Positions 1 through 64,000 of a stretch of DNA of 64,000 bases are shown here, piece by piece. This DNA is from Roseococcus sp. SDR (GTDB lineage: Bacteria > Pseudomonadota > Alphaproteobacteria > Acetobacterales > Acetobacteraceae). The translations under genes and the position numbers were made by a program. The stretch spans positions 124,001 to 188,000 of the forward strand of contig NZ_JAHRCU010000009.1 of assembly GCF_019083995.1 (NCBI RefSeq), in the 5' to 3' direction. Under the pieces are notes generated by a model. That model searched no databases. It saw only the letters and a program-made list of their open reading frames with translations, and was not told the origin of the DNA. Each line of letters opens with the position of its first letter. The first letter of the stretch is position 1.

Positions 1-22
1 CGCGCGTGCAGCCCGCCGAATA

Positions 23-673
23 GTGGCCGCGCTCGACGCCTGGCTCTACTGGATCGACCACGCCGCCATCGCGGTCTTCGCGATCTCGGGCGCGCTGGTC
101 GCCTCGCGCAAGCAGATGGATGCGGTGGGCTTCATCCTCATCGCCATCGTCACCGGCTTCGGCGGCGGCACCCTGCGGGACCTGCTGCTGGGCCGCACGC
201 CGGTCTTCTGGCTGAAAGCGCCGGAGCTGGTGGCCGTCGCCGTCGTCTCGGCCATCCTCGTCTTCTTCATGGCCCATCTGGTGCAGAACCGCTTCCGCGC
301 CCTGCTCTGGGCCGATGCGGTGGGACTGTCCATCTATGCCGTGCTGGGCGCCGAGATCGCGCTGCTGGCCGGCGCGCATGCCTGGGCGGCGGTCATCCTC
401 GGCGTGATCACCGCCACCTTCGGCGGCATCGCGCGGGACGTGATCTGCAACGAGATCCCGCTCATCCTCCGCCGCGAAATCTACGTCACGGCCGCCGCGG
501 CCGGGGCCACGGTCTTCATCCTGCTGCGGCTGGACGGCGTCTGGCGCGAGCCCGCCTTCCTGGCCGGCGTGATGACCTGCTTCCTGATCCGCGCGGCCGC
601 GCTGCGCTATGGCTGGAGCCTGCCGGGGTATCGCGCCCGCCCGGGCCGGGATTATCCTAATCCCGACACGTGA
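23..673 (+). CDS. TRIC/UPF0126 family cation channel membrane protein
   Basis: Integral inner-membrane protein of the trimeric intracellular cation channel (TRIC, formerly UPF0126/YicG) family; members form monovalent-cation channels. The 216-aa sequence is almost entirely hydrophobic helices and carries the family's two internal repeats, each with a glycine-rich hinge: GFGGGTLRD near residues 45-53 and TFGGIARD near 131-138. Length is normal for the family. The start used is a GTG; only 22 bases precede it in the window, so the true start cannot be confirmed. The stop lies 11 nt before the next ATG, so cotranscription with the aldo/keto reductase is likely. The ion carried is not evident from the sequence. 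Confidence 0.85.
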   Translation: MAALDAWLYWIDHAAIAVFAISGALVASRKQMDAVGFILIAIVTGFGGGTLRDLLLGRTPVFWLKAPELVAVAVVSAILVFFMAHLVQNRFRALLWADAVGLSIYAVLGAEIALLAGAHAWAAVILGVITATFGGIARDVICNEIPLILRREIYVTAAAAGATVFILLRLDGVWREPAFLAGVMTCFLIRAAALRYGWSLPGYRARPGRDYPNPDT

Positions 674-684
674 GGGGGAACGCC

Positions 685-1686
685 ATGGAATATCGTGTGC
701 TCGGCCGCAGCGGGATGCGCGTCAGCCGGCTCTGCCTCGGGACGATGATGTTCGGCGGCCCGACCGACGCCGCCACCAGCGCCCGCATGATCGCGACCGC
801 CAAGGACGCCGGCTTCAACTTCCTCGATACGGCCGATGTCTATTCGCGTGGCGCCTCGGAGGAGGTGGTGGGCCAGGCGCTGGCCGGCACGCGCAACGAT
901 TGGGTCCTGGCCACCAAGCTCGGCAACCCGATGGGGCCGGGGCAGAACGAGAAGGGCCTCTCCCGCGCCTGGATGATCCGCGCCGTGGAAGGCAGCCTCA
1001 GGCGCCTCGGCACCGACCACATCGACATCCTCTATCTGCACCGCGAGGACCACGACACGCCGCTGGAGGTGACCGTGGCCGCGCTGGGTGACCTGATCCG
1101 CGCCGGCAAGATCCGTGGCTTCGGCCTGTCGAACTTCCGCGCCTGGCGCATCGCCGCCCTCTGCGAGGCTTGCGATCGGCTCGGCGTGGACCGGCCCATC
1201 GTGAACCAGCCCCTTTATCACGCGCTGAACCGCATGGCGGAGGTCGAGGTGCTGCCCGTCGCCGCGCATTACGGGATGGGCGTCTTCCCCTATAGCCCGC
1301 TCGCGCGCGGCGTGCTCACCGCGAAATACGACCCCGCCGCGCCGCCCGCGCCCGAAAGCCGCGCGGGCCGGGGCGACAAGCGCATGATGGAGGCGGAATG
1401 GCACCCGGCCTCCATCGCCACGGCGCAAAAGCTGGCGCAGCACGCGGCGGCGCGCGGCGTTGCGTCCGCGCATCTCGCCATCCAATGGGTGCTGCACAAC
1501 CCGATCATCACCGGCGCCATCGTCGGCCCGCGCACCGAGGCGCAGCTCGCGGACTACATCGCGGCCCTCGGCTGCACCTACACGGCGGAGGATGAGGCGG
1601 TGATCAGCGGCCTCGTCACGCCGGGCCATGCCGCGACGCCGGGTTATAACGACCCGGCCTATCGCATCGAAGGCCGGCCCGCTTAG
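685..1686 (+). CDS. Aldo/keto reductase
   Basis: Cytosolic NAD(P)H-dependent oxidoreductase with the AKR (beta/alpha)8 barrel. The catalytic tetrad is visible as D48 and Y53 (motif LDTADVY), K78 (ATKLG) and H119 (LYLHRED). At 333 aa it resembles the YajO/Tas-like AKR subgroup; the substrate cannot be read from the sequence. The ATG at 685 was preferred over an in-frame codon at 670 because GAGGGGGA stands 6-13 nt before it. It follows the TRIC channel gene by 11 nt. A 174-bp gap with no recognisable gene follows before the amidohydrolase. Confidence 0.9.
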   Translation: MEYRVLGRSGMRVSRLCLGTMMFGGPTDAATSARMIATAKDAGFNFLDTADVYSRGASEEVVGQALAGTRNDWVLATKLGNPMGPGQNEKGLSRAWMIRAVEGSLRRLGTDHIDILYLHREDHDTPLEVTVAALGDLIRAGKIRGFGLSNFRAWRIAALCEACDRLGVDRPIVNQPLYHALNRMAEVEVLPVAAHYGMGVFPYSPLARGVLTAKYDPAAPPAPESRAGRGDKRMMEAEWHPASIATAQKLAQHAAARGVASAHLAIQWVLHNPIITGAIVGPRTEAQLADYIAALGCTYTAEDEAVISGLVTPGHAATPGYNDPAYRIEGRPA

Positions 1687-1860
1687 GTACCGAGGGCGAG
1701 AGGCGACGCCTCACCGCCGCGCTTGCCTCGCGAATGGGCAGGCGCTGATGCCGGACAGGGCAAGCCGCGCGGCGGCCGTCCACGACCGCGGCGCCGCGCG
1801 CGTTGACGCTCCCCGCCGCGCACCGCATCACACACCGCATCCCTCTCGCGGTATCCGGCC

Positions 1861-2844
1861 ATGATCATTGACGCGCACACCCACACGCTCTGCCCCGGCG
1901 TGAACCCGATGGTGGCCGGGCGGCCCGAGCTCCGCGCCATTCCCTATAATCGCGACATGGAGCCGGAAAGCGCCGCGGTGGACCAGGCGCAATTCCCCGA
2001 GCTCTCACGCCGCTTCCTCGACATCGCCGCGCGCCGCGCGGACATGGCGCGCATGCGCGTGGACCATCAGGTCGTGATGCCGGCCCCCGGCCAGCAGCAT
2101 TACTGGGCGGAGCCGGATCTGCTCATCGCCCTCTCCCGCGCGCAAAACGAACATGTGGCCGGGCTGGTCGCGGCCGGCGCCGGCGCCTTCACCGGCATCG
2201 GCACCTTGCCGATGACCGCACCCGACCGCGCGCCGGATGAAGCCGCGCGCGCGGTCGAGGAACTCGGCCTCAAGGGCTTTCAGATCGACACGCGCGCGGG
2301 CGCGATGGAGCTCTCCGACCCCGCGCTCGATCCGCTCTGGGCGCGGCTGGCGCGGCTCGGGGCGGCACTGGTGCTGCACCCGCTCGGCTTCTCGGATGGC
2401 GCGCGGCTTGGGCGCTTCTTCATGGTCAACACGGTGGGCAATCCGCTGGAGGAAGTGATCGCCGCCAATCACCTCACCCTCGGCGGCGTGCTGGACCGCC
2501 ACCCGGAGCTGCGCGTGAAGATCGTGCATGGCGGCGGCTTCTATCCCTTCCTGGCCGGGCGGCTGGATCATGCGTGGCGGCGCCGGCCGGAGCTGCGGCG
2601 CCTCACGGCCGAGCCCCCCTCGGCCTATCTCTCGCGCCTCTGGTACGACACGGTGGTGTTCGATCCGCGCCTGCTGCGCATGCTGTTCGAGCTGGTGGGG
2701 CCCGGCCGCATCATGCTCGGCAGCGACTATCCCTTCGACATGGGCGAGGAGGATCCGCGCGCCACCCTGGCCGCGGCCGGCCTGCCCGCCGAGGAGGTGA
2801 GCGCCATCGAAAGCGGGACCGCGCGGCGCTTCTTCGGCATCTGA
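1861..2844 (+). CDS. Amidohydrolase family protein (ACMSD-like TIM barrel)
   Basis: Metal-dependent hydrolase or decarboxylase of the amidohydrolase-2 (aminocarboxymuconate-semialdehyde decarboxylase-like) family. The metal ligands of the family are recognisable: H6 and H8 in DAHTHT, H173 in VLHPLGF, H223 in IVHGGGF, and the aspartate of LGSDYPF near residue 289. At 327 aa it is full length. It begins with ATG immediately after a 174-bp non-coding gap and is followed 60 bp downstream by a Bug-type binding protein, a pairing common in catabolic loci that suggests action on an aromatic or carboxylic acid. That role is inferred; the substrate is unknown. Confidence 0.85.
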   Translation: MIIDAHTHTLCPGVNPMVAGRPELRAIPYNRDMEPESAAVDQAQFPELSRRFLDIAARRADMARMRVDHQVVMPAPGQQHYWAEPDLLIALSRAQNEHVAGLVAAGAGAFTGIGTLPMTAPDRAPDEAARAVEELGLKGFQIDTRAGAMELSDPALDPLWARLARLGAALVLHPLGFSDGARLGRFFMVNTVGNPLEEVIAANHLTLGGVLDRHPELRVKIVHGGGFYPFLAGRLDHAWRRRPELRRLTAEPPSAYLSRLWYDTVVFDPRLLRMLFELVGPGRIMLGSDYPFDMGEEDPRATLAAAGLPAEEVSAIESGTARRFFGI

Positions 2845-2904
2845 CGCGCCTCCTGGCCCGCCGCTTGCTTCGTCACGCGCTCAGCCCGCCTTTCGGAGAC
2901 CCCC

Positions 2905-3861
2905 ATGCACCGCCGCCACCTGCTCGCCCTCTCCCTCGCCACGCCGCATGTGGCGCGCGCGCAAGCCGCCACGCTGCGCCTGATCGTGCCCTTCGCGCCG
3001 GGCGGCGCCTCGGACACCACGGCGCGCATCATCCAGCCAGGGCTGGCGGCGGCGCTGGGGCGCACCATCGTCATCGAGAACCGGGCCGGGGCCTCGGGCT
3101 CCATCGGCACGCGGCTCGTGGTGCAGGCGCCGCCGGATGGCTCCGTCATCGGCATTTCCAACACCTCGCCGCATGGCATCGTGCCGCTGGCCATGCAGCC
3201 GCCGCCCTATGACGGCGACCGCGACTTCACCCACATCGCCATGGTGGCCGACACGCCGACGGTGATGCTGCTGCCGGGCAACAGCGGCTTCCGCAGCTTC
3301 GCAGAATTGCGCGCCGCGGCGGCCGCGCGGCCGCAGGGGCTGACCTATGGCTCCTCGGGCGTGGGCGGCATGCAGCATCTCCAGGGGGAGATGATGGCGA
3401 AGCTGGTGGGCGGGCGCTGGGTGCATGTGCCCTATCGCGGGACGGGCCCCGGGCTGCAGGCGACAATCGCCGGCGAGGTGGACTGCTTCCTGACGCCGAT
3501 GGCCGGCACCACCGGCGCGATCGAGGCCGGCCAGGTGCGCGCCATCGCCGTCTCGACGGCGCAGCCCTTCCCGGCGCTGCCCGGCGTGCCGACCTATGAG
3601 GCGCTGGGACTGCCTGCCCTGACCGTTTCCTCCTGGACCGGGATTTCCGGCCCGCGCGGCATGCCGCCGGCCATGGTGGCCGAGATGCACGCCGCGATGC
3701 AGCGCGTGCTGGCCGATCCCGATACGGAGCGGCGCCTGATCGCCGCCGGGCTCTATCCGCTGGGCCGCACCGTCTCCTCGGCCGAGTACCAGCAGGTGCA
3801 CGCGGATTTCGCGCGCGTCTGGGGGCCGGTGGTGCGCGAGGCGCGAATCTCGCTGGAGTGA
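2905..3861 (+). CDS. TTT (Bug/TctC) family solute-binding protein 1
   Basis: Periplasmic high-affinity binding protein of the tripartite tricarboxylate transporter family, usually binding small carboxylates. A Sec signal peptide (HLLALSLATPHVARAQA) ends near residue 20. The mature protein opens with the family hallmark LRLIVPFAPGGASDTTAR and contains the conserved YGSSGVGG and VPYRGTGPG segments that line the ligand site. Its 318 aa is typical. No TctA or TctB membrane partners are nearby, as for the other five Bug proteins in this window. It follows an amidohydrolase on the same strand. The ligand is unknown. Confidence 0.92.
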   Translation: MHRRHLLALSLATPHVARAQAATLRLIVPFAPGGASDTTARIIQPGLAAALGRTIVIENRAGASGSIGTRLVVQAPPDGSVIGISNTSPHGIVPLAMQPPPYDGDRDFTHIAMVADTPTVMLLPGNSGFRSFAELRAAAAARPQGLTYGSSGVGGMQHLQGEMMAKLVGGRWVHVPYRGTGPGLQATIAGEVDCFLTPMAGTTGAIEAGQVRAIAVSTAQPFPALPGVPTYEALGLPALTVSSWTGISGPRGMPPAMVAEMHAAMQRVLADPDTERRLIAAGLYPLGRTVSSAEYQQVHADFARVWGPVVREARISLE

Positions 3862-3883
3862 TCCCAGGGCTGGAGTGATCCCA
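3853..3883. repeat. Short tandem duplication at a gene end
   Basis: The 14-mer CTGGAGTGATCCCA occurs at 3853-3866 and again at 3870-3883, a 17-bp period. The first copy includes the stop codon of the upstream binding-protein gene. It looks like a small replication-slippage duplication; no function is evident. The rest of the gap to 4079 is GC-rich with several short inverted repeats. Confidence 0.7.
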
Positions 3884-4048
3884 AGCGCACGAAGTTCCGA
3901 CCTGCGGCCCGCAGGGCCGAGCATGCGAATGCGCGCCGCGGCACATGCCGCCGCGGAGGCGGCCCGCGTCACGCCGGAGGCGTGCGCTCGGCACGATGCG
4001 CCTGAGGGGCACGAAGGGGAAGCCTTCGTGCCGTTGGCATGATCTCGC

Positions 4049-4071
4049 GCGGGAGGGCGGCGCCCTCCCGC
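4049..4071 (-). terminator. Hairpin downstream of ahpD
   Basis: Perfect 11-bp inverted repeat (4049-4059 with 4061-4071) ending 8 bp beyond the ahpD stop and lying between convergent genes. The stem is GC-rich but no T-run follows on either strand, so it may be a weak bidirectional terminator or a transcript-stabilising hairpin. Confidence 0.5.
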
Positions 4072-4079
4072 ATTCCGCC

Positions 4080-4610
4080 TCAGCCGGCGGCGGCCTCTTC
4101 CGCCTCGATCGTCACCGCCGTGGCATGCACGACGGAGGCGATGCGGACCGCGGCCTGCACCTGCTCGCTGGTCAGGCCGGCATGCTTCACCACCTTCTCG
4201 TGGCTCTCCATGCACATGCCGCAGCCATTGATGGCGGAAACCGCGAGCGACCAGAGCTCGAAATCCGCCTTCTCCACGCCGGGCTTGGCCATGATGTTCA
4301 TGCGCAGCTTGGCCGGCATGGAGGGGTAATCGCCGCCCACCAGGTGCGTGAAGCGGTAGTAGATGTTGTTCATCCCCATGATGGAGGCGGCACCCTTGGC
4401 CGCTGCCAGCGCCTCGGCGGAGAGTTGCGGGCCGAACTCGGCAAGGATGGCGCGCGTGACCGTCGCATTGCGGCTGGCCAGCGCCGAGACGATGAAGGTG
4501 CCCGCGCGCTGCTGCACGGTGAGCGAGGGCTCGGCCGCCAGCGAGCCGAGGTTCAGCTTCTGGTCCTTGGCGTATTCGGGGAGGGCATTGCGCAGGGCTT
4601 CCAGCGACAT
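4080..4610 (-). CDS. ahpD: Alkyl hydroperoxide reductase AhpD
   Basis: Thiol-disulfide protein that reduces AhpC, as shown for the Mycobacterium tuberculosis pair. The active-site CxxC is C130-GM-C133, with E118 and H137 at the spacing known for the mycobacterial enzyme's proton-relay residues. Its 176 aa is full length. The ATG at 4610 was chosen over the GTG one codon upstream. It lies downstream of ahpC on the same strand, separated by two strong hairpins that could attenuate read-through. The protein is cytosolic and probably trimeric, by family knowledge. Confidence 0.95.
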
Positions 4611-4655
4611 CACGCGGGCTCCATGAGAAAATGATCGGATGTGGGGAAAGAGAAG

Positions 4656-4707
4656 CCCCCCGCCGCAAAGCGGCCGGGGGGTCTAAGGGGGGCTGATTGC
4701 CCCCCTT
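4656..4707 (-). terminator. Two consecutive stem-loops between ahpC and ahpD
   Basis: Stem-loop one pairs 4685-4693 with 4699-4707 (perfect 9 bp, 5-nt loop). Stem-loop two pairs 4656-4666 with 4670-4681 (11 bp, one bulge, AAA loop). Both lie in the 151-bp gap after the ahpC stop and before ahpD. There is no long T-run on the minus strand, so they are as likely to set the ahpC:ahpD ratio by attenuation or RNA stability as to stop transcription fully. A TTTT follows stem-loop one on the plus strand. Confidence 0.5.
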
Positions 4708-4761
4708 TTCGCCGCGGAGCTAGGGTTGGTGTGGCGGCTAGCTACGCGGCGAACAAATGAC

Positions 4762-5337
4762 TCAGGCGGCCTTGGAGAAGAGCTCCTGCGGGTTCAGGGC
4801 CTCTTCGCCCTTCGTCCAGTTGCAGGGGCAGAGCTCGTCCGTCTGCAGCGCGTCGAGGATGCGCAGCGTCTCCTGCGGGTTGCGGCCCACGTTCAGGCCG
4901 TTCACCGAGACATGCATGATCGTGCCCTCGGGATCGACGATGAAGGTCACGCGCAGCGGCACGCCCGCGGCCTTGTCGAGGACGCCCAGCGCCGTGCTCA
5001 GCTCACGCTTCACATCGGCCAGCATCGGGAAGGGCAGGTCCTTGATGTCGGCATTGTGGACGCGCCAGTTCAGGTGCACGAACTCGCTGTCGGTCGAGAC
5101 GCCGTAGATCACCGCGTCACGGTCCGCGAACTCGGACTGCAGCTTGCCGAAGGCGGCGATCTCGGTCGGGCAGATGAAGGTGAAGTCCTTCGGCCAGAAG
5201 AACACGACCTTCCACTTGCCGGCGTCGCTCTGGTCGGTGACCTGGATGAAGGACTTGCCCGGCCCCTTCAGGCCCTCGGGGCCGCCCTGCACGGCGGTGA
5301 GGTCGAAGCTCGGGAACTTGTCGCCGACGGTCAGCAT
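4762..5337 (-). CDS. ahpC: Peroxiredoxin AhpC (three-cysteine type)
   Basis: Typical 2-Cys peroxiredoxin that reduces H2O2, alkyl peroxides and probably peroxynitrite in the cytosol. The peroxidatic C56 sits in DFTFICPTE; the C-terminus carries a C170-P-C172 pair in ELCPCNW. This third cysteine matches the mycobacterial AhpC that is recycled by AhpD rather than AhpF, in agreement with the neighbouring ahpD. The protein is 191 aa. The ATG at 5337 has AGGAG 8 nt upstream; the frame stays open further upstream but that part has no peroxiredoxin features. An AT-rich promoter region precedes it. Confidence 0.95.
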   Translation of the reverse strand: MLTVGDKFPSFDLTAVQGGPEGLKGPGKSFIQVTDQSDAGKWKVVFFWPKDFTFICPTEIAAFGKLQSEFADRDAVIYGVSTDSEFVHLNWRVHNADIKDLPFPMLADVKRELSTALGVLDKAAGVPLRVTFIVDPEGTIMHVSVNGLNVGRNPQETLRILDALQTDELCPCNWTKGEEALNPQELFSKAA

Positions 5338-5395
5338 GGGGGTGTCTCCTGCGAAGCTGTGGGATACGCGCCGGTCATTCCGGCTGCGCCCTGAG

Positions 5396-5423
5396 ATATT
5401 GCGTCGCAGCATCTCTTTGCCAA
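5396..5423 (-). promoter_or_regulatory. Candidate ahpC promoter
   Basis: On the minus strand TTGGCA (5418-5423) and CAATAT (5396-5401) are spaced by 16 bp, in an unusually AT-rich stretch about 60 bp before the ahpC ATG. No clear OxyR-type palindrome was recognised. Confidence 0.45.
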
Positions 5424-5458
5424 TGAATAGTTTTGGAATTTTTGATCGAGTGCGCCGA

Positions 5459-8400
5459 TCATGCCCCAGGCTTGGGCATGAGTTGCCCGGAACCGACCAA
5501 AATCGCGACACGCGCCGCCAGCGCCGGCCCGGCGGCGGCATCCAGGCCGAAGAGACGGACCAGGCCTTGGGCGATCTCCTCCTCATTCGCCCGGGGGTCC
5601 ATCTCCAGCACCAGGCGCGCGCCGGCCAGGACCTCCTCGGCATGGATCATCGCCGGGCGGCGCAGATGGGCGGCCGCCGCCGAGCGGTCCCGCGCCACCA
5701 CGGCGCCGCGTTCCTCCGGGAACCAGAAGCCGGCGGATTCGCTGAGGCCCTGCAGCAGCCGCGCCTCGTTCAGCGCGCCGGTGAAGGCCTTGGCATCGGG
5801 CGCAGCCGGGCCGAGCAGCAGGCGCAGGCGTTCCTGGATGGCCTCGCCATGCACCGGCGCCTCGGTGGCGACGATGGCGGCAATGAGGGCGGCCAACTCG
5901 GCCCGGTTGGCGGGCGGCTTGTCCAGTGTCGCTTCCACATAGGCGGGTGCGAGCCGTGCGACCGCGACGGGCGCGCTGGCTGCGGGCGCGGCCAGCCCCA
6001 AGGCCGGGCGCAGCTTCGCCGCCGCCGCTTCCGGCTGGTTCAGCCAGTCGAGCGACCAGCTCCGCGCCAGTGACCAGCCCATCCCCTCCAGCGCCATCTG
6101 CCGGCCGCGATCACGGTCCCGCGCGCAGCGCAGGCCGGACCAGTCGGCGCCATCCACCTCCACGCCGAGATCGAAGCCCTGCGCCCCGCGCGCCGCGACA
6201 TCAAGGAAGAGGCCAGACAAGCCCAAGCGCGGCACCGCCTCCCGCCCCGATTGCGTGATGAGCCCGCCGATCAGCCCCGCGATGGCCGAGCCCTCGCGCG
6301 CGGCCACGCGCAGGCTGGCGCCGCCTGCCGCGAAATCGAGGAAGGTCTTGAGCGCGGCCACGCCGCGCCCCTTGGCGCGCTCCAGATCCACCTCCTCCGC
6401 GCCGATGCCCGAGAAGACGATGCAGCGTTTCTTCGCGCGCGTGATGAGCACGTTCAGCCGCCGCTCGCCGCCCTCGTTCGAGAGCGGGCCGAAGCGCATG
6501 GCGAGCTTCCCATCCGCGCCGCGCCCATAGCCCACGCTGATCATGATGCTGTCGCGCTCGTCGCCCTGCACATTCTCGAGGTTCTTCACGAAGAAGGGCT
6601 CGGCGGGATGCGCGGTGAAGAAGGCTTCCGTCTCCGGGCTTTCCCGCCTGAGCGCCTCCACGGCCTCGGCGATGGCGTCGCGCTGCGTGACGGAGAAGGC
6701 GGCGACCCCCAGTGTATCGCCCGGCGTCTCCCGCGCATGGCGGAGCACGGCCTCGGCCACGGCACGGGCCTCCTCGGCATTGGAACTGCCCTTGAAGCGC
6801 CCATCCACGCGCACGAGTGAGAGGCCCAGCGAAGGGCTGCGCGGGCGCGGCGAGGGCAGCACCAGCAGCCGGTTGCCGTAGAACTCGGCATTGCTGGTGG
6901 CGATCAGGCTTTCGTGCCGGCTGCGGTAGTGCCAGCGCAGCATGGCGTTCGGAATGCCGCGCGCATTGGCGAGGCCGAGGATGCTCTCCACATCGCGCGC
7001 CGCCAGCGCGGCGTCCTCATCGGCCGGCGCGTCATCGTCATCCTCCGTCATGCGCTGGAAGAAGCGTGTGGGCGGCATCTGCTTGTCGTCACCGACCACG
7101 ACGATCTGCTTCGCCCGCGCGATGGCGCCCAGCGCATCCACCGGCTCGATCTGGCTCGCCTCGTCCATCACCAGCAGGTCGAAGATGGGAAAGCCCGGCT
7201 GCGTCGCGTGATGCGGATTGGCGAGGAATTGCGCGACGCTCAGCGGGCTGAGCATGAGGATGGGCTTGGCCTTGCGCAGCAGCGGTGCGGCGCGCGAAAG
7301 CAGCGTGCGCAGCGGCGCATGCCCGCGCTTGCGCTCGAATTCGCCGCGCAGGAAGGCGAGGCTCGATGCTTCCTCGCCATTGCGCAGCGCCTCGACGCGC
7401 GCGGCGTGGATGGCGGCGGCTTCGGCACGGGCGAGGCGCACGCGCGCCGCATCCGCCGCGCGGAAATCCATCACCCAACGGTCCGCCTCCGCGCCGTCGA
7501 AGGCCGCGAGCGCGGGATGCTCGCGCATGGCCACGCGCAGCAGCGCCTCCAGGATCGCGAAGTCCAGCGCAGCCTCGGCCGCATCCGGCGCCAGCGCGCC
7601 GGAGGACAGCGCCTCGGCCAGGGGCGCCAGGCTCGGCTCCATCGCCTCGGCCCGCGCCCAGGATTGCCAGGGGGCGAGCGCCTCCGGCTCGGCGGCCATG
7701 GCGGCGAGGCGCTCGGCGGTGGCGGCGAAGCTCGCCTCGGGGGCAAGCCCCGTCGCCTCGCGGATCGCCGCCCAGGCCGTGAGCGCCGCGCGCTGCGCCT
7801 CGCTCACCGGCGGCGCGGTGAGGGCAGCGGCGTGTCGCGCCATCCAGGCCAGGTCGCGCTCCAGCGTGGCGGCATCCGGCCCCGCGCCGAGCCGCGCCTT
7901 CGCCACCTGCGCCGCCAGCAGCGCATCCAGCGCGGCCATATCCTCCGGGTCGCGCAGCGCGGCCGCGAGCGTCGCCTTGGCGGCCCGCCGCCCGCCATCG
8001 AGGAAGCCCAGCATGCCGGCGGGCTTCGCCAGCGTATCGCGCGCTGCTGCGAGCCCAGGCACCTCCAGCGCGCCCGGCAGCCAGCGCGGCTCGGCCGCCG
8101 CGACAAGGCGCAGATCCGCGAGCCGCGCCTCGGCCGCCGGCACCTCCTCCGGCCGCATCGGCGCCTCCGCGCGCAGGGCTTCCGCCGCCAGCGCCGCTTC
8201 GGCCTCCGCAACACCACCGGGTGCCGCCGCCAAAGCGCGGATGGCGCGCGGCAGATCCGCCAGCAGCCGCTGCGCCGCGATGGCATCGAGCGGCGCCGTC
8301 ACGCCACGCCAGGGGCTTTTCGCCCCCGCCACGCTGGCCGCGAGATTGCGTGCCGCCTCGCGCAGCCCACGCAGCCGCGCCGCATCCCACCCCGTGGGGT

Positions 8401-9742
8401 CCAGCCGGAAGGGCGGCGGCGCCGCACCCGAGGCGCGCAGCGCGGCGAGCCGCCCCACCACCTCCTGCACCGTCACCCCGGTCTCGCCCACCGTGTCGCG
8501 CATCGCGGCCGCGTGGCGGTTCAGTCGGCCGCGCAATTCGCCCAGCTTCTGCACCGCCGCCTCGCGCTGCGGCGGCACGGGCGGCGGCAGCGCCAGCGTG
8601 GCGCGCAGCTCATCCAGCACGGCGCGCTTGGATTGCTTCTCGCTGTGCAGCTCCAGCACGGCGGCACCCAGGCCGAACTGCTCCAGCCGCCGCTTCACCA
8701 CTTCCAGCGCCGCGGCCTTCTCCGCCACGAAGATCACGCTGCGCCCATCCATCACCGCCTGGGCCAGGATGTTCACGATGGTCTGGCTCTTGCCCGTCCC
8801 TGGCGGCCCCTGGATCACGAGCGAATGGCCGCGCCGCACCGCCTCGGCCGCCAGCGCCTGGCTGCCATCCACCTCCACCACGTGATCGAGCTTCTCGACC
8901 GGGATCGCGGCATCCACATCCGCGTCATCGGCGAAGGGCGGCGGCTCGGCCACCGCCTGCGCGCCACCCAACAGCCGCAGCAGGGGCGCATGCGTCAGCA
9001 GCCCGGGATGCGCGACAGGATCGAGGTCCCGCCACATCAGGAATTTCGCGAAAGCAAAGATGCCGAGCGCCAGCGCATCCGGCTCGACTCGCCAGCCCTC
9101 GCGCCCCGCGCCGATCGCGGCCTGCATCCGCGCCGCCCAATCCGCCGGCGCCTCCCCCGTGAAATCCGGCAGCGTCACGCGGAAATCGCTGGCGAGCTTC
9201 TCCCGCAGCGAGAGGTTCTCCACCACATCCTCGGGGCTCGCGCGCAGGCGAAAGCGGTTGCTGACACCGTCGCGCTCCAGCGTGGCCGGGATCAGCGCCA
9301 AGGGCGCCATGCGCTCGGTGCCCGGCGTTCCCGGATCGCGCCAGATCAGCGCGCCCACCGCCAGGAAGAGGCTCGGCACGCCGCTTTCCTCGCGCGCGCT
9401 GCGCGCATCGGCCATCACGTCGCGCAGGCGGCGCGTCAGCTCCTCGGGGGCCATCGCCACGCGCAGCATCGTGTCGCGCTGCCATTCCTCGCGCGTCGCC
9501 GTGCCGCTGGCGGTCGTGACTCCCTCGGCCCGCTTGCGGCCCTTCGCCTCGCCCGCCACGGCCGCCTCGAAGCCGAAGCCCTTGCCGGCGGCCAGCTGCT
9601 GCACGACGAAGCCCGCATCCTCGTCGGCGATGCGGATCACCCCGCGGGAGCGCCCCTGCGCCGGCAGGCTCAGCAGGCGGTTGCGCGTGGAAAGGTCGAT
9701 CAGCGCGCGCCGCGCTTCCTCCAGCTGTTGCGCGATGCTCAT
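5459..9742 (-). CDS. DUF4011/SF1 helicase with embedded Vsr-like nuclease and DUF3320 tail
   Basis: Large 1427-aa protein of the COG1112 superfamily-1 DNA/RNA helicase class. Order of parts: DUF4011-like N-terminus (about 1-280, opening ARRALIDLSTRNRLLSLP); Walker A GPPGTGKS at about 312-319; Walker B DEASQ at about 860-864 followed by VVGDDKQMPP; late motifs VQGDERD near 1057 and LITRAKKR near 1096; a DUF559/MTES_1575 Vsr-like nuclease fold near 1165-1245 with candidate catalytic FLD and VEVDG acids and RDRDR; and a DUF3320-like C-terminus (about 1285-1427). An alanine-rich, probably coiled region separates the helicase motifs. The ATG at 9742 overlaps the antiporter stop by 4 bp (ATGA), so translation is coupled. 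Related proteins occur in phage-defence contexts; that role here is inference. Confidence 0.88.
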   Translation of the reverse strand: MSIAQQLEEARRALIDLSTRNRLLSLPAQGRSRGVIRIADEDAGFVVQQLAAGKGFGFEAAVAGEAKGRKRAEGVTTASGTATREEWQRDTMLRVAMAPEELTRRLRDVMADARSAREESGVPSLFLAVGALIWRDPGTPGTERMAPLALIPATLERDGVSNRFRLRASPEDVVENLSLREKLASDFRVTLPDFTGEAPADWAARMQAAIGAGREGWRVEPDALALGIFAFAKFLMWRDLDPVAHPGLLTHAPLLRLLGGAQAVAEPPPFADDADVDAAIPVEKLDHVVEVDGSQALAAEAVRRGHSLVIQGPPGTGKSQTIVNILAQAVMDGRSVIFVAEKAAALEVVKRRLEQFGLGAAVLELHSEKQSKRAVLDELRATLALPPPVPPQREAAVQKLGELRGRLNRHAAAMRDTVGETGVTVQEVVGRLAALRASGAAPPPFRLDPTGWDAARLRGLREAARNLAASVAGAKSPWRGVTAPLDAIAAQRLLADLPRAIRALAAAPGGVAEAEAALAAEALRAEAPMRPEEVPAAEARLADLRLVAAAEPRWLPGALEVPGLAAARDTLAKPAGMLGFLDGGRRAAKATLAAALRDPEDMAALDALLAAQVAKARLGAGPDAATLERDLAWMARHAAALTAPPVSEAQRAALTAWAAIREATGLAPEASFAATAERLAAMAAEPEALAPWQSWARAEAMEPSLAPLAEALSSGALAPDAAEAALDFAILEALLRVAMREHPALAAFDGAEADRWVMDFRAADAARVRLARAEAAAIHAARVEALRNGEEASSLAFLRGEFERKRGHAPLRTLLSRAAPLLRKAKPILMLSPLSVAQFLANPHHATQPGFPIFDLLVMDEASQIEPVDALGAIARAKQIVVVGDDKQMPPTRFFQRMTEDDDDAPADEDAALAARDVESILGLANARGIPNAMLRWHYRSRHESLIATSNAEFYGNRLLVLPSPRPRSPSLGLSLVRVDGRFKGSSNAEEARAVAEAVLRHARETPGDTLGVAAFSVTQRDAIAEAVEALRRESPETEAFFTAHPAEPFFVKNLENVQGDERDSIMISVGYGRGADGKLAMRFGPLSNEGGERRLNVLITRAKKRCIVFSGIGAEEVDLERAKGRGVAALKTFLDFAAGGASLRVAAREGSAIAGLIGGLITQSGREAVPRLGLSGLFLDVAARGAQGFDLGVEVDGADWSGLRCARDRDRGRQMALEGMGWSLARSWSLDWLNQPEAAAAKLRPALGLAAPAASAPVAVARLAPAYVEATLDKPPANRAELAALIAAIVATEAPVHGEAIQERLRLLLGPAAPDAKAFTGALNEARLLQGLSESAGFWFPEERGAVVARDRSAAAAHLRRPAMIHAEEVLAGARLVLEMDPRANEEEIAQGLVRLFGLDAAAGPALAARVAILVGSGQLMPKPGA

Positions 9743-11307
9743 CCCAGCGCCGTCCTCAGGCGGTTCTCCTCGAAATCCAGCTCCTGGGCGAGCTTGCTCA
9801 GCAACTCCTCGCTCAGCCTGTCCGCCCGCTGCAAGGCCAGGATCTCGGCCCGCGCGGCCGCGATCGCCTCGAGCCGCACCGCGCGCCGCGCGGCACGCTC
9901 CGCCGCCGCCGCGCCGCCACCCTTCACCACGCGCTGCAGATGCGCGGCGCGGTCCGAATGCTCGCCCAGCAGATCGCTCGCGATCGGGCCATAGAGCACA
10001 TCCGTCGCGCGCTTGCGGATGGCGCCCAGCATGGCCTCCGCCGCCGCGTGGCGCGCATGCGCTTCCTCCGGATCGATCCCGTGCGGATGCGGCGGCTGCA
10101 CCAGGTTCAGCCGCTTGATCAGCCATTCCAGCGTCGTCCCCTGCACCACCAGCGTGGCCAGGATGGCGCAGAAGGCCAGGAAGATGATGAGGTCGCGCTC
10201 CGGAAAGTTCAGCGGCAGGGCGATGGCGGCGGCCAGCGAGACCACGCCGCGCATGCCCGCCCAGGAGAGGATGACCATGTGCGAGACGGGCGGCAGGGGG
10301 TCGCGCCGCGCCAGGCTGCGGATCTGCCGCGGCAGCCAGACCGCGGGAAACACCCAGAGGAAGCGCGAGACAATCAGCGCCAGCGAGGTGGCCAGCGCCA
10401 GGCCCGTGAGTTCCAGCACGCCGCGGTCGCCGAGGCGGGCGAGGATGTCGTTCAGTTGCAGCCCGATCACGATGAAGATGATCGAGGTCAGCACGAATTC
10501 CACGAATTCCCAGACCGCGCGTGCCTCCAGCCGCGTGCGGGCGGAAAACACCCGATGCTGCGCGCGGCCGAGCAGGATGCCCGCCGTCACCACCGCCATC
10601 ACGCCCGAGAGATGCAGCGCCTCCGCCGCCAGATAGGCGGCATAGCAGGCCAGGAAGGAGAGCGCGGTCTCCAGCAGCGTGTCATGCAGCCGCCCGATGA
10701 CCCAGAGCGCAACCCAGCCCACCGCCCAGCCCATGGCGATGCCGCCCAGGCCGAGCAGGAAGAAGCTGCCCACCGCCTCATGCGGCACGAAGGTCCCGGC
10801 CGCCATGGCCGCGATGGCGAAGCGGTAGATCACCAGCGCCGAGGCGTCGTTCACCAGGCTCTCGCCCTCCAGCACGGTCACGATGCGGCGCGGCAGGTTG
10901 AGGCGCTGCAGCACCGCCGCCGCCGCCACCGCATCGGGCGGGGCCAGGATGGCGCCGAGCGCGATGGCCGCGGCCCAGGGCATGTCGGGCACCAGCAGCC
11001 GCGCGATCCAGCCGATGAAGAAGGCGGTGAAGAGAACACAGCCCACCGCCAGCAGCAGGATGGGGCGGATATTGCGCCGGAAGGCGTTCCAGTCGGTTTT
11101 GAAGGCGCTGGCCTGCAGCAGCGGCGGCAGGAAGAAGGCGAGCGCCAATTCGGGGTCGAGCGTGATGTCGGGCAGGCCAGGGATGAAGGCCATGACCGAC
11201 CCCGCCAGGATCAGCACCACGGCATAGGGCAGCCCCGCGAAGCGGGCCAGCACCGCCAGCGCGACGCAGGCCCCCATGAGCAGGAGGACAGCCTCGACGA
11301 GATGCAT
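9739..11307 (-). CDS. CPA1-type Na+/H+ antiporter
   Basis: Inner-membrane cation/proton antiporter of the NhaP/CPA1 group, 522 aa with about 12 predicted transmembrane segments and a hydrophilic C-terminal tail of about 110 residues. The ion-site motif LAPPDAVAAAAVL and the conserved GESLVNDASALV segment are clear. The ATG at 11307 shares one base with the stop of the preceding small membrane gene (TGATG), and its own stop overlaps the helicase ATG, so the three genes form one coupled unit. The frame extends upstream of 11307 but that part overlaps the small gene. The ion specificity (Na+ or K+) cannot be decided. Confidence 0.92.
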   Translation of the reverse strand: MHLVEAVLLLMGACVALAVLARFAGLPYAVVLILAGSVMAFIPGLPDITLDPELALAFFLPPLLQASAFKTDWNAFRRNIRPILLLAVGCVLFTAFFIGWIARLLVPDMPWAAAIALGAILAPPDAVAAAAVLQRLNLPRRIVTVLEGESLVNDASALVIYRFAIAAMAAGTFVPHEAVGSFFLLGLGGIAMGWAVGWVALWVIGRLHDTLLETALSFLACYAAYLAAEALHLSGVMAVVTAGILLGRAQHRVFSARTRLEARAVWEFVEFVLTSIIFIVIGLQLNDILARLGDRGVLELTGLALATSLALIVSRFLWVFPAVWLPRQIRSLARRDPLPPVSHMVILSWAGMRGVVSLAAAIALPLNFPERDLIIFLAFCAILATLVVQGTTLEWLIKRLNLVQPPHPHGIDPEEAHARHAAAEAMLGAIRKRATDVLYGPIASDLLGEHSDRAAHLQRVVKGGGAAAAERAARRAVRLEAIAAARAEILALQRADRLSEELLSKLAQELDFEENRLRTALG

Positions 11308-11465
11308 CAGCGCCGCTTGATGAGGGCGGCGGCGATGACGCAGGCGGCGATGATCGCCACCGTCATCATCCCCTGCACCACGGTGTAGTTCGGCGCATCC
11401 GGCGCCACGAACCAGGCGGCGACCGCGCCGCCCGCCAACATCGCCATCCGCAAGAGCCAGGCCAT
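11307..11465 (-). CDS. Small two-helix membrane protein
   Basis: A 52-aa protein with two hydrophobic segments (about residues 3-20 and 27-47) ending in a basic ALIKRR tail. GGAGG stands 8 nt before the ATG at 11465, and the stop overlaps the antiporter start by one base. I recognise no family. Its size and position suggest an accessory subunit or assembly partner of the antiporter, which is inference from coupling alone. Confidence 0.65.
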   Translation of the reverse strand: MAWLLRMAMLAGGAVAAWFVAPDAPNYTVVQGMMTVAIIAACVIAAALIKRR

Positions 11466-11520
11466 CAGGGCACCTCCGGCCCCAGAATGCCATGGCATCC
11501 GGCCGGATGCCATCACGGCC

Positions 11521-12045
11521 TCAGAGCTTGCGCTTGCCGAGGCCCACCTTCTCGTAGATCGAATTGATGTGGTCCTTCACCGCCTGGGGTGTGTCGTCCT
11601 TGGCCGGCGTATGGCGCCAGCCCAGCTTCTCGCGCGCGTAATTGCCCATCACCTCGTCCTGGTCCGAGGTCCCGCCGCTGATGCCATAGGCGCCCACCAT
11701 CTCATTGCCCTTGAAGACCGGCGCGGCCCCGCCCGAGATGAAGATCTTGCCGCCGGTGAAGACCGAAGCATTCACCGCCAGCTGCGGGTTGCGCTCCCGC
11801 AGCCATTGCTGCGTGACCAGGCCATCCTGGAAGCGCGGGCTCATCGAGCGGAAGGCCGCCATGGTGAAGGCCTTGGCCGAGGCCGTCTCGGGCGTGATCC
11901 AGCCCGCATCATCCATGCGCTCCATCGCGATCAGGTGCCCTTCCGGCCCGACGATCGCGACCGAGACGGGCACCTGCATCTCCTCCGCCTTTTCCATCAC
12001 CGCACGAATGAAGCGCCGGCATTCCGCGAGCTTCAGCTTGGCCAT
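11521..12045 (-). CDS. GlcG/HbpS family haem-binding-like protein
   Basis: 174-aa member of the GlcG/HbpS (DUF336, PduO C-terminal-like) family. Visible hallmarks are VSVAIVGPEGHLIAMERMDDA near the N-terminus and the glycine-rich GAYGISGGTSDQDE segment near residues 115-128. Family members bind haem or corrinoids or act as accessory factors in catabolic operons; the role here is unknown. No signal peptide is seen. It lies 15 bp downstream of a Bug binding protein on the same strand, so the two are probably one transcript. Confidence 0.85.
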   Translation of the reverse strand: MAKLKLAECRRFIRAVMEKAEEMQVPVSVAIVGPEGHLIAMERMDDAGWITPETASAKAFTMAAFRSMSPRFQDGLVTQQWLRERNPQLAVNASVFTGGKIFISGGAAPVFKGNEMVGAYGISGGTSDQDEVMGNYAREKLGWRHTPAKDDTPQAVKDHINSIYEKVGLGKRKL

Positions 12046-12060
12046 CTGTCTTTACCTCTC

Positions 12061-13014
12061 TCAGTTATTCCGCGCGCCGGAGGCTTCCACCACCCGCGCC
12101 CATTTCGTGGTCTCTTCCGCGATGAGCCGCGCCAGCTCCGGCGGCCCGCCCTCCAGCACATCGAAGCCCTGCGCCGTCAGTTGCGCGCGCGTCTCGCCCG
12201 TGTTCATCGCGACCCGCACCGCCTCCGAGAGGCGCGCGATGATCGGCGCGGGCGTGGCGGCGGGCGCCATCAGCCCGAACCAGACAGCGCTGACGAAGCC
12301 GGCCAGCCCCGCCTCGATCATCGTCGGCAATTCCGGTGCCGCCGCCGTGCGCGTGACGCCGGTGGAAGCGAGGCCGCGCAGCCGCCCCGCGCGCACATGC
12401 TGGATCACGGTGGAGGCGGGCGAGAACATCACGCCCACACGGCCGGCCAGCAGGTCGGTCACCGCCTGGCCGCTGCCGGGATAGGGCACATGCGTCATCC
12501 GCGCGCCCGTCATCAGGTTGAACAATTCGCCCGAGAGATGCGGCGCCGTGCCGATGCCGGAGGAGCCGAAGAAGAGCTGCCCGGCGCGGGCCAGCGCGAT
12601 CAGCTCCGCCACGCTGTTCGCCGGCACGGAAGGATGCACCACCAGCAGGTTCGGCACGCTGACCAGGGGGGCGATGGGCGCCAGGTCCCGCGCGAAATCG
12701 AAGGGCAGGTCGCGCTGCAAGCTCGCATTGATCGTATTCGCCACAGAACCCAGGAACAGCGTGTAACCATCCGGCGCCGCGCGCACCGCCTGCTCGGTCG
12801 CGATGTTGCTGCCCGCCCCAGGCCGGTTCTCCACCACGATGGACTGGCCGAGCGCCATCCCCAGCGGCGGCGCGATCACACGGGCCGCGACATCCGCCGC
12901 GCTGCCCGGCGGAAAGCCCAGCAGCAGGCGCGGTGGCCGCGCGGGATATTCCTGCGCCGAGGCGAAGGCGGGGGCCAAGGCGGTGCCGAACAGAACGCGG
13001 CGCGACAAGGACAT
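12061..13014 (-). CDS. TTT (Bug/TctC) family solute-binding protein 2
   Basis: 317-aa periplasmic binding protein with a signal peptide ending near ASAQEYPARP and the Bug hallmarks LLLGFPPGSAADVAARV, FGSSGIGTAPHLSGELF and HVPYPGSGQAV. It is the first gene of a two-gene unit with the GlcG-like protein. It lacks neighbouring TctA/TctB permease genes, so it must borrow a permease encoded elsewhere or serve another purpose. The ligand is unknown. Confidence 0.92.
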   Translation of the reverse strand: MSLSRRVLFGTALAPAFASAQEYPARPPRLLLGFPPGSAADVAARVIAPPLGMALGQSIVVENRPGAGSNIATEQAVRAAPDGYTLFLGSVANTINASLQRDLPFDFARDLAPIAPLVSVPNLLVVHPSVPANSVAELIALARAGQLFFGSSGIGTAPHLSGELFNLMTGARMTHVPYPGSGQAVTDLLAGRVGVMFSPASTVIQHVRAGRLRGLASTGVTRTAAAPELPTMIEAGLAGFVSAVWFGLMAPAATPAPIIARLSEAVRVAMNTGETRAQLTAQGFDVLEGGPPELARLIAEETTKWARVVEASGARNN

Positions 13015-13088
13015 GATGACACTCCCGGGAGGTGGCGCGATTCCCGCGCTCGGCCCGGACTACACCAGCGCGGCGCGCGAGCGTCCAG

Positions 13089-13349
13089 TCAGGCGGCGGC
13101 GCGCAGCGCCTCGCGCCGGGTTTCCGTCACCCGCACCACGCCCACCACCTGGCCCAGATTGCCGGCAACGAGATGCACCATCCCGGCCGGCATGGCCGTC
13201 ATGCCGAGTTCCACGCGCAGCATCTCGCCCTCGCGCCGGGCGAGCATGTGGTCCGGCGTGAGGTCGCGCTTGGCGAAGGGTTGCAGCAGGCGGGGCAGCA
13301 GGCCGGGCTCGGCGAAGGCCTCCACGGTAAACAGCACATCAGCGGTCAT
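13089..13349 (-). CDS. Small ACT-domain-like protein
   Basis: 86-aa protein whose sequence (LFTVEAFAEPGLLPRLLQPF, then VHLVAGNLGQVVGVVRV) resembles a single ACT regulatory domain of the acetolactate-synthase small-subunit kind: an N-terminal beta strand, a PGLLxRLLQPF helix start, then a second helix and strand. No catalytic large subunit is adjacent, so what it senses or regulates is unknown. AGGAA precedes the ATG at 13349. The frame stays open upstream to about 13751, but that part lies antisense to hemW. Confidence 0.7.
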   Translation of the reverse strand: MTADVLFTVEAFAEPGLLPRLLQPFAKRDLTPDHMLARREGEMLRVELGMTAMPAGMVHLVAGNLGQVVGVVRVTETRREALRAAA

Positions 13350-13491
13350 CGGATCGGTTCCTGGCAAAGGGGTGTCGCGAAGCCCCGGCGCGGCGACGCG
13401 CCACGGGATCGCGGCGCGGATCAGCCGGCCGGGCGCGTAATTCGCGGAGAGGACGCCATCAGGAACATGACGCCACCATGCACAGGCGCAC

Positions 13492-14646
13492 TCAGCGAAG
13501 CAAGGCCGGAAGCAGCGCGTCGAGGCGCACGCGGCCCTCGCTGGTCGCCACCAGACGCGGCCCTTGCCATTCCAGATACCCCTCTTCCAGGCAGGCGGCG
13601 AGCATGATGGGGTCCACCGTGTCCACGAAGCGCAAGCCGCTGCGCGCCTCGATTCGCGCGGGATCCACGCCCTCGGCGAGGCGCAGGCCCATGAGCAGCG
13701 CCTCCCGCCCGCGGTCGCGTTCCGACAGCGCCTCCTCCTCCACCGCCGCATGGCCGGATTGCTCCACGCGCAGGGCCCATTCCTCCGGGCCGCGATGCCG
13801 GCGGGTCGCCCACATCACGCCATCGCGCAGCAGCCGCTGATGCGCGCCCGGCCCGATGCCGAGGTAATCGCCGTAGCGCCAATAGGCGAGGTTGTGCCGG
13901 CTCTCGGCGCCCGGCTTGGCGTAGTTGCTGACCTCATAGGGAAGCAGGCCGAAGCGCCGCGCCTCCTCCGCCGTCGCCTCATACATGCGCGCCGCGTCAT
14001 CCTCCGCCGGCAGGGCGAAATCGCCGCGCGCATATTGGGTAGCGAAGCGCGTGCCGGGCTCGATGGTGAGCTGGTAGAGGCTGAGATGGTCCGCCGCCAG
14101 CGCCAGGGCCTGCCGCAGTTCCGCCCGCCAGGCGGCTTCAGCCTGGCCGGGGCGGGCATAGATCAGGTCGAAGGAGAGGCGCGGGAAGATGTCGCGCGCG
14201 GCCTCAAGTGCGGCGATCGCCTCGCCCACATCATGCCGGCGCCCCAGGAAGCGCAGCGCCTCCACGTCGAGCGACTGCACGCCGAGCGAAGCGCGGTTCA
14301 CCCCCGCCGCCGCGAATTCCCGCAGCTTGCCGATTTCCACGCTGGTGGGGTTGGCCTCCAGCGTGACCTCCATCTCCGGCTCGGCCTCGAAATGCGCCCG
14401 CGCATCGGCGATCAGCGCGGCCACCGTCTCCGGCTCCATCAGGCTCGGCGTGCCGCCCCCGAAGAAGATGCTGGCGAGCGGTCTCCGGCCGACGCGCGCT
14501 GCCTCATGCGCCAACTCTCGCCGGAGTGCCGCGCGAAAGCGCGCATGGTCCACGCCGCCCTCGCGCACATGCGAGTTGAAGTCGCAATAGGGGCACTTCG
14601 AGGCGCAGAAGGGCCAGTGGATATAGAGGGCAAGGGGCTCGGTCAC
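13492..14646 (-). CDS. hemW: Radical SAM haem chaperone HemW
   Basis: 384-aa radical-SAM protein of the HemN/HemW family. The 4Fe-4S ligands are C14, C18 and C21 in CASKCPYCDF; the residue after the third cysteine pair is F, not the extra Cys of true HemN, which marks HemW. The SAM-binding FFGGGTPS and the HemW motif HNLAYW are also present. HemW proteins bind haem and act as haem chaperones rather than coproporphyrinogen oxidases. The GTG at 14646 is preceded by AAGGGGG. It lies 16 bp downstream of a lipoprotein gene on the same strand. Confidence 0.92.
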   Translation of the reverse strand: MTEPLALYIHWPFCASKCPYCDFNSHVREGGVDHARFRAALRRELAHEAARVGRRPLASIFFGGGTPSLMEPETVAALIADARAHFEAEPEMEVTLEANPTSVEIGKLREFAAAGVNRASLGVQSLDVEALRFLGRRHDVGEAIAALEAARDIFPRLSFDLIYARPGQAEAAWRAELRQALALAADHLSLYQLTIEPGTRFATQYARGDFALPAEDDAARMYEATAEEARRFGLLPYEVSNYAKPGAESRHNLAYWRYGDYLGIGPGAHQRLLRDGVMWATRRHRGPEEWALRVEQSGHAAVEEEALSERDRGREALLMGLRLAEGVDPARIEARSGLRFVDTVDPIMLAACLEEGYLEWQGPRLVATSEGRVRLDALLPALLR

Positions 14647-14662
14647 GCCCCCTTTCAGCCCA

Positions 14663-15247
14663 TCACCAGCGCCGATAATAGCCCCCGCCATACCAGGGCC
14701 GGCCCCAGCCATAGCCCCAGCCCCAGCCCACGCGCGGCCCGACATAGACGCCGTAGGGATATGGCACGGGATAAACCGGGGGCGGCGCATAGACAGGCAC
14801 GGGGACGTTCACCTGCAAGGGTTGCACCGTGTTGCCGTAACTCGCCATGCATTGCGAATAGGTGACGTCGTAGCGGCCCTGCAGGGAGAGATTGGTGTTC
14901 TGCGCCGCCCCCGCGCCGACCGCGCTGCCGGTCACGAGGCCGGCCCCGGCCCCGATCGCCGCGCCCGCCCCCGCATTGCCCGTCGCCGCGCCGATCAAGC
15001 CACCCGCCACCGCACCCACCGCGGTGCCGATCGCCGCCGAGCCGATGGCCGATTGGGCCGCCGCCTGCTCCGGCGCCACGCCCAGGCTGTTGAACGCATT
15101 CTGCTGGCAGAAGGCGTCCTCGCGCTGGAATTGCCCGAAATCCTTGCCCTGGGGCGGCATGGCGACGACGGTCGGCCCAACCGGCGGCCCGACAGTGCAG
15201 GCGCCAAGGCCGATCGCCACCAATCCCAGGATCCAGATGCGTGTCAT
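14663..15247 (-). CDS. Glycine-zipper outer-membrane lipoprotein
   Basis: 194-aa predicted lipoprotein: the signal peptide ends in a lipobox GLGAC with lipidation Cys17. Residues about 65-115 form an Ala/Gly zipper (AIGTAVGAVAGGLIGAATG and on), typical of membrane-inserting glycine-zipper domains. The C-terminal 50 residues are rich in Pro, Tyr, Trp and Gly (VYPVPYPYG, WGWGYGWGRPWYGGGYY). The function is unknown; family members sit in the outer membrane and influence envelope stability. Confidence 0.85.
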   Translation of the reverse strand: MTRIWILGLVAIGLGACTVGPPVGPTVVAMPPQGKDFGQFQREDAFCQQNAFNSLGVAPEQAAAQSAIGSAAIGTAVGAVAGGLIGAATGNAGAGAAIGAGAGLVTGSAVGAGAAQNTNLSLQGRYDVTYSQCMASYGNTVQPLQVNVPVPVYAPPPVYPVPYPYGVYVGPRVGWGWGYGWGRPWYGGGYYRRW

Positions 15248-15350
15248 GACCTACCTCCGGCCCATCCTCTGCAGGACCCTTTGAGCCGGAGATATGGCGC
15301 TTCCATGGCGGGGTGCGAGGCCGCGAATTGTAACGCCTGTTCGGCGTCCT

Positions 15351-15740
15351 TTACTCCACCCCGGGTGGCAGCAGCGAGACATGCGCGGCCACGATCCGCC
15401 ACCCCTCATCCGTGCGCAGCCAGGTGTGGCTCTGCCGGCCGATGCGATCGCTACCCTCGCGGCGGAAACTGGTGTTGGCCACGCCGAAATCCCGCCCATA
15501 GGTGGTGATGACGGTGCGGATGAGATCCCGCGCGAGACCCTGGCTGGGGCGTGAGGCGCGGAAGGCCGCGATCTCGGCATAGGAGAAGAGGTTCTCCGTC
15601 ACGCCGAAGCGCAGCGTGTGCTCATTGTTGTAGAAAAGCTCATCCAGCACGGCGACATCATTGGTCACCAGCGCCTTTTCATAGCGGTAAAAGGCGGCCG
15701 AGACCTCGGCATGCACTTCGGGGATGTTGATCTCGTACAT
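15351..15740 (-). CDS. hpxZ: HpxZ/AtzH-like protein (SnoaL/NTF2 fold)
   Basis: 129-aa NTF2-like protein of the DUF3225 (HpxZ/AtzH) family, recognised from the N-terminus [18 protein letters not shown] and the core [16 protein letters not shown]. HpxZ is tied to oxalurate catabolism in Klebsiella. The AtzH homologue of Pseudomonas ADP acts beside AtzE/AtzG in cyanuric-acid breakdown. Here it follows atzE by 3 bp, in the same order as those clusters. Its precise substrate is unproven. Confidence 0.88.
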
Positions 15741-15743
15741 CGG

Positions 15744-17135
15744 TCAGGCCTTCACGTCAGGGGCTTTGCAGACGCCGAGCTTCTCAAGCATGGCCGCGAC
15801 ACGGAAGAGCTTGGCCTCGGCCCAGGGGGCGGCGATGAGCTGCACGCCGATGGGCATGCCGCCCGGCGTGCCGAGCGCCGCCGGATCGGCGATGGGGGCT
15901 GCGATCACCGGCAGCCCGATGCAGGAGATCGGCTGGGTATAGACGCCGAGATTGGGCCTGACGGGGATCATCGCGCCCTCCACCTCGATCATCTCCTGCC
16001 CGATCTTCGGCGCCACATAGGGCGTGGCGGGGGCGATGATCACATCCACCTCGTCGAAGAGGGCGAGCGCCTTGGCGCGATAGGCGGCCCGCACGCGCTG
16101 CGCCTGCTGCGGCCAATGCGCCGGCAGAAGGGCGCCGGCCAGGAAGCGGTCGCGCGTCGCGAAATCGAAATCCTCCGGCCGGGTGCGGAGATTGGGCAAA
16201 TGCAGGTTCGCCCCCTCCGCCATGGTGATGAGGAAGGCCGCCGCCCGGCCCAGCGCCGCGTCGGGGATGGTCACGCTCTGCGTCGTGCCCAGCGCCCGCG
16301 CCACGGCCTCCACGGCCGCGAAACCCTCGGCATGGCCGCCGCGCGTGAAGTGATCGCCGGCCACGGCGATGCGCAGCCCGCCGATCTCGGGGCTCACATC
16401 CACAGGCGCGGCGCCCAGCCAATGTTGCGCCGGGTCCTCCGGGTCCTCGCCCTGGAGCACGTTGTAGGCCAGGGCAAGGTCCGCCAAGTCCCGCGCGAAG
16501 GGGCCCAGATGGTCGAAGCTCGCGGCAAACAGGAAGCCGCCGGAGCGCGAAAGCCGCCCATAGGTCGGCTTCAGCCCCCAGATGCCACAAAGCGAGGAGG
16601 GCACGCGGATCGAGCCATTGGTGTCGCTGCCGAGCGTGATGGGCACGAGGCCGCCCGCCACCGCCGCGGCACTGCCGCCCGAGGAACCGCCCGCGATGCG
16701 CGTCAGGTCATGCGGGTTGTGGCAGGGGCCGTAATGCGCGTTCTCGGTGGTGAAGCCATAGGCGTATTCATCCATGTTCAGCGCGCCAAGCATGACGGCG
16801 CCGGCCGCCTGCATCTGGCGCACCAGGAAGGCATCGCGCACAGCGGGCGGGCTGTCGCGCTCGATCTTGGCACCCGCCAGGGTGGTGATGCCTTCCAGGT
16901 CAAACAGGTTCTTCACCGCCACCGGCACGCCGGCCATGGGCCCGGGGTCCTGCCCGGCGGCCACCTTGGCATCCACCGCCGCCGCCTCGGCCCGGGCGCG
17001 CGCGGCCGTCACCTCGGTGAAGGCGTTGAAGTTGGCGTTGCGGGCGGCGATGTCGGCAAGCCGCTCCTCCAACACATCGGCGGCGCGGCGGCGCCCGGCG
17101 CGGATCTCGGCCGCGAGGGAGACGGCGCTGCTCAT
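15744..17135 (-). CDS. atzE: AtzE-family amidase (1-carboxybiuret hydrolase-like)
   Basis: 463-aa amidase-signature enzyme. The Lys-cisSer-Ser triad is visible as K75 (PVAVKNLFD), a serine of GGSSGGS at 150-156, and S175 in [11 protein letters not shown]. Sequence and partners assign it to AtzE, whose Pseudomonas ADP member deaminates 1-carboxybiuret in a heterotetramer with the small AtzG. Outside triazine degraders these clusters are thought to act on other ureido compounds such as oxalurate-pathway intermediates. The ATG overlaps the atzG stop (ATGA). It is cytosolic. Confidence 0.92.
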
Positions 17136-17326
17136 GGCGTCTTCCGGGGCACGTAGACGGGTGCCGCCTCATCCGCCGGGGTGATCTTCATCTGCTCGAT
17201 CAGCCCCGCCATGCGCTTGGCGAGCGCCAGGTTCATGGTGATGCCGGGCAGGTGCGCCGGGTTCAGCGGCAGGCCGATGGCGGCGGCCGCCTGCTTCGCA
17301 TAAGCCTCGGGATCGAATTCGGGCAT
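17132..17326 (-). CDS. atzG: AtzG-like small subunit (DUF4089)
   Basis: 64-aa helical protein of the DUF4089/AtzG family ([20 protein letters not shown]), which binds AtzE and completes the 1-carboxybiuret hydrolase complex in Pseudomonas ADP. The stop overlaps the atzE start by 4 bp, fitting stoichiometric synthesis. It is the first gene of the atzG-atzE-hpxZ unit and is divergent from lysK across a 171-bp gap that should hold both promoters. Confidence 0.9.
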
Positions 17327-17497
17327 GGGATGGTCCTTCCACGCGCAGAACTGGCGCGGCGGGGCTTGCGGCGCCAGTGGGTTGCAGGCTGTTCATTTCG
17401 CTTGGCACGCCGCGCCTGCGCGCGCCCCGTGCAATCCTGCCCGGCGCTTGGGCATGTCAAGATTGACCCCGCTGCCCTCGCCTGCCATCCCCTGCCC

Positions 17498-19120
17498 ATG
17501 ACCGCCGATCCGCAATACCAGAACATCCGCGCCTGGCCCTTCGAGGAGGCCGCCAAACTCGCCCAGCGCCTGGCCGCGACAGGCAAAACCGAGGCGCTGT
17601 TCGAGACCGGCTACGGCCCCTCCGGCCTGCCGCATATCGGCACCTTCGGCGAGGTGGCGCGCACCTCCTGGGTGCGGCGCGCCTTCACGCGGCTGACCGG
17701 AATGCCCTCCAAGCTCATCGCCTTCAGCGACGACATGGACGGGCTGCGCAAGGTGCCGGACAACATCCCGAACAAGGAATTGCTGGTCCCGCATCTCGGC
17801 AAGCCGCTGACCCGCATTCCGGACCCCTTCGGCACGCACCCCAGCTTCGGCCAGCACAACAACGCAAGACTGCGCAGCTTCCTCGACGAATTCGGCTTCG
17901 AATATGAATTCGCCAGCAGCACGGAATACTACGCCTCCGGCCGCTTCGACGCCGCGCTGCTGCGCATGCTCGCCCTGCATGAGGAGGTGCGGGAGGTGAT
18001 CCTCCCCACGCTCGGCGCCGAGCGCCGCGCCACCTATTCCCCCTTCCTGCCGATCCACCCGAAGACCGGCGTGGTCATGCAGGTGCCGGTGGAAGCGACC
18101 AATCTCGAGGCCGGCACCATCCTCTGGACCGATCCCGACACGGGCGAGCGCTTCGAAACGCCGGTGACCGGCGGCCATTGCAAGGCGCAGTGGAAGGCCG
18201 ATTGGGCGCTGCGCTGGCACGCGCTCGGCGTGGATTACGAGATGTCCGGCAAGGACCTGATCGACTCTGTGAAGCTCTCCAGCCGCATCTGCCGCGTGCT
18301 GGGCAGCGAGCCGCCGGTCTCCTTCACCTATGAGCTGTTCAACGACGCGCTCGGCCAGAAGATCAGCAAGAGCAAGGGCAATGGGCTGACCATCGAGCAA
18401 TGGCTGGAATACGGCCCGCCGGAGAGCCTCGCCCTTTTCATGTTCGCCTCCCCCGGCTCGGCCAAGCGCCTCCACAAGGAGGTGATCCCCCGCGCCGTGG
18501 ATGAATGGATCAGCCACCTCACGAAGCTGCGCGCGCAGAATGATCCGGCCAACCCCGCCTGGCACATCCATGCCGGGCAGGTGCCGAATTTCGCGCCGCC
18601 GCCCGTCTCCTACGCCACGCTGCTCAACCTCGCCGGCATCGCGAACACCGATGATCCGGAGCGCCTCTGGGCCTATCTGCGCAAATACCATCCGGGCCTG
18701 ACGCCGGAGGGCGAGCCGGTGCTGGACCGCATGGTGCGCAATGCCTGCGCCTATTGGCGGGACTTCATCGCCCCCGAGCGCAAGTTCCGCGCGGCGACAC
18801 CAGAGGAGGCCGAGGCGATGCGCGGCCTCGCCGCCATCCTGCTGGAGCGCGCGCCGGAATTCGCCGCCCTGCCCGCGGGTGCCGAGCGCGAGGCGGCGAT
18901 GCAGAACGCCGTCTATGACGCGGGCCGCCGCCCGCCCTTCGCCGTGCCCAACAAGGATGGCTCCATGGGCGTCGGCCGCGCCTGGTTCCAGGCCCTTTAC
19001 GAGGTGCTGCTGGGCAAGAGCGAAGGTCCGCGCTTCGGCGGCACCGTCGCCGTGATGGGCGTGCCCGAGACGGTGGCGCTGATCGAGAACGCGCTCTCGC
19101 GGGAGAATGCGCCCGCGTGA
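17498..19120 (+). CDS. lysK: Lysyl-tRNA synthetase, class I
   Basis: 540-aa class I LysRS, the archaeal-type enzyme found in many alphaproteobacteria, which charges tRNA-Lys. Class I signatures are HIGT at residues 46-49 (after GPSGLP) and KISKS near 287-291. Length matches the family. The ATG at 17498 begins MTADPQYQ; an open frame continues upstream to 17252 but has no family similarity. The stop overlaps the GTG start of the MprF-like gene by 4 bp, coupling Lys-tRNA synthesis to a gene of the lipid-lysylation family. Confidence 0.96.
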
Positions 19121-21033
19121 AAGGCACGCTGGGTCTCCTGAAGCGGCACGGCGCGACAGCCTTCGGGCTGCTGCTGCTGGTGGGCGCCATCTGGGTGGTG
19201 CATCGGGAATTCCGCAACCTCTCGGTCGCGGATGTCGAGCGCGCCATGCAGGCGATCCCGACCTCGGCCCTCTGGTGGGGTGCGGGGCTCACCATCCTCG
19301 CCTATCTCGTTCTCGCCATCTACGACTGGCTGGGCGCGCGTTACGCGGGCCGGCCGTCGAGCTGGGGGCGCGCGCTGCTCGCTTCCTTCTGCGGCTATTC
19401 GCTGGCGCATAATCTCGGCTTCGCCGCCGTCTCGGGTGCCGCGGTGCGCTTCCGCCTCTATTCCGCCTGGGGCTACACGCCGCTCGAGATCGGCAAGGTG
19501 GTGGGCTTCACCTCGCTCACCTTCGGCCTGGGCGGCATGGCGCTGGGCGGCATGGTGCTGCTGGTCGAGCCCGAGGTGCTGCCCTGGGCGGGGGACCACC
19601 TGCCGCGCTGGCTGCTGCAGCTCGCCGCCCTGCCGCTCTTCGGCGTGGTCATCGCCTATATCCTGCTCAGCCGCTTCCGCCGCAGCATCCGCGTCTTCGG
19701 GCATGATGTGGAATTGCCCGGCGTGCGCATGGCGATCGCGCAGAGCCTGCTCGCCACCGTGGATGTGGCCGTCACCGCCGCCATCTTCTACGTGCTGCTG
19801 CCGCCGGCCGAGGGCCTGACCTTCCTGCGCTTCATCGGCATCTACCTGGCCGCCTATGCGCTGGGCATCACGGCCTCCGTACCCGGCGGCCTCGGCGTCT
19901 TCGACGGCGCCATCATCATCGGCCTCGCCCCCTATATGGGCGCGGCCGAGGTGGTGGGCGCGCTGCTGGTCTTCCGCCTCTACTACTACATCGTGCCGCT
20001 GTTCATTTCCGGCGCGCTCTTCGCCGGCTTCGAGATCGGCCAGCGGCGGGATTCGCTGAAGGCGCTGAGCCGCGGCGCCATGCCGCTCGAAGTGCCGATC
20101 CTCGCCGGGCTCGTGGCGCTCGGTGGCGGGCTGCTGATCTTCCTCGGCTCGCTGCCCGTCTCGGCCCTCGTCCTGCAGGACTGGGCGGGCTACGAGGCCG
20201 CGCTCGCCTCGCAATTCGCCGCCTCCATCGTGGGCTCGCTGCTCATCATCATGGCCTTCGGCCTGGCGCGGCGGCTCCGCCTCGCCTGGGGCATGGCGCT
20301 GTTCCTGCTGGTGAACGGCGCGCTCATCGCCAAGCTGCGCGAGGAGCATTGGTGGACCTGGGGCCTGTTCCTGCTGGTCGCCGCCCTGCTCGCCACCATG
20401 CGCACCGCCTTCTACCGCGAGAGCCGGCTGCGGCGCGAGCCGCTCTCCAACGAGATGCTGCTGCCGCTGGCGGCCGTCGCCATCTGCGGCCTGGCACTCG
20501 CCACGCTCGCCAATGCCAGCCGCCTGCAGGGCGAGACCTGGATGGAGCTGGTGCTCTTCGCCGGCGCGCCCATCCAGCTGCGTTTCACCATCGGCATCAT
20601 GGTGCTGCTGCTGCTGGTGGGCATGGTGCGGCTGCTGCGCCCCGCCCGCATCCGCCCCGCCCCGCTGGACGAGGCCAACCGCACCCGCCTCGAAGCCCTG
20701 GGCGCCTGCGTCCCGCCACGCGCCGAGAGCGTGATCTGGGGCGAGGCCGGGCGCGCCGGCTTCGCCTTCACCCGCTGCGACGAGATCTGGATCGCGCATG
20801 GCGACCCGGTGGGGGACCCGCGCGATGCCGTCTCCGCCATCTGGCGCTTCCGCGACTTCTGCGAGCGCAAGGGCGGCCGCCCCGCCTTCATCGGCGTCGG
20901 CCCCGATTTCCTGCGCTATTACGGCGATATCGGCCTGCAGGCCCTGCCGGAGGAGGGCAATCCGGGCCGCTTCATCGCCTGCGACGCCGAGCATGACGCG
21001 GCCCGGCTGCTGCGGGCGGCCAACGGGCAATAG
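19117..21033 (+). CDS. MprF-like membrane protein with shortened synthase domain
   Basis: 638-aa protein with about 13 predicted membrane helices. Residues about 5-320 match the LPG-synthase/flippase membrane domain ([32 protein letters not shown]). A second hydrophobic block runs to about 510. A DUF2156-like cytosolic domain begins near 525 ([19 protein letters not shown], then [19 protein letters not shown]) but the protein ends about 75 residues later. Full MprF enzymes are near 840-880 aa with a double-GNAT tail, so the second GNAT half is missing. The GTG start overlaps the lysK stop (GTGA). It may act as a flippase only, or as an altered aminoacyl-lipid synthase. The end looks genuine, since the next gene starts 6 bp away in the opposite orientation. 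Confidence 0.85.
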
Positions 21034-21039
21034 CCGCCT

Positions 21040-21561
21040 TCACACCATCCGGATCAGCGTCCCGTCCTTGCGGATCGCCTGGTGGAAGATCACCGCGCCG
21101 ATATGCGCGGCCAGCAGACCCACGATCGCCCAACCCAGCGTCTGGTGCAGCCAGAGCAGCACATTCGCCCCCCACTCCCAGGCCGGCATGAATTTGGGCA
21201 GATGGATGAAGCCGAGATAGGCCGTGGCCCCCTGCATCGGGAAGCCGAAGGCATTGGTGGCGAAGAAGCCGAGGATGGGCTGCAGGATCAGCGCGCCATA
21301 GAGCGCGTGATGCACCCCCGTCGCGGCCATCCGCATGGGCGCAGGCAGGCTCGCCTCCACCGGCACCGGGTGCTTGATGCGATACCAGAGGCGCAGCGCC
21401 GCCACGAAGAGCAGCGTCAGCCCCGCGCTCTCATGGATGGCGTAGAAGCCCATCTTGCTCGCATCCTTGATGTGGCCGATCACGAAACCGGTGGGCAGTG
21501 CGATCAGCATCAGCGCCACCGTGATCCAGTGGAACCACTTCGCCATCGGGGAATAGGCCAT
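21040..21561 (-). CDS. Cytochrome b561 family protein
   Basis: 173-aa four-helix dihaem membrane cytochrome. It begins YSPMAKWFHWITVALMLIALP, the typical b561 opening with a haem-ligand His in the first helix, and has further membrane-embedded histidines in YAIHESAGL, GVHHALYG and LLAAHIGAVIFHQ. It probably shuttles electrons between the quinone pool and a periplasmic partner or superoxide. GGAGG precedes the ATG at 21561. It is divergent from the DUF429-like gene with only 33 bp between. Confidence 0.9.
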   Translation of the reverse strand: MAYSPMAKWFHWITVALMLIALPTGFVIGHIKDASKMGFYAIHESAGLTLLFVAALRLWYRIKHPVPVEASLPAPMRMAATGVHHALYGALILQPILGFFATNAFGFPMQGATAYLGFIHLPKFMPAWEWGANVLLWLHQTLGWAIVGLLAAHIGAVIFHQAIRKDGTLIRMV

Positions 21562-21594
21562 GCTCGCCTCCATACAGGGACGCGCCATCCTGTC

Positions 21595-22542
21595 ATGCGA
21601 ATGATCGCGGCGCACGCGGATTGGTCGGTGGCGCCGGGCAAGCGCTGGATGGCCATCGCCCGGCGCGGTGCTGGCGGCTGGCGGCTGGCGGCGCCCCGCC
21701 CCGTGGGGGACCCGCCCGCCTTCGCCGCGGCCCTGCTGGCCGAGGACCTTCCGGCGGCGCTGGGGCTCGACCTGCCGCTCGGCGTGCCCCGCGCCTATGC
21801 GGCGCAGCGGCCCGAGGCCGGCTTCCTCGATTTCCTCCGCGCCCGCGCGGGCGATGCACGCTTCTTCAGGGTGAACGAGACGCTGGAGACGATCAGCCTC
21901 GATGCGCCTTTCTACCCGCAGCGCGGGGTGAAGGGGATGACGCGCGCCTCGCATGCCGCGGCCCTGGGCCTGCCGGATGCCGAGGCGCTGCACCGCTGGT
22001 GCGACCGCGCCACCGCCTCACGCCCGGCCGGCGCGCCGCCCTTCTGGACGCTGGGCGCCAACCAGTCGGGCAAGGCCGCGATCACCGCCTGGCGGGATTG
22101 GCTGGCGCCCGCGCTGGCGGCCGGTGCGCCGCTCTGCCTCTGGCCCTTCGAGGGCGCGCTGCAAGGCCTGCTGCGCCCCGGCCGCCTTGCCCTGGCCGAG
22201 GTCTATCCGGCCGAGGCGCTGCGCCAGCTTGGCCTCAGCCTCCCCGGCAGCAAGCGGGACCAGGCGGCGCGGCGGGCGCTCGCCGAACCGCTGCGCGCCG
22301 TGCTGGACCGACTCGGCATCGCGCCCTCGGCGGAGGCGCTGACGATGATCCGGGACGGCTTCGGGGCCGATGCGGCGGGCGAGGACCGGCTGGACTGCAC
22401 GCTGGGCCTGGCTGCGCTTGTGGCCGTGCTGGACGGGCGGCGGGAGGATGTGGTCCCCGCCGATGACATGGTGCGCCGCTGGGAGGGCTGGGTGCTGGGG
22501 CAGGGCGAGGGGCCGAAGGGCCTCGCGCCGTTCAGCAGATGA
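21595..22542 (+). CDS. DUF429-like protein of unknown function
   Basis: 315-aa soluble protein with a weak but recognisable DUF429/RNase H-fold layout: a strand ending in the acid of AHADWSVAPGK at the N-terminus, EVYPAEALRQLGL in the middle, and a C-terminal DRLDCTLGLAALVAVLDG helix with an acidic residue. No catalytic activity has been established for this family. Two ATGs (21595 and 21601) are possible. Its end overlaps the end of the convergent secreted-protein gene by 11 bp. Confidence 0.65.
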   Translation: MRMIAAHADWSVAPGKRWMAIARRGAGGWRLAAPRPVGDPPAFAAALLAEDLPAALGLDLPLGVPRAYAAQRPEAGFLDFLRARAGDARFFRVNETLETISLDAPFYPQRGVKGMTRASHAAALGLPDAEALHRWCDRATASRPAGAPPFWTLGANQSGKAAITAWRDWLAPALAAGAPLCLWPFEGALQGLLRPGRLALAEVYPAEALRQLGLSLPGSKRDQAARRALAEPLRAVLDRLGIAPSAEALTMIRDGFGADAAGEDRLDCTLGLAALVAVLDGRREDVVPADDMVRRWEGWVLGQGEGPKGLAPFSR

Positions 22543-22879
22543 GCGTGACGCCGGCGCGGATGCGGCTGCCGTCCGCCCGCACGCGGCCATTCGCCATGGG
22601 GATGACCAGGCTGCCGCTGGGCGCGATCTGGAAATTCGTGCTGGCCAGGCGCGGGTCCGGAATGGCGCCGGTCATCTGGAACTGCACCCGGAAGCGCAGG
22701 GGCTGGCGCGTCATGTTGCTGACCTGCACCAGGTAGTCATAGGTGCCGGCGGCCCCGTCCCGCGAATAGGTGGCATTCACCTGCAGCAGGTTGCGGCTGA
22801 GGCAGGTGCCGGACTGCGCCATGGCGGACCCGGCCGGCAAAACCAGGCCCGCGGCCAATATCCAACCGACCTTACGCAC
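22532..22879 (-). CDS. Small secreted protein of unknown function
   Basis: 115-aa protein with a signal peptide (KVGWILAAGLVLPAGSAMA-Q) and a mature part of about 90 residues with two cysteines (SGTCLSR and the C-terminal LIC), possibly disulfide-bonded, with a beta-rich pattern. GGAGG lies 5 nt before the GTG at 22879, which is why that codon was chosen over upstream ATGs. I recognise no family. Confidence 0.7.
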   Translation of the reverse strand: MRKVGWILAAGLVLPAGSAMAQSGTCLSRNLLQVNATYSRDGAAGTYDYLVQVSNMTRQPLRFRVQFQMTGAIPDPRLASTNFQIAPSGSLVIPMANGRVRADGSRIRAGVTLIC

Positions 22880-23010
22880 CCGCGCCTCCGCCTCGGCATC
22901 GCAGACTCCATTTATTAACATGAAGCCTGCCCATGCCGGAAACCCCGTTTCGGGGATCCCGTCTCCGGTGCCCGCACATCTGTGCTGGCAATTTGGCGCG
23001 CTTGCCCCTA

Positions 23011-23059
23011 TGTGTGCGCCGCACACAAGCTCCCTGTGCCATCAATCGCAACAATTGAT
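23011..23059 (+). promoter_or_regulatory. Two inverted repeats in the typA leader
   Basis: TGTGTGC (23011-23017) pairs perfectly with GCACACA (23021-23027), and ATCAAT (23041-23046) with ATTGAT (23054-23059). They lie 62-110 bp before typA in the only AT-containing part of a 241-bp gap. They could be an operator and promoter or leader hairpins; neither is proven. Confidence 0.35.
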
Positions 23060-23120
23060 TGCCCAGCCGCCCGGCCCGCCAACGGTCCCGGGCCTCACAC
23101 TTGCCCGGAAGTCCTGATCC

Positions 23121-24965
<1,845 letters not shown>

Positions 24966-24993
24966 GCCTCACCAGCCTCCGGTCGTGACGGAT

Positions 24994-25330
24994 CCGGCCG
25001 CATAGCGGCCGGCGCCGCCCAACCGGGCGCATGGCCCAACGCGGCCGTGGCGCGGCGAAGCCCAAGCGGCGGAGCAGCCGCCCGGCGCCCGAGGGACCCT
25101 ACAAACCCTTCCGGCCGCAACGCGGCCGGCGCCGCCCAACCGGGCGCATGGCCCAACGCGGCCGTGGCGCGGCGAAGCCAAGGCGGCGGAGCCGCCGCCC
25201 GGCGCCTGAGGGACCCTACAAACCCTTCCGGCCGCAACGCGGCCGGCGCCGCCCAACCGGGCGCTGGGCCCCACGCACGCGTGGCGCGGCGAAGCCAAGG
25301 CGGCGGAGCCGCCGCCCGGCGCCTGAGGGC
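24994..25330. repeat. Tandem array of 117-bp structured repeat (copies A1-A3)
   Basis: Three head-to-tail copies start at 24994, 25111 and 25228 with an exact 117-bp period; the third is cut short near 25330. Each copy holds the inverted repeat CCGGCCG/CGGCCGG, a stem just before the linker GAAGCCAAG (linkers at 25057, with one extra base, 25174 and 25291), then a stem with GGA loop (GGCGGC-GGA-GCCGCC in A2 and A3), and ends CCCGGCGCCTGAGGG. A2 and A1 differ by only a few bases. The array fills the gap between typA and the next gene. Open frames through it are by-products of the 117-bp (3 x 39) period. Confidence 0.9.
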
Positions 25331-25339
25331 ATCAGAAAA

Positions 25340-25795
25340 CTACCACCGCGACATGATGGAAACGACGATCTCGGTCGAGGAGGCGAAACCGCGGCTGTCC
25401 TCCCGCCGCAGGCCGACCACCGCGCGCTCCATCGTCCAGGTCTGGTAGGACCCGCGATCATTGCTCGTCACGGCCGAGGCCTGGGCCTGCGGCAGGCAGC
25501 GGTTGATCTCGCCCTGCAGGTTCCGCATGTGCTGCTCGGCCAGGGTGAAGGCGCGGGGCGAATCATCGCGCAGCATCACGGCGTAGTAGACGGCGCGCGG
25601 CGGTGCGCCATCGAAGGGCGGCGCCACGCCGCGCCGCTCACTCACCGAACCGCGCAGGTAATGCGTGCCGGAGGGCAGTTCCACGAAATCCTGCGCGGCC
25701 GCCTGCACGATCTGGCGCAGGCCCTGGCAGAAGGCGTCCTGCGCCTGGGCGGAGAGAGGAGCCAGCAGGGCGGCGGCGAGGAGCAGGCGGCGCAT
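25340..25795 (-). CDS. Small secreted protein of unknown function
   Basis: 151-aa protein with a clear signal peptide (RRLLLAAALLAPLSAQA-Q) and a mature domain of about 130 residues with two cysteines (DAFCQGL and INRCLPQ). No family is recognised. The ATG at 25795 fits the signal peptide; the frame is open further upstream without support. Its stop lies 9 bp from the end of the A3 repeat copy. Confidence 0.75.
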   Translation of the reverse strand: MRRLLLAAALLAPLSAQAQDAFCQGLRQIVQAAAQDFVELPSGTHYLRGSVSERRGVAPPFDGAPPRAVYYAVMLRDDSPRAFTLAEQHMRNLQGEINRCLPQAQASAVTSNDRGSYQTWTMERAVVGLRREDSRGFASSTEIVVSIMSRW

Positions 25796-25910
25796 GGACG
25801 TTCCTTGGAGAAAAAGACACCCCATGAAACGCCATTGACCGGGGAAATCCAATCCCCGGCGTGGAGCAGCACGGACCGTCCCTGCAAGAACGAAGAACCC
25901 TTTGGAGAAT

Positions 25911-26013
25911 CCGGCCGCAAAGCGGCCGGCGCCGCCCAACCGAGCCTATGGCCGGGCGCACCAGCCGCGCGGCGAAGCCAAGCGCGCGGAGCGCGCGCCC
26001 GGCGCTTGAGGGC
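25911..26013. repeat. Structured intergenic repeat, copy B
   Basis: A single 103-bp copy related to the 117-bp array: CCGGCCG/CGGCCGG hairpin, linker GAAGCCAAG at 25974-25982, second stem GCGCGC-GGA-GCGCGC and end CCCGGCGCTTGAGGG. It directly abuts the stop codon of the acetamidase/formamidase gene. The second stem differs in sequence from copies A2/A3 but keeps pairing. Confidence 0.85.
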
Positions 26014-26967
26014 TTAAAACAACAACCCCTTCTTCAGAAGGCCGTGCACGCCCTTCTCGCCATTCACCGTCTGCGTCACGTGGAAGTCCACGGCCAGCGA
26101 GCAGAACTGATAGGCATCGGCCGCGCTGAGATTGGTGCGGCTGGTGATGAAGCCGATCATCTCGCGCAGCGCCTTCTTCATCGCCTCATCCAGGTCCTCA
26201 TGCATGCCCATGGTGATGTAATGCGTGGCGGTCTCGGCGCGCGGATAAGCAAGGTTCGCCCCCTTCATCAGCGTCAGGCGGAAATGGCCGGTCAGGCACA
26301 TCTCCAGCGCGTTGATGCAGACCTCGCCATCGCCCTGCACGCCATGGCCGTCGCCCGCCGAGAAATTGCCGCCCGGCACATGCACCGGCAGGAAGAGCGT
26401 GGCGCCCTCGCCGATTTCCTTGTTGTCCAGGTTGCCGCCATGCGCGCGCGGCTCCTTCGTGGAGATCGGGCCCCACTCGGTGGGCGGCGCCACGCCCATC
26501 ACGCCGAAGAAGGGGCTGAGCGGCAGGGTGATGCCGCCGCCGATCGGCACATGGCCGGTGCGCTTCTCGTGGTCCACGGGAATGTGCAGCATGCGGCGAT
26601 AGGGGAAATCCTCCGGCAGGGTGCCGCCCAGCGGACGGAAGCCGCAGAAGCCCCATTCGGCGCCGAGCTCGATCTTCTCGATATCCACGCGCAGCACATC
26701 GCCCGGCATCGCACCCTTCACGGCCACGGGGCCGGTGAGGATGTGCGGGCCCAGGCGCGGCGGGTTGCTCGCATGGATCGCGGCCAGCGCCGGCGGGATG
26801 GTCAGCCCCAGCGCCTCGGCCTCGGCCACCACGTCGGGCGCGCCGGAGACGCATTGCAGGATGACGAGGTCGCCGCTTTCCACCTCGGCGACCGGCTTGG
26901 TGCTGCCGTCGAAGGTGCCCCAGCGGATGGTCTCGGGTGTGGCGGGAATGCGATGGGTCGCGGGCAT
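26014..26967 (-). CDS. Acetamidase/formamidase family protein
   Basis: 317-aa protein of the FmdA/AmdA family of zinc amidases that release ammonia from formamide, acetamide or related short amides. Family segments are clear: TIRWGTFDGSTKPVAEVESGD at the N-terminus, NLDNKEIGEGATLFLPVHVPGG and SAGDGHGVQGDGEV in the core (with His and Asp metal-site candidates). Length is normal. No amide transporter or regulator is adjacent. Cytosolic. The actual substrate is unknown. Confidence 0.92.
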   Translation of the reverse strand: MPATHRIPATPETIRWGTFDGSTKPVAEVESGDLVILQCVSGAPDVVAEAEALGLTIPPALAAIHASNPPRLGPHILTGPVAVKGAMPGDVLRVDIEKIELGAEWGFCGFRPLGGTLPEDFPYRRMLHIPVDHEKRTGHVPIGGGITLPLSPFFGVMGVAPPTEWGPISTKEPRAHGGNLDNKEIGEGATLFLPVHVPGGNFSAGDGHGVQGDGEVCINALEMCLTGHFRLTLMKGANLAYPRAETATHYITMGMHEDLDEAMKKALREMIGFITSRTNLSAADAYQFCSLAVDFHVTQTVNGEKGVHGLLKKGLLF

Positions 26968-27175
26968 GATCGGCTCCTGACAGAGAGCGCGATGTTGCGG
27001 AACCGCATCGCGCGGTCAACCGCCCCCCGCCGCGCACCAGCATGGGCCTGAGGCCAGATTGCCCGCAGATTGGTCACAGCACAGCGCAGCCGGGATGCGA
27101 TGCGCCCGCGCAAGGGTGCGCTAACCAACGGCGGTGCAGCTTCGCGACGGTATGTCGCGACCTGGCCCCGGACCC

Positions 27176-29161
27176 ATGAACCACCTCAAGATCACGCCCT
27201 TGCTTCTGGGGCTCCTCGCCCTGATCGGCCTCATCACCATCGGCTCCATGACCTATGGAGCGCTCGCGCTGAAACGGTCGGGGCATTCGCTCCAGGGCCT
27301 GCAGCGCGACACCATCACCTCCCTCGTCCATCTGAAGGCGCTGTCCGATGCCTACGCCGTCAGCGTCGTGGACGCCTCCCACAAGGTCCGCAACGGGACA
27401 TTCACCTGGGCCGAGGGCGGGACGGCGCTCCAGCAGGCGCGCGAGGCGATCGACACGGCCTGGGCCGCGCTCCAGGCGATGCCGCTCGCGGAAGCGGCGG
27501 TGCCCCTGATGGAAGAGGCGAGGCGCCGCAAGGCACCGGCCGAGGCGCTGTTCCAGGACCTGGTCGCCACCCTGCGCGCGCAGGATCGTGCCGCGCTCGA
27601 TGCGGTCATCATCCAGCGCCTCTATCCGGTGATCGACCCGCTCACGGAATCGATCAGCGCCATCCTCGACGCGCAGATCGTGGATGCGGACCGCCTTGCC
27701 GCCGCCGCGGCGGGCCAGGCATCCTTCGCCGCCGACACGCAGTCCATCCTCGCGGTGCTGGCCGTGCTGCTGCTGGTCGGCGCGGGCGCCTGCGTCCTGG
27801 TGCGGGTCAGCCGGCCGATCCGGCGCCTGACCTTGGCCACGCAGACCCTTGCGGGCAACGACCTGTCAGTCAGCATCCCCTTCGGCCAGCGGAGCGATGA
27901 GGTAGGCCAGCTGGCGCGGGCCGTCATCATCTTCCAGCAGGGCCTTCGTGAGGCGGAGGCGCATCGCGGCGCTGCCGCCGAAGCCCGCGCCGCCGCCGAC
28001 ATGTCCCGCGGCGCCGCGCTGCGCGCCATGGCGGACCAGGTGGAAACCGAGGCGGGCGGCGCGATGCTCCTGGTCGAGGAACAGATGCGGGAGATGGCGC
28101 AGACCGCGGAGGCCATGGCCGCCGGGAGCCAGGGAATCGCGAGCGACAGCGCCTCGGTCGCCGCGGCGGCCATCGATGCGCAGCGCAACGTGCATGCCGT
28201 CGCCGCGGCCACCGAGGAACTGGGCGCCTCGATCCGCGAAATCACCCATCAGATCGCCGGGGCAAGCGCCGCGACGCGCCGTGCCTCCGAAAAGGGCATC
28301 CAGGGACGGGAAAGGATCGCAACCCTCGCGCAGGAAGTGGACCGCATCGGCGGGGTGGCGCGGGTGATCGCGCAGATCGCCGGCCAGACCAATCTTCTGG
28401 CGCTGAACGCGACCATCGAGGCGGCCCGCGCCGGGGATGCGGGCAAGGGCTTCGCCGTGGTGGCCGGTGAGGTGAAGCAGCTCGCCGCCCAGACGGCCAA
28501 GGCGACGGAAGAGATCGCCCGCCAGGTGCATGAGATCGCGGTCGCGACGGATGGCGCGGTGGAGGTCGTGCGGGAGATGGTCGAGGCGGTGCGCGAAGTG
28601 GATGACGCGGCCATCGCCATCGGCGCCGCCATGGAAGAACAGGCAGCGGCGACGCAGGAAATCTCGCGCGCGGTCTCGGGAACGGCCTCGGCCGCGCATG
28701 CCGTCTCGGAGCGCATCGCCGCGGTGTCGAACCAGGCCGCCGTGACAGGCTCCCGCGCCGAAGCCGTCTCGGAGGGCGCCGCGCGCTCGCGCGATGCGGT
28801 ATCCGCGCTGGGCAAGGCCCTGGTCAGGATCGTGCGCGAGGCATCGCCCGAGGTGGATCGCCGGGCCGAGACGCGCTGGCCCCTCGAACTGCCCACCTGG
28901 CTGGAAGGCATGGGACTCGCGGCTCCGCGCCAGGTGACGGTGAAGAATATCTCCGCCGGCGGGTGCGCCGTGATCGGCGCCGGCGCCGTCAGCGGCACGG
29001 GGCGCCTGCGCCTGGATGCGTTGGAGCCGGGCCTTGTGCTCGGCGCCGAAGCCTTGGCCGGCGGGGAGGAGGCACAGCGACTGCGCTTCGATCCGTCGGA
29101 CAAGGCAGGGCAGCGGCTCCTTGCGGCGGCCCTGGCCCGGCTGGAGCGTCCCGCCGCTTGA
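27176..29161 (+). CDS. Methyl-accepting chemotaxis protein with C-terminal PilZ domain
   Basis: 661-aa chemoreceptor: TM1 about 7-29, a helical periplasmic sensor of the 4-helix-bundle size (30-190), TM2 about 191-212, HAMP to about 265, signalling coiled coil about 300-560 with the tip [23 protein letters not shown]'s conserved core near 403-425, and a C-terminal PilZ-like domain (about 560-655). Both c-di-GMP-binding motifs are present: RAETR (RxxxR) and NISAGG (NxSxxG). It should link attractant sensing to CheA/CheW and to c-di-GMP. No che genes are nearby. The ATG at 27176 is preferred because TM1 follows directly; 27134 and 27153 are alternatives. Confidence 0.93.
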
Positions 29162-29167
29162 GCGGGC

Positions 29168-30148
29168 CTAGAGCAGCCCGCGCTTCTTGAAGAACCAGAT
29201 GGGCAGCACCGCCGTCGCCACCATCAGGATCAGCGCCATCGGGTAGCCGAAGCTCCATTCCAGCTCCGGCATGTGCTGGAAGTTCATGCCGTAGATCGAG
29301 GCGATCAGCGTGGGCGGCATCAGCGCCACGCTCACCACGGTGAAGGTCTTGATGATGTTCGTCTGCTCGACATTGATGATGCCGAGCACGGCGTCCAGCA
29401 GGAAGGTCGCCTTGCTGTTCAGGAAATTCGCGTATTCGACGAGGGAGCGCACGTCCCGCACCAGGGTCTTGATGGTGCCCTGGTTCTCCTTGCGCACGGC
29501 CATCGCCTTCTCGGCGCTGACGAAGGTGAAGATGCGGTTGAGACCGAGCAGGGTTTCCGAGGCACGGGTCGTCACCTCCCCCACCTGGCCCAGCGTCAGC
29601 AGCGCCTCCTTGAGGTTGCGGTCGCGCTTGGTGGCAGGGTCCTCGGCGCCACGCTGGAAGATGTTGTGGCTCGCGCGGTCCATGTCGCTGCTGATGCGCT
29701 CGAGAATATCCGCGAGCCGGTCCACGATCTGTTCGAAGAGGTGCAGCATGACCGCATCCGCGCTGCTCACCAACGCGGGCGTCTTCTGACAACGCGCGGT
29801 GAAGACCGGGAAGGCCTTGGGCGTCGCGTAGCGCACCGTGATCAGCGCCGCCGGCGTGAGCACGAAGGAGATGGGCGTGGAGCCGAAATTGCCGCTCTCG
29901 GTGCCATGCAGGAAGTTCGCGGTCAGCACCAGCGAATCCTCCTCGCGATAGAGGCGTGAGGAGCTTTCGACCTCCTGCATCTCCTCGCGCGTCGGCACCT
30001 CGATGCCGAGTGCGGCCTGCACCGCGTGCTCCTCCTCCAGCGAGGGCTGCAGCAGATCGATCCAGACCGCGCGGCGCAGCGCGTCGGGGTCGCGCACATG
30101 GTCGCGGACCGCGAGGTGGCCGTTCTCGACGGTATAGGTCGTCAGCAT
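29168..30148 (-). CDS. corA: Magnesium/cobalt transporter CorA
   Basis: 326-aa CorA-family channel for Mg2+ (also Co2+ and Ni2+). The large cytosolic N-terminal domain is followed by two C-terminal helices; the selectivity motif YGMNF is at about 286-290, between TM1 and TM2, and the protein ends with the basic FFKKRGLL tail. Length and architecture are standard. It is convergent with the chemoreceptor gene, 6 bp apart. No M-box riboswitch was recognised in the short upstream gap. Confidence 0.95.
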   Translation of the reverse strand: MLTTYTVENGHLAVRDHVRDPDALRRAVWIDLLQPSLEEEHAVQAALGIEVPTREEMQEVESSSRLYREEDSLVLTANFLHGTESGNFGSTPISFVLTPAALITVRYATPKAFPVFTARCQKTPALVSSADAVMLHLFEQIVDRLADILERISSDMDRASHNIFQRGAEDPATKRDRNLKEALLTLGQVGEVTTRASETLLGLNRIFTFVSAEKAMAVRKENQGTIKTLVRDVRSLVEYANFLNSKATFLLDAVLGIINVEQTNIIKTFTVVSVALMPPTLIASIYGMNFQHMPELEWSFGYPMALILMVATAVLPIWFFKKRGLL

Positions 30149-30206
30149 GGGCGGGTCTCCGCGGAGAGGGCGGTTGGCCCGGTTCTAACCACGCGCCCGC
30201 TCGGTG

Positions 30207-30869
30207 TCACGCCACGAGGAGCCGGTTCACGGTTTTGAAATCCGCCGCTTCGGGATGCCGGCCTGAGGCTTTCGTTCCGTCCTCTGGGCGCACCAGTTGG
30301 CAGGTGACGTAACCCGCAGCACGGGCCGCATCCAACTCTTCCGCGACATCGGAGAGGAAGAGAATGCGGGCCGGCGCCGCACCCCAGGCCTCGGCGATGC
30401 GGGCGTAGCTCTGGGCCTCGCGCTTGGCACCCATGCGCGTGTCGAAGAAGCCCTCGAAGAGCGGCTCCAGGTCGCCAGCCTCGGAATGGCGGAACAGCAG
30501 CCGCTGCGCCTGCTCGCTGCCCGAGGAATAGATGGCGAGATGCAGGCCCCGCCCCTGCCAGGCGCGGAGTTCCGCCGCCACATCCGGCCAGAGATGGCCC
30601 TTCAGCGCGCCATCGGCATAGCCCTGCGCCCAGATCAGCCCCTGCAAGGCCTTGAGCGGCGTGACCTTGGCATCGGCGGCCATCCAGCCGCGCAAGGTTT
30701 CGAGCGGATCGCCCGGCACATCGGCCAGGATCGCCGCGACCTCGGGCTCATGCCCGTGGCGCACCAGAAACTCCTCCAACGCCGAGGCCGCGTAGGGAAA
30801 CAGCGCGCGATGCACGAAGGCGATGGAGGTCGTCGTGCCCTCGATGTCCGACAGGATATGCGTGATCAC
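30207..30869 (-). CDS. mtnC: Enolase-phosphatase E1 (methionine salvage)
   Basis: 220-aa HAD-superfamily enzyme that enolises and dephosphorylates 2,3-diketo-5-methylthiopentyl-1-phosphate. HAD motif I is the MtnC-specific DIEGTTTS with D8 and E10; motif II is in AIYSSGS and motif III/IV in ILFLSDVAEELDAA. The GTG at 30869 has GAGG 8 nt upstream. It is the last gene of mtnB-mtnD-mtnC but is separated from mtnD by a 170-bp gap holding large hairpins. Confidence 0.93.
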   Translation of the reverse strand: MITHILSDIEGTTTSIAFVHRALFPYAASALEEFLVRHGHEPEVAAILADVPGDPLETLRGWMAADAKVTPLKALQGLIWAQGYADGALKGHLWPDVAAELRAWQGRGLHLAIYSSGSEQAQRLLFRHSEAGDLEPLFEGFFDTRMGAKREAQSYARIAEAWGAAPARILFLSDVAEELDAARAAGYVTCQLVRPEDGTKASGRHPEAADFKTVNRLLVA

Positions 30870-30908
30870 CGAACGACCCTCACAAGTGCCAATGGCCCCC
30901 CGGTCGGC

Positions 30909-31033
30909 GCCGCGGCTTAGCCGCGGCAACGGAGCAAGCCCTTCAGGAAACGCGAAAACGGGGCCCCCGCGAAGATTTCGCCGGCGCTGCCGCCGCGAAA
31001 GCGGCGGTTGAGTCGGCGAAAGCTTCGTGGGGC
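30909..31033. repeat. Large stem-loop structures between mtnD and mtnC
   Basis: Two structures. First, GCCGCGGC (30909-30916) pairs with its repeat at 30920-30927 around a TTA loop. Second, a long imperfect hairpin pairs 30970-30983 with 31014-31027 (13 of 14 positions), extended by C- and G-runs to about 30963-31033, and encloses an inner stem (30990-30996 with 31001-31007) capped by GAAA on the plus strand. The total of about 125 bp lies inside an otherwise co-directional operon. It could be a mobile REP-type element, an RNA-processing site or an attenuator. Confidence 0.7.
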
Positions 31034-31039
31034 GGCGGC

Positions 31040-31579
31040 CTAGCCGACCACGACCGGGAAACGTTCGGCCATGTCGGTGCCGGTGTAATGCGGCGTCCAG
31101 CCGCTGGTGTCGGTGAAGACGCGCAGCACGGTGAAGTCCGGCGCATCGCCGCTGTCGAACCAGTGCTGCGTGTTGGCCGGCACGCTGATCAGGTCGCCCC
31201 GCGTGCAATGCGCGTCATAGACGCGGCCATTCAGGTGCAGCACGAAATTGCCGGCTCCCTCATGGAAGAAGCGCACCTCATCCTCGGTGTGGATGTGCTC
31301 CTTCAGGAACTTGTCGCGAAGCGCGTCCTTCATCGGATGGTCCGGCGTGAGCTGGATCACGTCTGCCGTGCCGGCCGCGGTCTCGGCCAGGAAGGCGTCG
31401 AGATGCGGCTTGTAGGCGGCCAGCACCGCGTCAGCGGGGGCGCCCTTGGGCAGCGGCGCCACGGGCCAGCGCTCGAAGCGCACGCCCACTTCCTTCAGCG
31501 TGGCGGCGATCGTATCGGCGTCCTCGGTGCGGAGGATCTCCGCCTTGGTCGCGGCATCCCAGACGGTCAGTCGGCTCAT
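31040..31579 (-). CDS. mtnD: Acireductone dioxygenase
   Basis: 179-aa cupin metalloenzyme of methionine salvage. It oxidises the acireductone to the keto-acid precursor of methionine plus formate (Fe form), or off-pathway (Ni form). Metal ligands are H95, H97 and E101 in EHIHTEDE and H139 in TQHWFD. The ATG at 31579 overlaps the mtnB stop (ATGA), so translation is coupled. Cytosolic. Confidence 0.95.
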   Translation of the reverse strand: MSRLTVWDAATKAEILRTEDADTIAATLKEVGVRFERWPVAPLPKGAPADAVLAAYKPHLDAFLAETAAGTADVIQLTPDHPMKDALRDKFLKEHIHTEDEVRFFHEGAGNFVLHLNGRVYDAHCTRGDLISVPANTQHWFDSGDAPDFTVLRVFTDTSGWTPHYTGTDMAERFPVVVG

Positions 31580-32187
31580 CGCGGCAATCTCCGTGCTTCC
31601 AGCTCGCATTCGAGCATGAATTCCAGCGCCTCCAGGCGCAGCAGGGCGCCCGGCATGTCATCGGCCCATACATAGACGCCGTGGCCGCGGATCAAGTAGC
31701 CCGGCGGGTGGGCGGGGTCCGCCTCCCAGGCCTCGGTCACGCGGGCCTGCAGCCGTGCAATGTCCTGGTCATTTTCCAGCACGGGCAGCCGGATCGCCGC
31801 CTCATGCGTCGGCAGGCCGGGAAAGGCCTTGAGCAGTTCATAGCCCGCGAGCGTGATATGCGGCCCCGCAAGGCGCGACAGCACCGTCGCCGGCACGGAA
31901 TGCCCGTGCAGCGCGGCGCCCGCCTTGGGGAAGCGCCGATAGATGCCGCAATGCAGCCCGGTCTCAGCCGATGGGCGGAGGTTGGACTGCTCCGGCCTTC
32001 CGTCGAGGTCCACCGTCATCACCCCGTCCTCCGGGATGAAGCCTTTGTGAAACCCGGAGCGCGTGATGGCGATGCGGCCATCCGCGAGACGGAGGGAGAT
32101 GTTGCCGGCGGTAGCCGGCACCCATCCCCGCTGATCCATCCGGCGCCCGGCCGCGCGAATCGCCTCGGTCGCTTCGGAAGGAATCAC
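31576..32187 (-). CDS. mtnB: Methylthioribulose-1-phosphate dehydratase
   Basis: 203-aa class II aldolase-fold zinc enzyme of methionine salvage that dehydrates 5-methylthioribulose-1-phosphate. Expected ligands and catalytic residues are E75 (SAETGLH), H94 and H96 (LHGHS) and a histidine in IRGHGVYVW near 172. The GTG at 32187 with GGGAG 6 nt upstream was chosen; the frame stays open further upstream but that part overlaps tatA antisense composition. It is preceded by tatA by 34 bp on the same strand. Confidence 0.92.
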   Translation of the reverse strand: MIPSEATEAIRAAGRRMDQRGWVPATAGNISLRLADGRIAITRSGFHKGFIPEDGVMTVDLDGRPEQSNLRPSAETGLHCGIYRRFPKAGAALHGHSVPATVLSRLAGPHITLAGYELLKAFPGLPTHEAAIRLPVLENDQDIARLQARVTEAWEADPAHPPGYLIRGHGVYVWADDMPGALLRLEALEFMLECELEARRLPR

Positions 32188-32221
32188 GCCCGTCTCCCGC
32201 CGGGCCAAGCCCGGCGCGTGT

Positions 32222-32503
32222 TCAGGCCGCCGGGCGGCCGGTGGCGGTGGTGCTGCCGCTGGCGGGCTCGGCCGTGGCGGCCGTCGTCGTCGCACCCTGC
32301 GGGCCCGCGATGGTGCCGGCCGGCGGGGCCGATTCGGCGGCCATGGAAGCGTCGGCGGGCTTCTCGTCTTCCTTGATGTTCGCCTTGAAGGACTTGATCC
32401 CCTTCGCGACGTCACCCATCAGGCCGCTGATCTTGCCGCTGCCGAACAGCAGCAGAACGACCAGCAGAACCACCAACCAATGCCAAATGCTGAAAGAACC
32501 CAT
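32222..32503 (-). CDS. tatA: Twin-arginine translocase subunit TatA
   Basis: 93-aa TatA: short N-terminus (GSFSIWHWL), one membrane helix about 7-21 ending in the conserved F20-G21 hinge, an amphipathic helix ([22 protein letters not shown]), then a disordered Ala/Thr/Ser-rich tail. It forms the pore for folded, RR-signal proteins. tatB and tatC, usual neighbours, are not in the window; instead it stands 34 bp ahead of the methionine-salvage genes. Confidence 0.93.
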
Positions 32504-32654
32504 CGTCGCGCCTCGATCCCGTGGTGCTTATGCTGGCGGGAACCTAGTGTGCGCCCGCTCCGAGCGCAAACTCCCCTCCCGACAAGGCCTCTATGTGGGA
32601 CGCGGCCGGCCCGGCCGCAATGGGAAATTCATTCAGGTGCGGTTCAGCGCAATC

Positions 32655-32683
32655 TTGCGCCGTCGTAAGAAATCCTCCATATG
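32655..32683 (+). promoter_or_regulatory. Candidate terC promoter
   Basis: TTGCGC (32655-32660) and CATATG (32678-32683) are separated by 17 bp, about 120 bp before the terC ATG, within the 300-bp gap between divergent tatA and terC. The rest of this gap holds only the stem-loop noted below and no other gene. Confidence 0.35.
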
Positions 32684-32709
32684 GCCCGCCATCCGGGCCC
32701 CTCTGGCGC

Positions 32710-32730
32710 GGGTGAAGAGAAACTTCACCC
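32710..32730 (+). promoter_or_regulatory. Stem-loop in the terC leader
   Basis: Perfect 8-bp stem GGGTGAAG/CTTCACCC with AGAAA loop, followed 14 nt later by a TTTTT run (32746-32750). It lies in the putative 5' leader of terC and could be a leader regulatory element. I did not find the conserved yybP-ykoY (Mn riboswitch) sequence. Confidence 0.4.
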
Positions 32731-32803
32731 ACGTGATGTCGGATGTTTTTGCCATCTCGCGGGGCAAAACCATCGCACCCCGCCCAGAGGAGTATGACAA
32801 ACC

Positions 32804-33808
32804 ATGGAATTTCTGGCGCTCGAATGGGTCGGCAAGCCGATCTGGATGTGGGCGGGCTTCCTCGCCATCGTCGTCGCCCTGCTCGCCTTCGACCTCGGTG
32901 TGCTGAACAAGGAAGACAAGGAGATGGGCATCCAGGAAAGCCTGGTCCTCTCCGCCTTCTATATCGGCTTCGCGATCCTCTACGGCATCCTCATCTGGTG
33001 GGCCTATTCCGCCGGCCACATCACGACGAGTGACGGCACGCATGCCGGCATCACCTATTTCACCGGCTTCTTCATCGAGAAGGCGCTGTCGATCGACAAT
33101 GTCTTCGTGATCAGCCTGATCTTCGGCTACTTCGCCATCCCGCGGAAATACCAGTACCGCGCGCTGGTCTGGGGCATCATCGCCGTCATCATCCTGCGCG
33201 GCATCATGATCGCGATCGGCGCGGCCCTGGTTCAGGAGTATTCCTGGATCCTCTTCATCTTCGGCGCCTTCCTGATCGGCACCGGCGTGAAGATGCTGAT
33301 GGTGCCGGAGAGCGACCCGGACATCTCGAAGAACCCGGTCGTGCGCTTCATGAAGAAGCACATGCGCGTCTCGGACAAGCTGCATGACCAGAAGTTCTTC
33401 GTCCGCGAGCCCGACCCGAAGACCGGCAAGCTGGCGCTGACGGCCACGCCGCTCTTCCTCGCGCTGGTGGTGATCAACATCGCCGACCTGATCTTCGCGG
33501 TGGACAGCGTGCCGGCGATCTTCGCCATCACGACCGATACCTTCATCGTCTACACCGCGAACATCATGGCCATCCTCGGCCTGCGCGCCCTCTACTTCGC
33601 GCTGGCCGCCATGGTGCACCGCTTCGAGTATCTGAAGTACGCGCTGGCCATGGTGCTGGTGTTCATCGGCGTGAAGATCTTCTGGAACCAGATCTTCGGG
33701 AAGCTGGACCCGGCCTTCTCGCTCGGCGTCACCGGCGCGCTGATCGCGGGCGGCATCGTCTTCTCGCTGTACAAGACGCGCGAGCAGGCGGGCAGCGGGC
33801 ACAAGTAG
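32804..33808 (+). CDS. TerC/Alx family membrane protein
   Basis: 334-aa integral membrane protein with about nine helices of the TerC/Alx family, linked to Mn2+ export and metal homeostasis. Conserved intramembrane acids are visible in SIDNVFVISLIF and FAVDSVPAIFAI, the family's duplicated D-rich motifs. GAGGAG stands 11 nt before the ATG. Structured-repeat copy C begins 8 bp after its stop, and a strong terminator follows. Confidence 0.94.
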   Translation: MEFLALEWVGKPIWMWAGFLAIVVALLAFDLGVLNKEDKEMGIQESLVLSAFYIGFAILYGILIWWAYSAGHITTSDGTHAGITYFTGFFIEKALSIDNVFVISLIFGYFAIPRKYQYRALVWGIIAVIILRGIMIAIGAALVQEYSWILFIFGAFLIGTGVKMLMVPESDPDISKNPVVRFMKKHMRVSDKLHDQKFFVREPDPKTGKLALTATPLFLALVVINIADLIFAVDSVPAIFAITTDTFIVYTANIMAILGLRALYFALAAMVHRFEYLKYALAMVLVFIGVKIFWNQIFGKLDPAFSLGVTGALIAGGIVFSLYKTREQAGSGHK

Positions 33809-33815
33809 TTGATGT

Positions 33816-33885
33816 CCTCAGAGGCCGGGCGCGCGCATCCGCGCGCTTGGCTTCGCCGCACAAGCGGCGGGCCGCATTCGCGGCC
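33816..33885. repeat. Structured intergenic repeat, copy C (inverted)
   Basis: 70-bp copy in the opposite orientation: read on the minus strand it has GGCCGC/GCGGCC, stem GCCGC-TTGT-GCGGC, linker GAAGCCAAG (33846-33854 on the plus strand as CTTGGCTTC), stem GCGCGC-GGAT-GCGCGC and CCCGGCCTCTGAGG. It lies between the terC stop and the terC terminator. Confidence 0.85.
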
Positions 33886-33932
33886 TCGACCCTCCAGGCC
33901 GCTGGTCCGGATTCGGTGAGGACGCAAACACG

Positions 33933-33963
33933 AAGGGCGGTGCCGCAAGGCACCGCCCTTTTT
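33933..33963 (+). terminator. Rho-independent terminator of terC
   Basis: Perfect 12-bp stem (33933-33944 with 33949-33960), GCAA tetraloop and a TTTTT run at 33959-33963. This is the clearest intrinsic terminator in the window and ends terC transcription on the plus strand. Confidence 0.92.
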
Positions 33964-34017
33964 CGTTGAATCGGCGCCGCAGCGGCCACTTGGCCGCCCC
34001 TGGCACGCCCCCACGGA

Positions 34018-34097
34018 ATGCGAGGCGAATAGCCGAGCCGGAACGCTTCAGCGTTCCGAAGCCAAGTCGGCGGAGCCGGCGCCCGGCGTTTGAGGGC
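34018..34097. repeat. Structured intergenic repeat, copy D1
   Basis: 80-bp copy: stem GGAACGC-TTCA-GCGTTCC, linker GAAGCCAAG (34058-34066), second stem around GGA, end CCCGGCGTTTGAGGG. It is directly repeated as D2, 93 bp further on. Confidence 0.88.
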
Positions 34098-34110
34098 ACG
34101 ACAACGACGT

Positions 34111-34190
34111 ATGCGAGCCGAATAGGCGAGCCGCAAAGCTTCAGCTTTGCGAAGCCAAGCGCGCGGAGCGCGCGCCCGGCGTCTGAGGGC
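34111..34190. repeat. Structured intergenic repeat, copy D2
   Basis: 80-bp copy: stem GCAAAGC-TTCA-GCTTTGC, linker GAAGCCAAG (34151-34159), stem GCGCGC-GGA-GCGCGC, end CCCGGCGTCTGAGGG. Compared with D1 the first stem has changed on both arms while pairing is kept. It ends 8 bp from the stop codon of the next gene. Confidence 0.88.
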
Positions 34191-34198
34191 GTGAAAGA

Positions 34199-35164
34199 CT
34201 AACTTTCCGGCCGGATGTTGAGGCGCCGGATGATCGGCCCCCAATGCGCCACCTCGGACTGGATGAGCGCCCGGAGCAGCGCGGGCGGCGTGCCCAACGG
34301 TTCGAAGCCTGCCGCCTCCAGCGTCCGCCCCGTCTCGGGGTTGGAGAGCGCGCGCCCGACTTCCTGCGCGATCCGCGCCACGCGCTCGGCCGGCATGTTG
34401 GTCGGCGCAAACAGGCCGATCCAGGCATAGATCCCGCCCCCCGGCTCGCCCGCCTCGGTCAGCAGCGGCACGTCGGGCAATTGCGTCATGCGCGCATCGC
34501 CCGAGACCGCCAGCGCCCGCACCTGCCCGCCCCGCGCCTGGCCCAGCACCGAGCCCGCCGCGGCCGCCATCAGCTCGATCCGCCCGGCCACGATCTCCGT
34601 CACGCTCTGCGGCACGGAGCGGAAGGGGATATGCGTCATCTCCAGCCCATGCCGCGCCGCCATCTCGGCGACCAGCATGTGCCCCGTGCTGCCCGCGCCG
34701 ACCGAGCCGTAGTTCAGCTTGCCCGGATTGGCCTTCGCATAGGCGATCAGCTCCGCCACGCTGCGCACCGGCACGTTCGGGTTCACCGCCAGCACGAAGG
34801 GCATGCGCGCCAGCAGCGAGACAGGCTGCAGATCCGTCACCGGATCGTAGGCCAGCGCCGGGTTCAGGATCTTCGCGATGGAGCCGGGCCCGCCGATCGT
34901 GACGCCCAGCGTATGCCCATCCGTGGCGCGGGCAGCCGCCTCGGCGCCGATGGTCCCGCCACCGCCGGCGCGGTTGTCGATCACGAAGGGCTGGCCGAAG
35001 ACCTGCTGCAGATGCGTGGCCACCGCGCGCGCCGCGATATCGGGCGTGGAGCCGCCCGGGAAGCTGACGATGATGCGCACCGGCCGGTCCGGCCAGGCGG
35101 GCTGCGCGAGCGCGGGTGTGGCCAGGGCAGGCAGCGCCAAAAGGGCGCGACGCGGAACGGGCAT
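34199..35164 (-). CDS. TTT (Bug/TctC) family solute-binding protein 3
   Basis: 321-aa periplasmic binding protein with signal peptide (RRALLALPALATPALA-Q) and the Bug pattern PAWPDRPVRIIVSFPGGSTPDIAAR, YGSVGAGSTGHMLVAEM and HIPFRSVPQSV. GGAGG stands before the ATG at 35164. It is divergent from another Bug gene across a 119-bp gap. No permease genes are adjacent. The ligand is unknown. Confidence 0.92.
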   Translation of the reverse strand: MPVPRRALLALPALATPALAQPAWPDRPVRIIVSFPGGSTPDIAARAVATHLQQVFGQPFVIDNRAGGGGTIGAEAAARATDGHTLGVTIGGPGSIAKILNPALAYDPVTDLQPVSLLARMPFVLAVNPNVPVRSVAELIAYAKANPGKLNYGSVGAGSTGHMLVAEMAARHGLEMTHIPFRSVPQSVTEIVAGRIELMAAAAGSVLGQARGGQVRALAVSGDARMTQLPDVPLLTEAGEPGGGIYAWIGLFAPTNMPAERVARIAQEVGRALSNPETGRTLEAAGFEPLGTPPALLRALIQSEVAHWGPIIRRLNIRPES

Positions 35165-35283
35165 GAAATCCTCCAGGGCTTTGCGCGCCATATAGCGACT
35201 CATCGCGCGACTTGCATGCCGTGACGCGGCTGGTCAAACTTGTTCGGACACATTCGCCCAACAGCTTCGCAAGGTGAAGGCCG

Positions 35284-36240
35284 ATGAACCGACGCTCCCT
35301 GCTCCTGGCCACCCCTTTCTTGGGCCTCGCCGCCCAGGCGCAGGAGCTTCCGGCGCGACCCATCCGCCTCATGGTCCCCTTCACCACCGGGGGCACGACC
35401 GATGTGCTGGCGCGCATCCTCTCCGAGCATGGCCCGGCTGAATTCGGCCAGCCCATCATCGTGGAATCCCGCCCCGGGGCGGGCGGCGTGACGGGCACGG
35501 CGCAGGTGGCGGCCGCGGCGCCCGATGGCACCAGCCTCGTCATGGGCACGCCGGGGCCGATCGCCACCGCCCCCGCGCTGATGTCCAGCCTGCCCTATGA
35601 CCCGCTGCGCGACCTGGCACCCGTCATGCTGGTGGCGAATGTGCCCAACCTCGTCGTGGTGAATCCGTCGAGCGGCATCACCAGCATCGCGCAGCTCATC
35701 GCCGCCGCGCGCGCTCGGCCCGGCGCCATCCATTTCGGCTCGGCCGGCATCGGCGCCACCACCCATCTGGCCGGCGAACTCTTCAAGCTGATGACGGGCG
35801 TGGACATCGTGCATGTCCCCTATCGCGGCAGCGTGCCCGCGCTGACAGACCTCCAGGGCGGCCAGATCCAGTTGATGTTCGAGAACATGCCGGGTGCCAT
35901 CGAGCTGGTGCGCGCGGGCCGGCTCACCGGCCTCGCCGTCACCTCGCCCAACCGCGCGATGGCCGCCCCCGACATCCCGACGGTGGCGGAGACGGTGCCG
36001 GGCTATTCGGTCGTGTCCTGGTTCGCGCTCTTCACCGGCGGCCAGGTGCCCGCCCCCGTGGTGCAGCGCCTGAATGCCGGCTTCCGCCGCATCATGGCGC
36101 GGCCCGCCGTGCGCCAACGTATCCTGGAGCTCGGCGCCGAACCCGCTGATGGCACGCCCGAGGCGCTGGGGCAGCTCGCGCGCGAGGAGACGGAGCGCTG
36201 GGGCCGCGTGATCCGCGAAGCGCGCATCAGCGTGCAGTAA
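35284..36240 (+). CDS. TTT (Bug/TctC) family solute-binding protein 4
   Basis: 318-aa periplasmic binding protein: signal peptide (RRSLLLATPFLGLAAQA), then RPIRLMVPFTTGGTTDVLAR, FGSAGIGATTHLAGELF and HVPYRGSVPALT. It is followed after 4 bp by hyuA and then hyuB, so its ligand is plausibly a cyclic amide or related ring compound handled by those enzymes. That link is inferred from operon structure. Confidence 0.92.
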   Translation: MNRRSLLLATPFLGLAAQAQELPARPIRLMVPFTTGGTTDVLARILSEHGPAEFGQPIIVESRPGAGGVTGTAQVAAAAPDGTSLVMGTPGPIATAPALMSSLPYDPLRDLAPVMLVANVPNLVVVNPSSGITSIAQLIAAARARPGAIHFGSAGIGATTHLAGELFKLMTGVDIVHVPYRGSVPALTDLQGGQIQLMFENMPGAIELVRAGRLTGLAVTSPNRAMAAPDIPTVAETVPGYSVVSWFALFTGGQVPAPVVQRLNAGFRRIMARPAVRQRILELGAEPADGTPEALGQLAREETERWGRVIREARISVQ

Positions 36241-36244
36241 GGGG

Positions 36245-38170
36245 ATGCGCGCGGTCGGCATCGAGATCGGCGGCACCTTCACGGATCTGGTGAGCATCGG
36301 GCCCGAGGGCGTGCGCGTGGCGAAGGTGCCCAGCACACCCGCCGCGCCCGATGCCGCGGCCTTCGACGCACTGGCCGCCGCCGGCATCGCGCCCGATGCG
36401 ATGGAGGAATTCGTCCACGGCTCCACCGTCGCCACCAATGCGGTGCTGGAGCGGCGCGGCGCGCGCCTCGCGCTGCTGGTGACGGAAGGCTTTCGTGACG
36501 TGCTGCTGCTGGGCCGCCAGGACAAGCTGCAGCTCTTCAACCTGCGCTACAAGAAGCCCGCGCCGCTGGTCGAGCGCGCGGATTCGCTGGACGTGCCCGA
36601 GCGCATGCTGGCCGATGGCACGGCCGAACGCGGCTTCGATGCGGAAGCCTTCGCGCCCCGCCTCGCCGCCTTCCTCGCCGCCGGAAACTACGGCGCCGTC
36701 GCGATCTGCCTGCTGAACGCCTATGCCAATCCGGCGCATGAGGTGGCGCTGGCCGATCTCGTGCGGCGCCTCGCCCCCGGCCTGCCCGTCACCGCCTCGC
36801 ATGAAGTGACGCAGGAATTCCGGGAATATGAGCGCGCCAGCACCACCGCGCTCTCGGCCTATGTGCAGCCGGTGCTGGACGCCTATCTCGGCCGGATGGA
36901 AGCGCGCCTGGCGGAAGGCGGCTTCACCGGCGCCTTCTCCGTCATGCAGTCCAATGGCGGGCGCGTGCCGGCCACCGCCATGCGGCGCAATGCGGCGAGC
37001 GCCCTGCTCTCCGGCCCTGCCGCGGGCGTCATGGGCGCGGTGCGCCAGGCCGGGCGCTCCGGCGTGCGGGACATCATCACGCTGGATGTCGGCGGCACCA
37101 GCGCGGATGTGGCGCTGATCGCGAATGGACGGCCCGAGCTGGCGCGCGAGGCCCGCGTGGATGGCCTCGTCGTGCAGATGCCCATGCTCGACATCACGAC
37201 GGTGGGCGCGGGCGGCGGCTCGATCGCCTGGGTGGATGAGGGCGGGATGCTTCGCGTGGGGCCGCGCAGCGCGGGCGCGGTGCCTGGCCCGGCCTGCTAT
37301 GGGCGCGGGGGCACGCGGCCGACGCTGACCGACGCGCAGGTCATCGCGGGGCGCATCCCGGCCGGCAAGAAGCTGGCGGGCGGGCTCACCATGGATGGCG
37401 CGGCGGCGCGCGCCGCCTATGCGCCGCTCGCCGCGCAGCTGGGGCTTTCCGTCGAAGCCACGGCGGAGTCTGTGATCCGCATCGCGGTCGCGCATGTCGT
37501 CGCCGCCGTGCGTCTCGTCTCCACCGAGCGTGGGCGCGACCCGCGCGACCATGTGCTGGTGCCCTTCGGTGGCGCGGGCCCGCTGCTCGCCGCCGCCGTG
37601 GCCGAGGAGCTCGGCATGGCGCGCGTGCTGGTGCCGCCGGGTGCGGGCGTGCTCTCCGCCTATGGGCTGCTCGCGGCCGATCACAGCCTGCTCGCCGCCC
37701 GCACGCGCCGGCGCACCATCAACGCGGGCGCGGCTGCCGAGGCCATGGCTGCCATCGCCGAGATGCGCGCCGAGCTGGAAGCCCGCTTCGACGCGCATGG
37801 CGTGACCGGCACGCGGCGACTGGACGTCAGCCTCGACATGCGCCTCATCGGCCAGGCCTTCGAGATCGCCGTGCCGCTGACCGCCGAACACTTCGACGAA
37901 GCCGATCTCCTCGCCGCCTTCAACGCGGCGCATGAGCGCATCTACCGCATGCCCGTGGACACACGCCGCGCGGTCGAGATCGTCTCCTACCGCGTCGGCC
38001 TGCATGTGACGCGCGAGGAACTGCCCGGCCTCGCGGGTCCGCCGCGCCTCACCGCCCCCGTCCACGGCCCGCTGCTGATCGAGGACAGCACGGCCAGCCT
38101 CTGGGTGCCGCCCGGCTGGGCTGCCTCGGAAGACGCCGCCGGCAATCTCCTGCTGACGAGGGACGCATGA
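36245..38170 (+). CDS. Hydantoinase/oxoprolinase subunit A (HyuA family)
   Basis: 641-aa ATP-dependent ring-opening hydrolase subunit of the N-methylhydantoinase A/5-oxoprolinase/acetone-carboxylase-beta superfamily. ATP-site (actin-like) motifs are GIEIGGTFTDL at residues 4-14, HGSTVATNAVLERRG, and DVGGTSADVALI near 280-291. It is somewhat shorter than the approximately 690 aa of many HyuA proteins but complete in its motifs. Its stop overlaps the hyuB ATG. The substrate may be a hydantoin, oxoproline or similar; it cannot be decided. Confidence 0.9.
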   Translation: MRAVGIEIGGTFTDLVSIGPEGVRVAKVPSTPAAPDAAAFDALAAAGIAPDAMEEFVHGSTVATNAVLERRGARLALLVTEGFRDVLLLGRQDKLQLFNLRYKKPAPLVERADSLDVPERMLADGTAERGFDAEAFAPRLAAFLAAGNYGAVAICLLNAYANPAHEVALADLVRRLAPGLPVTASHEVTQEFREYERASTTALSAYVQPVLDAYLGRMEARLAEGGFTGAFSVMQSNGGRVPATAMRRNAASALLSGPAAGVMGAVRQAGRSGVRDIITLDVGGTSADVALIANGRPELAREARVDGLVVQMPMLDITTVGAGGGSIAWVDEGGMLRVGPRSAGAVPGPACYGRGGTRPTLTDAQVIAGRIPAGKKLAGGLTMDGAAARAAYAPLAAQLGLSVEATAESVIRIAVAHVVAAVRLVSTERGRDPRDHVLVPFGGAGPLLAAAVAEELGMARVLVPPGAGVLSAYGLLAADHSLLAARTRRRTINAGAAAEAMAAIAEMRAELEARFDAHGVTGTRRLDVSLDMRLIGQAFEIAVPLTAEHFDEADLLAAFNAAHERIYRMPVDTRRAVEIVSYRVGLHVTREELPGLAGPPRLTAPVHGPLLIEDSTASLWVPPGWAASEDAAGNLLLTRDA

Positions 38171-39801
38171 TCAGCCCCGCCGACCAGGCCGTGATCGGCC
38201 AGGCGCTGATGTCCACGGCGCGCGAGATGGGAGCGAAGCTCTATCGCTCCGCCTTCTCGCCCATCGTGCGCGACGGCAAGGACGCCTCCACCGGCATCAT
38301 GGATGCGAGCGGCGCGGCAGTGGCGCAGAGCGATGAGCTGATCCCCGTGCTCGTCGGCTCGCTCTCCATCACGTTGCGCCACTGCATGGCGGCCTGCCCG
38401 CCGGAGCGGCTGGAGGAGGGGGATTTCTACATCACCAACCACCCCTATCGCGGCGCGCACCACCTGCAGGACATCCTGATCTTCATGCCGATCTTCGTGG
38501 AGCAGCGGATCATCGGCTATGCGGCGGCCGTGGCCCACCACCTCGACATCGGCGGCGGCGCGCCGGGCCTCAATTCCTCCGCGACCGATCTCTATGGCGA
38601 GGGCCTCATCATCCCGCCCGCGCGCTGGAACCATCGGCGCGACTGGCTGGAGGGCAATCTGCGCGGGATGATCGCCGCCAATATCCGCGTGCCCGAGCAG
38701 ACCATCGGCGACATCGAGAGCCAGTTCGCCGCCTGCTTCACCGGCATCGCGCGTGTGCGCGAGCTTTGCGCGCGGCACGGCACAGCCACGGTGGAGGCCG
38801 CCATGGCCGGCCAGATCGCCTATGTGGAGCGCCGCCTGCGCGCCGCCATCCGCGACCTGCCGGACGGGACCTATATCGGCGAGGATTACGTGGACGACGA
38901 CGGCATCAGCGCGGAACCCCTGCTGATCCGCGCCACCGTCACCATCGCGGGCGATACGCTGGCCGTGGATTTCACCGGCACCTGCCCGCAGGTGCGCACG
39001 CATCTGAACGCGCCCTATGCCTCGGTGGTTTCCGGCACGCTGGCCGCGCTGAAATCCTTCCTGAGCGGCGATGACGTGCCCTTCAACGAGGGCGCGGCCC
39101 GCGCCGTCACCATCACCGTGCCCGAGGGCACCTTGCTCAACCCGCGCTTCCCGGCACCGGTCCGCGCGCGGATGGAAGCGACCTACCGCGCCTATGACGC
39201 GGTGCTGAAGGCGCTGGGGAACGCCATCCCAGAGCGCGCGGTGGCGACGGGCTTCGACAGCACCACCAGCTTCTGCCTCACGCAGCTGAAGGAAGGCCGC
39301 TACCGCGTCTTCATCGAGCTGCGCGACGGCGGCTATGGCGCCTCGTCGGAGAATGACGGCTGTGACGCCGTGGCCGGCCCGCTTTCCAACTGCACCAACG
39401 TCCCGGTCGAGGCGGCGGATGCGGACTATCCCTTCTTCCGCATCGAGGAATATCGCCTCTTGCCCGGCACGGGTGGTGCGGGTCGGCATCGCGGAGGCAA
39501 TGGCTCACTGCGGCGGTATCGCATCCTGGAGGAGGGCGTGCGCCTCGCCATTTACTGCGACCGCTTCCGCGTGGCCGCCGAAGGCCAGGCCGGCGGCGAG
39601 GCCGGCGCGCTCGGCGGCTGCCGCGTGCTGCGCGGGGCGGCGGTGATCGAGGTCCGCTCCAAGGATGACCTGGTGCTGCGCGCGGGCGATGTGATCGAGA
39701 TGTGGACCGGCGGCGGCGGCGGCCATGGGCCGAAATCCGAACGGCCCGCCGCGCTGCGCGAAGCGGATGCGCGGCTCGCCGGCCTTCCCAGCACGGCCTG
39801 A
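38167..39801 (+). CDS. Hydantoinase/oxoprolinase subunit B (HyuB family)
   Basis: 544-aa partner of HyuA. Family hallmarks are the N-terminal REMGAKLYRSAFSPIVRDGKD, the metal-site region DFYITNHPYRGAHHLQDI, and the C-terminal PGTGGAGRHRGGNGSLRRYRILEEG. The ATG overlaps the hyuA stop (ATGA), consistent with an obligate heteromer. An MFS transporter gene follows 67 bp later. Cytosolic. Confidence 0.92.
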   Translation: MISPADQAVIGQALMSTAREMGAKLYRSAFSPIVRDGKDASTGIMDASGAAVAQSDELIPVLVGSLSITLRHCMAACPPERLEEGDFYITNHPYRGAHHLQDILIFMPIFVEQRIIGYAAAVAHHLDIGGGAPGLNSSATDLYGEGLIIPPARWNHRRDWLEGNLRGMIAANIRVPEQTIGDIESQFAACFTGIARVRELCARHGTATVEAAMAGQIAYVERRLRAAIRDLPDGTYIGEDYVDDDGISAEPLLIRATVTIAGDTLAVDFTGTCPQVRTHLNAPYASVVSGTLAALKSFLSGDDVPFNEGAARAVTITVPEGTLLNPRFPAPVRARMEATYRAYDAVLKALGNAIPERAVATGFDSTTSFCLTQLKEGRYRVFIELRDGGYGASSENDGCDAVAGPLSNCTNVPVEAADADYPFFRIEEYRLLPGTGGAGRHRGGNGSLRRYRILEEGVRLAIYCDRFRVAAEGQAGGEAGALGGCRVLRGAAVIEVRSKDDLVLRAGDVIEMWTGGGGGHGPKSERPAALREADARLAGLPSTA

Positions 39802-39868
39802 AAGCCGCAACATCCCGCCCAAGACTCAGGGCGGAAACGCGAACCCATGATCATCATGACCGAGGCCC

Positions 39869-41080
39869 ATGGCCCGGCCTGATACCGCGACCCTTGCGCG
39901 CCTGCTGCGCACGCCGGATTACCGCCGCCTCTGGATGCTGGGCGGCATCGCCAACGCCATGCGCTGGCTGGAGCTCCTCGCGGCCACCCTCTGGACCTTC
40001 GAGATGACGGGCTCGGCGCTGGCCGTCTCCGTCGTCGCCATGGTGCGCGCGCTGCCGATGATGCTGCTGGGCGCCGTGGCGGGCGCGCTGGCCGAGCGCA
40101 TGGACCGCCGTCGCCTGCTCATCGCGCTGCAAACGAGTTCCGCGCTCGGGGCCGGCGGCGTCGCGCTGCTGGCGCTGCTGGGGCAGCTCGCCACCTGGCA
40201 TCTCATGCTGCAGGGGCTGCTCGCCGGCCTCGCCTGGGCGGGCGAGATGGCGACGCGCCGCCGCATGGCCGCCGATGCCGCGCCGCAGGGCGATCTCGTC
40301 CAGGCCGTGGCGCTGGATACGCTCACCGGCAGCACCACGCGCGCCGTGGGCCCGCTGCTGGGCGGCGTGATCTACCAGTTCGCCGGCATCGCGGTCGCAG
40401 CCGCCATTGCCTGCGCGCTGCACCTGGTGGCGCTGCGCCTCGCCACGCAGGTGACGGCACCGCCGCGCCGGCCGGCCACCGGCAACCCCTTCGCCGGCAT
40501 CGGCGAGGCGGTGCGGCTGGTGCTCAGCCTCTCCGCGCTGCGCATCGTGCTGGGCGTGACCTTCGTGATGAATGTCTTCGCCTTCAGCTACAACTCGATC
40601 CTGCCCGCCTTCGGCACGCTGGCCTTCGGCGCCTCCTCGGCCGCCATCGGCCTGCTCGCGGCGGCCGAGCCCTTCGGCGCGCTGCTCGGAGGGCTCTGGC
40701 TGGCGCTGGGGCGTCGCAATCCGCCCGGGGCCGCGCCGCTCGTCGTCGGGTCCTTCCTCTTCATGATCCTGCTGGTCGTGGTCGCCTTCACCGGCAGCTA
40801 TGCGCTGGCCTGGCTGCTGCTCGCCATTGGCGGCCTCGGCACCGCGCGCTTCGCCGCCATGCAGACCTCGGTGGTGATGACGGCGGCGCCGCCCGAGATC
40901 CGCTCCCGCGTGCTCGGCCTCGTCACCACCTGCATCGGCATGGGGCCACTGGGCGTGCTGGCCATGGGCGTACTGGGCGATTCCGTGGGACCGCGGCTGG
41001 CCATCGCCATCATGTCCGGCGTCGGGCTGGCCCTCATGATCCTGCTGCTGCTGAACGAGGCGCGGCGGCGCCAGGGGTAA
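39869..41080 (+). CDS. MFS transporter
   Basis: 403-aa 12-helix major facilitator protein of the EntS/MFS_3-like type. The loop 2-3 motif is AGALAERMDRRRLLIA and the start TPDYRRLWMLGGIANAMRWLE is typical of this group. It lies behind hyuAB on the same strand and may export a product or import a substrate of that pathway, which is an inference. A short hairpin (GCCGGC, GAAAA loop, GCCGGC at 41094-41110) follows its stop. Confidence 0.88.
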   Translation: MARPDTATLARLLRTPDYRRLWMLGGIANAMRWLELLAATLWTFEMTGSALAVSVVAMVRALPMMLLGAVAGALAERMDRRRLLIALQTSSALGAGGVALLALLGQLATWHLMLQGLLAGLAWAGEMATRRRMAADAAPQGDLVQAVALDTLTGSTTRAVGPLLGGVIYQFAGIAVAAAIACALHLVALRLATQVTAPPRRPATGNPFAGIGEAVRLVLSLSALRIVLGVTFVMNVFAFSYNSILPAFGTLAFGASSAAIGLLAAAEPFGALLGGLWLALGRRNPPGAAPLVVGSFLFMILLVVVAFTGSYALAWLLLAIGGLGTARFAAMQTSVVMTAAPPEIRSRVLGLVTTCIGMGPLGVLAMGVLGDSVGPRLAIAIMSGVGLALMILLLLNEARRRQG

Positions 41081-41131
41081 CCATCGCCTCGCCGCCGGCG
41101 AAAAGCCGGCAAAGCAGGAGGCAGGCGCCCC

Positions 41132-41530
41132 ATGTCCCACAGCACCCAGACGCTCAGCCGCGCCCAGATGGGGCGCGTCTCCATCCTGGCACTCCTGCTC
41201 TGGATGTCGGGCGCGATCCTCATCCGCCTGCTCACCCCTCTGGGCGTCTTCTCGGGTGGCGTGCTGACCGTGCTGGCCTTTGCCGGCGGCGTCGCCTTCA
41301 ACTGGCCAACCATCTGGCTGGTGGAGCGGCTGGGCGGGCTGCGGCGGAGCCAGATCGTCGCGGGGATGGCGCTGGGCTCCGGCGTGGCGGTGATGTGCGA
41401 CGGCCTCGCCCTCACCTGGGCGCCTTGGCTCTATGGCGGCGTTTCCGAGGATCTGAGCCGCGCCGCCGCCTGGCTGCTCTGGACGGTGGGCGTGGGCCTC
41501 GTCCTCGCTTTCATCCTCGAGCGGCGCTGA
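41132..41530 (+). CDS. Four-helix membrane protein (DUF5367-like)
   Basis: 132-aa protein with four hydrophobic segments and little else; it resembles the DUF5367 family, whose function is unknown. GGAGG occurs shortly before the ATG. Its last 20 bp overlap the end of the convergent MFS gene. Confidence 0.7.
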   Translation: MSHSTQTLSRAQMGRVSILALLLWMSGAILIRLLTPLGVFSGGVLTVLAFAGGVAFNWPTIWLVERLGGLRRSQIVAGMALGSGVAVMCDGLALTWAPWLYGGVSEDLSRAAAWLLWTVGVGLVLAFILERR

Positions 41531-42701
41531 CCCGCCGCAGCAGGAAAAGCCCCGCCAGCGTCACCAGCGCGAGATGCCCGAAGGCCAGCGCCCAGGCGGC
41601 GGGGTTGGCGGGGCCCAGCAGATCGAGCGCCAACCCCACGCCGACCGGCCCGACGAAGCCGCCCGCATAGCCGCACATGCTGTGCAACCCCATCGTCGCC
41701 CCGCGCAATTCCGGCCCCGCCGCCTGCACCGTGCCCGCCGTCAGCGCGGAGGAATCGAGGTAGATCGCCACATTCCACAGCAGCACGGCCAGCGCCGCGA
41801 GCGGCGCCGAGACCCAGGCGGAAAGCCCGGTCAGCACGGACATCAAGGCCCCCGCGGCCATCGCCCAGGCCACCACGCGCGCGCGCCCGAAGCGCTGCGC
41901 CGTCTCATTGCCCGTGACGGAAATGGCGATGCCGGCCAGCCCCGCCGCGGTGAAGAGCGCGGTCGGACCCGGCAGCCAATCCGGCGCGCCCGCGCGCGCA
42001 ATGACGAGCGTGAGGAAGGTCACCGCCCAGGCGCGCAGCGCGGCCAGTTCCCAGGTATGGACGGTGTAGCCGATGATCCAGCCCGTCGCCGCGCGGTTGC
42101 GCAGCACGGGGCGGAAATCCAGCAGCCGGCGGGGCACGGCGGGCGGGCGCGGCGCCACGCGCGGCATCACGATGGCGCCGATGGTGCAGGCGACGCAGGC
42201 CGCGACGCCGCTGAACAGGAAGGCCGCCTCCGCGCCGCCCAGCGCGGCCCAGAACCCCGCCACCGCGAAGGAGATGGCGCCCGCGATGCCCACACCGGCC
42301 GCATGCCAGGAGACGGCGCGCGACTGCGCATTCCCCTCCAGCCGCTCGGCGATCACCTTGAGCCCCGGCATGTAGCAGCCCGCCCAGCCCATGCCCGCCA
42401 TGGCGCGCAGCACCAGCCCGCTCCAGAACCCATCCGCGATGAAGGCGAAGCCTAGATGCGAGGCCGCCGTCAGCCCCGTGCCCAGCAGATAGATGCGCCG
42501 CGCTGGCAGGCGATCGGTCAACGAAACCAGCACCGGCACCACCACCACATAGGCGGCGAAGAAGGCGCCAATCAGCCAGCCCGCCTCGGTGGCGGAGAGG
42601 TTCCAGCGGCGCAGATACTCCGGCAGCAGCGCGGGCAGGGTGAAGGCGCCGATCTGCGTCAGCACCTGGGCGGTGATGACGGCGACGGCAAACCCGCGCA
42701 T
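41511..42701 (-). CDS. MFS transporter
   Basis: 396-aa 12-helix major facilitator. The N-terminal GWLIGAFFAAYVVVVPVLVSLTDRLPARRIYL includes the loop 2-3 motif SLTDRLPARRIY. It resembles members annotated as YbfB/nitrate-type or hypothetical MFS; no substrate can be named. The gene lies 4 bp downstream of a GST gene on the same strand, suggesting cotranscription. Confidence 0.88.
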   Translation of the reverse strand: MRGFAVAVITAQVLTQIGAFTLPALLPEYLRRWNLSATEAGWLIGAFFAAYVVVVPVLVSLTDRLPARRIYLLGTGLTAASHLGFAFIADGFWSGLVLRAMAGMGWAGCYMPGLKVIAERLEGNAQSRAVSWHAAGVGIAGAISFAVAGFWAALGGAEAAFLFSGVAACVACTIGAIVMPRVAPRPPAVPRRLLDFRPVLRNRAATGWIIGYTVHTWELAALRAWAVTFLTLVIARAGAPDWLPGPTALFTAAGLAGIAISVTGNETAQRFGRARVVAWAMAAGALMSVLTGLSAWVSAPLAALAVLLWNVAIYLDSSALTAGTVQAAGPELRGATMGLHSMCGYAGGFVGPVGVGLALDLLGPANPAAWALAFGHLALVTLAGLFLLRRVSAARG

Positions 42702-42705
42702 GGCG

Positions 42706-43338
42706 CTACGGCAGCCCGTTGCGGATATGGCGGCGATAGGCCGGGCGCGCCGACAGCCGCTCGTAATAGGCTTCCAGCGCGGGCAGTTCCGTGCGCTCCA
42801 CGCTCTTCATCGAGAACCAGCGATGCACCACGAAGCCGGCCGGAACATCGGCCAGCGTGAAGGCCTCGCCCGCAAGGTAGGGCGAATCACGCAACGCCTC
42901 GTCCAGCTGCCCCATCCGCCGCGCATATTCCGCCCGCCCCATCTGCACGAAGGAGGCGCGGTTCCAGGGCGAGAGCCCCAATTCGCCGCCCAGATAGGCG
43001 CCGCGCATGGGCATGGACATCTCGTACGCCACCCAGTCCATCCAGGCCTCCACGCGCGCGCGGGCGGGAAGCGGCGTCGGGTACAGCGCCTCCGCGCCCA
43101 CGCGCGCCGCGAGATACCGCAGGATCACGTGGGATTCGCGGATCACCGCCTCCCCATCCACCAGCACCGGCACCGTGCCGAGCGGATTGAGCGCCAGGAA
43201 TTCCGGATCATCCGTCGAACGGAAGCCGCGCCCCCAATCCTCCTGCACGAAGGGCAGCCCCAGCTCGTCGAGGAGCCAGAGCACCTTGCGGACGTTGAAG
43301 GCGTTGTGCCGCCCCAGGAGCCTGAGCGTGTTTTCCAT
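42706..43338 (-). CDS. Glutathione S-transferase
   Basis: 210-aa cytosolic GST: thioredoxin-like N-terminal domain (RLLGRHNAFNVRKVLWLLDELGLPF, ALNPLGTVPVLVDG with the cis-Pro loop, and the glutathione-contact IRESHVILRYLA) followed by an all-helical domain. The N-terminal active residue is probably N13 or S/N nearby rather than Tyr. The ATG at 43338 was chosen from homology. It is divergent from the Hsp70-like gene by 64 bp. Confidence 0.9.
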   Translation of the reverse strand: MENTLRLLGRHNAFNVRKVLWLLDELGLPFVQEDWGRGFRSTDDPEFLALNPLGTVPVLVDGEAVIRESHVILRYLAARVGAEALYPTPLPARARVEAWMDWVAYEMSMPMRGAYLGGELGLSPWNRASFVQMGRAEYARRMGQLDEALRDSPYLAGEAFTLADVPAGFVVHRWFSMKSVERTELPALEAYYERLSARPAYRRHIRNGLP

Positions 43339-43402
43339 GCCGATCAGCGTCACGGCAAAGCCGCGCCTTGCCAAGGGGGCGCGAAGCCGGTTGAAGCGCG
43401 CG

Positions 43403-44632
43403 ATGCAACGCGTCATCGGCATCGACTTCGGCACCACGAACTCCGTGGTGACCGCCCTCTCCCCCGATGGCGAGCTCCGCGTGCTGCGCCGCGCGACGGA
43501 GGAGGTCTTCCGCTCCATCCTCTGCTTCTGGCGTGACGGCGCGGGCCGCCTGCTGCACGCGGCCGGCGCCCAAGGCATCAGCGCCTATCTGGAAGACCCG
43601 CTGGAAGCGCGGCTCATCCTCTCCATGAAGAGCTACCTCGCGCAACGCAGCTTCCAGGAGACGCGCATCCTGGGCCGCCCCTATGGCCTGGAAGCGCTGG
43701 TCGGCCTCTTCCTGCGCGAGCTCCTGGCCCCCTTCGGCCCCGAGTTGGAGGGTGCGCGCGTCATCGCCGGCCGCCCCGTGCGCTTCGTGGGCGAGACGGC
43801 GGATGACGCGCTGGGCGAGGCGCGGCTGCGCGCCGGCTTCGCCGCCGCCGGCCTGCCGGACGTGCGGGTGGAGCTGGAGCCCGCCGCCGCCGGCCATCGC
43901 TTCGCCACGCAACTCGACAGCGCGGCGACCGTGCTCGTCGCGGATTTCGGCGGCGGCACCAGCGACTTCTCGCTGCTGCGCTTCGAGCCGGGGCGTGTGA
44001 CGCCGCTCGGCCATGCCGGCGTCGGCGTGGCGGGCGATGCCTTCGATTTCCGGATCATTGATCACGTCGTCTCGCCGCTGCTCGGCAAGGGCGGCAGCTA
44101 CAACGTCATGGGCACGGATCTTCCCATCCCGCCCGGCTGGTACACCAGCTTCGCGCGCTGGCATTTGCTCTCGCTCATGCGCGCACCTCGCACGCTGCGC
44201 GACATCGCCGATGTGGCCCGCAACGCGGCCGAGCCCGAACGCCTGCACCAGCTCATCCAGCTCATCGAGGAGGAGGTGGGGTATGAGCTCTATCGCGCCA
44301 TCTCCGGCGTGAAGGCCGCGCTCTCCAGCAAACCCCGCGCGCGCCTGCAATTCCGCCACGCCGATTTCGCGGTGGATGCCGAGATCACGCGCCGCGATTT
44401 CGAATCCTGGATCGCGCCGGAACTCAAGCAGATCGGCGCGGCGGTGGACGCCGCCCTCACCGACGCATCGCTCAACGCGTCCCAGGTGGACCGCGTCTTC
44501 CTCACCGGCGGCAGCTCGCTGGTCCCCGCCGTGCGCCGCCTCTTCGAGAAGCGCTTCGGCAAGGAGCGCGTCATGGCCGGCGGCGAATTCGTCTCGGTCG
44601 CGGAGGGTCTGGCCCTGATGGGCCGCGGGTGA
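43403..44632 (+). CDS. Hsp70-family (YegD-like) ATPase
   Basis: 409-aa actin-fold ATPase with Hsp70 phosphate loops GIDFGTTNSVV (residues 5-15) and VADFGGGTSDFSLL (about 177-190) and the adenosine motif VFLTGGSSLVPAVRRLF near 370-386. It consists of the nucleotide-binding domain only and lacks the substrate-binding and lid domains of DnaK, like E. coli YegD. The client is unknown. It is followed 27 bp later by a dienelactone-hydrolase gene. Confidence 0.9.
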   Translation: MQRVIGIDFGTTNSVVTALSPDGELRVLRRATEEVFRSILCFWRDGAGRLLHAAGAQGISAYLEDPLEARLILSMKSYLAQRSFQETRILGRPYGLEALVGLFLRELLAPFGPELEGARVIAGRPVRFVGETADDALGEARLRAGFAAAGLPDVRVELEPAAAGHRFATQLDSAATVLVADFGGGTSDFSLLRFEPGRVTPLGHAGVGVAGDAFDFRIIDHVVSPLLGKGGSYNVMGTDLPIPPGWYTSFARWHLLSLMRAPRTLRDIADVARNAAEPERLHQLIQLIEEEVGYELYRAISGVKAALSSKPRARLQFRHADFAVDAEITRRDFESWIAPELKQIGAAVDAALTDASLNASQVDRVFLTGGSSLVPAVRRLFEKRFGKERVMAGGEFVSVAEGLALMGRG

Positions 44633-44659
44633 CAGGCTCTCCCGAAACGGGAGGCCCCC

Positions 44660-45397
44660 ATGATCGAACAGACCCTCGACATCGCGACACCCGATGGCGC
44701 GATGGAGAGCTTCATCGTCCACCCCGAACGCCACGGACCGCACCCCGCCATCCTGATGCTGATGGACGCGCCCGGCATCCGCGAGGAGCTGCGCGACATG
44801 GCCCGCCGCCTGGCCAGCATCGGCTTCTACGTCGTACTCCCCAACCTCTATTACCGCGCGGGGCGCGACAGCGTCTTCGGCCCCGGCGTGCTGACCGTGG
44901 GCGACCCGGAGCGCGACCGCATGCGCGCCATCCGCACCAAGATGACCATCCCGCCCGTCATGTCTGACGTCGCGGGCATGCTCGCCTTCCTCGACACGCA
45001 AGCAGCGGTGAAGCCGGGCGCCGTCGGCACGCATGGCTATTGCATGAGCGGCCCCTATGCGCTGGCCGCCGCCGCGCGCTTCCCCGGCCGCATCGCCGCC
45101 GCCGCCTCGATCTACGGCACCTGGCTGGTGAGCGATGCCGAGGAAAGCCCGCACCTCACGCTCAGCCAGGGTCGCGCCGAACTCTACATCTGCTGCGCCG
45201 AGCATGATGAGCTCGCGCCGCTGCCCATGGTGGCCGAGCTCCAGGCCCTGTTCGACGCGTCAGGTGCGCGCGGCGAGTTGGAAATCCATCCCGGCGTGCA
45301 TCACGGCTTCGCCTTCCCGCAGCGCTGGTGCTTCGACAAGCCCGCCGCCGAACGCCATTGGGAACGGCTGATTTCGCTGTATCGTCGCAATCTATAG
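44660..45397 (+). CDS. Dienelactone hydrolase family protein
   Basis: 245-aa alpha/beta hydrolase. The nucleophile is C128 in the elbow GYCMSG, as in dienelactone hydrolase, with candidate acid D in EHDELAP and histidine in VHHGFAFP completing the triad. It cleaves lactone or ester bonds in aromatic or xenobiotic breakdown; the substrate is unknown. AGGCCCCC precedes the ATG. It ends 71 bp before the next binding-protein gene. Confidence 0.92.
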   Translation: MIEQTLDIATPDGAMESFIVHPERHGPHPAILMLMDAPGIREELRDMARRLASIGFYVVLPNLYYRAGRDSVFGPGVLTVGDPERDRMRAIRTKMTIPPVMSDVAGMLAFLDTQAAVKPGAVGTHGYCMSGPYALAAAARFPGRIAAAASIYGTWLVSDAEESPHLTLSQGRAELYICCAEHDELAPLPMVAELQALFDASGARGELEIHPGVHHGFAFPQRWCFDKPAAERHWERLISLYRRNL

Positions 45398-45435
45398 CTA
45401 AGAGGATGATTCACCGCTTCGGCGCTTGCGCCTCA

Positions 45436-45449
45436 GCGGATCATGCTCT
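45436..45449 (+). repeat. Dispersed 14-bp motif, copy 1
   Basis: GCGGATCATGCTCT occurs here, 20 bp before a Bug gene, and identically at 56536-56549 before the Rrf2 gene. A related inverted form (CTAGAGCAGGTTTCG) lies near 55193. The recurrence in intergenic leaders suggests a promoter-associated or REP-like sequence. Confidence 0.55.
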
Positions 45450-45468
45450 GAACGGGAGGAACGCAAGA

Positions 45469-46443
45469 ATGAACATCCGCATCCCGCGCCGCGCCGCGCT
45501 CATGCTGCCGCTCGCCACGCCTGCGCTGGCGCAGCCCAACTGGCCCGACCGGCCGGTCAACATGATCGTCCCCTTCCCACCGGGCGGCACGCCCGATATC
45601 GGCGCGCGGCTCATGGCGCCGAAGATGAGCGAATTCCTCGGCCAGCCCATCACCGTCGAGAACCGCGGCGGCGCGGGGGCCACCATCGGCACGCGCGCCG
45701 TGGTGCAGGCGCGGCCCGATGGGCACACGGTGCTGATGGGCTCCATCTCCTTCCTCACCTCGCCGCTCACCATGCGGCCCATGCCCTATGACCCGGTGGC
45801 GGATCTGCGCGTCATCAGCCTGGTTTCCACCTCGCCCTACATTCTCGTGGTGCGCGCCGACGCCCCGCCGCGCGACATCGCGGGCTTCCACGCCTGGACG
45901 CGCGCGAATGGCGCGCGGCTGAACTACGGCTCCGCCGGCATGGGCACGCCGCTACATCTGGGCGGCGAACTCTACAAGATGATGATGGGCGTGGAGCTGA
46001 CGCATGTCCCCTATCGCGGCAGCGGCCCCGCGCTGACGGCGCTGCTGGCGGGGGAGGTGAACATGGTCTTCGCCGATGTGCCGGGGGCGGCCGCCCATAT
46101 CCGCGCCGGCACGGTGCGCGCGCTGGCGGCGATGACCGAGACGCGCATCAGCCAATTCCCTGACGTGCCGACCATGGCCGAGAGCGACCCGCGCCTTCGC
46201 GGCTATGACGTCTATACCTGGGCCATGCTGGCGGCACCCAAGGCCACGCCGGACGGCCCCGTCGCCCGGCTGCATGAAGCCGCGATCCATGCCGCCCGCG
46301 CCGAGGATGTGGCGCGCCGCTTCGGCGAGCTCGGCTTCGACTATGTCGGCAGCACGCCCGCCGCCGGCGATGCCCGCCTGGCACGCGAGCGCGACAAATG
46401 GCGCGAGGTGATCGAGCGCGGGAACATCCGCGCCGAGGGCTGA
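45469..46443 (+). CDS. TTT (Bug/TctC) family solute-binding protein 5
   Basis: 324-aa periplasmic binding protein with a short signal peptide (RRAALMLPLATPALA-Q) and the pattern PNWPDRPVNMIVPFPPGGTPDIGAR, YGSAGMGTPLHLGGELY and HVPYRGSGPALT. GGGAGGA precedes the ATG at 45469. It is followed by a second Bug gene and a TauD-type dioxygenase on the same strand. The ligand is unknown. Confidence 0.92.
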   Translation: MNIRIPRRAALMLPLATPALAQPNWPDRPVNMIVPFPPGGTPDIGARLMAPKMSEFLGQPITVENRGGAGATIGTRAVVQARPDGHTVLMGSISFLTSPLTMRPMPYDPVADLRVISLVSTSPYILVVRADAPPRDIAGFHAWTRANGARLNYGSAGMGTPLHLGGELYKMMMGVELTHVPYRGSGPALTALLAGEVNMVFADVPGAAAHIRAGTVRALAAMTETRISQFPDVPTMAESDPRLRGYDVYTWAMLAAPKATPDGPVARLHEAAIHAARAEDVARRFGELGFDYVGSTPAAGDARLARERDKWREVIERGNIRAEG

Positions 46444-46513
46444 CCAGCACCTTCACCTTGACAGCGCCGGGCGCGCGGCGTGACGCTCCGCAAAATTCCC
46501 TGGGGAGGGAAAC

Positions 46514-47482
46514 ATGCGAAGCCATGCCCGCCGCGTCCTGGCCATCCTGCTCCCGCTCGCCCTCGCCACGCCGGCGATGGCGGCCTTCCCCGAACGCCCG
46601 CCGCGCATCGTCAGCGGCTTCGCCGCCGGCGGCGGCTCGGACACACTCTCCCGCCTCGTCGCCGAGGCCATCTCGCCTTTGCTCGGCCAGCGCGTCGCCG
46701 TCGAGAACCGCACCGGCGTGAATGGCGCGATCGGCGCTGAGCTCGTCGCCCGCAGCGCGCCCGATGGCTACACCGCCTTCCAATGCCCGATGAGCACGCT
46801 CTCCATCACGCCACAGCTGCAGGGCGCCAACCTGCCGCTCGATCCGGGGGCGGAGCTGCTGCCCGTCTCCAATGTCGCGCTCTCCTCCTACGCGCTGGTG
46901 GTGGCCTCCGGCAGCCGCTTCCAATCCGTCGCGCAGATCCTCGAGGAGGCGCGCCGTCGCCCGGGTGAAATCACCTTTGCCAGCCCCGGCCCCGGCTCCG
47001 CCCAGCATCTCGCGGGCGAGCTGATGAAGCGGCTGGGCCAGGTGAACATGCAGCACATCCCCTATCGCGGGGCGGCGCCGGCGGCGGTGGACATCATCGG
47101 CGGCCGCGTGGATTTCATGATCACCAATATCGGCGATGTGGCGGGCCAGGTGCGCGACGGCACCATGCGCTTCATCGCGCAAGGCGACCCCACGCGTGTG
47201 GCCGGCTACGAGAACCTGCCCCGCATCGCCGAAACGCTGCCCGGCTTCGAGGTGACGGGCTGGTTCGGCCTCTGCCTGCCGCGCGGCACGCCGGCCGATG
47301 TCGTTGCCCGCTGGGACGCTGCGGTGCGGGCCGCGATGGCGGATCCCGCGCTGCCGCGCCGCCTGACCGAGGCCGGCTTCACGCCGCTCTATGAACCGCC
47401 CGAGGCCTTCGCCAATCGCCTCGCGGCCGACCGCGCCAAATGGCGCGAGGTGATCCGCGCCGCCGATGTCCGCGCGCAATGA
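46514..47482 (+). CDS. TTT (Bug/TctC) family solute-binding protein 6
   Basis: 322-aa periplasmic binding protein with signal peptide (VLAILLPLALATPAMA-A) and hallmarks RPPRIVSGFAAGGGSDTLSR, FASPGPGSAQHLAGELM and HIPYRGAAPAAV. It is only moderately similar to its neighbour Bug 5, so this is not a recent duplication. GGGAGGGAAAC precedes the ATG. It ends 16 bp before the TauD-type dioxygenase, so a joint role in uptake and oxidation of one substrate is plausible. Confidence 0.92.
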   Translation: MRSHARRVLAILLPLALATPAMAAFPERPPRIVSGFAAGGGSDTLSRLVAEAISPLLGQRVAVENRTGVNGAIGAELVARSAPDGYTAFQCPMSTLSITPQLQGANLPLDPGAELLPVSNVALSSYALVVASGSRFQSVAQILEEARRRPGEITFASPGPGSAQHLAGELMKRLGQVNMQHIPYRGAAPAAVDIIGGRVDFMITNIGDVAGQVRDGTMRFIAQGDPTRVAGYENLPRIAETLPGFEVTGWFGLCLPRGTPADVVARWDAAVRAAMADPALPRRLTEAGFTPLYEPPEAFANRLAADRAKWREVIRAADVRAQ

Positions 47483-47498
47483 GACCGGAGACAACGCC

Positions 47499-48380
47499 AT
47501 GCTGACCGTCACCCCGCTCAAGCCCGAGTTCGGCGCCCGCATCGAAGGGGCCGATCTCCGCCGCCCGCTGACCGAGGAAGAATTCGCCGTGATGGACGCG
47601 GCCATCGCCCGCTACGGCGTGCTGGTCATTCCCGGGCAGGACATCGATGACGACCAGCAGATGGAATTCGCCGCGCGCTTCGGCCCCATCGAGCAGACGC
47701 GCGCCACGGTGGATGTGGAGAAGCAGCGCCTCAAGCATTTCGCGATGAACGACATCTCGAACCTGGATGAGAAGGGCGAAATCCTGGCCGCCGATGACCG
47801 GCGGCGCTTCTTCTCGCTGGGCAACCGGCTCTGGCATTCGGACAGCAGCTTCAAGGCGACGCCGGCCAAGCATTCCCTGCTGCATGCCCGCAGCATCCCG
47901 CCCGAGGGCGGGGAGACCGAGTTCGCCGATACGCGCGGCGCCTGGGAGGCGCTGCCCGCCGCCATGCAGGACCGCCTGCGGGACATGGTCTGCGACCATT
48001 CGCTGATCTATTCGCGCGCCATGCTGGGCTTCGCCGAATGGACCGAGGCCGAGCGCCGGCAATTCGCCCCCGTGCCGCAGCGCCTGGTGCGCCGCCACGC
48101 GGAATCCGGCCGCACCGCGCTCTTCCTCTCCTCGCATATCGGCCGCATCCACGGCATGCCGACGCCCGAGGCGCTGATGCTGATCCGCGACCTGCTGGAG
48201 CACGCGACGCAGCCGCGCTTCGTCTATTCCCACCGCTGGGCGGTGGGCGACCTCGTCATGTGGGACAATCGCTGCACGCTGCATCGCGGCCGCGCCTATG
48301 ACGACCAGCGCTACAAGCGCGACATGCGCCGCGTCACCCTCTCCGACGTGGCGCCGACGCTGGAGCAGCAGGCGGCCTGA
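47499..48380 (+). CDS. TauD/TfdA-family Fe(II)/2-oxoglutarate dioxygenase
   Basis: 293-aa non-haem iron oxygenase. The facial triad is H113 and D115 (LWHSDSS) plus H262 (TLHRGRAYD), with a downstream Arg (RYKRDMRR) for 2-oxoglutarate. TauD/TfdA members cleave taurine, 2,4-D-type ethers or other small acids by hydroxylation. The specific substrate is unknown; the two upstream Bug proteins suggest an imported carboxylate. Cytosolic. Confidence 0.92.
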   Translation: MLTVTPLKPEFGARIEGADLRRPLTEEEFAVMDAAIARYGVLVIPGQDIDDDQQMEFAARFGPIEQTRATVDVEKQRLKHFAMNDISNLDEKGEILAADDRRRFFSLGNRLWHSDSSFKATPAKHSLLHARSIPPEGGETEFADTRGAWEALPAAMQDRLRDMVCDHSLIYSRAMLGFAEWTEAERRQFAPVPQRLVRRHAESGRTALFLSSHIGRIHGMPTPEALMLIRDLLEHATQPRFVYSHRWAVGDLVMWDNRCTLHRGRAYDDQRYKRDMRRVTLSDVAPTLEQQAA

Positions 48381-48387
48381 AACCGAA

Positions 48388-49755
48388 TTAAATCGGCCCC
48401 GGCACCCGCGCCTCGGCCAGCGCCGCCGCCTGGCGCTGGGCCAGCTTCTCCTCGCTGTAATCGGCGATGAGCTCGTTGAACATGCGGTGCCAGTTGCGCT
48501 GCGCCTTGAGGCGGAAGAAGACGCTGCCCAGGCCGATCGCGGCACGATCCATCAGCGGGAATTCGCGCGGAATCTTCACGCCGCCCGTGCGCTTCAACCC
48601 CTCATGCACCGCCTGCGCGACCTTGCGGCCATGCGTCGGGTCTTCCGATTGCTGGATGAAGCGGACCTTGTCCTCCAGCAGCGGCTCATAGAGGAAGTCG
48701 GCCCAGGATTTCAGCACCAGCATCGTCTCGCGCGAGAGGTTGCGGAAACCCCAGGATTCGAAGGCGTAGTGCGCCTTGTCGTCATCGCCGTCACGCACCG
48801 CCTCATAGAGGGTGATGACGCCGGTGATGAAGCTCGGCGGGAAGATCCGCACCACGCCGAAATCGAGCAGGCTGATCCCGCCCGTCTCGTCATGCACGGC
48901 CGGTTGGCGCACCTGGTAATTGCCCAGATGCGGGTCGCCATGGATCACGCCATAGCGATAGACCGGCTTGTACCAGGCCTGGAACAGCGCCTCGGCATAG
49001 AGGTTGCGCTCCTCCAGCGAGGGCTCCTCATCCAACCGCTTGAGGATGGAGCCGCCCTTCAGCCAGGTCATGGTCAGCAGGCGGCGGGTGGTCAGGTTGT
49101 CGATCGGCGTGGGCACATGCACGCGCGGCTCATCGGCCAGGATCAGCCCATAGAGGCGCTGATGCGCGGCCTCGCGCGTGTAGTCCAGCTCCTCGCGCAG
49201 GCGCTCGGCGATCTCGGCATAGGCGTCCTCATTGTCGAGGGCGCTGTCCATCTTGCGATAGAGCTGCATGCCGAGCTTGAGCTGCTTGAGATCCGCCTCC
49301 ACGACGGAATTCATGTCCGGGTATTGCAGCTTGCAGGCGACCTCGGTGCCGTCCTTCAGCTTCGCGCGATGCACCTGGCCGAGCGAGGCGGCGGCCGCGG
49401 CCTCGCGCCCGAATTCGGCGAAGTTCGACTGCCATTGCGGGCCCAGCTCCGTGCCCATGCGGCGATTCACGAAGGCCCAGCCCATGGGCGGCGCGTTGGA
49501 TTGCAGCGTCGCCAACTCGCGCGCGTATTCCTCGGGCAGCGCGTCGGGGATGGTGGCGAGGAACTGCGCCACCTTCATCATCGGCCCCTTCAACCCGCCC
49601 AGGATCGCCTTGAGGTCCCCCGCATGCGCGTCCTTGTTGGTCTTGATGCCGAGGAAGCGCTCGCCCGCCACCCGCGCTGCGATGCCGGTGACGGCGCCCG
49701 AGGTGCGCGCCATGCGCTTCACCTCGCCGAAGAAGGAGCTTTCGCGATCGCTCAA
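48388..49755 (-). CDS. ABC1/AarF (UbiB)-family atypical kinase
   Basis: 455-aa member of the ABC1/ADCK/UbiB protein-kinase-like family, linked in other organisms to coenzyme Q biosynthesis. Family motifs are the KxGQ-equivalent MMKVAQFLAT, AAASLGQVHRAKLKDGTEVACKLQYP (A-rich loop and Lys), GVIHGDPHLGNY (catalytic loop) and LLDFGVVR (DFG). The start is taken as TTG at 49755: GGAGG stands 7 nt before it and it overlaps the pepF stop as TTGA. The first ATG would be at 49713 and would lose 14 residues. Confidence 0.88.
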   Translation of the reverse strand: MSDRESSFFGEVKRMARTSGAVTGIAARVAGERFLGIKTNKDAHAGDLKAILGGLKGPMMKVAQFLATIPDALPEEYARELATLQSNAPPMGWAFVNRRMGTELGPQWQSNFAEFGREAAAAASLGQVHRAKLKDGTEVACKLQYPDMNSVVEADLKQLKLGMQLYRKMDSALDNEDAYAEIAERLREELDYTREAAHQRLYGLILADEPRVHVPTPIDNLTTRRLLTMTWLKGGSILKRLDEEPSLEERNLYAEALFQAWYKPVYRYGVIHGDPHLGNYQVRQPAVHDETGGISLLDFGVVRIFPPSFITGVITLYEAVRDGDDDKAHYAFESWGFRNLSRETMLVLKSWADFLYEPLLEDKVRFIQQSEDPTHGRKVAQAVHEGLKRTGGVKIPREFPLMDRAAIGLGSVFFRLKAQRNWHRMFNELIADYSEEKLAQRQAAALAEARVPGPI

Positions 49756-51575
49756 GACGCGGCCTCCAGTTCGTCGATGAAGCCCGAGATGACGTCGAGC
49801 CCGCGCTTCCAGAAATCCGGCCGCGAGGCATCGAGGCCGAAGGGCGCCAGCAATTCCTTGTGCCGAAGCGTGCCGCCGGCCCGCAGCATGTCGAGATACT
49901 TCTTCTCGAAATCCGGCACGCTGCCATCGCGATACACGCCATAGAGCGCGTTCACCAGGCAATCCCCGAAGGCATAGGCATAGACGTAGAAGGGTGAGTG
50001 CACGAAATGCGGGATATAGGCCCAGTAGCAGCTGTAATCCGGCGTGAAGTCGAAGATCGGCCCCAGGCTTTCGGTCTGCACCTGCATCCAGATCTCGCCG
50101 ATGCGCTCGGCCGAGAGCTCGCCGTTGCGGCGCTCGTCATGCACCAGAGTCTCGAAGCGGTAGAAGGCGATCTGCCGCACCACCGTGTTCAGCATGTCCT
50201 CCACCTTGCCGGCCAGCAGCAGGCGGCGCTTGGCGGGGTCGGTCTCGGCATCCAGCAGCGCGCGGAAGGTCAGCATCTCGCCGAAGACGCTGGCGGTCTC
50301 GGCGAGCGTCAGCGGCGTGCTGGACATGAGGTAGCCCTGCTCGGCCGCCAGGCGTTGGTGGACGCCATGGCCCAGCTCATGCGCCAGCGTCATCACGTCT
50401 CGCGCCTTGCCGTGGTAGTTCAGCAGCAGATAGGGGTGGGCGCTCGGCACCGTCGGGTGCGCGAAGGCACCGCCCGACTTGCCGGGGCGGAGTGCGGCGT
50501 CGATCCAGGGCTTGTCGAAGAAGGGGGCCGCCAGCTTCTCCATCTCCGGGCTGAACCCGGCATAGGCGGCGCGCACCTGCTGCACCGCCTGCGGCCAGGG
50601 AATGGTGCTGTCCGCATCGCGCGGCAGCGGCGCATTGCGGTCCCAATGCATCAGCTTCTCGAGCCCCAGCCACTTGGCCTTCATCGTGTAGTAGCGGTGC
50701 GACAGGCGGGGGAAGCTTTCGCGCACGGCCGTCACCAACGCGTCCACCACCTCGTCTTCCACCATGTTCGCCCGGTTGCGGGAGGAGCCGGGGCGCGGGT
50801 GGTTGCGCCACTTGTCCATCACCTCCTTGTCCTTCACCAGCGTGTTGGTGATGAGGGAGAAGAGGCGGATGCGGCTGCCGAAGGCCTCGGAAACGCCCTT
50901 CGCCGCCGCGGCGCGCACCTCGCGATCGGCGTCGGAGAGCTTGTTCAGCGCGGCGCTGACCGAAAGTTCCTCCCCGCTGACATTGACCGTCATGTTCGCC
51001 ATGGTCTCGTCGAAGAGGCGGTTCCAGGCGGCGCGGCCCGTCACCTCCTTTTCGTGCAGCAGGCGCTCCATCTCGTCCGAGAGCTGGTGCGGCAGCCAGA
51101 CGCGCAAATCGCGCAGCCAGGGGCGGTAGCGGGCCAGGGCGGGGCTCGCCTTCAGCTTCTCCCCCAGCGCGGCTTCCGCGATGTGGTTCAGTTCCAGCGT
51201 GAAGAACACGAGATGGGAGGAGATGCCCGTCACGCGCTCCTGCATCGTCTGGTAGAAGCGGCCATTCTCGGCGTTCTGCGCATCGCCCGAGAAGAGCAGC
51301 TGGGCATAGCTCATCACCCGGCCCAGCACCTCCTCGATCGCCTCGTATTCGGCCAGCGCCGCCGCCAGGGCATCGCCTGAGAGCTGGGCCAGCTTGCCCG
51401 AGAGCCTCTCCTGGAAGGCGCGGGCCTGTTCCTCGGCCCGGGCGAGGTCGGCCGTCAGGGCCGCATCATCCGGCGCCCGGTAGAGATCGGAGAGATCCCA
51501 GGAGGGCAGGGTCTCGCCGCCGGAGGCGGCATCGAGGGGGGAGCGCAACATTTCAGGGGTGCGGCCTGGGATCAT
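49752..51575 (-). CDS. pepF: Oligoendopeptidase F (M3 family)
   Basis: 607-aa M3B zinc metallopeptidase that cleaves oligopeptides in the cytosol. The zinc site is HELGH near residues 396-400 (LAHELGHGVH), with a downstream ligand Glu in ETASVFGEMLTF. The C-terminus has the expected DFTPDYSCYWAYIPHFVHSPFYVYAYAFG. Several ATGs (51590, 51581, 51575) are possible; 51575 has AAGG at good distance. The frame stays open upstream to 53252, but that part is antisense to the acyl-CoA synthetase. Its stop overlaps the kinase start. Confidence 0.93.
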   Translation of the reverse strand: MIPGRTPEMLRSPLDAASGGETLPSWDLSDLYRAPDDAALTADLARAEEQARAFQERLSGKLAQLSGDALAAALAEYEAIEEVLGRVMSYAQLLFSGDAQNAENGRFYQTMQERVTGISSHLVFFTLELNHIAEAALGEKLKASPALARYRPWLRDLRVWLPHQLSDEMERLLHEKEVTGRAAWNRLFDETMANMTVNVSGEELSVSAALNKLSDADREVRAAAAKGVSEAFGSRIRLFSLITNTLVKDKEVMDKWRNHPRPGSSRNRANMVEDEVVDALVTAVRESFPRLSHRYYTMKAKWLGLEKLMHWDRNAPLPRDADSTIPWPQAVQQVRAAYAGFSPEMEKLAAPFFDKPWIDAALRPGKSGGAFAHPTVPSAHPYLLLNYHGKARDVMTLAHELGHGVHQRLAAEQGYLMSSTPLTLAETASVFGEMLTFRALLDAETDPAKRRLLLAGKVEDMLNTVVRQIAFYRFETLVHDERRNGELSAERIGEIWMQVQTESLGPIFDFTPDYSCYWAYIPHFVHSPFYVYAYAFGDCLVNALYGVYRDGSVPDFEKKYLDMLRAGGTLRHKELLAPFGLDASRPDFWKRGLDVISGFIDELEAAS

Positions 51576-51647
51576 TCGCATCCTTCTCATATATGCGGGT
51601 GAGCGCCGCGGCCAAGCGGCCCCACGTCCAAGTTCCGGAACCATCGC

Positions 51648-53363
51648 ATGCTGCACACCGTCGAACAGGCGACGAGCCTGCCCGGGCTGATCTTCACCCT
51701 GGCCGTCCAGGCGCCGGACAGGCCCATGCTGGGCTATTGGCGGGACGGCGCCTGGCGGAGCATGAGCCGGGGCGAATTCTGCCAGCAGGTCGCGAATTTC
51801 GCCGCCGGGCTGCGCGCCCAGGGCATCATGCCCGGCGACCGCGTGCTGCTGGTGAGCGAGAATCGCCCTGAATTCATGATCGCGGACAATGCCATCATGG
51901 CCATCGGCGCGGTGACGGTCCCCACCTACGTCACCAACACCACGGCCGACCACGCCCATGTCCTGCGCGACAGCGGCGCGCGCGTGGCCATCGTCTCCAC
52001 CCGCCAGCTCGCCGAGCGCGTCCTGGCCGCGGCCCCGCTGGACCTGCTGGTGGCGATGGAACCGCCGCCCCCCGCCCCCGCCGAGACCCGCACCCTGAGC
52101 TGGGCCGAGATGACCGCCACCGAGGGCGACCTCGCCATGCTGATCGCCGAGGTGGAGCACATCCCGGCCGGTCGGCTGGCCTGCCTGATCTATACCTCGG
52201 GCACCGGTGGCAACCCCAAGGGCGTCATGCTGCCCCACCGCGCCATGCTGACCAATTGCGCCGGCGCCAAGGGGCTGATCGACCAGATCGGCGTGCGCCA
52301 CGGCCGCTACCTCTCCTTCCTGCCGCTCTCGCACAGCTACGAGCACACGGTGGGCGGCTTCCTCATGCCCGCCTGCGGCTACCAGGTGATCTTCTCGCGC
52401 GGCGCGGACAAGCTGCTGGCCGATTTCGCCGAGCACCGCCCGCACCTCATCACCACCGTCCCCCGCCTGTTTGAAGTGATCCGCGAGCGCATCATGGGCG
52501 CGCTGGAAAAGGAGGGCGGGCTGCGCCTCAAGCTTTTCCAGCGCGCCCTGGCGCTGGGCCTGCGCAAGCTGGACGGCCCGCCGCTCGGCCTTTTCGAACG
52601 CCTCCAGGATGCGGTGCTGGACCGGCTGGTGCGCGAGAAGGTACGCGCCCGCTTCGGCGGTTCGCTGGAGGCGCTGGTCTCGGGCGGCGCGCGGCTGGAT
52701 CCCGAGCTTTCCGGCTTCTTCCTGGCGCTGGGCGTCACCATCATCCAGGGCTATGGCCAGAGCGAGGCCGGCCCCGTCATCAGCGTGAACCTCCCCTGGG
52801 ACAATGACCGCCGCAGCGTGGGCAAGCCGCTGCCCGGGGTGGAGGTGCGCCTCGCGGAGGACGGCGAGCTGCTGGTGAAGGGCGGCCTGGTCATGGATGG
52901 CTACTGGAACAACCCCGACGCCACCGCCCAGGCGCTGCGCATTCCCGAAGGCGAGCACGAGCCCTGGCTGCACACCGGCGATGTGGCGGAGCTGCGCGAC
53001 GGGCGCATCCACATCACCGACCGCAAGCGGGACTTCATCAAGCTGAAGGGCGGCGACATGGTCGCCCCCTCCAAGATCGAGGCCATGCTGGCCGGCGAGG
53101 CGGAGGTGGCCCAGGCCGTGGTAGCGGGTGAGGGGATGGCCGGCGTGGTGGCGCTGATCGTCCCCGCGGAGGGCCAGGCGGAGCGCGTGGGCGAGGCGGT
53201 GAAGCGCGTGAACGCCCGCCTCTCCAACATCGAGCGCATCCGCCGCTTCCACCCCCTGCCCGAGGCCTTCACGGTGGAGAACGGGCTGCTGACCCCCACC
53301 ATGAAGATCAAGCGCCGCCCCGTGCTGGAGCGCTACGCGGCGGAGGTCGAGGCGCTGGGCTGA
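51648..53363 (+). CDS. Long-chain acyl-CoA synthetase-like AMP-forming ligase
   Basis: 571-aa ANL-superfamily enzyme that adenylates a carboxylic acid and transfers it to CoA. The P-loop-like motif is YTSGTGGNPKGV (about 181-192); others are GYGQSEAGP, the hinge region DVAELRDGRIHITDRKRDFIKLKGGD and the C-terminal catalytic Lys in TPTMKIKRR. It resembles FadD15-like long-chain ligases. It is divergent from pepF, with 72 bp between. Confidence 0.93.
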   Translation: MLHTVEQATSLPGLIFTLAVQAPDRPMLGYWRDGAWRSMSRGEFCQQVANFAAGLRAQGIMPGDRVLLVSENRPEFMIADNAIMAIGAVTVPTYVTNTTADHAHVLRDSGARVAIVSTRQLAERVLAAAPLDLLVAMEPPPPAPAETRTLSWAEMTATEGDLAMLIAEVEHIPAGRLACLIYTSGTGGNPKGVMLPHRAMLTNCAGAKGLIDQIGVRHGRYLSFLPLSHSYEHTVGGFLMPACGYQVIFSRGADKLLADFAEHRPHLITTVPRLFEVIRERIMGALEKEGGLRLKLFQRALALGLRKLDGPPLGLFERLQDAVLDRLVREKVRARFGGSLEALVSGGARLDPELSGFFLALGVTIIQGYGQSEAGPVISVNLPWDNDRRSVGKPLPGVEVRLAEDGELLVKGGLVMDGYWNNPDATAQALRIPEGEHEPWLHTGDVAELRDGRIHITDRKRDFIKLKGGDMVAPSKIEAMLAGEAEVAQAVVAGEGMAGVVALIVPAEGQAERVGEAVKRVNARLSNIERIRRFHPLPEAFTVENGLLTPTMKIKRRPVLERYAAEVEALG

Positions 53364-53370
53364 GCGCGCC

Positions 53371-54141
53371 TCAGCGGAAGGGCTGCGTCAGCAGCGGCAG
53401 CACATGCTGCTCGCGGGCGGCGCGATAGCCCTTCACGCCCAGCACCAGCTCCCCGGCCCAACGCCCGCGCCAGGAGCCGAAGAGCCGGTCCCAGATGGAG
53501 AGGCAGAAGCCGTAATGGCTGTTCGTCTCCTCCTCCCGCTCCGAATGGTGGATGCGGTGCAGGTTGGGCGTCACGATCACCCAGCCCAGCGCCGCCTCCA
53601 GCCGCGGCGGGATGCGGATGGCGGCATGTTCGAAGAGGCTCGCCGCGTTCAGGATGATCTCGAAGGCCACCACGCCCTCGGGTGGCGCGCCGAGCGCGAT
53701 GGCGGCGGCGATCTTCACCCACATGGAGAGCCAGATCTCGATGGGATGGAAGCGCAGCCCGGTGCTGGCATCCATCTCGGGATCGGCATGGTGCACGCGG
53801 TGCAGCCGCCAGAGCACCGGCACCACATGGAACACCCGGTGCTGCCAGTAGATCAGCAGGTCCAGCAGCACGATCGTCAGCGGGATCGCGAGCCAGGCGG
53901 GCGCCTCGAGCCAATTGAACAGGCCAACCCCCCGTGACTGCGCCCAGAGCGCCGCGCCGACCGCCGCCAGCGGCATCAGGAAGCGTACCGTCACGGCGCC
54001 CAGCGCCACCAGCCCGAAATTGGGCAACCAGCGCCGCCAGCCCAGCGGGCGCGGCACTTGCCAGGGGATCAGCCTTTCGGCGGCCAGCAGCAGGGCCAGC
54101 ACGCCGAGAAAGGCCGCGAGGCGGATCGTGGCTTCGCTCAT
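53371..54141 (-). CDS. Sterol desaturase/fatty acid hydroxylase family protein
   Basis: 256-aa membrane di-iron oxygenase. The His clusters are HRVFH and HRVHHAD (about residues 100-123) and HRIHHSE (about 195-201), following four hydrophobic helices. Members hydroxylate or desaturate fatty acyl, sterol or carotenoid chains; the substrate here is unknown. Convergent with the acyl-CoA ligase gene. Confidence 0.92.
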   Translation of the reverse strand: MSEATIRLAAFLGVLALLLAAERLIPWQVPRPLGWRRWLPNFGLVALGAVTVRFLMPLAAVGAALWAQSRGVGLFNWLEAPAWLAIPLTIVLLDLLIYWQHRVFHVVPVLWRLHRVHHADPEMDASTGLRFHPIEIWLSMWVKIAAAIALGAPPEGVVAFEIILNAASLFEHAAIRIPPRLEAALGWVIVTPNLHRIHHSEREEETNSHYGFCLSIWDRLFGSWRGRWAGELVLGVKGYRAAREQHVLPLLTQPFR

Positions 54142-54160
54142 GCCCCCAGGATATGGGACC

Positions 54161-55162
54161 TCAGGCGGCCTCCGCCACCCGCGCCCAGTTGGGGTTCACC
54201 AACGGCGAGGCGCCGCCCAGCTTCTGCCGCGCCTCCAGATATTCCCGGTGCAGCCGCGCCACGAGATCGGCGGCCGGCACCACCTCATGGATGCCGGAGA
54301 CGCTCTGCCCCGCGCCCCAGATATCCTTCCACTTCTTGTTGCGCCCCTGGGCGAAGCTCATCGCCGATTTGTCGGAGGTCTCGAGGTTGTCGGGATCGAG
54401 CCCCGCATTGCGCACCGAGGGCTTGAGGTAATTGCCATGCACGCCGGTGATGAGGTTGGTGTAGACGATGTCCTCCGCGCCGGATTCCACCAGCATGCGC
54501 TTGTATTCCTCCACCGCGCGCGCCTCCTCGGTCGCGATGAAGGCCGAGCCCATATAGGCGAAATCCGCGCCCATCGCCTCGGCCGCCAGGATGCTGCGGC
54601 CATGCGCGATACTGCCCGAAAGCGCGATCGGCCCATCGAACCAGGCGCGCGTCTCCTGCATCAGGGCGAAGGGGCTCTGCGCCCCCGCATGCCCGCCCGC
54701 GCCGGCCGCCACCAGCACCAGGCCATCGGCGCCCTTCTCGATCGCCTTATGGGCGAAGGTCTGGTTGATCACGTCATGGATCACATGCCCGCCATAGGAA
54801 TGGATGGCCTCATTCACCTCCGGCCGCGCACCCAGCGAGGTGATGACGAGCGGCACCTTGTGCTTCACGACGAGCTTGAGGTCCTCCTCCAGCCGGTCAT
54901 TCGAGCGGTGGACGATGAGGTTCATCGCATAGGGCGCCGAGGGGCGGTCCGGGTTGGCGCGGTCGTATTCGGCGAGGCGCCCGGTGATCTCGTAGAGCCA
55001 GTCATCCAGCTGCTCCAGCGGCCGCGCGTTCAGCGTGGGCATGGAGCCGATGACGCCCGAGCTGCATTGCGCGACGACGAGGTCGGGCACCGAGATGATG
55101 AAGAGCGGCGAGCCGATGAGCGGCAGGCGCAGACGGCCCTGAAGCTTCTGGCGCAGATCCAT
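54161..55162 (-). CDS. Nitronate monooxygenase (2-nitropropane dioxygenase-like)
   Basis: 333-aa FMN-dependent TIM-barrel enzyme that oxidises alkyl nitronates, releasing nitrite. Recognised from PLIGSPLFIISVPDLVVAQCSSG at the N-terminus, VITSLGARPEVNEAIHSYGG, and the FMN phosphate-site region GLVLVAAGAGGHAGAQSPFALM followed by ALSGSIAHGRSILAAEAMGADFAYMGSAFIAT. It is divergent from an FAD monooxygenase gene. A nitrite source close to an Rrf2 regulator gene is worth noting. Confidence 0.9.
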   Translation of the reverse strand: MDLRQKLQGRLRLPLIGSPLFIISVPDLVVAQCSSGVIGSMPTLNARPLEQLDDWLYEITGRLAEYDRANPDRPSAPYAMNLIVHRSNDRLEEDLKLVVKHKVPLVITSLGARPEVNEAIHSYGGHVIHDVINQTFAHKAIEKGADGLVLVAAGAGGHAGAQSPFALMQETRAWFDGPIALSGSIAHGRSILAAEAMGADFAYMGSAFIATEEARAVEEYKRMLVESGAEDIVYTNLITGVHGNYLKPSVRNAGLDPDNLETSDKSAMSFAQGRNKKWKDIWGAGQSVSGIHEVVPAADLVARLHREYLEARQKLGGASPLVNPNWARVAEAA

Positions 55163-55286
55163 GAGGCGACGTTCCTTTCCTGTCCCCTGACGCTAGAGCA
55201 GGTTTCGCCGGCTTGGAATTGCACCCCTTCACAGCAAGGAATTTCGCGCCAATTGTAACCATCCACGCCGGGAGCCCCAACGCCAC

Positions 55287-56477
55287 ATGGCCCAGCCCAA
55301 GCCTGTCCTGATCGCCGGCGCCGGCCCGGTCGGCCTCGTCGCCGCCGCCTCGCTCGTCCGCGCCGGTATCCCGGTGCAGGTGCTGGAGGCCGGCCCCGGC
55401 ATCTCCGACGAGATGCGCGCCTCCACCTTCCACGCCCCCACGCTCGACATGCTGGACGATCTGGGCGCGGCGAAGGACATGATCCGCCAGGGGATCATCG
55501 GGCCACGCGTCCAGTATCGGCGGCGGGACCACAGCGTGATCGCGGAGTTCAACTTCGGCCTGCTCGCCGATGTCACGCGCCACCCCTACCGGCTGCAATG
55601 CGAGCAGTTCAAGCTGACCCGCATCCTGCACGGGCTGCTCTCGGGCAACCCGCTCTACCAGGTGCGCTTCAACAGCGCCGTGGCCGAGGTGCATGACGAG
55701 GGCAGCCACGTCGTCGCCATGCTGGAGGATGGCACGCGCCTCACCGGCAGCTATGTGATCGGCGCCGATGGCGCGCGCAGCGCCGTGCGCAAATCCGCCG
55801 GCATCGCCTTCAACGGCTTCACCTGGCCCGAGCGCTTCCTGGTGCTCTCCACCGAGTTCGACTTCGCGAGCGTGATCCCCGGCCTGGCCGACGTCTCCTA
55901 CTACGCCGATCCGGAGGAGTGGTTCTTCCTGCTCCGCGTCCCCGGCGTCTGGCGCGCCATGTTCCCGGTGAAGGCCGAGGTCTCGGAGGAGGAGGTGATG
56001 ACGCCCGCCTTCGCCCGCGCGCGCTTCGCCCGTGTGCTGGAGGGCGGCGGCGACTACCCGATCAAGCACACCACGCTCTATCGCGTGCACCAGCGCGTGG
56101 CCGAGACCTTCCGCAAGGGGCGCATCCTGCTGGCGGGCGACGCCGCGCATATCAACAACCCGCTGGGCGGCATGGGCCTCAATGGCGGCGTGCATGACGC
56201 GGTGAACCTGGTGGAAAAGCTGATCCAGGTGATGCGCGGCGAGGCCGAGGACAGCCTGCTCGACCGCTACGACCGGCAGCGGCGCGGCATCACGGAGGAG
56301 GTGGTCCAGCGCACCACCATCCAGAACAAGAAGAACCTGGAAGCGGCGACCCCCGAGGACCGGGCGGATTTCGAGAGCCGCATGGCCGAAGCCGCGAGCG
56401 ACCCGGCCAAGGCGCATGCCCATCTTCTGGGGATGTCCATGATCAACAGCCTGCGGCGCGCGGCGGAGATCGCCTGA
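55287..56477 (+). CDS. FAD-dependent aromatic-type monooxygenase
   Basis: 396-aa class A flavoprotein monooxygenase of the PHBH/UbiH type. Motifs: Rossmann GAGPVGL at residues 11-17, the DG motif GADGARSAVRK near 156-166, and the GD motif LLAGDAAHINNPLGGMGLNGG near 285-305. It should hydroxylate an aromatic or polyketide ring using NAD(P)H and O2; the substrate is unknown. A variant of the dispersed leader motif lies near 55193 upstream. Confidence 0.9.
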   Translation: MAQPKPVLIAGAGPVGLVAAASLVRAGIPVQVLEAGPGISDEMRASTFHAPTLDMLDDLGAAKDMIRQGIIGPRVQYRRRDHSVIAEFNFGLLADVTRHPYRLQCEQFKLTRILHGLLSGNPLYQVRFNSAVAEVHDEGSHVVAMLEDGTRLTGSYVIGADGARSAVRKSAGIAFNGFTWPERFLVLSTEFDFASVIPGLADVSYYADPEEWFFLLRVPGVWRAMFPVKAEVSEEEVMTPAFARARFARVLEGGGDYPIKHTTLYRVHQRVAETFRKGRILLAGDAAHINNPLGGMGLNGGVHDAVNLVEKLIQVMRGEAEDSLLDRYDRQRRGITEEVVQRTTIQNKKNLEAATPEDRADFESRMAEAASDPAKAHAHLLGMSMINSLRRAAEIA

Positions 56478-56535
56478 CACGCGCCCGCCCGGCATCATCG
56501 CCGGCGGTTTTGCGCGGCCTGGTGATTTCGCCCCG

Positions 56536-56549
56536 GCGGATCATGCTCT
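56536..56549 (+). repeat. Dispersed 14-bp motif, copy 2
   Basis: GCGGATCATGCTCT, identical to 45436-45449, lies 12 bp before the Rrf2 gene start and is followed by AGA. Confidence 0.55.
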
Positions 56550-56560
56550 AGACACTCCCC

Positions 56561-56998
56561 ATGCTCACACAGCGGGCGAAATACGGGCTGAGGGCCCTCT
56601 GCATCCTGGCCGGAGACATGCCGGGGCGGGAGACCATGCCCATCCATGAGGTCGCGGAACGTGGCCATATTCCGCAGAAATTCCTGGAAGCCATCCTGCT
56701 GGACCTGCGGCGCCATGGCTTCGTCACCAGCAGGCGCGGCAAGGCCGGCGGCTACGCCCTGGCCCAGCCGCCGCAGGATGTCTCGGTCGGCGACATCATC
56801 CGCGCACTCGACGGGCCTCTCGCGCCCATCCCCTGCGCCAGCCTCACCGCCTACCGCCCCTGCACCGATTGCCTCGACCCGCCGAGCTGCGAAATCCGCC
56901 GGCTGATGCGCCAGGTGCGCGACGCGACGGCCAGGGTCCTGGACGGGACGAGCCTCGCCGCGCTCGTAGCCTCCCGCCACCCGCTGCTCGAGGCCTGA
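56561..56998 (+). CDS. Rrf2-family Fe-S transcriptional regulator
   Basis: 145-aa winged-helix regulator. N-terminal MLTQRAKYGLRALCIL and IPQKFLEAILLDLRRHGFVTSRRGKAGGYAL form the DNA-binding domain. The cysteine-rich segment IPC-x8-C-x2-C-x5-C (residues about 87-106) is the likely Fe-S cluster site, as in IscR/NsrR relatives though with its own spacing. It probably senses Fe-S status, NO or sulfur species. It is convergent with the sulfite-oxidase-like gene, whose upstream region carries a 22-bp palindrome that is a candidate target. Confidence 0.9.
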   Translation: MLTQRAKYGLRALCILAGDMPGRETMPIHEVAERGHIPQKFLEAILLDLRRHGFVTSRRGKAGGYALAQPPQDVSVGDIIRALDGPLAPIPCASLTAYRPCTDCLDPPSCEIRRLMRQVRDATARVLDGTSLAALVASRHPLLEA

Positions 56999-57007
56999 GC
57001 CCCGGCC

Positions 57008-58102
57008 TCAGACCATCCGGCCGCGAATGCGGTGGACGGCATTGTTCAGATAGCCGCGCGGGTTCCAGACGGGCTGCATCGGCTGGGCGTTGCCGGCGGC
57101 ATCGGTCGCGCGGGCGAGGAGTTCCACCTCGCCCGCCGCGGGCAGCAGCATCAGCGCCTTGAAGCGGTGCCAGGCCCAGGGGCCCTCGCCGGGTTCGAGC
57201 GTCGCACGCTGCCAGGTGGCGCCACCATCGGCCGAGACCTCGACGCGCTCGACCTCGGAGGCCCCGCTCCAGGCGAAACCGCCGACCATGACCGGCCCGC
57301 TCGTGCAAAAGCCCGGCGCAGGCTCGGTGATCAGGCTCTTGACCGGCATGTCGGTGATGACGTCGAAGAGGCTGGGGTCGGGCGCCTCACCGGGGCGGAT
57401 GGGGCGGCGCGGCATGCGGTAATCCAGGCCGGTCATCTTCGCGCCATCATGCTCGCGATCCCGCACCACGATGCGGCTCAGCCATTTCTGCCAGGCCGAG
57501 CCGGGATAGCCAGGGGCGACCACCCGCAGCGGGAAACCATGCAGCGGATCGAGCGGCGCGCCGTTCATGCCGAAGGCGAGCAGCGTCTCGGGCGCGAGCG
57601 CCTTGGCCAGCGGCAGGCCGCGCGACAAGGCAGGCTGGCCGGGCGCGCCGATCGCATGGTCGGGGCTTTCATGGGCGACGTAGACGGCCTCGGCCGTCAC
57701 ACCCGCCTCCGCCAGGACGTCGGCGAGGCGAACGCCGGTCCAGCGCGCACAGCCCACGGCGCCGGGGCCCCAGGCCAGGCCGGGCACCGGCGGCTCGAAG
57801 GCGCTGCGGCCATTGCCCGCGCATTCCAGCACGGCCGTCACCTCCACCGTCGGGAAGCGGCCGCGGAGCTCATCCAGGCGGAGCGACAGCGGACGCCGGA
57901 CGCAGCCGGTGACCTCCAGCGTCCAATCGGCCGCTGCCTGAGGGGAGACCTCGGGCAGGGTGCCGTTGTTGCGCACGAAAAAGAGCTCCGTGGGCGTGAT
58001 GGGGGTGGTGAGCAGATGCGGCGGCGTCTCCTGGTTCAGTGCCGGGTCGGCAAGGCTCGTCAGGCCAGGCTTCGGCGTGCCGAGAGTATCCTGTCGCAGC
58101 AT
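57008..58102 (-). CDS. Sulfite oxidase-like molybdopterin enzyme
   Basis: 364-aa oxidoreductase of the sulfite oxidase family. The molybdenum-ligating cysteine is C94 in VLECAGNGRSAF; RWTGVRLADVL and HGFPLRVVAPGYPGSAWQKWL line the cofactor and sulfite site, and a C-terminal Mo-co dimerisation domain (WSGASEVERVEVSADGGATW) follows. The chosen start lacks a Tat or Sec signal, unlike periplasmic SorA, suggesting a cytosolic enzyme or a missed signal. The substrate could be sulfite or another oxo-acceptor. The ATG at 58102 follows GGGAG. Confidence 0.88.
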   Translation of the reverse strand: MLRQDTLGTPKPGLTSLADPALNQETPPHLLTTPITPTELFFVRNNGTLPEVSPQAAADWTLEVTGCVRRPLSLRLDELRGRFPTVEVTAVLECAGNGRSAFEPPVPGLAWGPGAVGCARWTGVRLADVLAEAGVTAEAVYVAHESPDHAIGAPGQPALSRGLPLAKALAPETLLAFGMNGAPLDPLHGFPLRVVAPGYPGSAWQKWLSRIVVRDREHDGAKMTGLDYRMPRRPIRPGEAPDPSLFDVITDMPVKSLITEPAPGFCTSGPVMVGGFAWSGASEVERVEVSADGGATWQRATLEPGEGPWAWHRFKALMLLPAAGEVELLARATDAAGNAQPMQPVWNPRGYLNNAVHRIRGRMV

Positions 58103-58166
58103 GGGGGGCTCCCTGTTCGGATCACGCGGCGAGTTTAGCGAGAGGAGGACGGCTCCATCAAGATAT

Positions 58167-58178
58167 TTCCTACAGGAA
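58167..58178. promoter_or_regulatory. Short palindrome TTCCT-AC-AGGAA
   Basis: Perfect 5-bp arms around AC in the AT-rich part of the gap before the sulfite-oxidase-like gene, about 65 bp upstream of its ATG, in a position where a promoter element is expected. Confidence 0.35.
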
Positions 58179-58208
58179 CAATAGACATTCTGAAAACTGC
58201 CTTGTGCC

Positions 58209-58230
58209 ATGCTTCATGCACATGAAGCAT
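58209..58230. promoter_or_regulatory. 22-bp perfect palindrome, candidate Rrf2 operator
   Basis: Arms ATGCTTCATG (58209-58218) and CATGAAGCAT (58221-58230) are exact reverse complements around CA. The size and symmetry suit an Rrf2-family dimer, and an Rrf2 gene lies 1.2 kb away. It is about 107 bp before the sulfite-oxidase-like ATG and 30 bp after the cytochrome b561 stop. Confidence 0.6.
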
Positions 58231-58259
58231 CCAAAGCGATCAGGCGATCCGTGCCCGGC

Positions 58260-58793
58260 CTAGCCCCAGATGCGCCCGAGCACAGGCAGCCCCTGGCGGT
58301 GGTGCCACAGCGCCAGGGAGGCATGGGCCGCGGCCAGGGCGATCAGGCTCCAGGCCGCGATCTGATGCATGGGCCGGAGCCAGGCATAGAGCGCCGGGTC
58401 GGGGTCCAGCAGATGCGGCACGGGGATGACGAGAAAGAGCGTGGTCGGCACCGGCCCGGCCGCCGCCTGGGCCGTCAGGTAGCCCAGCAGCGGCACCACC
58501 AGCAGGAGCGCATAGAGCACCGCCTGCCCCCAGCGCGCCGCGCGCTGCCGGGCCGCTGTCAGCCCTTCCAGCGCTGGCGCCGGGCGGGCCAGCCGGAAGC
58601 CGAGCCGCGCCAGGGTGAGGATCAGCACCAGCAGCCCGAATGTCTTGTGCAGCTGATAGGCCAGGAACTTCGCCAGCAGCTGGGACATGGGCAGCGCCAC
58701 CATGGCGAGCGAAAGCGCGAGCGTCAGCACCACCAGCACCGCCCCCCAGGCGTGCAGCCGCCGCTGCGGTCGGGACCAGCGCTCCGGGGTCAC
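58260..58793 (-). CDS. Cytochrome b561 family protein
   Basis: 177-aa four-helix dihaem membrane protein (PQRRLHAWGAVLVVLTLALS, YQLHKTFGLLVLIL, PMHQIAAWSLIALAAAHASLALWHH carrying candidate haem-ligand His). The GTG start overlaps the yceI stop (GTGA), so it is coupled to that gene. YceI and cytochrome b561 pairs are common and thought to act in isoprenoid-quinone or redox stress functions. Confidence 0.9.
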   Translation of the reverse strand: MTPERWSRPQRRLHAWGAVLVVLTLALSLAMVALPMSQLLAKFLAYQLHKTFGLLVLILTLARLGFRLARPAPALEGLTAARQRAARWGQAVLYALLLVVPLLGYLTAQAAAGPVPTTLFLVIPVPHLLDPDPALYAWLRPMHQIAAWSLIALAAAHASLALWHHRQGLPVLGRIWG

Positions 58794-59344
58794 GCCTGGA
58801 TCCGCACATCCACGCTGAGCCGGATCGCATCCGAGATCAACGTGCGGTCCGCGACCATGCCGAATTCGCCCCGGCGCATCTCACCTTCCGCCTGGAAGCG
58901 CGCGACGCCGCCCTGCCGCTCGACGAGGCGGGCCGTCATGCGGAAGGGGCGCGTCACGCCTCGCACGGCCAACTGCCCCGCGATGGGAAAGCCACCCGCC
59001 TCGGTCAGGCCATTGGCCTCGCCAGCGAAGCGCGCGGTGGGATGGCGGGCCACGTCGAAATAGGCCTCGGAGCGCAGCAGGTCCGTCGCGCCGGGAAAGG
59101 GGATGCTGACCTCGCCCGTCTCCACCACGCATTCCACCGCGGCGTTCTGCGGGTTGTTCGGATCGATGAGCAGCGTTGCCTGGAAGCGGTCGAACTGGCC
59201 CTGCGAGGTGAAGAGGCCGAGATGGCGGGCGGAAAACCCGATGCGCCCTACGCTCTGGTCGAAGACGTAGCGCGTGCGCGCCTGGCCGCGCACAGGCAGC
59301 GCTGGCAGGGCGGCCAAGGCGAGAAGGGCGCGGCGGTCGAGCAC
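58790..59344 (-). CDS. YceI-family periplasmic lipid-binding protein
   Basis: 184-aa protein with a signal peptide (RRALLALAALPALPVRGQA) and the YceI lipocalin-like fold: YVFDQSVGRIGFSARHLGLFTSQGQF at the N-terminus, LRSEAYFDVARHPTARF in the middle, and DRTLISDAIRLSVDVRIQA at the end. Family members bind long isoprenoids such as polyprenyl chains or quinone precursors. Coupled by overlap to cytochrome b561. Confidence 0.92.
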   Translation of the reverse strand: MLDRRALLALAALPALPVRGQARTRYVFDQSVGRIGFSARHLGLFTSQGQFDRFQATLLIDPNNPQNAAVECVVETGEVSIPFPGATDLLRSEAYFDVARHPTARFAGEANGLTEAGGFPIAGQLAVRGVTRPFRMTARLVERQGGVARFQAEGEMRRGEFGMVADRTLISDAIRLSVDVRIQA

Positions 59345-59378
59345 GCCCCAGATGTGGGGCGGTGGCCCGGAACGAAAA

Positions 59379-59400
59379 GGGCCGCCCCGAGGGGCGGCCC
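59379..59400 (-). terminator. Rho-independent terminator of rpsO
   Basis: Perfect 10-bp stem (59379-59388 with 59391-59400), 2-nt loop, followed on the minus strand by TTTT (59375-59378). It lies 23 bp past the rpsO stop. Confidence 0.8.
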
Positions 59401-59423
59401 CACTGTCAGCCCAGCGGCCCGTC

Positions 59424-59693
59424 TTAACGACGCAGGCCGAGCTTGGCGATCAGCGCGTCGTAACGCGCCTTGTCCTTGCGCTTCAGATAGTCCAGCAGGC
59501 CACGGCGCTGGCCGACCATCACCAGCAGGCCACGGCGCGAATGGAAATCCTTCGCGTGGGTCTTCAGATGCTCGGTCAGGTTGGAAATGCGCTCGGAGAG
59601 GATGGCCACCTGCACTTCGGGGCTGCCCGTGTCACCGGGCTTGGTCGCATGTTCCTGGATGAGCGCGGCGCGGCGCTCGGCAGTGATCGACAT
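59424..59693 (-). CDS. rpsO: 30S ribosomal protein S15
   Basis: 89-aa S15, which binds 16S rRNA early in small-subunit assembly. Conserved segments [23 protein letters not shown] and [27 protein letters not shown] are intact. It lies 57 bp downstream of truB, as in the usual infB-rbfA-truB-rpsO order. pnp, the usual next gene, is not next; a terminator and yceI follow instead. Confidence 0.98.
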
Positions 59694-59750
59694 CGGCGGA
59701 TTCCTTCAAGGTTGGAGAGAGAAACCGGCTCTGGGCCGAAAGCCCCGGGC

Positions 59751-60692
59751 TCAGCCGGGCGCCATCAGCCGTTCGGGCCGCATCATCCCCTCTTCGAGAC
59801 GACACAGGCCCACGAACCGCTCCGCTGCCATCGCGCGAACCAGGCCCCCATCGGGGCTGGCCTCGGACGGAACCCGGCCCATGAGTTCGACGAGGCTCAG
59901 GGCCTGGCCGAAATTGAGGCGGGCGGCCTCCGCCTCCGAGACGGCCAGTGCCGGGATGTCGGCCAGCGCGGTCGTCAGGGGGAGCAGAAGGTCCAGTGAA
60001 GGAGGCGGGGTATCGCCCGTCACGACGATCTTGTCCAGCGCCACGGCATGCGCCTCGGTGAAGGGACCCACGCGCAAACGCCGCAGCGCCGCGATATGGC
60101 CCACCGTGCCGACGGCGCGCGCGAGGTCCCGCGCCAGCGAGCGCATATAGACGCCCTTGCCCGACTGCACCTCGAAGATGGCGGTATCGGCATCCGGGCG
60201 CGCGATCAGCTCGAAGCGGTCCACCCGGGCGGGGCGCGCCTCGAGCTGCACGGCCTGGCCATCGCGCGCCAGGTCATAGGCGCGCTCGCCATTCACCTTG
60301 ATGGCGGAATAGACGGGCGGGATCTGCATGATGTCGCCGGTGAAAGCGGGCAGCGCCGCGCGGATCGCCTCGTCGGTGGGGCGCGCTTCGCTGGTTTCGA
60401 TCACGGCGCCGTCGGAGTCATCGCTGTCGCGCGCTTCACCGAAGGCCAGGGTGAAGTGATAGACCTTGGTGCCGTCCATCACATAGGGGACGGTCTTCGT
60501 GGCGTGCCCGAAGGCGATGGGCAGCAGGCCGGTGGCCAGTGGGTCGAGCGTGCCGCCATGGCCGGCCTTCTGCGCGTCATAGGCGCGCTTCACCTTGTTC
60601 ACGACATCGGTGCTGCCGAGGCCGGTGGGCTTGTCGATGATGAGCCAGCCATCAATGGGGCGGCCCTTGGGTTTTCTGTGGTGACGGGGCAT
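59751..60692 (-). CDS. truB: tRNA pseudouridine synthase B
   Basis: 313-aa enzyme that makes pseudouridine-55 in tRNA. The catalytic aspartate is D50 in GHGGTLDPLATG; GWLIIDKPTGLGSTDVV and the C-terminal PUA-like region are present. It is separated from rbfA, its usual upstream neighbour, by an inverted esterase gene, so it must have its own promoter or rely on read-through from far upstream. Confidence 0.97.
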   Translation of the reverse strand: MPRHHRKPKGRPIDGWLIIDKPTGLGSTDVVNKVKRAYDAQKAGHGGTLDPLATGLLPIAFGHATKTVPYVMDGTKVYHFTLAFGEARDSDDSDGAVIETSEARPTDEAIRAALPAFTGDIMQIPPVYSAIKVNGERAYDLARDGQAVQLEARPARVDRFELIARPDADTAIFEVQSGKGVYMRSLARDLARAVGTVGHIAALRRLRVGPFTEAHAVALDKIVVTGDTPPPSLDLLLPLTTALADIPALAVSEAEAARLNFGQALSLVELMGRVPSEASPDGGLVRAMAAERFVGLCRLEEGMMRPERLMAPG

Positions 60693-60844
60693 CAGGTCCT
60701 GCGAGCATTAAGCGAGGCTGCGTTTTAGGCGGTTTGCGGCCGGCCGCCAGCGCCATGCGTGCAATCCTGATCCGCCCCGGCCTGCCAAGGCGCGGTCTTC
60801 GCCCGTCCTGCCCAATCGACCAAGCGGTGACGAAAGGACGGACC

Positions 60845-62359
60845 ATGAGTCCGTCCACAGCACCAGATATGCAGGTGGAGGCTTTTGATTCCATTTCATT
60901 TGATTCCTTGTTTCTTATTGATGAGGCGTATATTCGTCATGCAGCCGTCCTTTTTTCACCTGTCCGAGGACACCGCATGGATGACTTGTCTCTTCGCGAC
61001 CCACTGGAGGGCGACACGCTTGCCAGGGAAGAGCACCGGCCCTCACTCCGGCGGTTCTCGTCCTCCGGTGAAGGCTGGCTAGAGACCTATCTCGTCCGGT
61101 CTGACGTGCCGGAACCGCTTGTCGCGGTCCCGGAAAGCTACCAACGGGCTGTGCTTTTCTCGATCACCGGCCAGAGCAACAGTGCGGCCGGCGGCAGGAA
61201 GAATTTCCCGCCACGCGAGCGGGCTGTCACAAGGACGCCTCCCTACCCGCATCGCGCCCTCATGCCGATGACCGGCACCCTTCAGTCCAGCCTGACTGAG
61301 ATAGACCCATCCACGATTGCGGATCTCGCACCCGCCTGCGAAGCCCGCGACGGCGAGACGCCGGTCACCTCAGCCCTGCGGTGGAGCGTGGCGCAAGATC
61401 TCGCGGCTGGAAGGAAGCCCGCTGTCCATATCGGCGCGACGCATGGCCGGGCCGGCCGGAAGCTCAGGGAAATCAGCAAGGGGACGGCCCCTTATGCCAA
61501 CGGCCAGATGCTGTGGCGCCAGCTCTCGCGGCTGGCCACGCTGTACGGGCAACCTGGCATCTGGTGCCCTGCGCTTCACCTGGATCAAGGCGAGGCGGAC
61601 CGGCGCAAGACGTCCCGGGCAGAGTGGGTCGCGCTTGGCCAGGCGTTCCATGCCGACAATGAGGCGGACATCCGCGCTGCAACCGGCCAGCCGGAACCAG
61701 TATGGCTCATCATGGCGCAGCTGGCAGCCACGCCGGGAACCTTGGCTGACGCCGGGACGGCACTGGCCCAGCAGGATTTGATGATGATGGCGCCACGCAC
61801 CACCATTGCCTTTCCGAGCTATTTCTTCCAAGGGCGCTATGGCATGAGCGGCGTGCACTTCACGCCGACGGGCCACGCGCTGCGGGGCGAATACCATGCG
61901 AAGGCGAACCGGCTTCTCAGGTCGGCAACGACGGCAGTCGCCGACCCCTGGACCTTGAATATCGAGAGTGTGAGGACCTGCCTCCGACCCGACTTCGCAG
62001 GCGTCAGGCGGCTGGGCTCCGTCATCACCATCCCATTGGTTCTTCCGGCCGATGGGACACGGGCGTGCCTGGACACCGACAGCCTTCCTCCCGCGCCGCA
62101 TTTTGGCTTCGAGAAGACCGAGGGAGCGGGCGGCGCGATTGAGGCCGTCGAGCTGGTTGGCAACGTCATCAGGGTGACCTTGGACAGTCCTGGCGGGGCC
62201 ACGCTCCGCTACGCCTACGCCGCGCAGGGCACGCCTTCCGCCCTCGATCGAAGCGGTGCCTGGGGCAATTTCCGGGACGACTGCGACGCCGAGAGCGTCG
62301 TCGTTCCAGGAATGAAGTTATGGAACTGGCTGATCAGCTTTGAAGTGACCGTGCCCTGA
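60845..62359 (+). CDS. SGNH/sialate O-acetylesterase-like hydrolase, atypical composition
   Basis: 504-aa protein with the SGNH-type carbohydrate-esterase (SASA/DUF303) blocks: GQSN with nucleophile S111 (SITGQSNSAAGG), LDQGEAD in the middle, and GVHFTPTGH near residues 335-343 with the catalytic His. The C-terminal part (about 370-504) looks like a beta-sandwich. No signal peptide is evident. The first about 130 bp are far poorer in GC than any neighbour. AAAGGAC precedes the ATG at 60845. It lies inverted between rbfA and truB, ending 6 bp from rbfA, which suggests recent acquisition. Confidence 0.8.
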   Translation: MSPSTAPDMQVEAFDSISFDSLFLIDEAYIRHAAVLFSPVRGHRMDDLSLRDPLEGDTLAREEHRPSLRRFSSSGEGWLETYLVRSDVPEPLVAVPESYQRAVLFSITGQSNSAAGGRKNFPPRERAVTRTPPYPHRALMPMTGTLQSSLTEIDPSTIADLAPACEARDGETPVTSALRWSVAQDLAAGRKPAVHIGATHGRAGRKLREISKGTAPYANGQMLWRQLSRLATLYGQPGIWCPALHLDQGEADRRKTSRAEWVALGQAFHADNEADIRAATGQPEPVWLIMAQLAATPGTLADAGTALAQQDLMMMAPRTTIAFPSYFFQGRYGMSGVHFTPTGHALRGEYHAKANRLLRSATTAVADPWTLNIESVRTCLRPDFAGVRRLGSVITIPLVLPADGTRACLDTDSLPPAPHFGFEKTEGAGGAIEAVELVGNVIRVTLDSPGGATLRYAYAAQGTPSALDRSGAWGNFRDDCDAESVVVPGMKLWNWLISFEVTVP

Positions 62360-62365
62360 CGCAGA

Positions 62366-62785
62366 TCAGCCGCCGGTCCGGTCATCTTCCTTCGAGAGAT
62401 CACGCACCACCTGGGGCTGGCGCATGAGCTGGTCGATCTTCATGGCGTAGTCCAGCGCGCTGTCCGGCTGGAAATGCAGCTCGGGCGCGAATTTCAGGCG
62501 GACATTCTTCGCCACCTGCCCGCGCAGGAAGGCATGGGCGCGCTTCAGCGCCAGGAACTGCTCAGGGGGCACGTCCTTGCCCAGGCCGCTGATGAAGGCC
62601 GTCATGTGGCGCAGGTCGGGGCTGGCGCGGACTTCGGTGACGGTGATGCGGGCATTGGCCAGCTCGGGGTCGCGGAAATCGCCGCGCTCGAAGATGGCGG
62701 CGAGCGCATGCCGCACCTCCTCCGCCACGCGAAGCTGGCGCTGGCTGGGCGCGCCGGGAGGGGTGTCAGTGTGGCGCTTGGCCAT
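62366..62785 (-). CDS. rbfA: Ribosome-binding factor A
   Basis: 139-aa KH-like protein needed for 16S rRNA maturation and cold adaptation. Hallmarks are SQRQLRVAEEVRHALAAIFERGD and ITVTEVRASPDLRHMTAFIS, with KNVRLKFAPELHFQPD near the C-terminus. The ATG at 62785 follows a purine-rich leader. It is 72 bp downstream of infB on the same strand. Confidence 0.96.
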   Translation of the reverse strand: MAKRHTDTPPGAPSQRQLRVAEEVRHALAAIFERGDFRDPELANARITVTEVRASPDLRHMTAFISGLGKDVPPEQFLALKRAHAFLRGQVAKNVRLKFAPELHFQPDSALDYAMKIDQLMRQPQVVRDLSKEDDRTGG

Positions 62786-62857
62786 CTCTCGCTTCTCTCG
62801 AAATGCAAAGGGCGCGGCGGGCTGCCCCGCCGCGCCCCCTATCAGACACACAGAAAC

Positions 62858-64000
62858 TCAGGCCGCCGCGACGGTCTCGGTTTCGAAACATTCAATCTGG
62901 TCACCGACGCGGATGTCATCGTAGTTCTTGAAGCCCATGCCGCATTCGTAGCCGTTGGTGACTTCCTTCACGTCGTCCTTGAAGCGGCGCAGCGTGCTCA
63001 GCTCGCCCTCGTGGATGACGATGCCGTCGCGCAGCAGGCGCACGCCGCAGCCGCGCTTCACCACGCCCTCGGTCACGCGGCAGCCGGCCACATTGCCCAG
63101 GCGCTTGACCTCGAAGACCTGCAGGATCTGCGCGTAGCCGATGAAGCTCTCGCGCTGCACCGGCGCCAGGCGCGACTTGAAGATCGCCTCGATGTCGTCC
63201 GACACCTGGTAGATGATCGAGTAGTAGCGGATATCCACGCCGTCCCGCTGCGCCATCTCGCGCGCCTGGGTCGTGGCGCGGACGTTGAAGGCGACGACCA
63301 CGGCGTTGGACGCCTTGGCCAGCTGGATGTCGCTCTCGGTGATCTGGCCGACCGCCGAGTGCAGCACGCGCACGCGCACCTCCTCGTTGCCGAGCTTGCC
63401 GAGGGTGACGTTGATCGCCTCGGCCGAGCCCTGCACGTCGGCCTTGACGACGACGGCCACTTCCTTCTGCTCGCCCGCCTGGATGCGCGCCAGCATGTCG
63501 TTCAGCGTGCCACGGCCGGCACCGAGCGCGGCGGCCGCCTTCTCACGCGCGCGGCGCTGGCGGAACTCGCTGACTTCGCGCGCCTGGCTTTCGCTCTCGA
63601 CGGCGACGAAGTTCTCGCCCGCCGACGGCACGCCCGACAGGCCCAGCACCTCGACCGGGACGGAAGGCCCGGCCGCCTTGAGCGGCTTGCCCAGGCTGTC
63701 CACGAGCGCACGCACGCGGCCCCATTCGGCGCCGGCGACGACGATGTCGCCCTGCTTCAGCGTGCCCTTCTGCACCAGCACGGTCGCCACCGGGCCACGG
63801 CCGCGGTCGAGCTTGCTCTCGATCACGGTGCCCTCGCCCGGGCGGTCCGGATTGGCGCGCAGGTCGAGGATCTCGGCCTGCAGCAGGATGGCTTCCAGCA
63901 GCTTGTCGAGGTTCGTGCCCTTCAGCGCCGAGACCTGGATCTCCTGCGTCTCGCCACCCAGGCTTTCCACCACGATCTCGTGCTGCAGCAGCTCGTTGCG
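62858..64000 (-). CDS. infB: Translation initiation factor IF-2, C-terminal part (runs off window)
   Basis: The last 380 codons of IF-2; the gene continues beyond the window edge, so the GTPase domain is mostly absent. Present are the end of the G domain ([22 protein letters not shown]), domain II ([19 protein letters not shown]), domain III, and the fMet-tRNA-binding C2 domain ([40 protein letters not shown]). It heads the infB-rbfA-truB-rpsO group. Confidence 0.97.

Follow-up and report, generated by a model that had tools for sequence, protein, structure and literature searches.

An apparently undescribed family of three-hairpin, REP-like intergenic repeats in Alphaproteobacteria, with seven copies in a 64-kb stretch of Roseococcus sp. 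SDR

In the 64-kb stretch of DNA analysed as a whole here and referred to as the window (C9:124001-188000), seven copies of a palindromic repeat stand between genes. Copy A3 ends 10 nt short of the stop codon of a minus-strand gene (25340-25939), copy B is located between two minus-strand genes, with a single nucleotide separating its end from the stop codon of one of them (26014-26967), and copy C lies directly downstream of gene 32804-33808, presumably of the TerC family (a name based on the Rfam terC RNA preceding the gene). A2 and A3, like D1 and D2, are arranged in tandem. All seven match R1, a covariance model of the 40-nt repeat core:

24992..25095, plus strand: copy A1, type I, about 104 nt, linker GAAGCCCAAG, end CGAGGG; R1 E 8e-9
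25110..25212, plus strand: copy A2, type I; tandem period of 117 nt with A3; R1 match
25227..25329, plus strand: copy A3, type I; R1 match
25909..26012, plus strand: copy B, type I; R1 match
33815..33888, minus strand: copy C, type III, GGAT loop, end TGAGGAC; R1 match
34018..34096, plus strand: copy D1, type II; R1 match
34111..34189, plus strand: copy D2, type II; tandem period of 93 nt with D1; R1 match

An earlier note on this DNA had recognised these copies by a common linker, and this proved correct: the window contains six occurrences of GAAGCCAAG where 0.44 would be expected, a number reached in none of 100 shuffles, and copy A1 carries GAAGCCCAAG in its place, as claimed. The tail (C/T)TGAGGG ascribed to the copies is not universal, as the ends of A1 and C show. 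R1 matches the seven places and no eighth within the window. Since the 40 copies from which it was built include these seven, their recovery holds by construction, and only the missing eighth is news.

A full copy consists of three hairpins followed by TGAGGG and an A-rich stretch, about 80-120 nt altogether. The structure had been proposed to contain two hairpins, but a further one is present on the 5' side, namely CCGGCCGC-AAC-GCGGCCGG in A2 and A3, with similar sequences in A1 and B, and GCGAGGC-GAATA-GCCGAGC in D1. What had been taken as the first stem is, in A1-A3 and B, a longer arm rather than a short hairpin, closed in our reading by CGCCGC/GCGGCG, and the CCCGGC placed after the stem is partly paired, its GGC pairing with the GCC of the linker. 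Copy D2 illustrates the modules (alignment A3 below is an alignment, not copy A3):

34113..34131, plus strand: hp0, GCGAGCC-GAATA-GGCGAGC; alignment A3 columns 7-25
34132..34151, plus strand: hp1, CGCAAAGC-TTCA-GCTTTGCG; alignment A3 columns 26-45
34154..34180, plus strand: hp2 arm, GCC-AA-GCGCGC-GGA-GCGCGC-(GCCC)-GGC; alignment A3 helices 3 and 4
34184..34189, plus strand: conserved TGAGGG of the tail, then an A-rich stretch, from tail counts and base frequencies

The hairpins are perfect or near-perfect, the linkers (GAAGCCAAG) are near-fixed and the recurrent loops are few (GAATA or AAN; TTCA/TTAT; GGA plus or minus one base), the constancy of linkers and loops across families being partly a product of how the copies were collected. 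An alternative 3' hairpin proposed by RNAalifold, GCCC/GGGC, was set aside for lack of compensatory changes, which are present in GCC/GGC. A terminal inverted repeat GCCCTC/GAGGGC, of the kind that MITEs have, is weak: GAGGGC at the 3' end faces CCCTC at the 5' end in 8/78 singletons, compared with a mean of 2.3 and a maximum of 8 in 200 shuffles.

The repeat extends far beyond the window. R1 finds 137 copies at E<=1e-3 in the 5.0-Mb genome, a lower bound that includes the 40 copies used to build the model. In a GC-rich genome, similar hairpins could arise by chance, and two copies taken alone do not fold convincingly, since the fold of A2 does not exceed its shuffles in stability (z -0.47) and that of D2 does so only mildly (z -1.77). 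Moreover, some single weak matches in other genomes (E near 1e-3) are probably due to chance. For the family as a whole, however, chance similarity can be regarded as refuted: the best match reaches E 3e-15, a strict pattern that does not require pairing detects 42 copies in the genome and its reversed control none, and the covariation described below was equalled in 0/500 shuffles. The earlier note had named two outcomes against its claim, a search that returns no further copies and covariation at the level of chance; neither occurred.

Members of the family are found in all 21 genomes of a genus sample (1-137 copies each) and, patchily, in 36/200 genomes of a sample of the family Acetobacteraceae and 38/385 genomes of a class sample (21 families), where copy numbers are lower bounds, R1 having scored at most 33 and 17 candidates per genome, respectively. 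A phylum sample yielded one marginal match outside the class. All 70 stretches found by a one-arm fixed-pattern scan belong to records titled Alphaproteobacteria or a lower taxon, taxonomy being read from titles. Rfam 15 has no match on the copies at the gathering score in the whole window or in eight loci of other genomes, nor up to E 1 in window positions 24900-26100, and full-text literature searches by core sequence words (three in number for the core) and by description returned no account of the family. This alphaproteobacterial three-hairpin family is apparently undescribed so far.

The covariation noticed earlier holds. In the hp2 core, 4/6 pairs change on both sides; three of five covariation measures exceed 500/500 shuffles, while for the other two shuffles score as high in 316/500 (pairs changed) and 169/500 (pair types) cases. 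In the full type II element, represented by 26 copies chosen by loop and spacing and not by pairing, 13/24 pairs show two-sided change, 93.7% of cells are paired and all five measures stand at 0/500 shuffles; hp1 alone has two-sided changes at 5/8 pairs. The pairing itself is strict: 1609/1629 hp2 cells are Watson-Crick, with 5 G-T and 4 A-C among the remaining 20, in a count where the loop position was set for most pairs and G-T and A-C were scored alike. Hairpins resembling hp1 contain 22 G-T and 36 A-C pairs. For comparison, nine predicted tRNAs from the analysed loci have 186 Watson-Crick, 14 G-T and 0 A-C pairs. A one-strand G-U excess is absent from hp2 and the hp1-like hairpins, as is strand bias. 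These G-T and A-C counts, as well as those based on 297 or 251 copies and the flank-word count in 78 copies, come from a collection that allowed each conserved block no more than one mismatch, a procedure that under-counts broken linkers. Since G-T is no commoner than A-C in hp2, a conserved RNA is less well indicated by the pairing than are DNA palindromes or templated mutation, and the equal numbers of the two provide no hint of selection for an RNA.

The earlier note had taken covariation with an invariant linker to mean that the structure is under selection, which is not established by covariation alone, since the scarcity of half-changed hp2 pairs and the presence of elements of different type at a single orthologous position could equally stem from mutation templated by the palindrome or from one element being copied onto another. 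Quasi-palindrome correction through intrastrand template switching, together with gene conversion, could keep the arms complementary without selection on structure, and it would suit the 26 different 5-nt arms among 251 copies and the variation of arms and element types at a single orthologous site. Nevertheless, as an explanation of the covariation it is considered rather unlikely. The recurrent loops and near-fixed linkers across many families require some constraint, or else that the copies descend recently from a common source, and the same is true of hp0, where CGAG is opposed to CGAG in D2 and where GA/GA in 13/26 type II copies is exchanged for G-C/C-G pairs in 12/26. In addition, the GCC/GGC helix around hp2, present in 281/297 copies, swaps as a pair to GGC/GCC in 7/297. 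An RNA, too, could well have the opposed GA steps seen in hp0 and loops that recur.

Placement with respect to genes bears on this second alternative, in which the repeats would be cis-acting structured RNAs (3'-UTR or intercistronic hairpins) selected for mRNA stability, processing or termination and repeated because the module is useful. The copies are extragenic and mostly at gene ends: divergent intergenic regions make up 2/91 of the element-bearing and 22/90 of the element-free regions (p 5e-6), and convergent ones 31/91 and 5/90 (p 1e-6), the element-free regions being taken from the window and from loci that had been selected because they contain elements. In random 20-kb stretches of two relatives, 26/114 and 19/59 element-free regions are divergent. 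One regex copy of 113 (L089 + 2161), located inside a gene, is a false match. The spacing to a start codon is 5-9 nt in 16/35 cases. An initial impression that elements adjoin genes only with their 3' end was dropped as a clue to mechanism because a weakly conserved 16-nt extension on the 5' side makes the 5' distances comparable.

Particular loci fit a role in RNA. Among the 30 best-matching atpD-atpC loci, 25 are readable, and 7 of these (3 genera) carry an antisense copy about 30 nt or less from the atpD stop, 7/7 in one orientation; a further 5 have unrelated GC hairpins and 13 a gap of at most 24 nt. Same-orientation copies also stand between the apparent acetolactate synthase large and small subunit genes in this genome, G010 and G004, and after an apparent rho gene (L164, L210). 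At locus A, moreover, two relatives have a plain terminator (hairpin plus T-run) where three copies stand here. However, besides the missing G-U excess and strand bias, the orientation to transcription is balanced between co-directional genes (30 sense vs 38 antisense copies, p=0.40), base frequencies reveal neither a T-run in the 3' flank nor an A-run in the 5' flank, and the distribution of the family is patchy. Selection of the family as structured RNA is, thus, considered unlikely. Few classical terminators were detected anywhere, in element-bearing or element-free regions, so that comparing the two in this respect has no power.

Occupancy differs between species. Locus A, with three copies here, has one decayed copy in G015 and none in G019 and G006; locus B has a type I copy in this genome and G005, whereas the copy of G015 is of another type, that of G019 is truncated, and G006 and G014 have none; and locus C/D has one copy in G019 and none in G015, G005, G014 and G006. 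A clean empty site was found at none of these loci, their flanks having diverged. The same-site copies at atpD-atpC could reflect old vertical retention rather than mobility. Target-site duplication, the other trait of MITEs examined, was not apparent, the longest shared flank word reaching 6 or more in 14/78 copies against 15.4 expected by re-pairing, in a check where the 5' end of the element is not sharply defined. In G015, the elements show no orientation bias to replication, which argues against simple insertion into lagging-strand single-stranded DNA.

The partner RAYT-type transposase suggested in the earlier note did not appear: Y1_Tnp (PF01797) has 0 matches in this genome and no association with the elements across the class (9/38 element genomes vs 63/347 others, p=0.39), 29/38 element genomes being without a match. 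Similarly, 920 predicted proteins encoded beside elements were clustered, and no transposase was recognised among the 25 largest clusters, read by N-terminal sequence only; going by the beginning of a single sequence per cluster, the largest resemble ABC transporter, short-chain dehydrogenase, tricarboxylate receptor and ATP synthase genes. Short, palindromic, dispersed and extragenic copies at gene ends would be expected of classical REP elements that depend on a RAYT (Y1 HUH) transposase for their movement, but this origin is disfavoured as very improbable, given the lack of Y1_Tnp, the GTAG/CTAC word at the 3' end in only 2/297 copies and the absence of replication-strand bias. The family seems to spread independently of the enzyme on which the movement of such repeats usually depends. 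A bacterial analogue of short retroposons, i.e., a structure-defined class-wide mobile element that ends in conserved TGAGGG and an A-rich stretch, has neither a tag nor terminal inverted repeats, target duplication or a Y1 transposase, and would use an RNA or single-stranded intermediate and a host or novel enzyme and have its arms rewritten at each copying, is quite unlikely.

Of the earlier reading as mobile REP elements or structured RNA, what stands is a covarying, REP-like, genome-wide family; the RAYT partner and the proof of selection by covariation do not. On balance, the repeats are somewhat more probably than otherwise a class-wide, RAYT-independent family of REP-like mobile elements, some copies of which are perhaps kept as intercistronic hairpins. 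They would spread as non-autonomous mobile DNA, in which loops and linkers, while the DNA is single-stranded or extruded, may act as recognition features for a putative copying process or an enzyme acting in trans, and the arms would be free to vary provided palindromy stays. Copies at gene ends would be tolerated, and some, for instance those at atpD-atpC, would be retained. Hairpins of REP elements act as barriers protecting upstream mRNA, and hairpins in the transcript of either strand might be retained here for this reason.

The family is abundant, recognisable with a 40-nt model, variable between species at identifiable sites and present in named cultured hosts, and therefore insertion, module swapping and the effect of the atpD-atpC copy are directly testable. 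It also cautions against automatically inferring a structured RNA when DNA palindromes covary but lack G-U pairs. PMC3733652 raises, for CGTC repeats, the question of how REP-like repeats spread without a dedicated transposase.

Among known systems, the structured RNAs of Rfam resemble the family in their covarying helices with recurrent loops, but the repeats have no Rfam 15 match and no G-U signature; of the traits of cis-regulatory RNAs they have the covarying helices and lack one-strand G-U tolerance and, except at atpD-atpC (7/7), fixed orientation. With GTAG-tagged REP/RAYT systems, as described in PMC3733652, they share short length, palindromes, many copies, extragenic positions mostly after genes or between convergent genes, and tandem groups. 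The high copy number and extragenic location 3' of genes general to REP elements are found (137 copies; divergent 2/91, convergent 31/91), but the single 20-40 bp palindrome is not, since three hairpins occupy about 80-120 nt; base frequencies show no GTAG at the 5' end, GTAG/CTAC is nearly absent near the 3' end, and Y1_Tnp has no match in this genome and no association with the family in the class. CGTC-tagged REP elements, according to the same paper (PMC3733652), occur mostly in Alphaproteobacteria, have no known transposase and are missing in Acetobacteraceae. The present family is likewise alphaproteobacterial and without a transposase found, but it is carried by genomes titled Acetobacteraceae, has CGTC before TGAG in only 86/297 copies and, in the alignment of 26 copies, shows neither an 8-9-bp stem starting with A-T nor a CCA tail. 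BIME, ERIC and rhizobial RIME are mosaic palindromic intergenic repeats of about 100 nt that occasionally lie inside operons. As composite palindromic intergenic repeats, the copies described here resemble them, by description rather than by sequence.

All seven copies in the window, described in the earlier note as covarying intergenic hairpin repeats around a shared linker, were confirmed at the positions assigned to them, and their 3' halves can be aligned. The linker GAAGCCAAG occurs six times in the window, against 0.44 expected. A pattern leaving most stem positions free identifies 42 copies in the 5,008,159-base genome of Roseococcus sp. SDR, and its reversed control identifies none. 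Moreover, the 40-position covariance model of the core (R1), trained on 40 copies from this genome including the window's seven, yields 147 matches at E ≤ 1 and 137 at E ≤ 1e-3 among 150 candidates scored, so the genome-wide search proposed in that note extends the family far beyond the window, where R1 detects no eighth copy. Folded by itself, copy A2 does not exceed shuffled sequence in stability (z -0.47), and D2 does so only mildly (z -1.77); it is covariation and copy number, rather than folding energy, that carry the case for the family.

The element contains three hairpins (hp0, hp1 and hp2, 5' to 3'), and type II copies, including D1 and D2, follow the layout ATSCG-hp0-hp1-GAAGCCAAG-hp2-CCCGGCG-YY-TGAGGG. 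An alignment of 26 such copies, chosen by loop and spacing (D1 and D2 from the window, three from other genomes), defines 24 pairs in four helices, with 93.7% of 622 cells paired and two-sided changes in 13 pairs, and the predicted folds of D1 and D2 reproduce this structure. When partners are slid by 1-3 columns, pairing is only 29-44%. The loop of hp0 is mostly GAATA, while its stem carries two opposed GA steps (CGAG/CGAG) in 13 of the 26 copies, G-C plus C-G pairs there in 12, and G.A plus G.G in one. In hp1, a loop that is mostly TTCA is closed by mixed arms (GGAAC/GTTCC, GCAAA/TTTGC, GGATC/GATCC, GGGAT/ATCCC). Among 297 copies gathered with no more than one mismatch in each block, the pairing of linker GCC with the GGC of CCCGGCG is kept in 281, swapped to GGC/GCC in 7 and changed on one side in 9; the five-base hp2 arms take 26 different forms among 251 copies.

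Type I copies (A1-A3 and B) have, in place of hp1, a longer arm that we read as closed by CGCCGC/GCGGCG, a closure that not every minimum-energy fold of A2 and B shows, and type III (C) and other types contain additional hairpins. Singletons share a weak 5' extension of 16 bases, roughly GCGCCGCCCYCCGAGR (78 copies), and A content at +5 to +9 after TGAGGG is 51-74% over 121 copies of the own genome and 50-65% over 175 copies from other genomes. At five compared loci (L121, L123, L126, L127 and L129), some copies have extra 5' hairpins and are followed immediately by a palindrome such as CACGAAGGTGAAACCTTCGT, an apparent additional 3' module.

The claimed covariation held for the whole type II element, where all five measures exceed every one of 500 shuffles, although relatedness inflates such tests. 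For the 23 distinct rows of the hp2 arm taken by itself it held in part: three measures (paired cells, cells with two-sided changes, covariation score) are higher than in any of 500 shuffles, and two are not above chance, the number of changed pairs (316/500 shuffles as high) and that of pair types (169/500). Such covariation could reflect selection on structure or be mutational in origin. A conserved RNA is expected to show G-U pairs on its own strand, as in nine predicted tRNAs from the compared loci, at least one of them doubtful (186 Watson-Crick, 14 G-T, 0 A-C). In hp2, 1609 of 1629 pair cells from the 297 copies are Watson-Crick, with 5 G-T, 4 A-C and 11 other; in hp1-like hairpins, present in 178 of the 297 copies and including a few misparsed type I arms, there are 22 G-T and 36 A-C. 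Since the family does not show the expected own-strand G-U, these counts fit palindromic DNA, or palindromes corrected by template switching, better than conserved RNA. The GA steps of hp0 point mildly to single-stranded folding of the + strand, as DNA or RNA, and the invariant AA/CC of the hp2 arm can form G-U pairs when the - strand is folded (reversed D2 fold), which leaves both strands as candidates. Selected RNA elements are the weaker explanation for most copies, and a mutational origin of the covariation is possible and compatible with a mobile repeat.

Placement was assessed for 113 copies (one false match within a gene, five at stretch ends) against genes from a simple codon-usage caller: 38 antisense and 30 sense copies lie in co-directional gaps, 37 in convergent and 2 in divergent ones. 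Compared with element-free intergenic regions at the same loci, element-bearing ones are less often divergent (2/91 vs 22/90) and more often convergent (31/91 vs 5/90). A start codon follows the TGAGGG end at 0-9 nt in 17 of 35 cases, and in 41 of 75 a stop codon is no more than 12 nt from it. In 16 own-genome copies, TGAGGG precedes the next gene's start codon at Shine-Dalgarno spacing (5-9 nt) and may serve there as a ribosome-binding site. A terC RNA (RF03067, 49.4 bits) occupies 32685-32751 of the window, directly 5' of the gene at 32804-33808. On the 5.12-Mb contig C1 of genome G015, with the origin placed by the start of the record and by skew in 13 samples, of which one disagrees, the origin-proximal half holds 56 of 72 positions after thinning of tandem copies (p 2e-6); no replication-strand preference was found on this genome (clusters 20 + / 18 - on one arm, 18 + / 15 - on the other).

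Orthologous sites differ in their copies. Site A holds three here and one decayed copy in G015, while G019 and G006 carry a classical hairpin-plus-T-run terminator instead (G005 and G014 are unreadable across A). At site B the copies of this genome and of G005 are type I, that of G015 has a short TTCA hairpin and that of G019 is truncated; G006 and G014 have no copy. At site C/D, where this genome has D1, D2 and C, a single D-type copy is present in G019, and G015, G005, G014 and G006 have none; gene order beyond the upstream gene is different in five further genomes. The G014 interval matching C, D1 and D2 (L285) contains three to four direct repeats of ~28 nt ending a short reading frame, and another long palindromic repeat, GAGCCTCCGGCGGCTGGGGCC...GGCCCCAGCCGCCGGAGG, is intergenic in two related genomes (L278, L284) without the present element there.

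Other copies recur in the same place, between genes named from reading their protein sequences. Among 188 of 200 family genomes with an atpC match, the best 30 were fetched and 25 were script-readable; seven of these, from three genera (g1, g368, g301), have a copy between atpD and atpC, always antisense and no further than ~30 nt from the atpD stop. The copy is missing in G550, of the same genus as G495. Five of the 25 have unrelated GC-rich hairpins instead (L319, L328, L329, L337, L342), which suggests that a hairpin is repeatedly needed or tolerated at this junction, and in 13 the gap is 24 nt or less. The atpD-atpC copy also occurs on two named contigs (L212, L229) and in G017. Same-place copies lie between the acetolactate synthase large- and small-subunit genes (own genome, G010, G004) and after rho (L164, L210).

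With R1, all 21 genomes of the genus are positive (1-137 copies), as are 36 of 200 in the family, 38 of 385 in the class, in 21 families (some by single weak matches: G036, 9.5e-4; G368, 6.8e-4), and 18 of 398 in the phylum, 17 within the class and one marginal outside (8.4e-4). A fixed-pattern scan with one arm variant (70 stretches) named as hosts Roseomonas, Falsiroseomonas, Neoroseomonas, Roseococcus, Rhodovarius, Rubritepida, Acidiphilium, Niveispirillum, Zavarzinia, Terasakiella and Aerophototrophica, besides metagenome bins, some labelled Rhizobium and Erythrobacteraceae. Similar stretches occur on Niveispirillum, Azospirillum and Tistrella plasmids, none spanning 80% of the query, and one query returned no phage match.

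The most economical reading of the family is a REP-like, non-autonomous mobile DNA repeat. Its loops and linkers would be the recognised parts, spread may proceed through a trans-acting enzyme or copying process, and copies would be tolerated at gene ends, some perhaps retained because their hairpins act as barriers in transcripts, a role reported for REP elements. No target-duplication signal was found around copies, no copy in the window (gathering score; up to E 1 for 24900-26100) or at eight loci of other genomes (gathering score) matches Rfam, and literature searches, with most subscription papers outside their scope, returned no description of the family or its sequence. The partner suggested earlier, a RAYT-type Y1 transposase (PF01797), the usual mover of REP elements, has no match in the own genome, and among 385 genomes of the class it turns up in 9 of the 38 that carry the element and in 63 of the 347 that do not (p 0.39). 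Unlike GTAG REP elements, the present family has GTAG/CTAC at the 3' end in just 2 of 297 copies, and the CGTC of CGTC REP elements is present in only 86 of 297.
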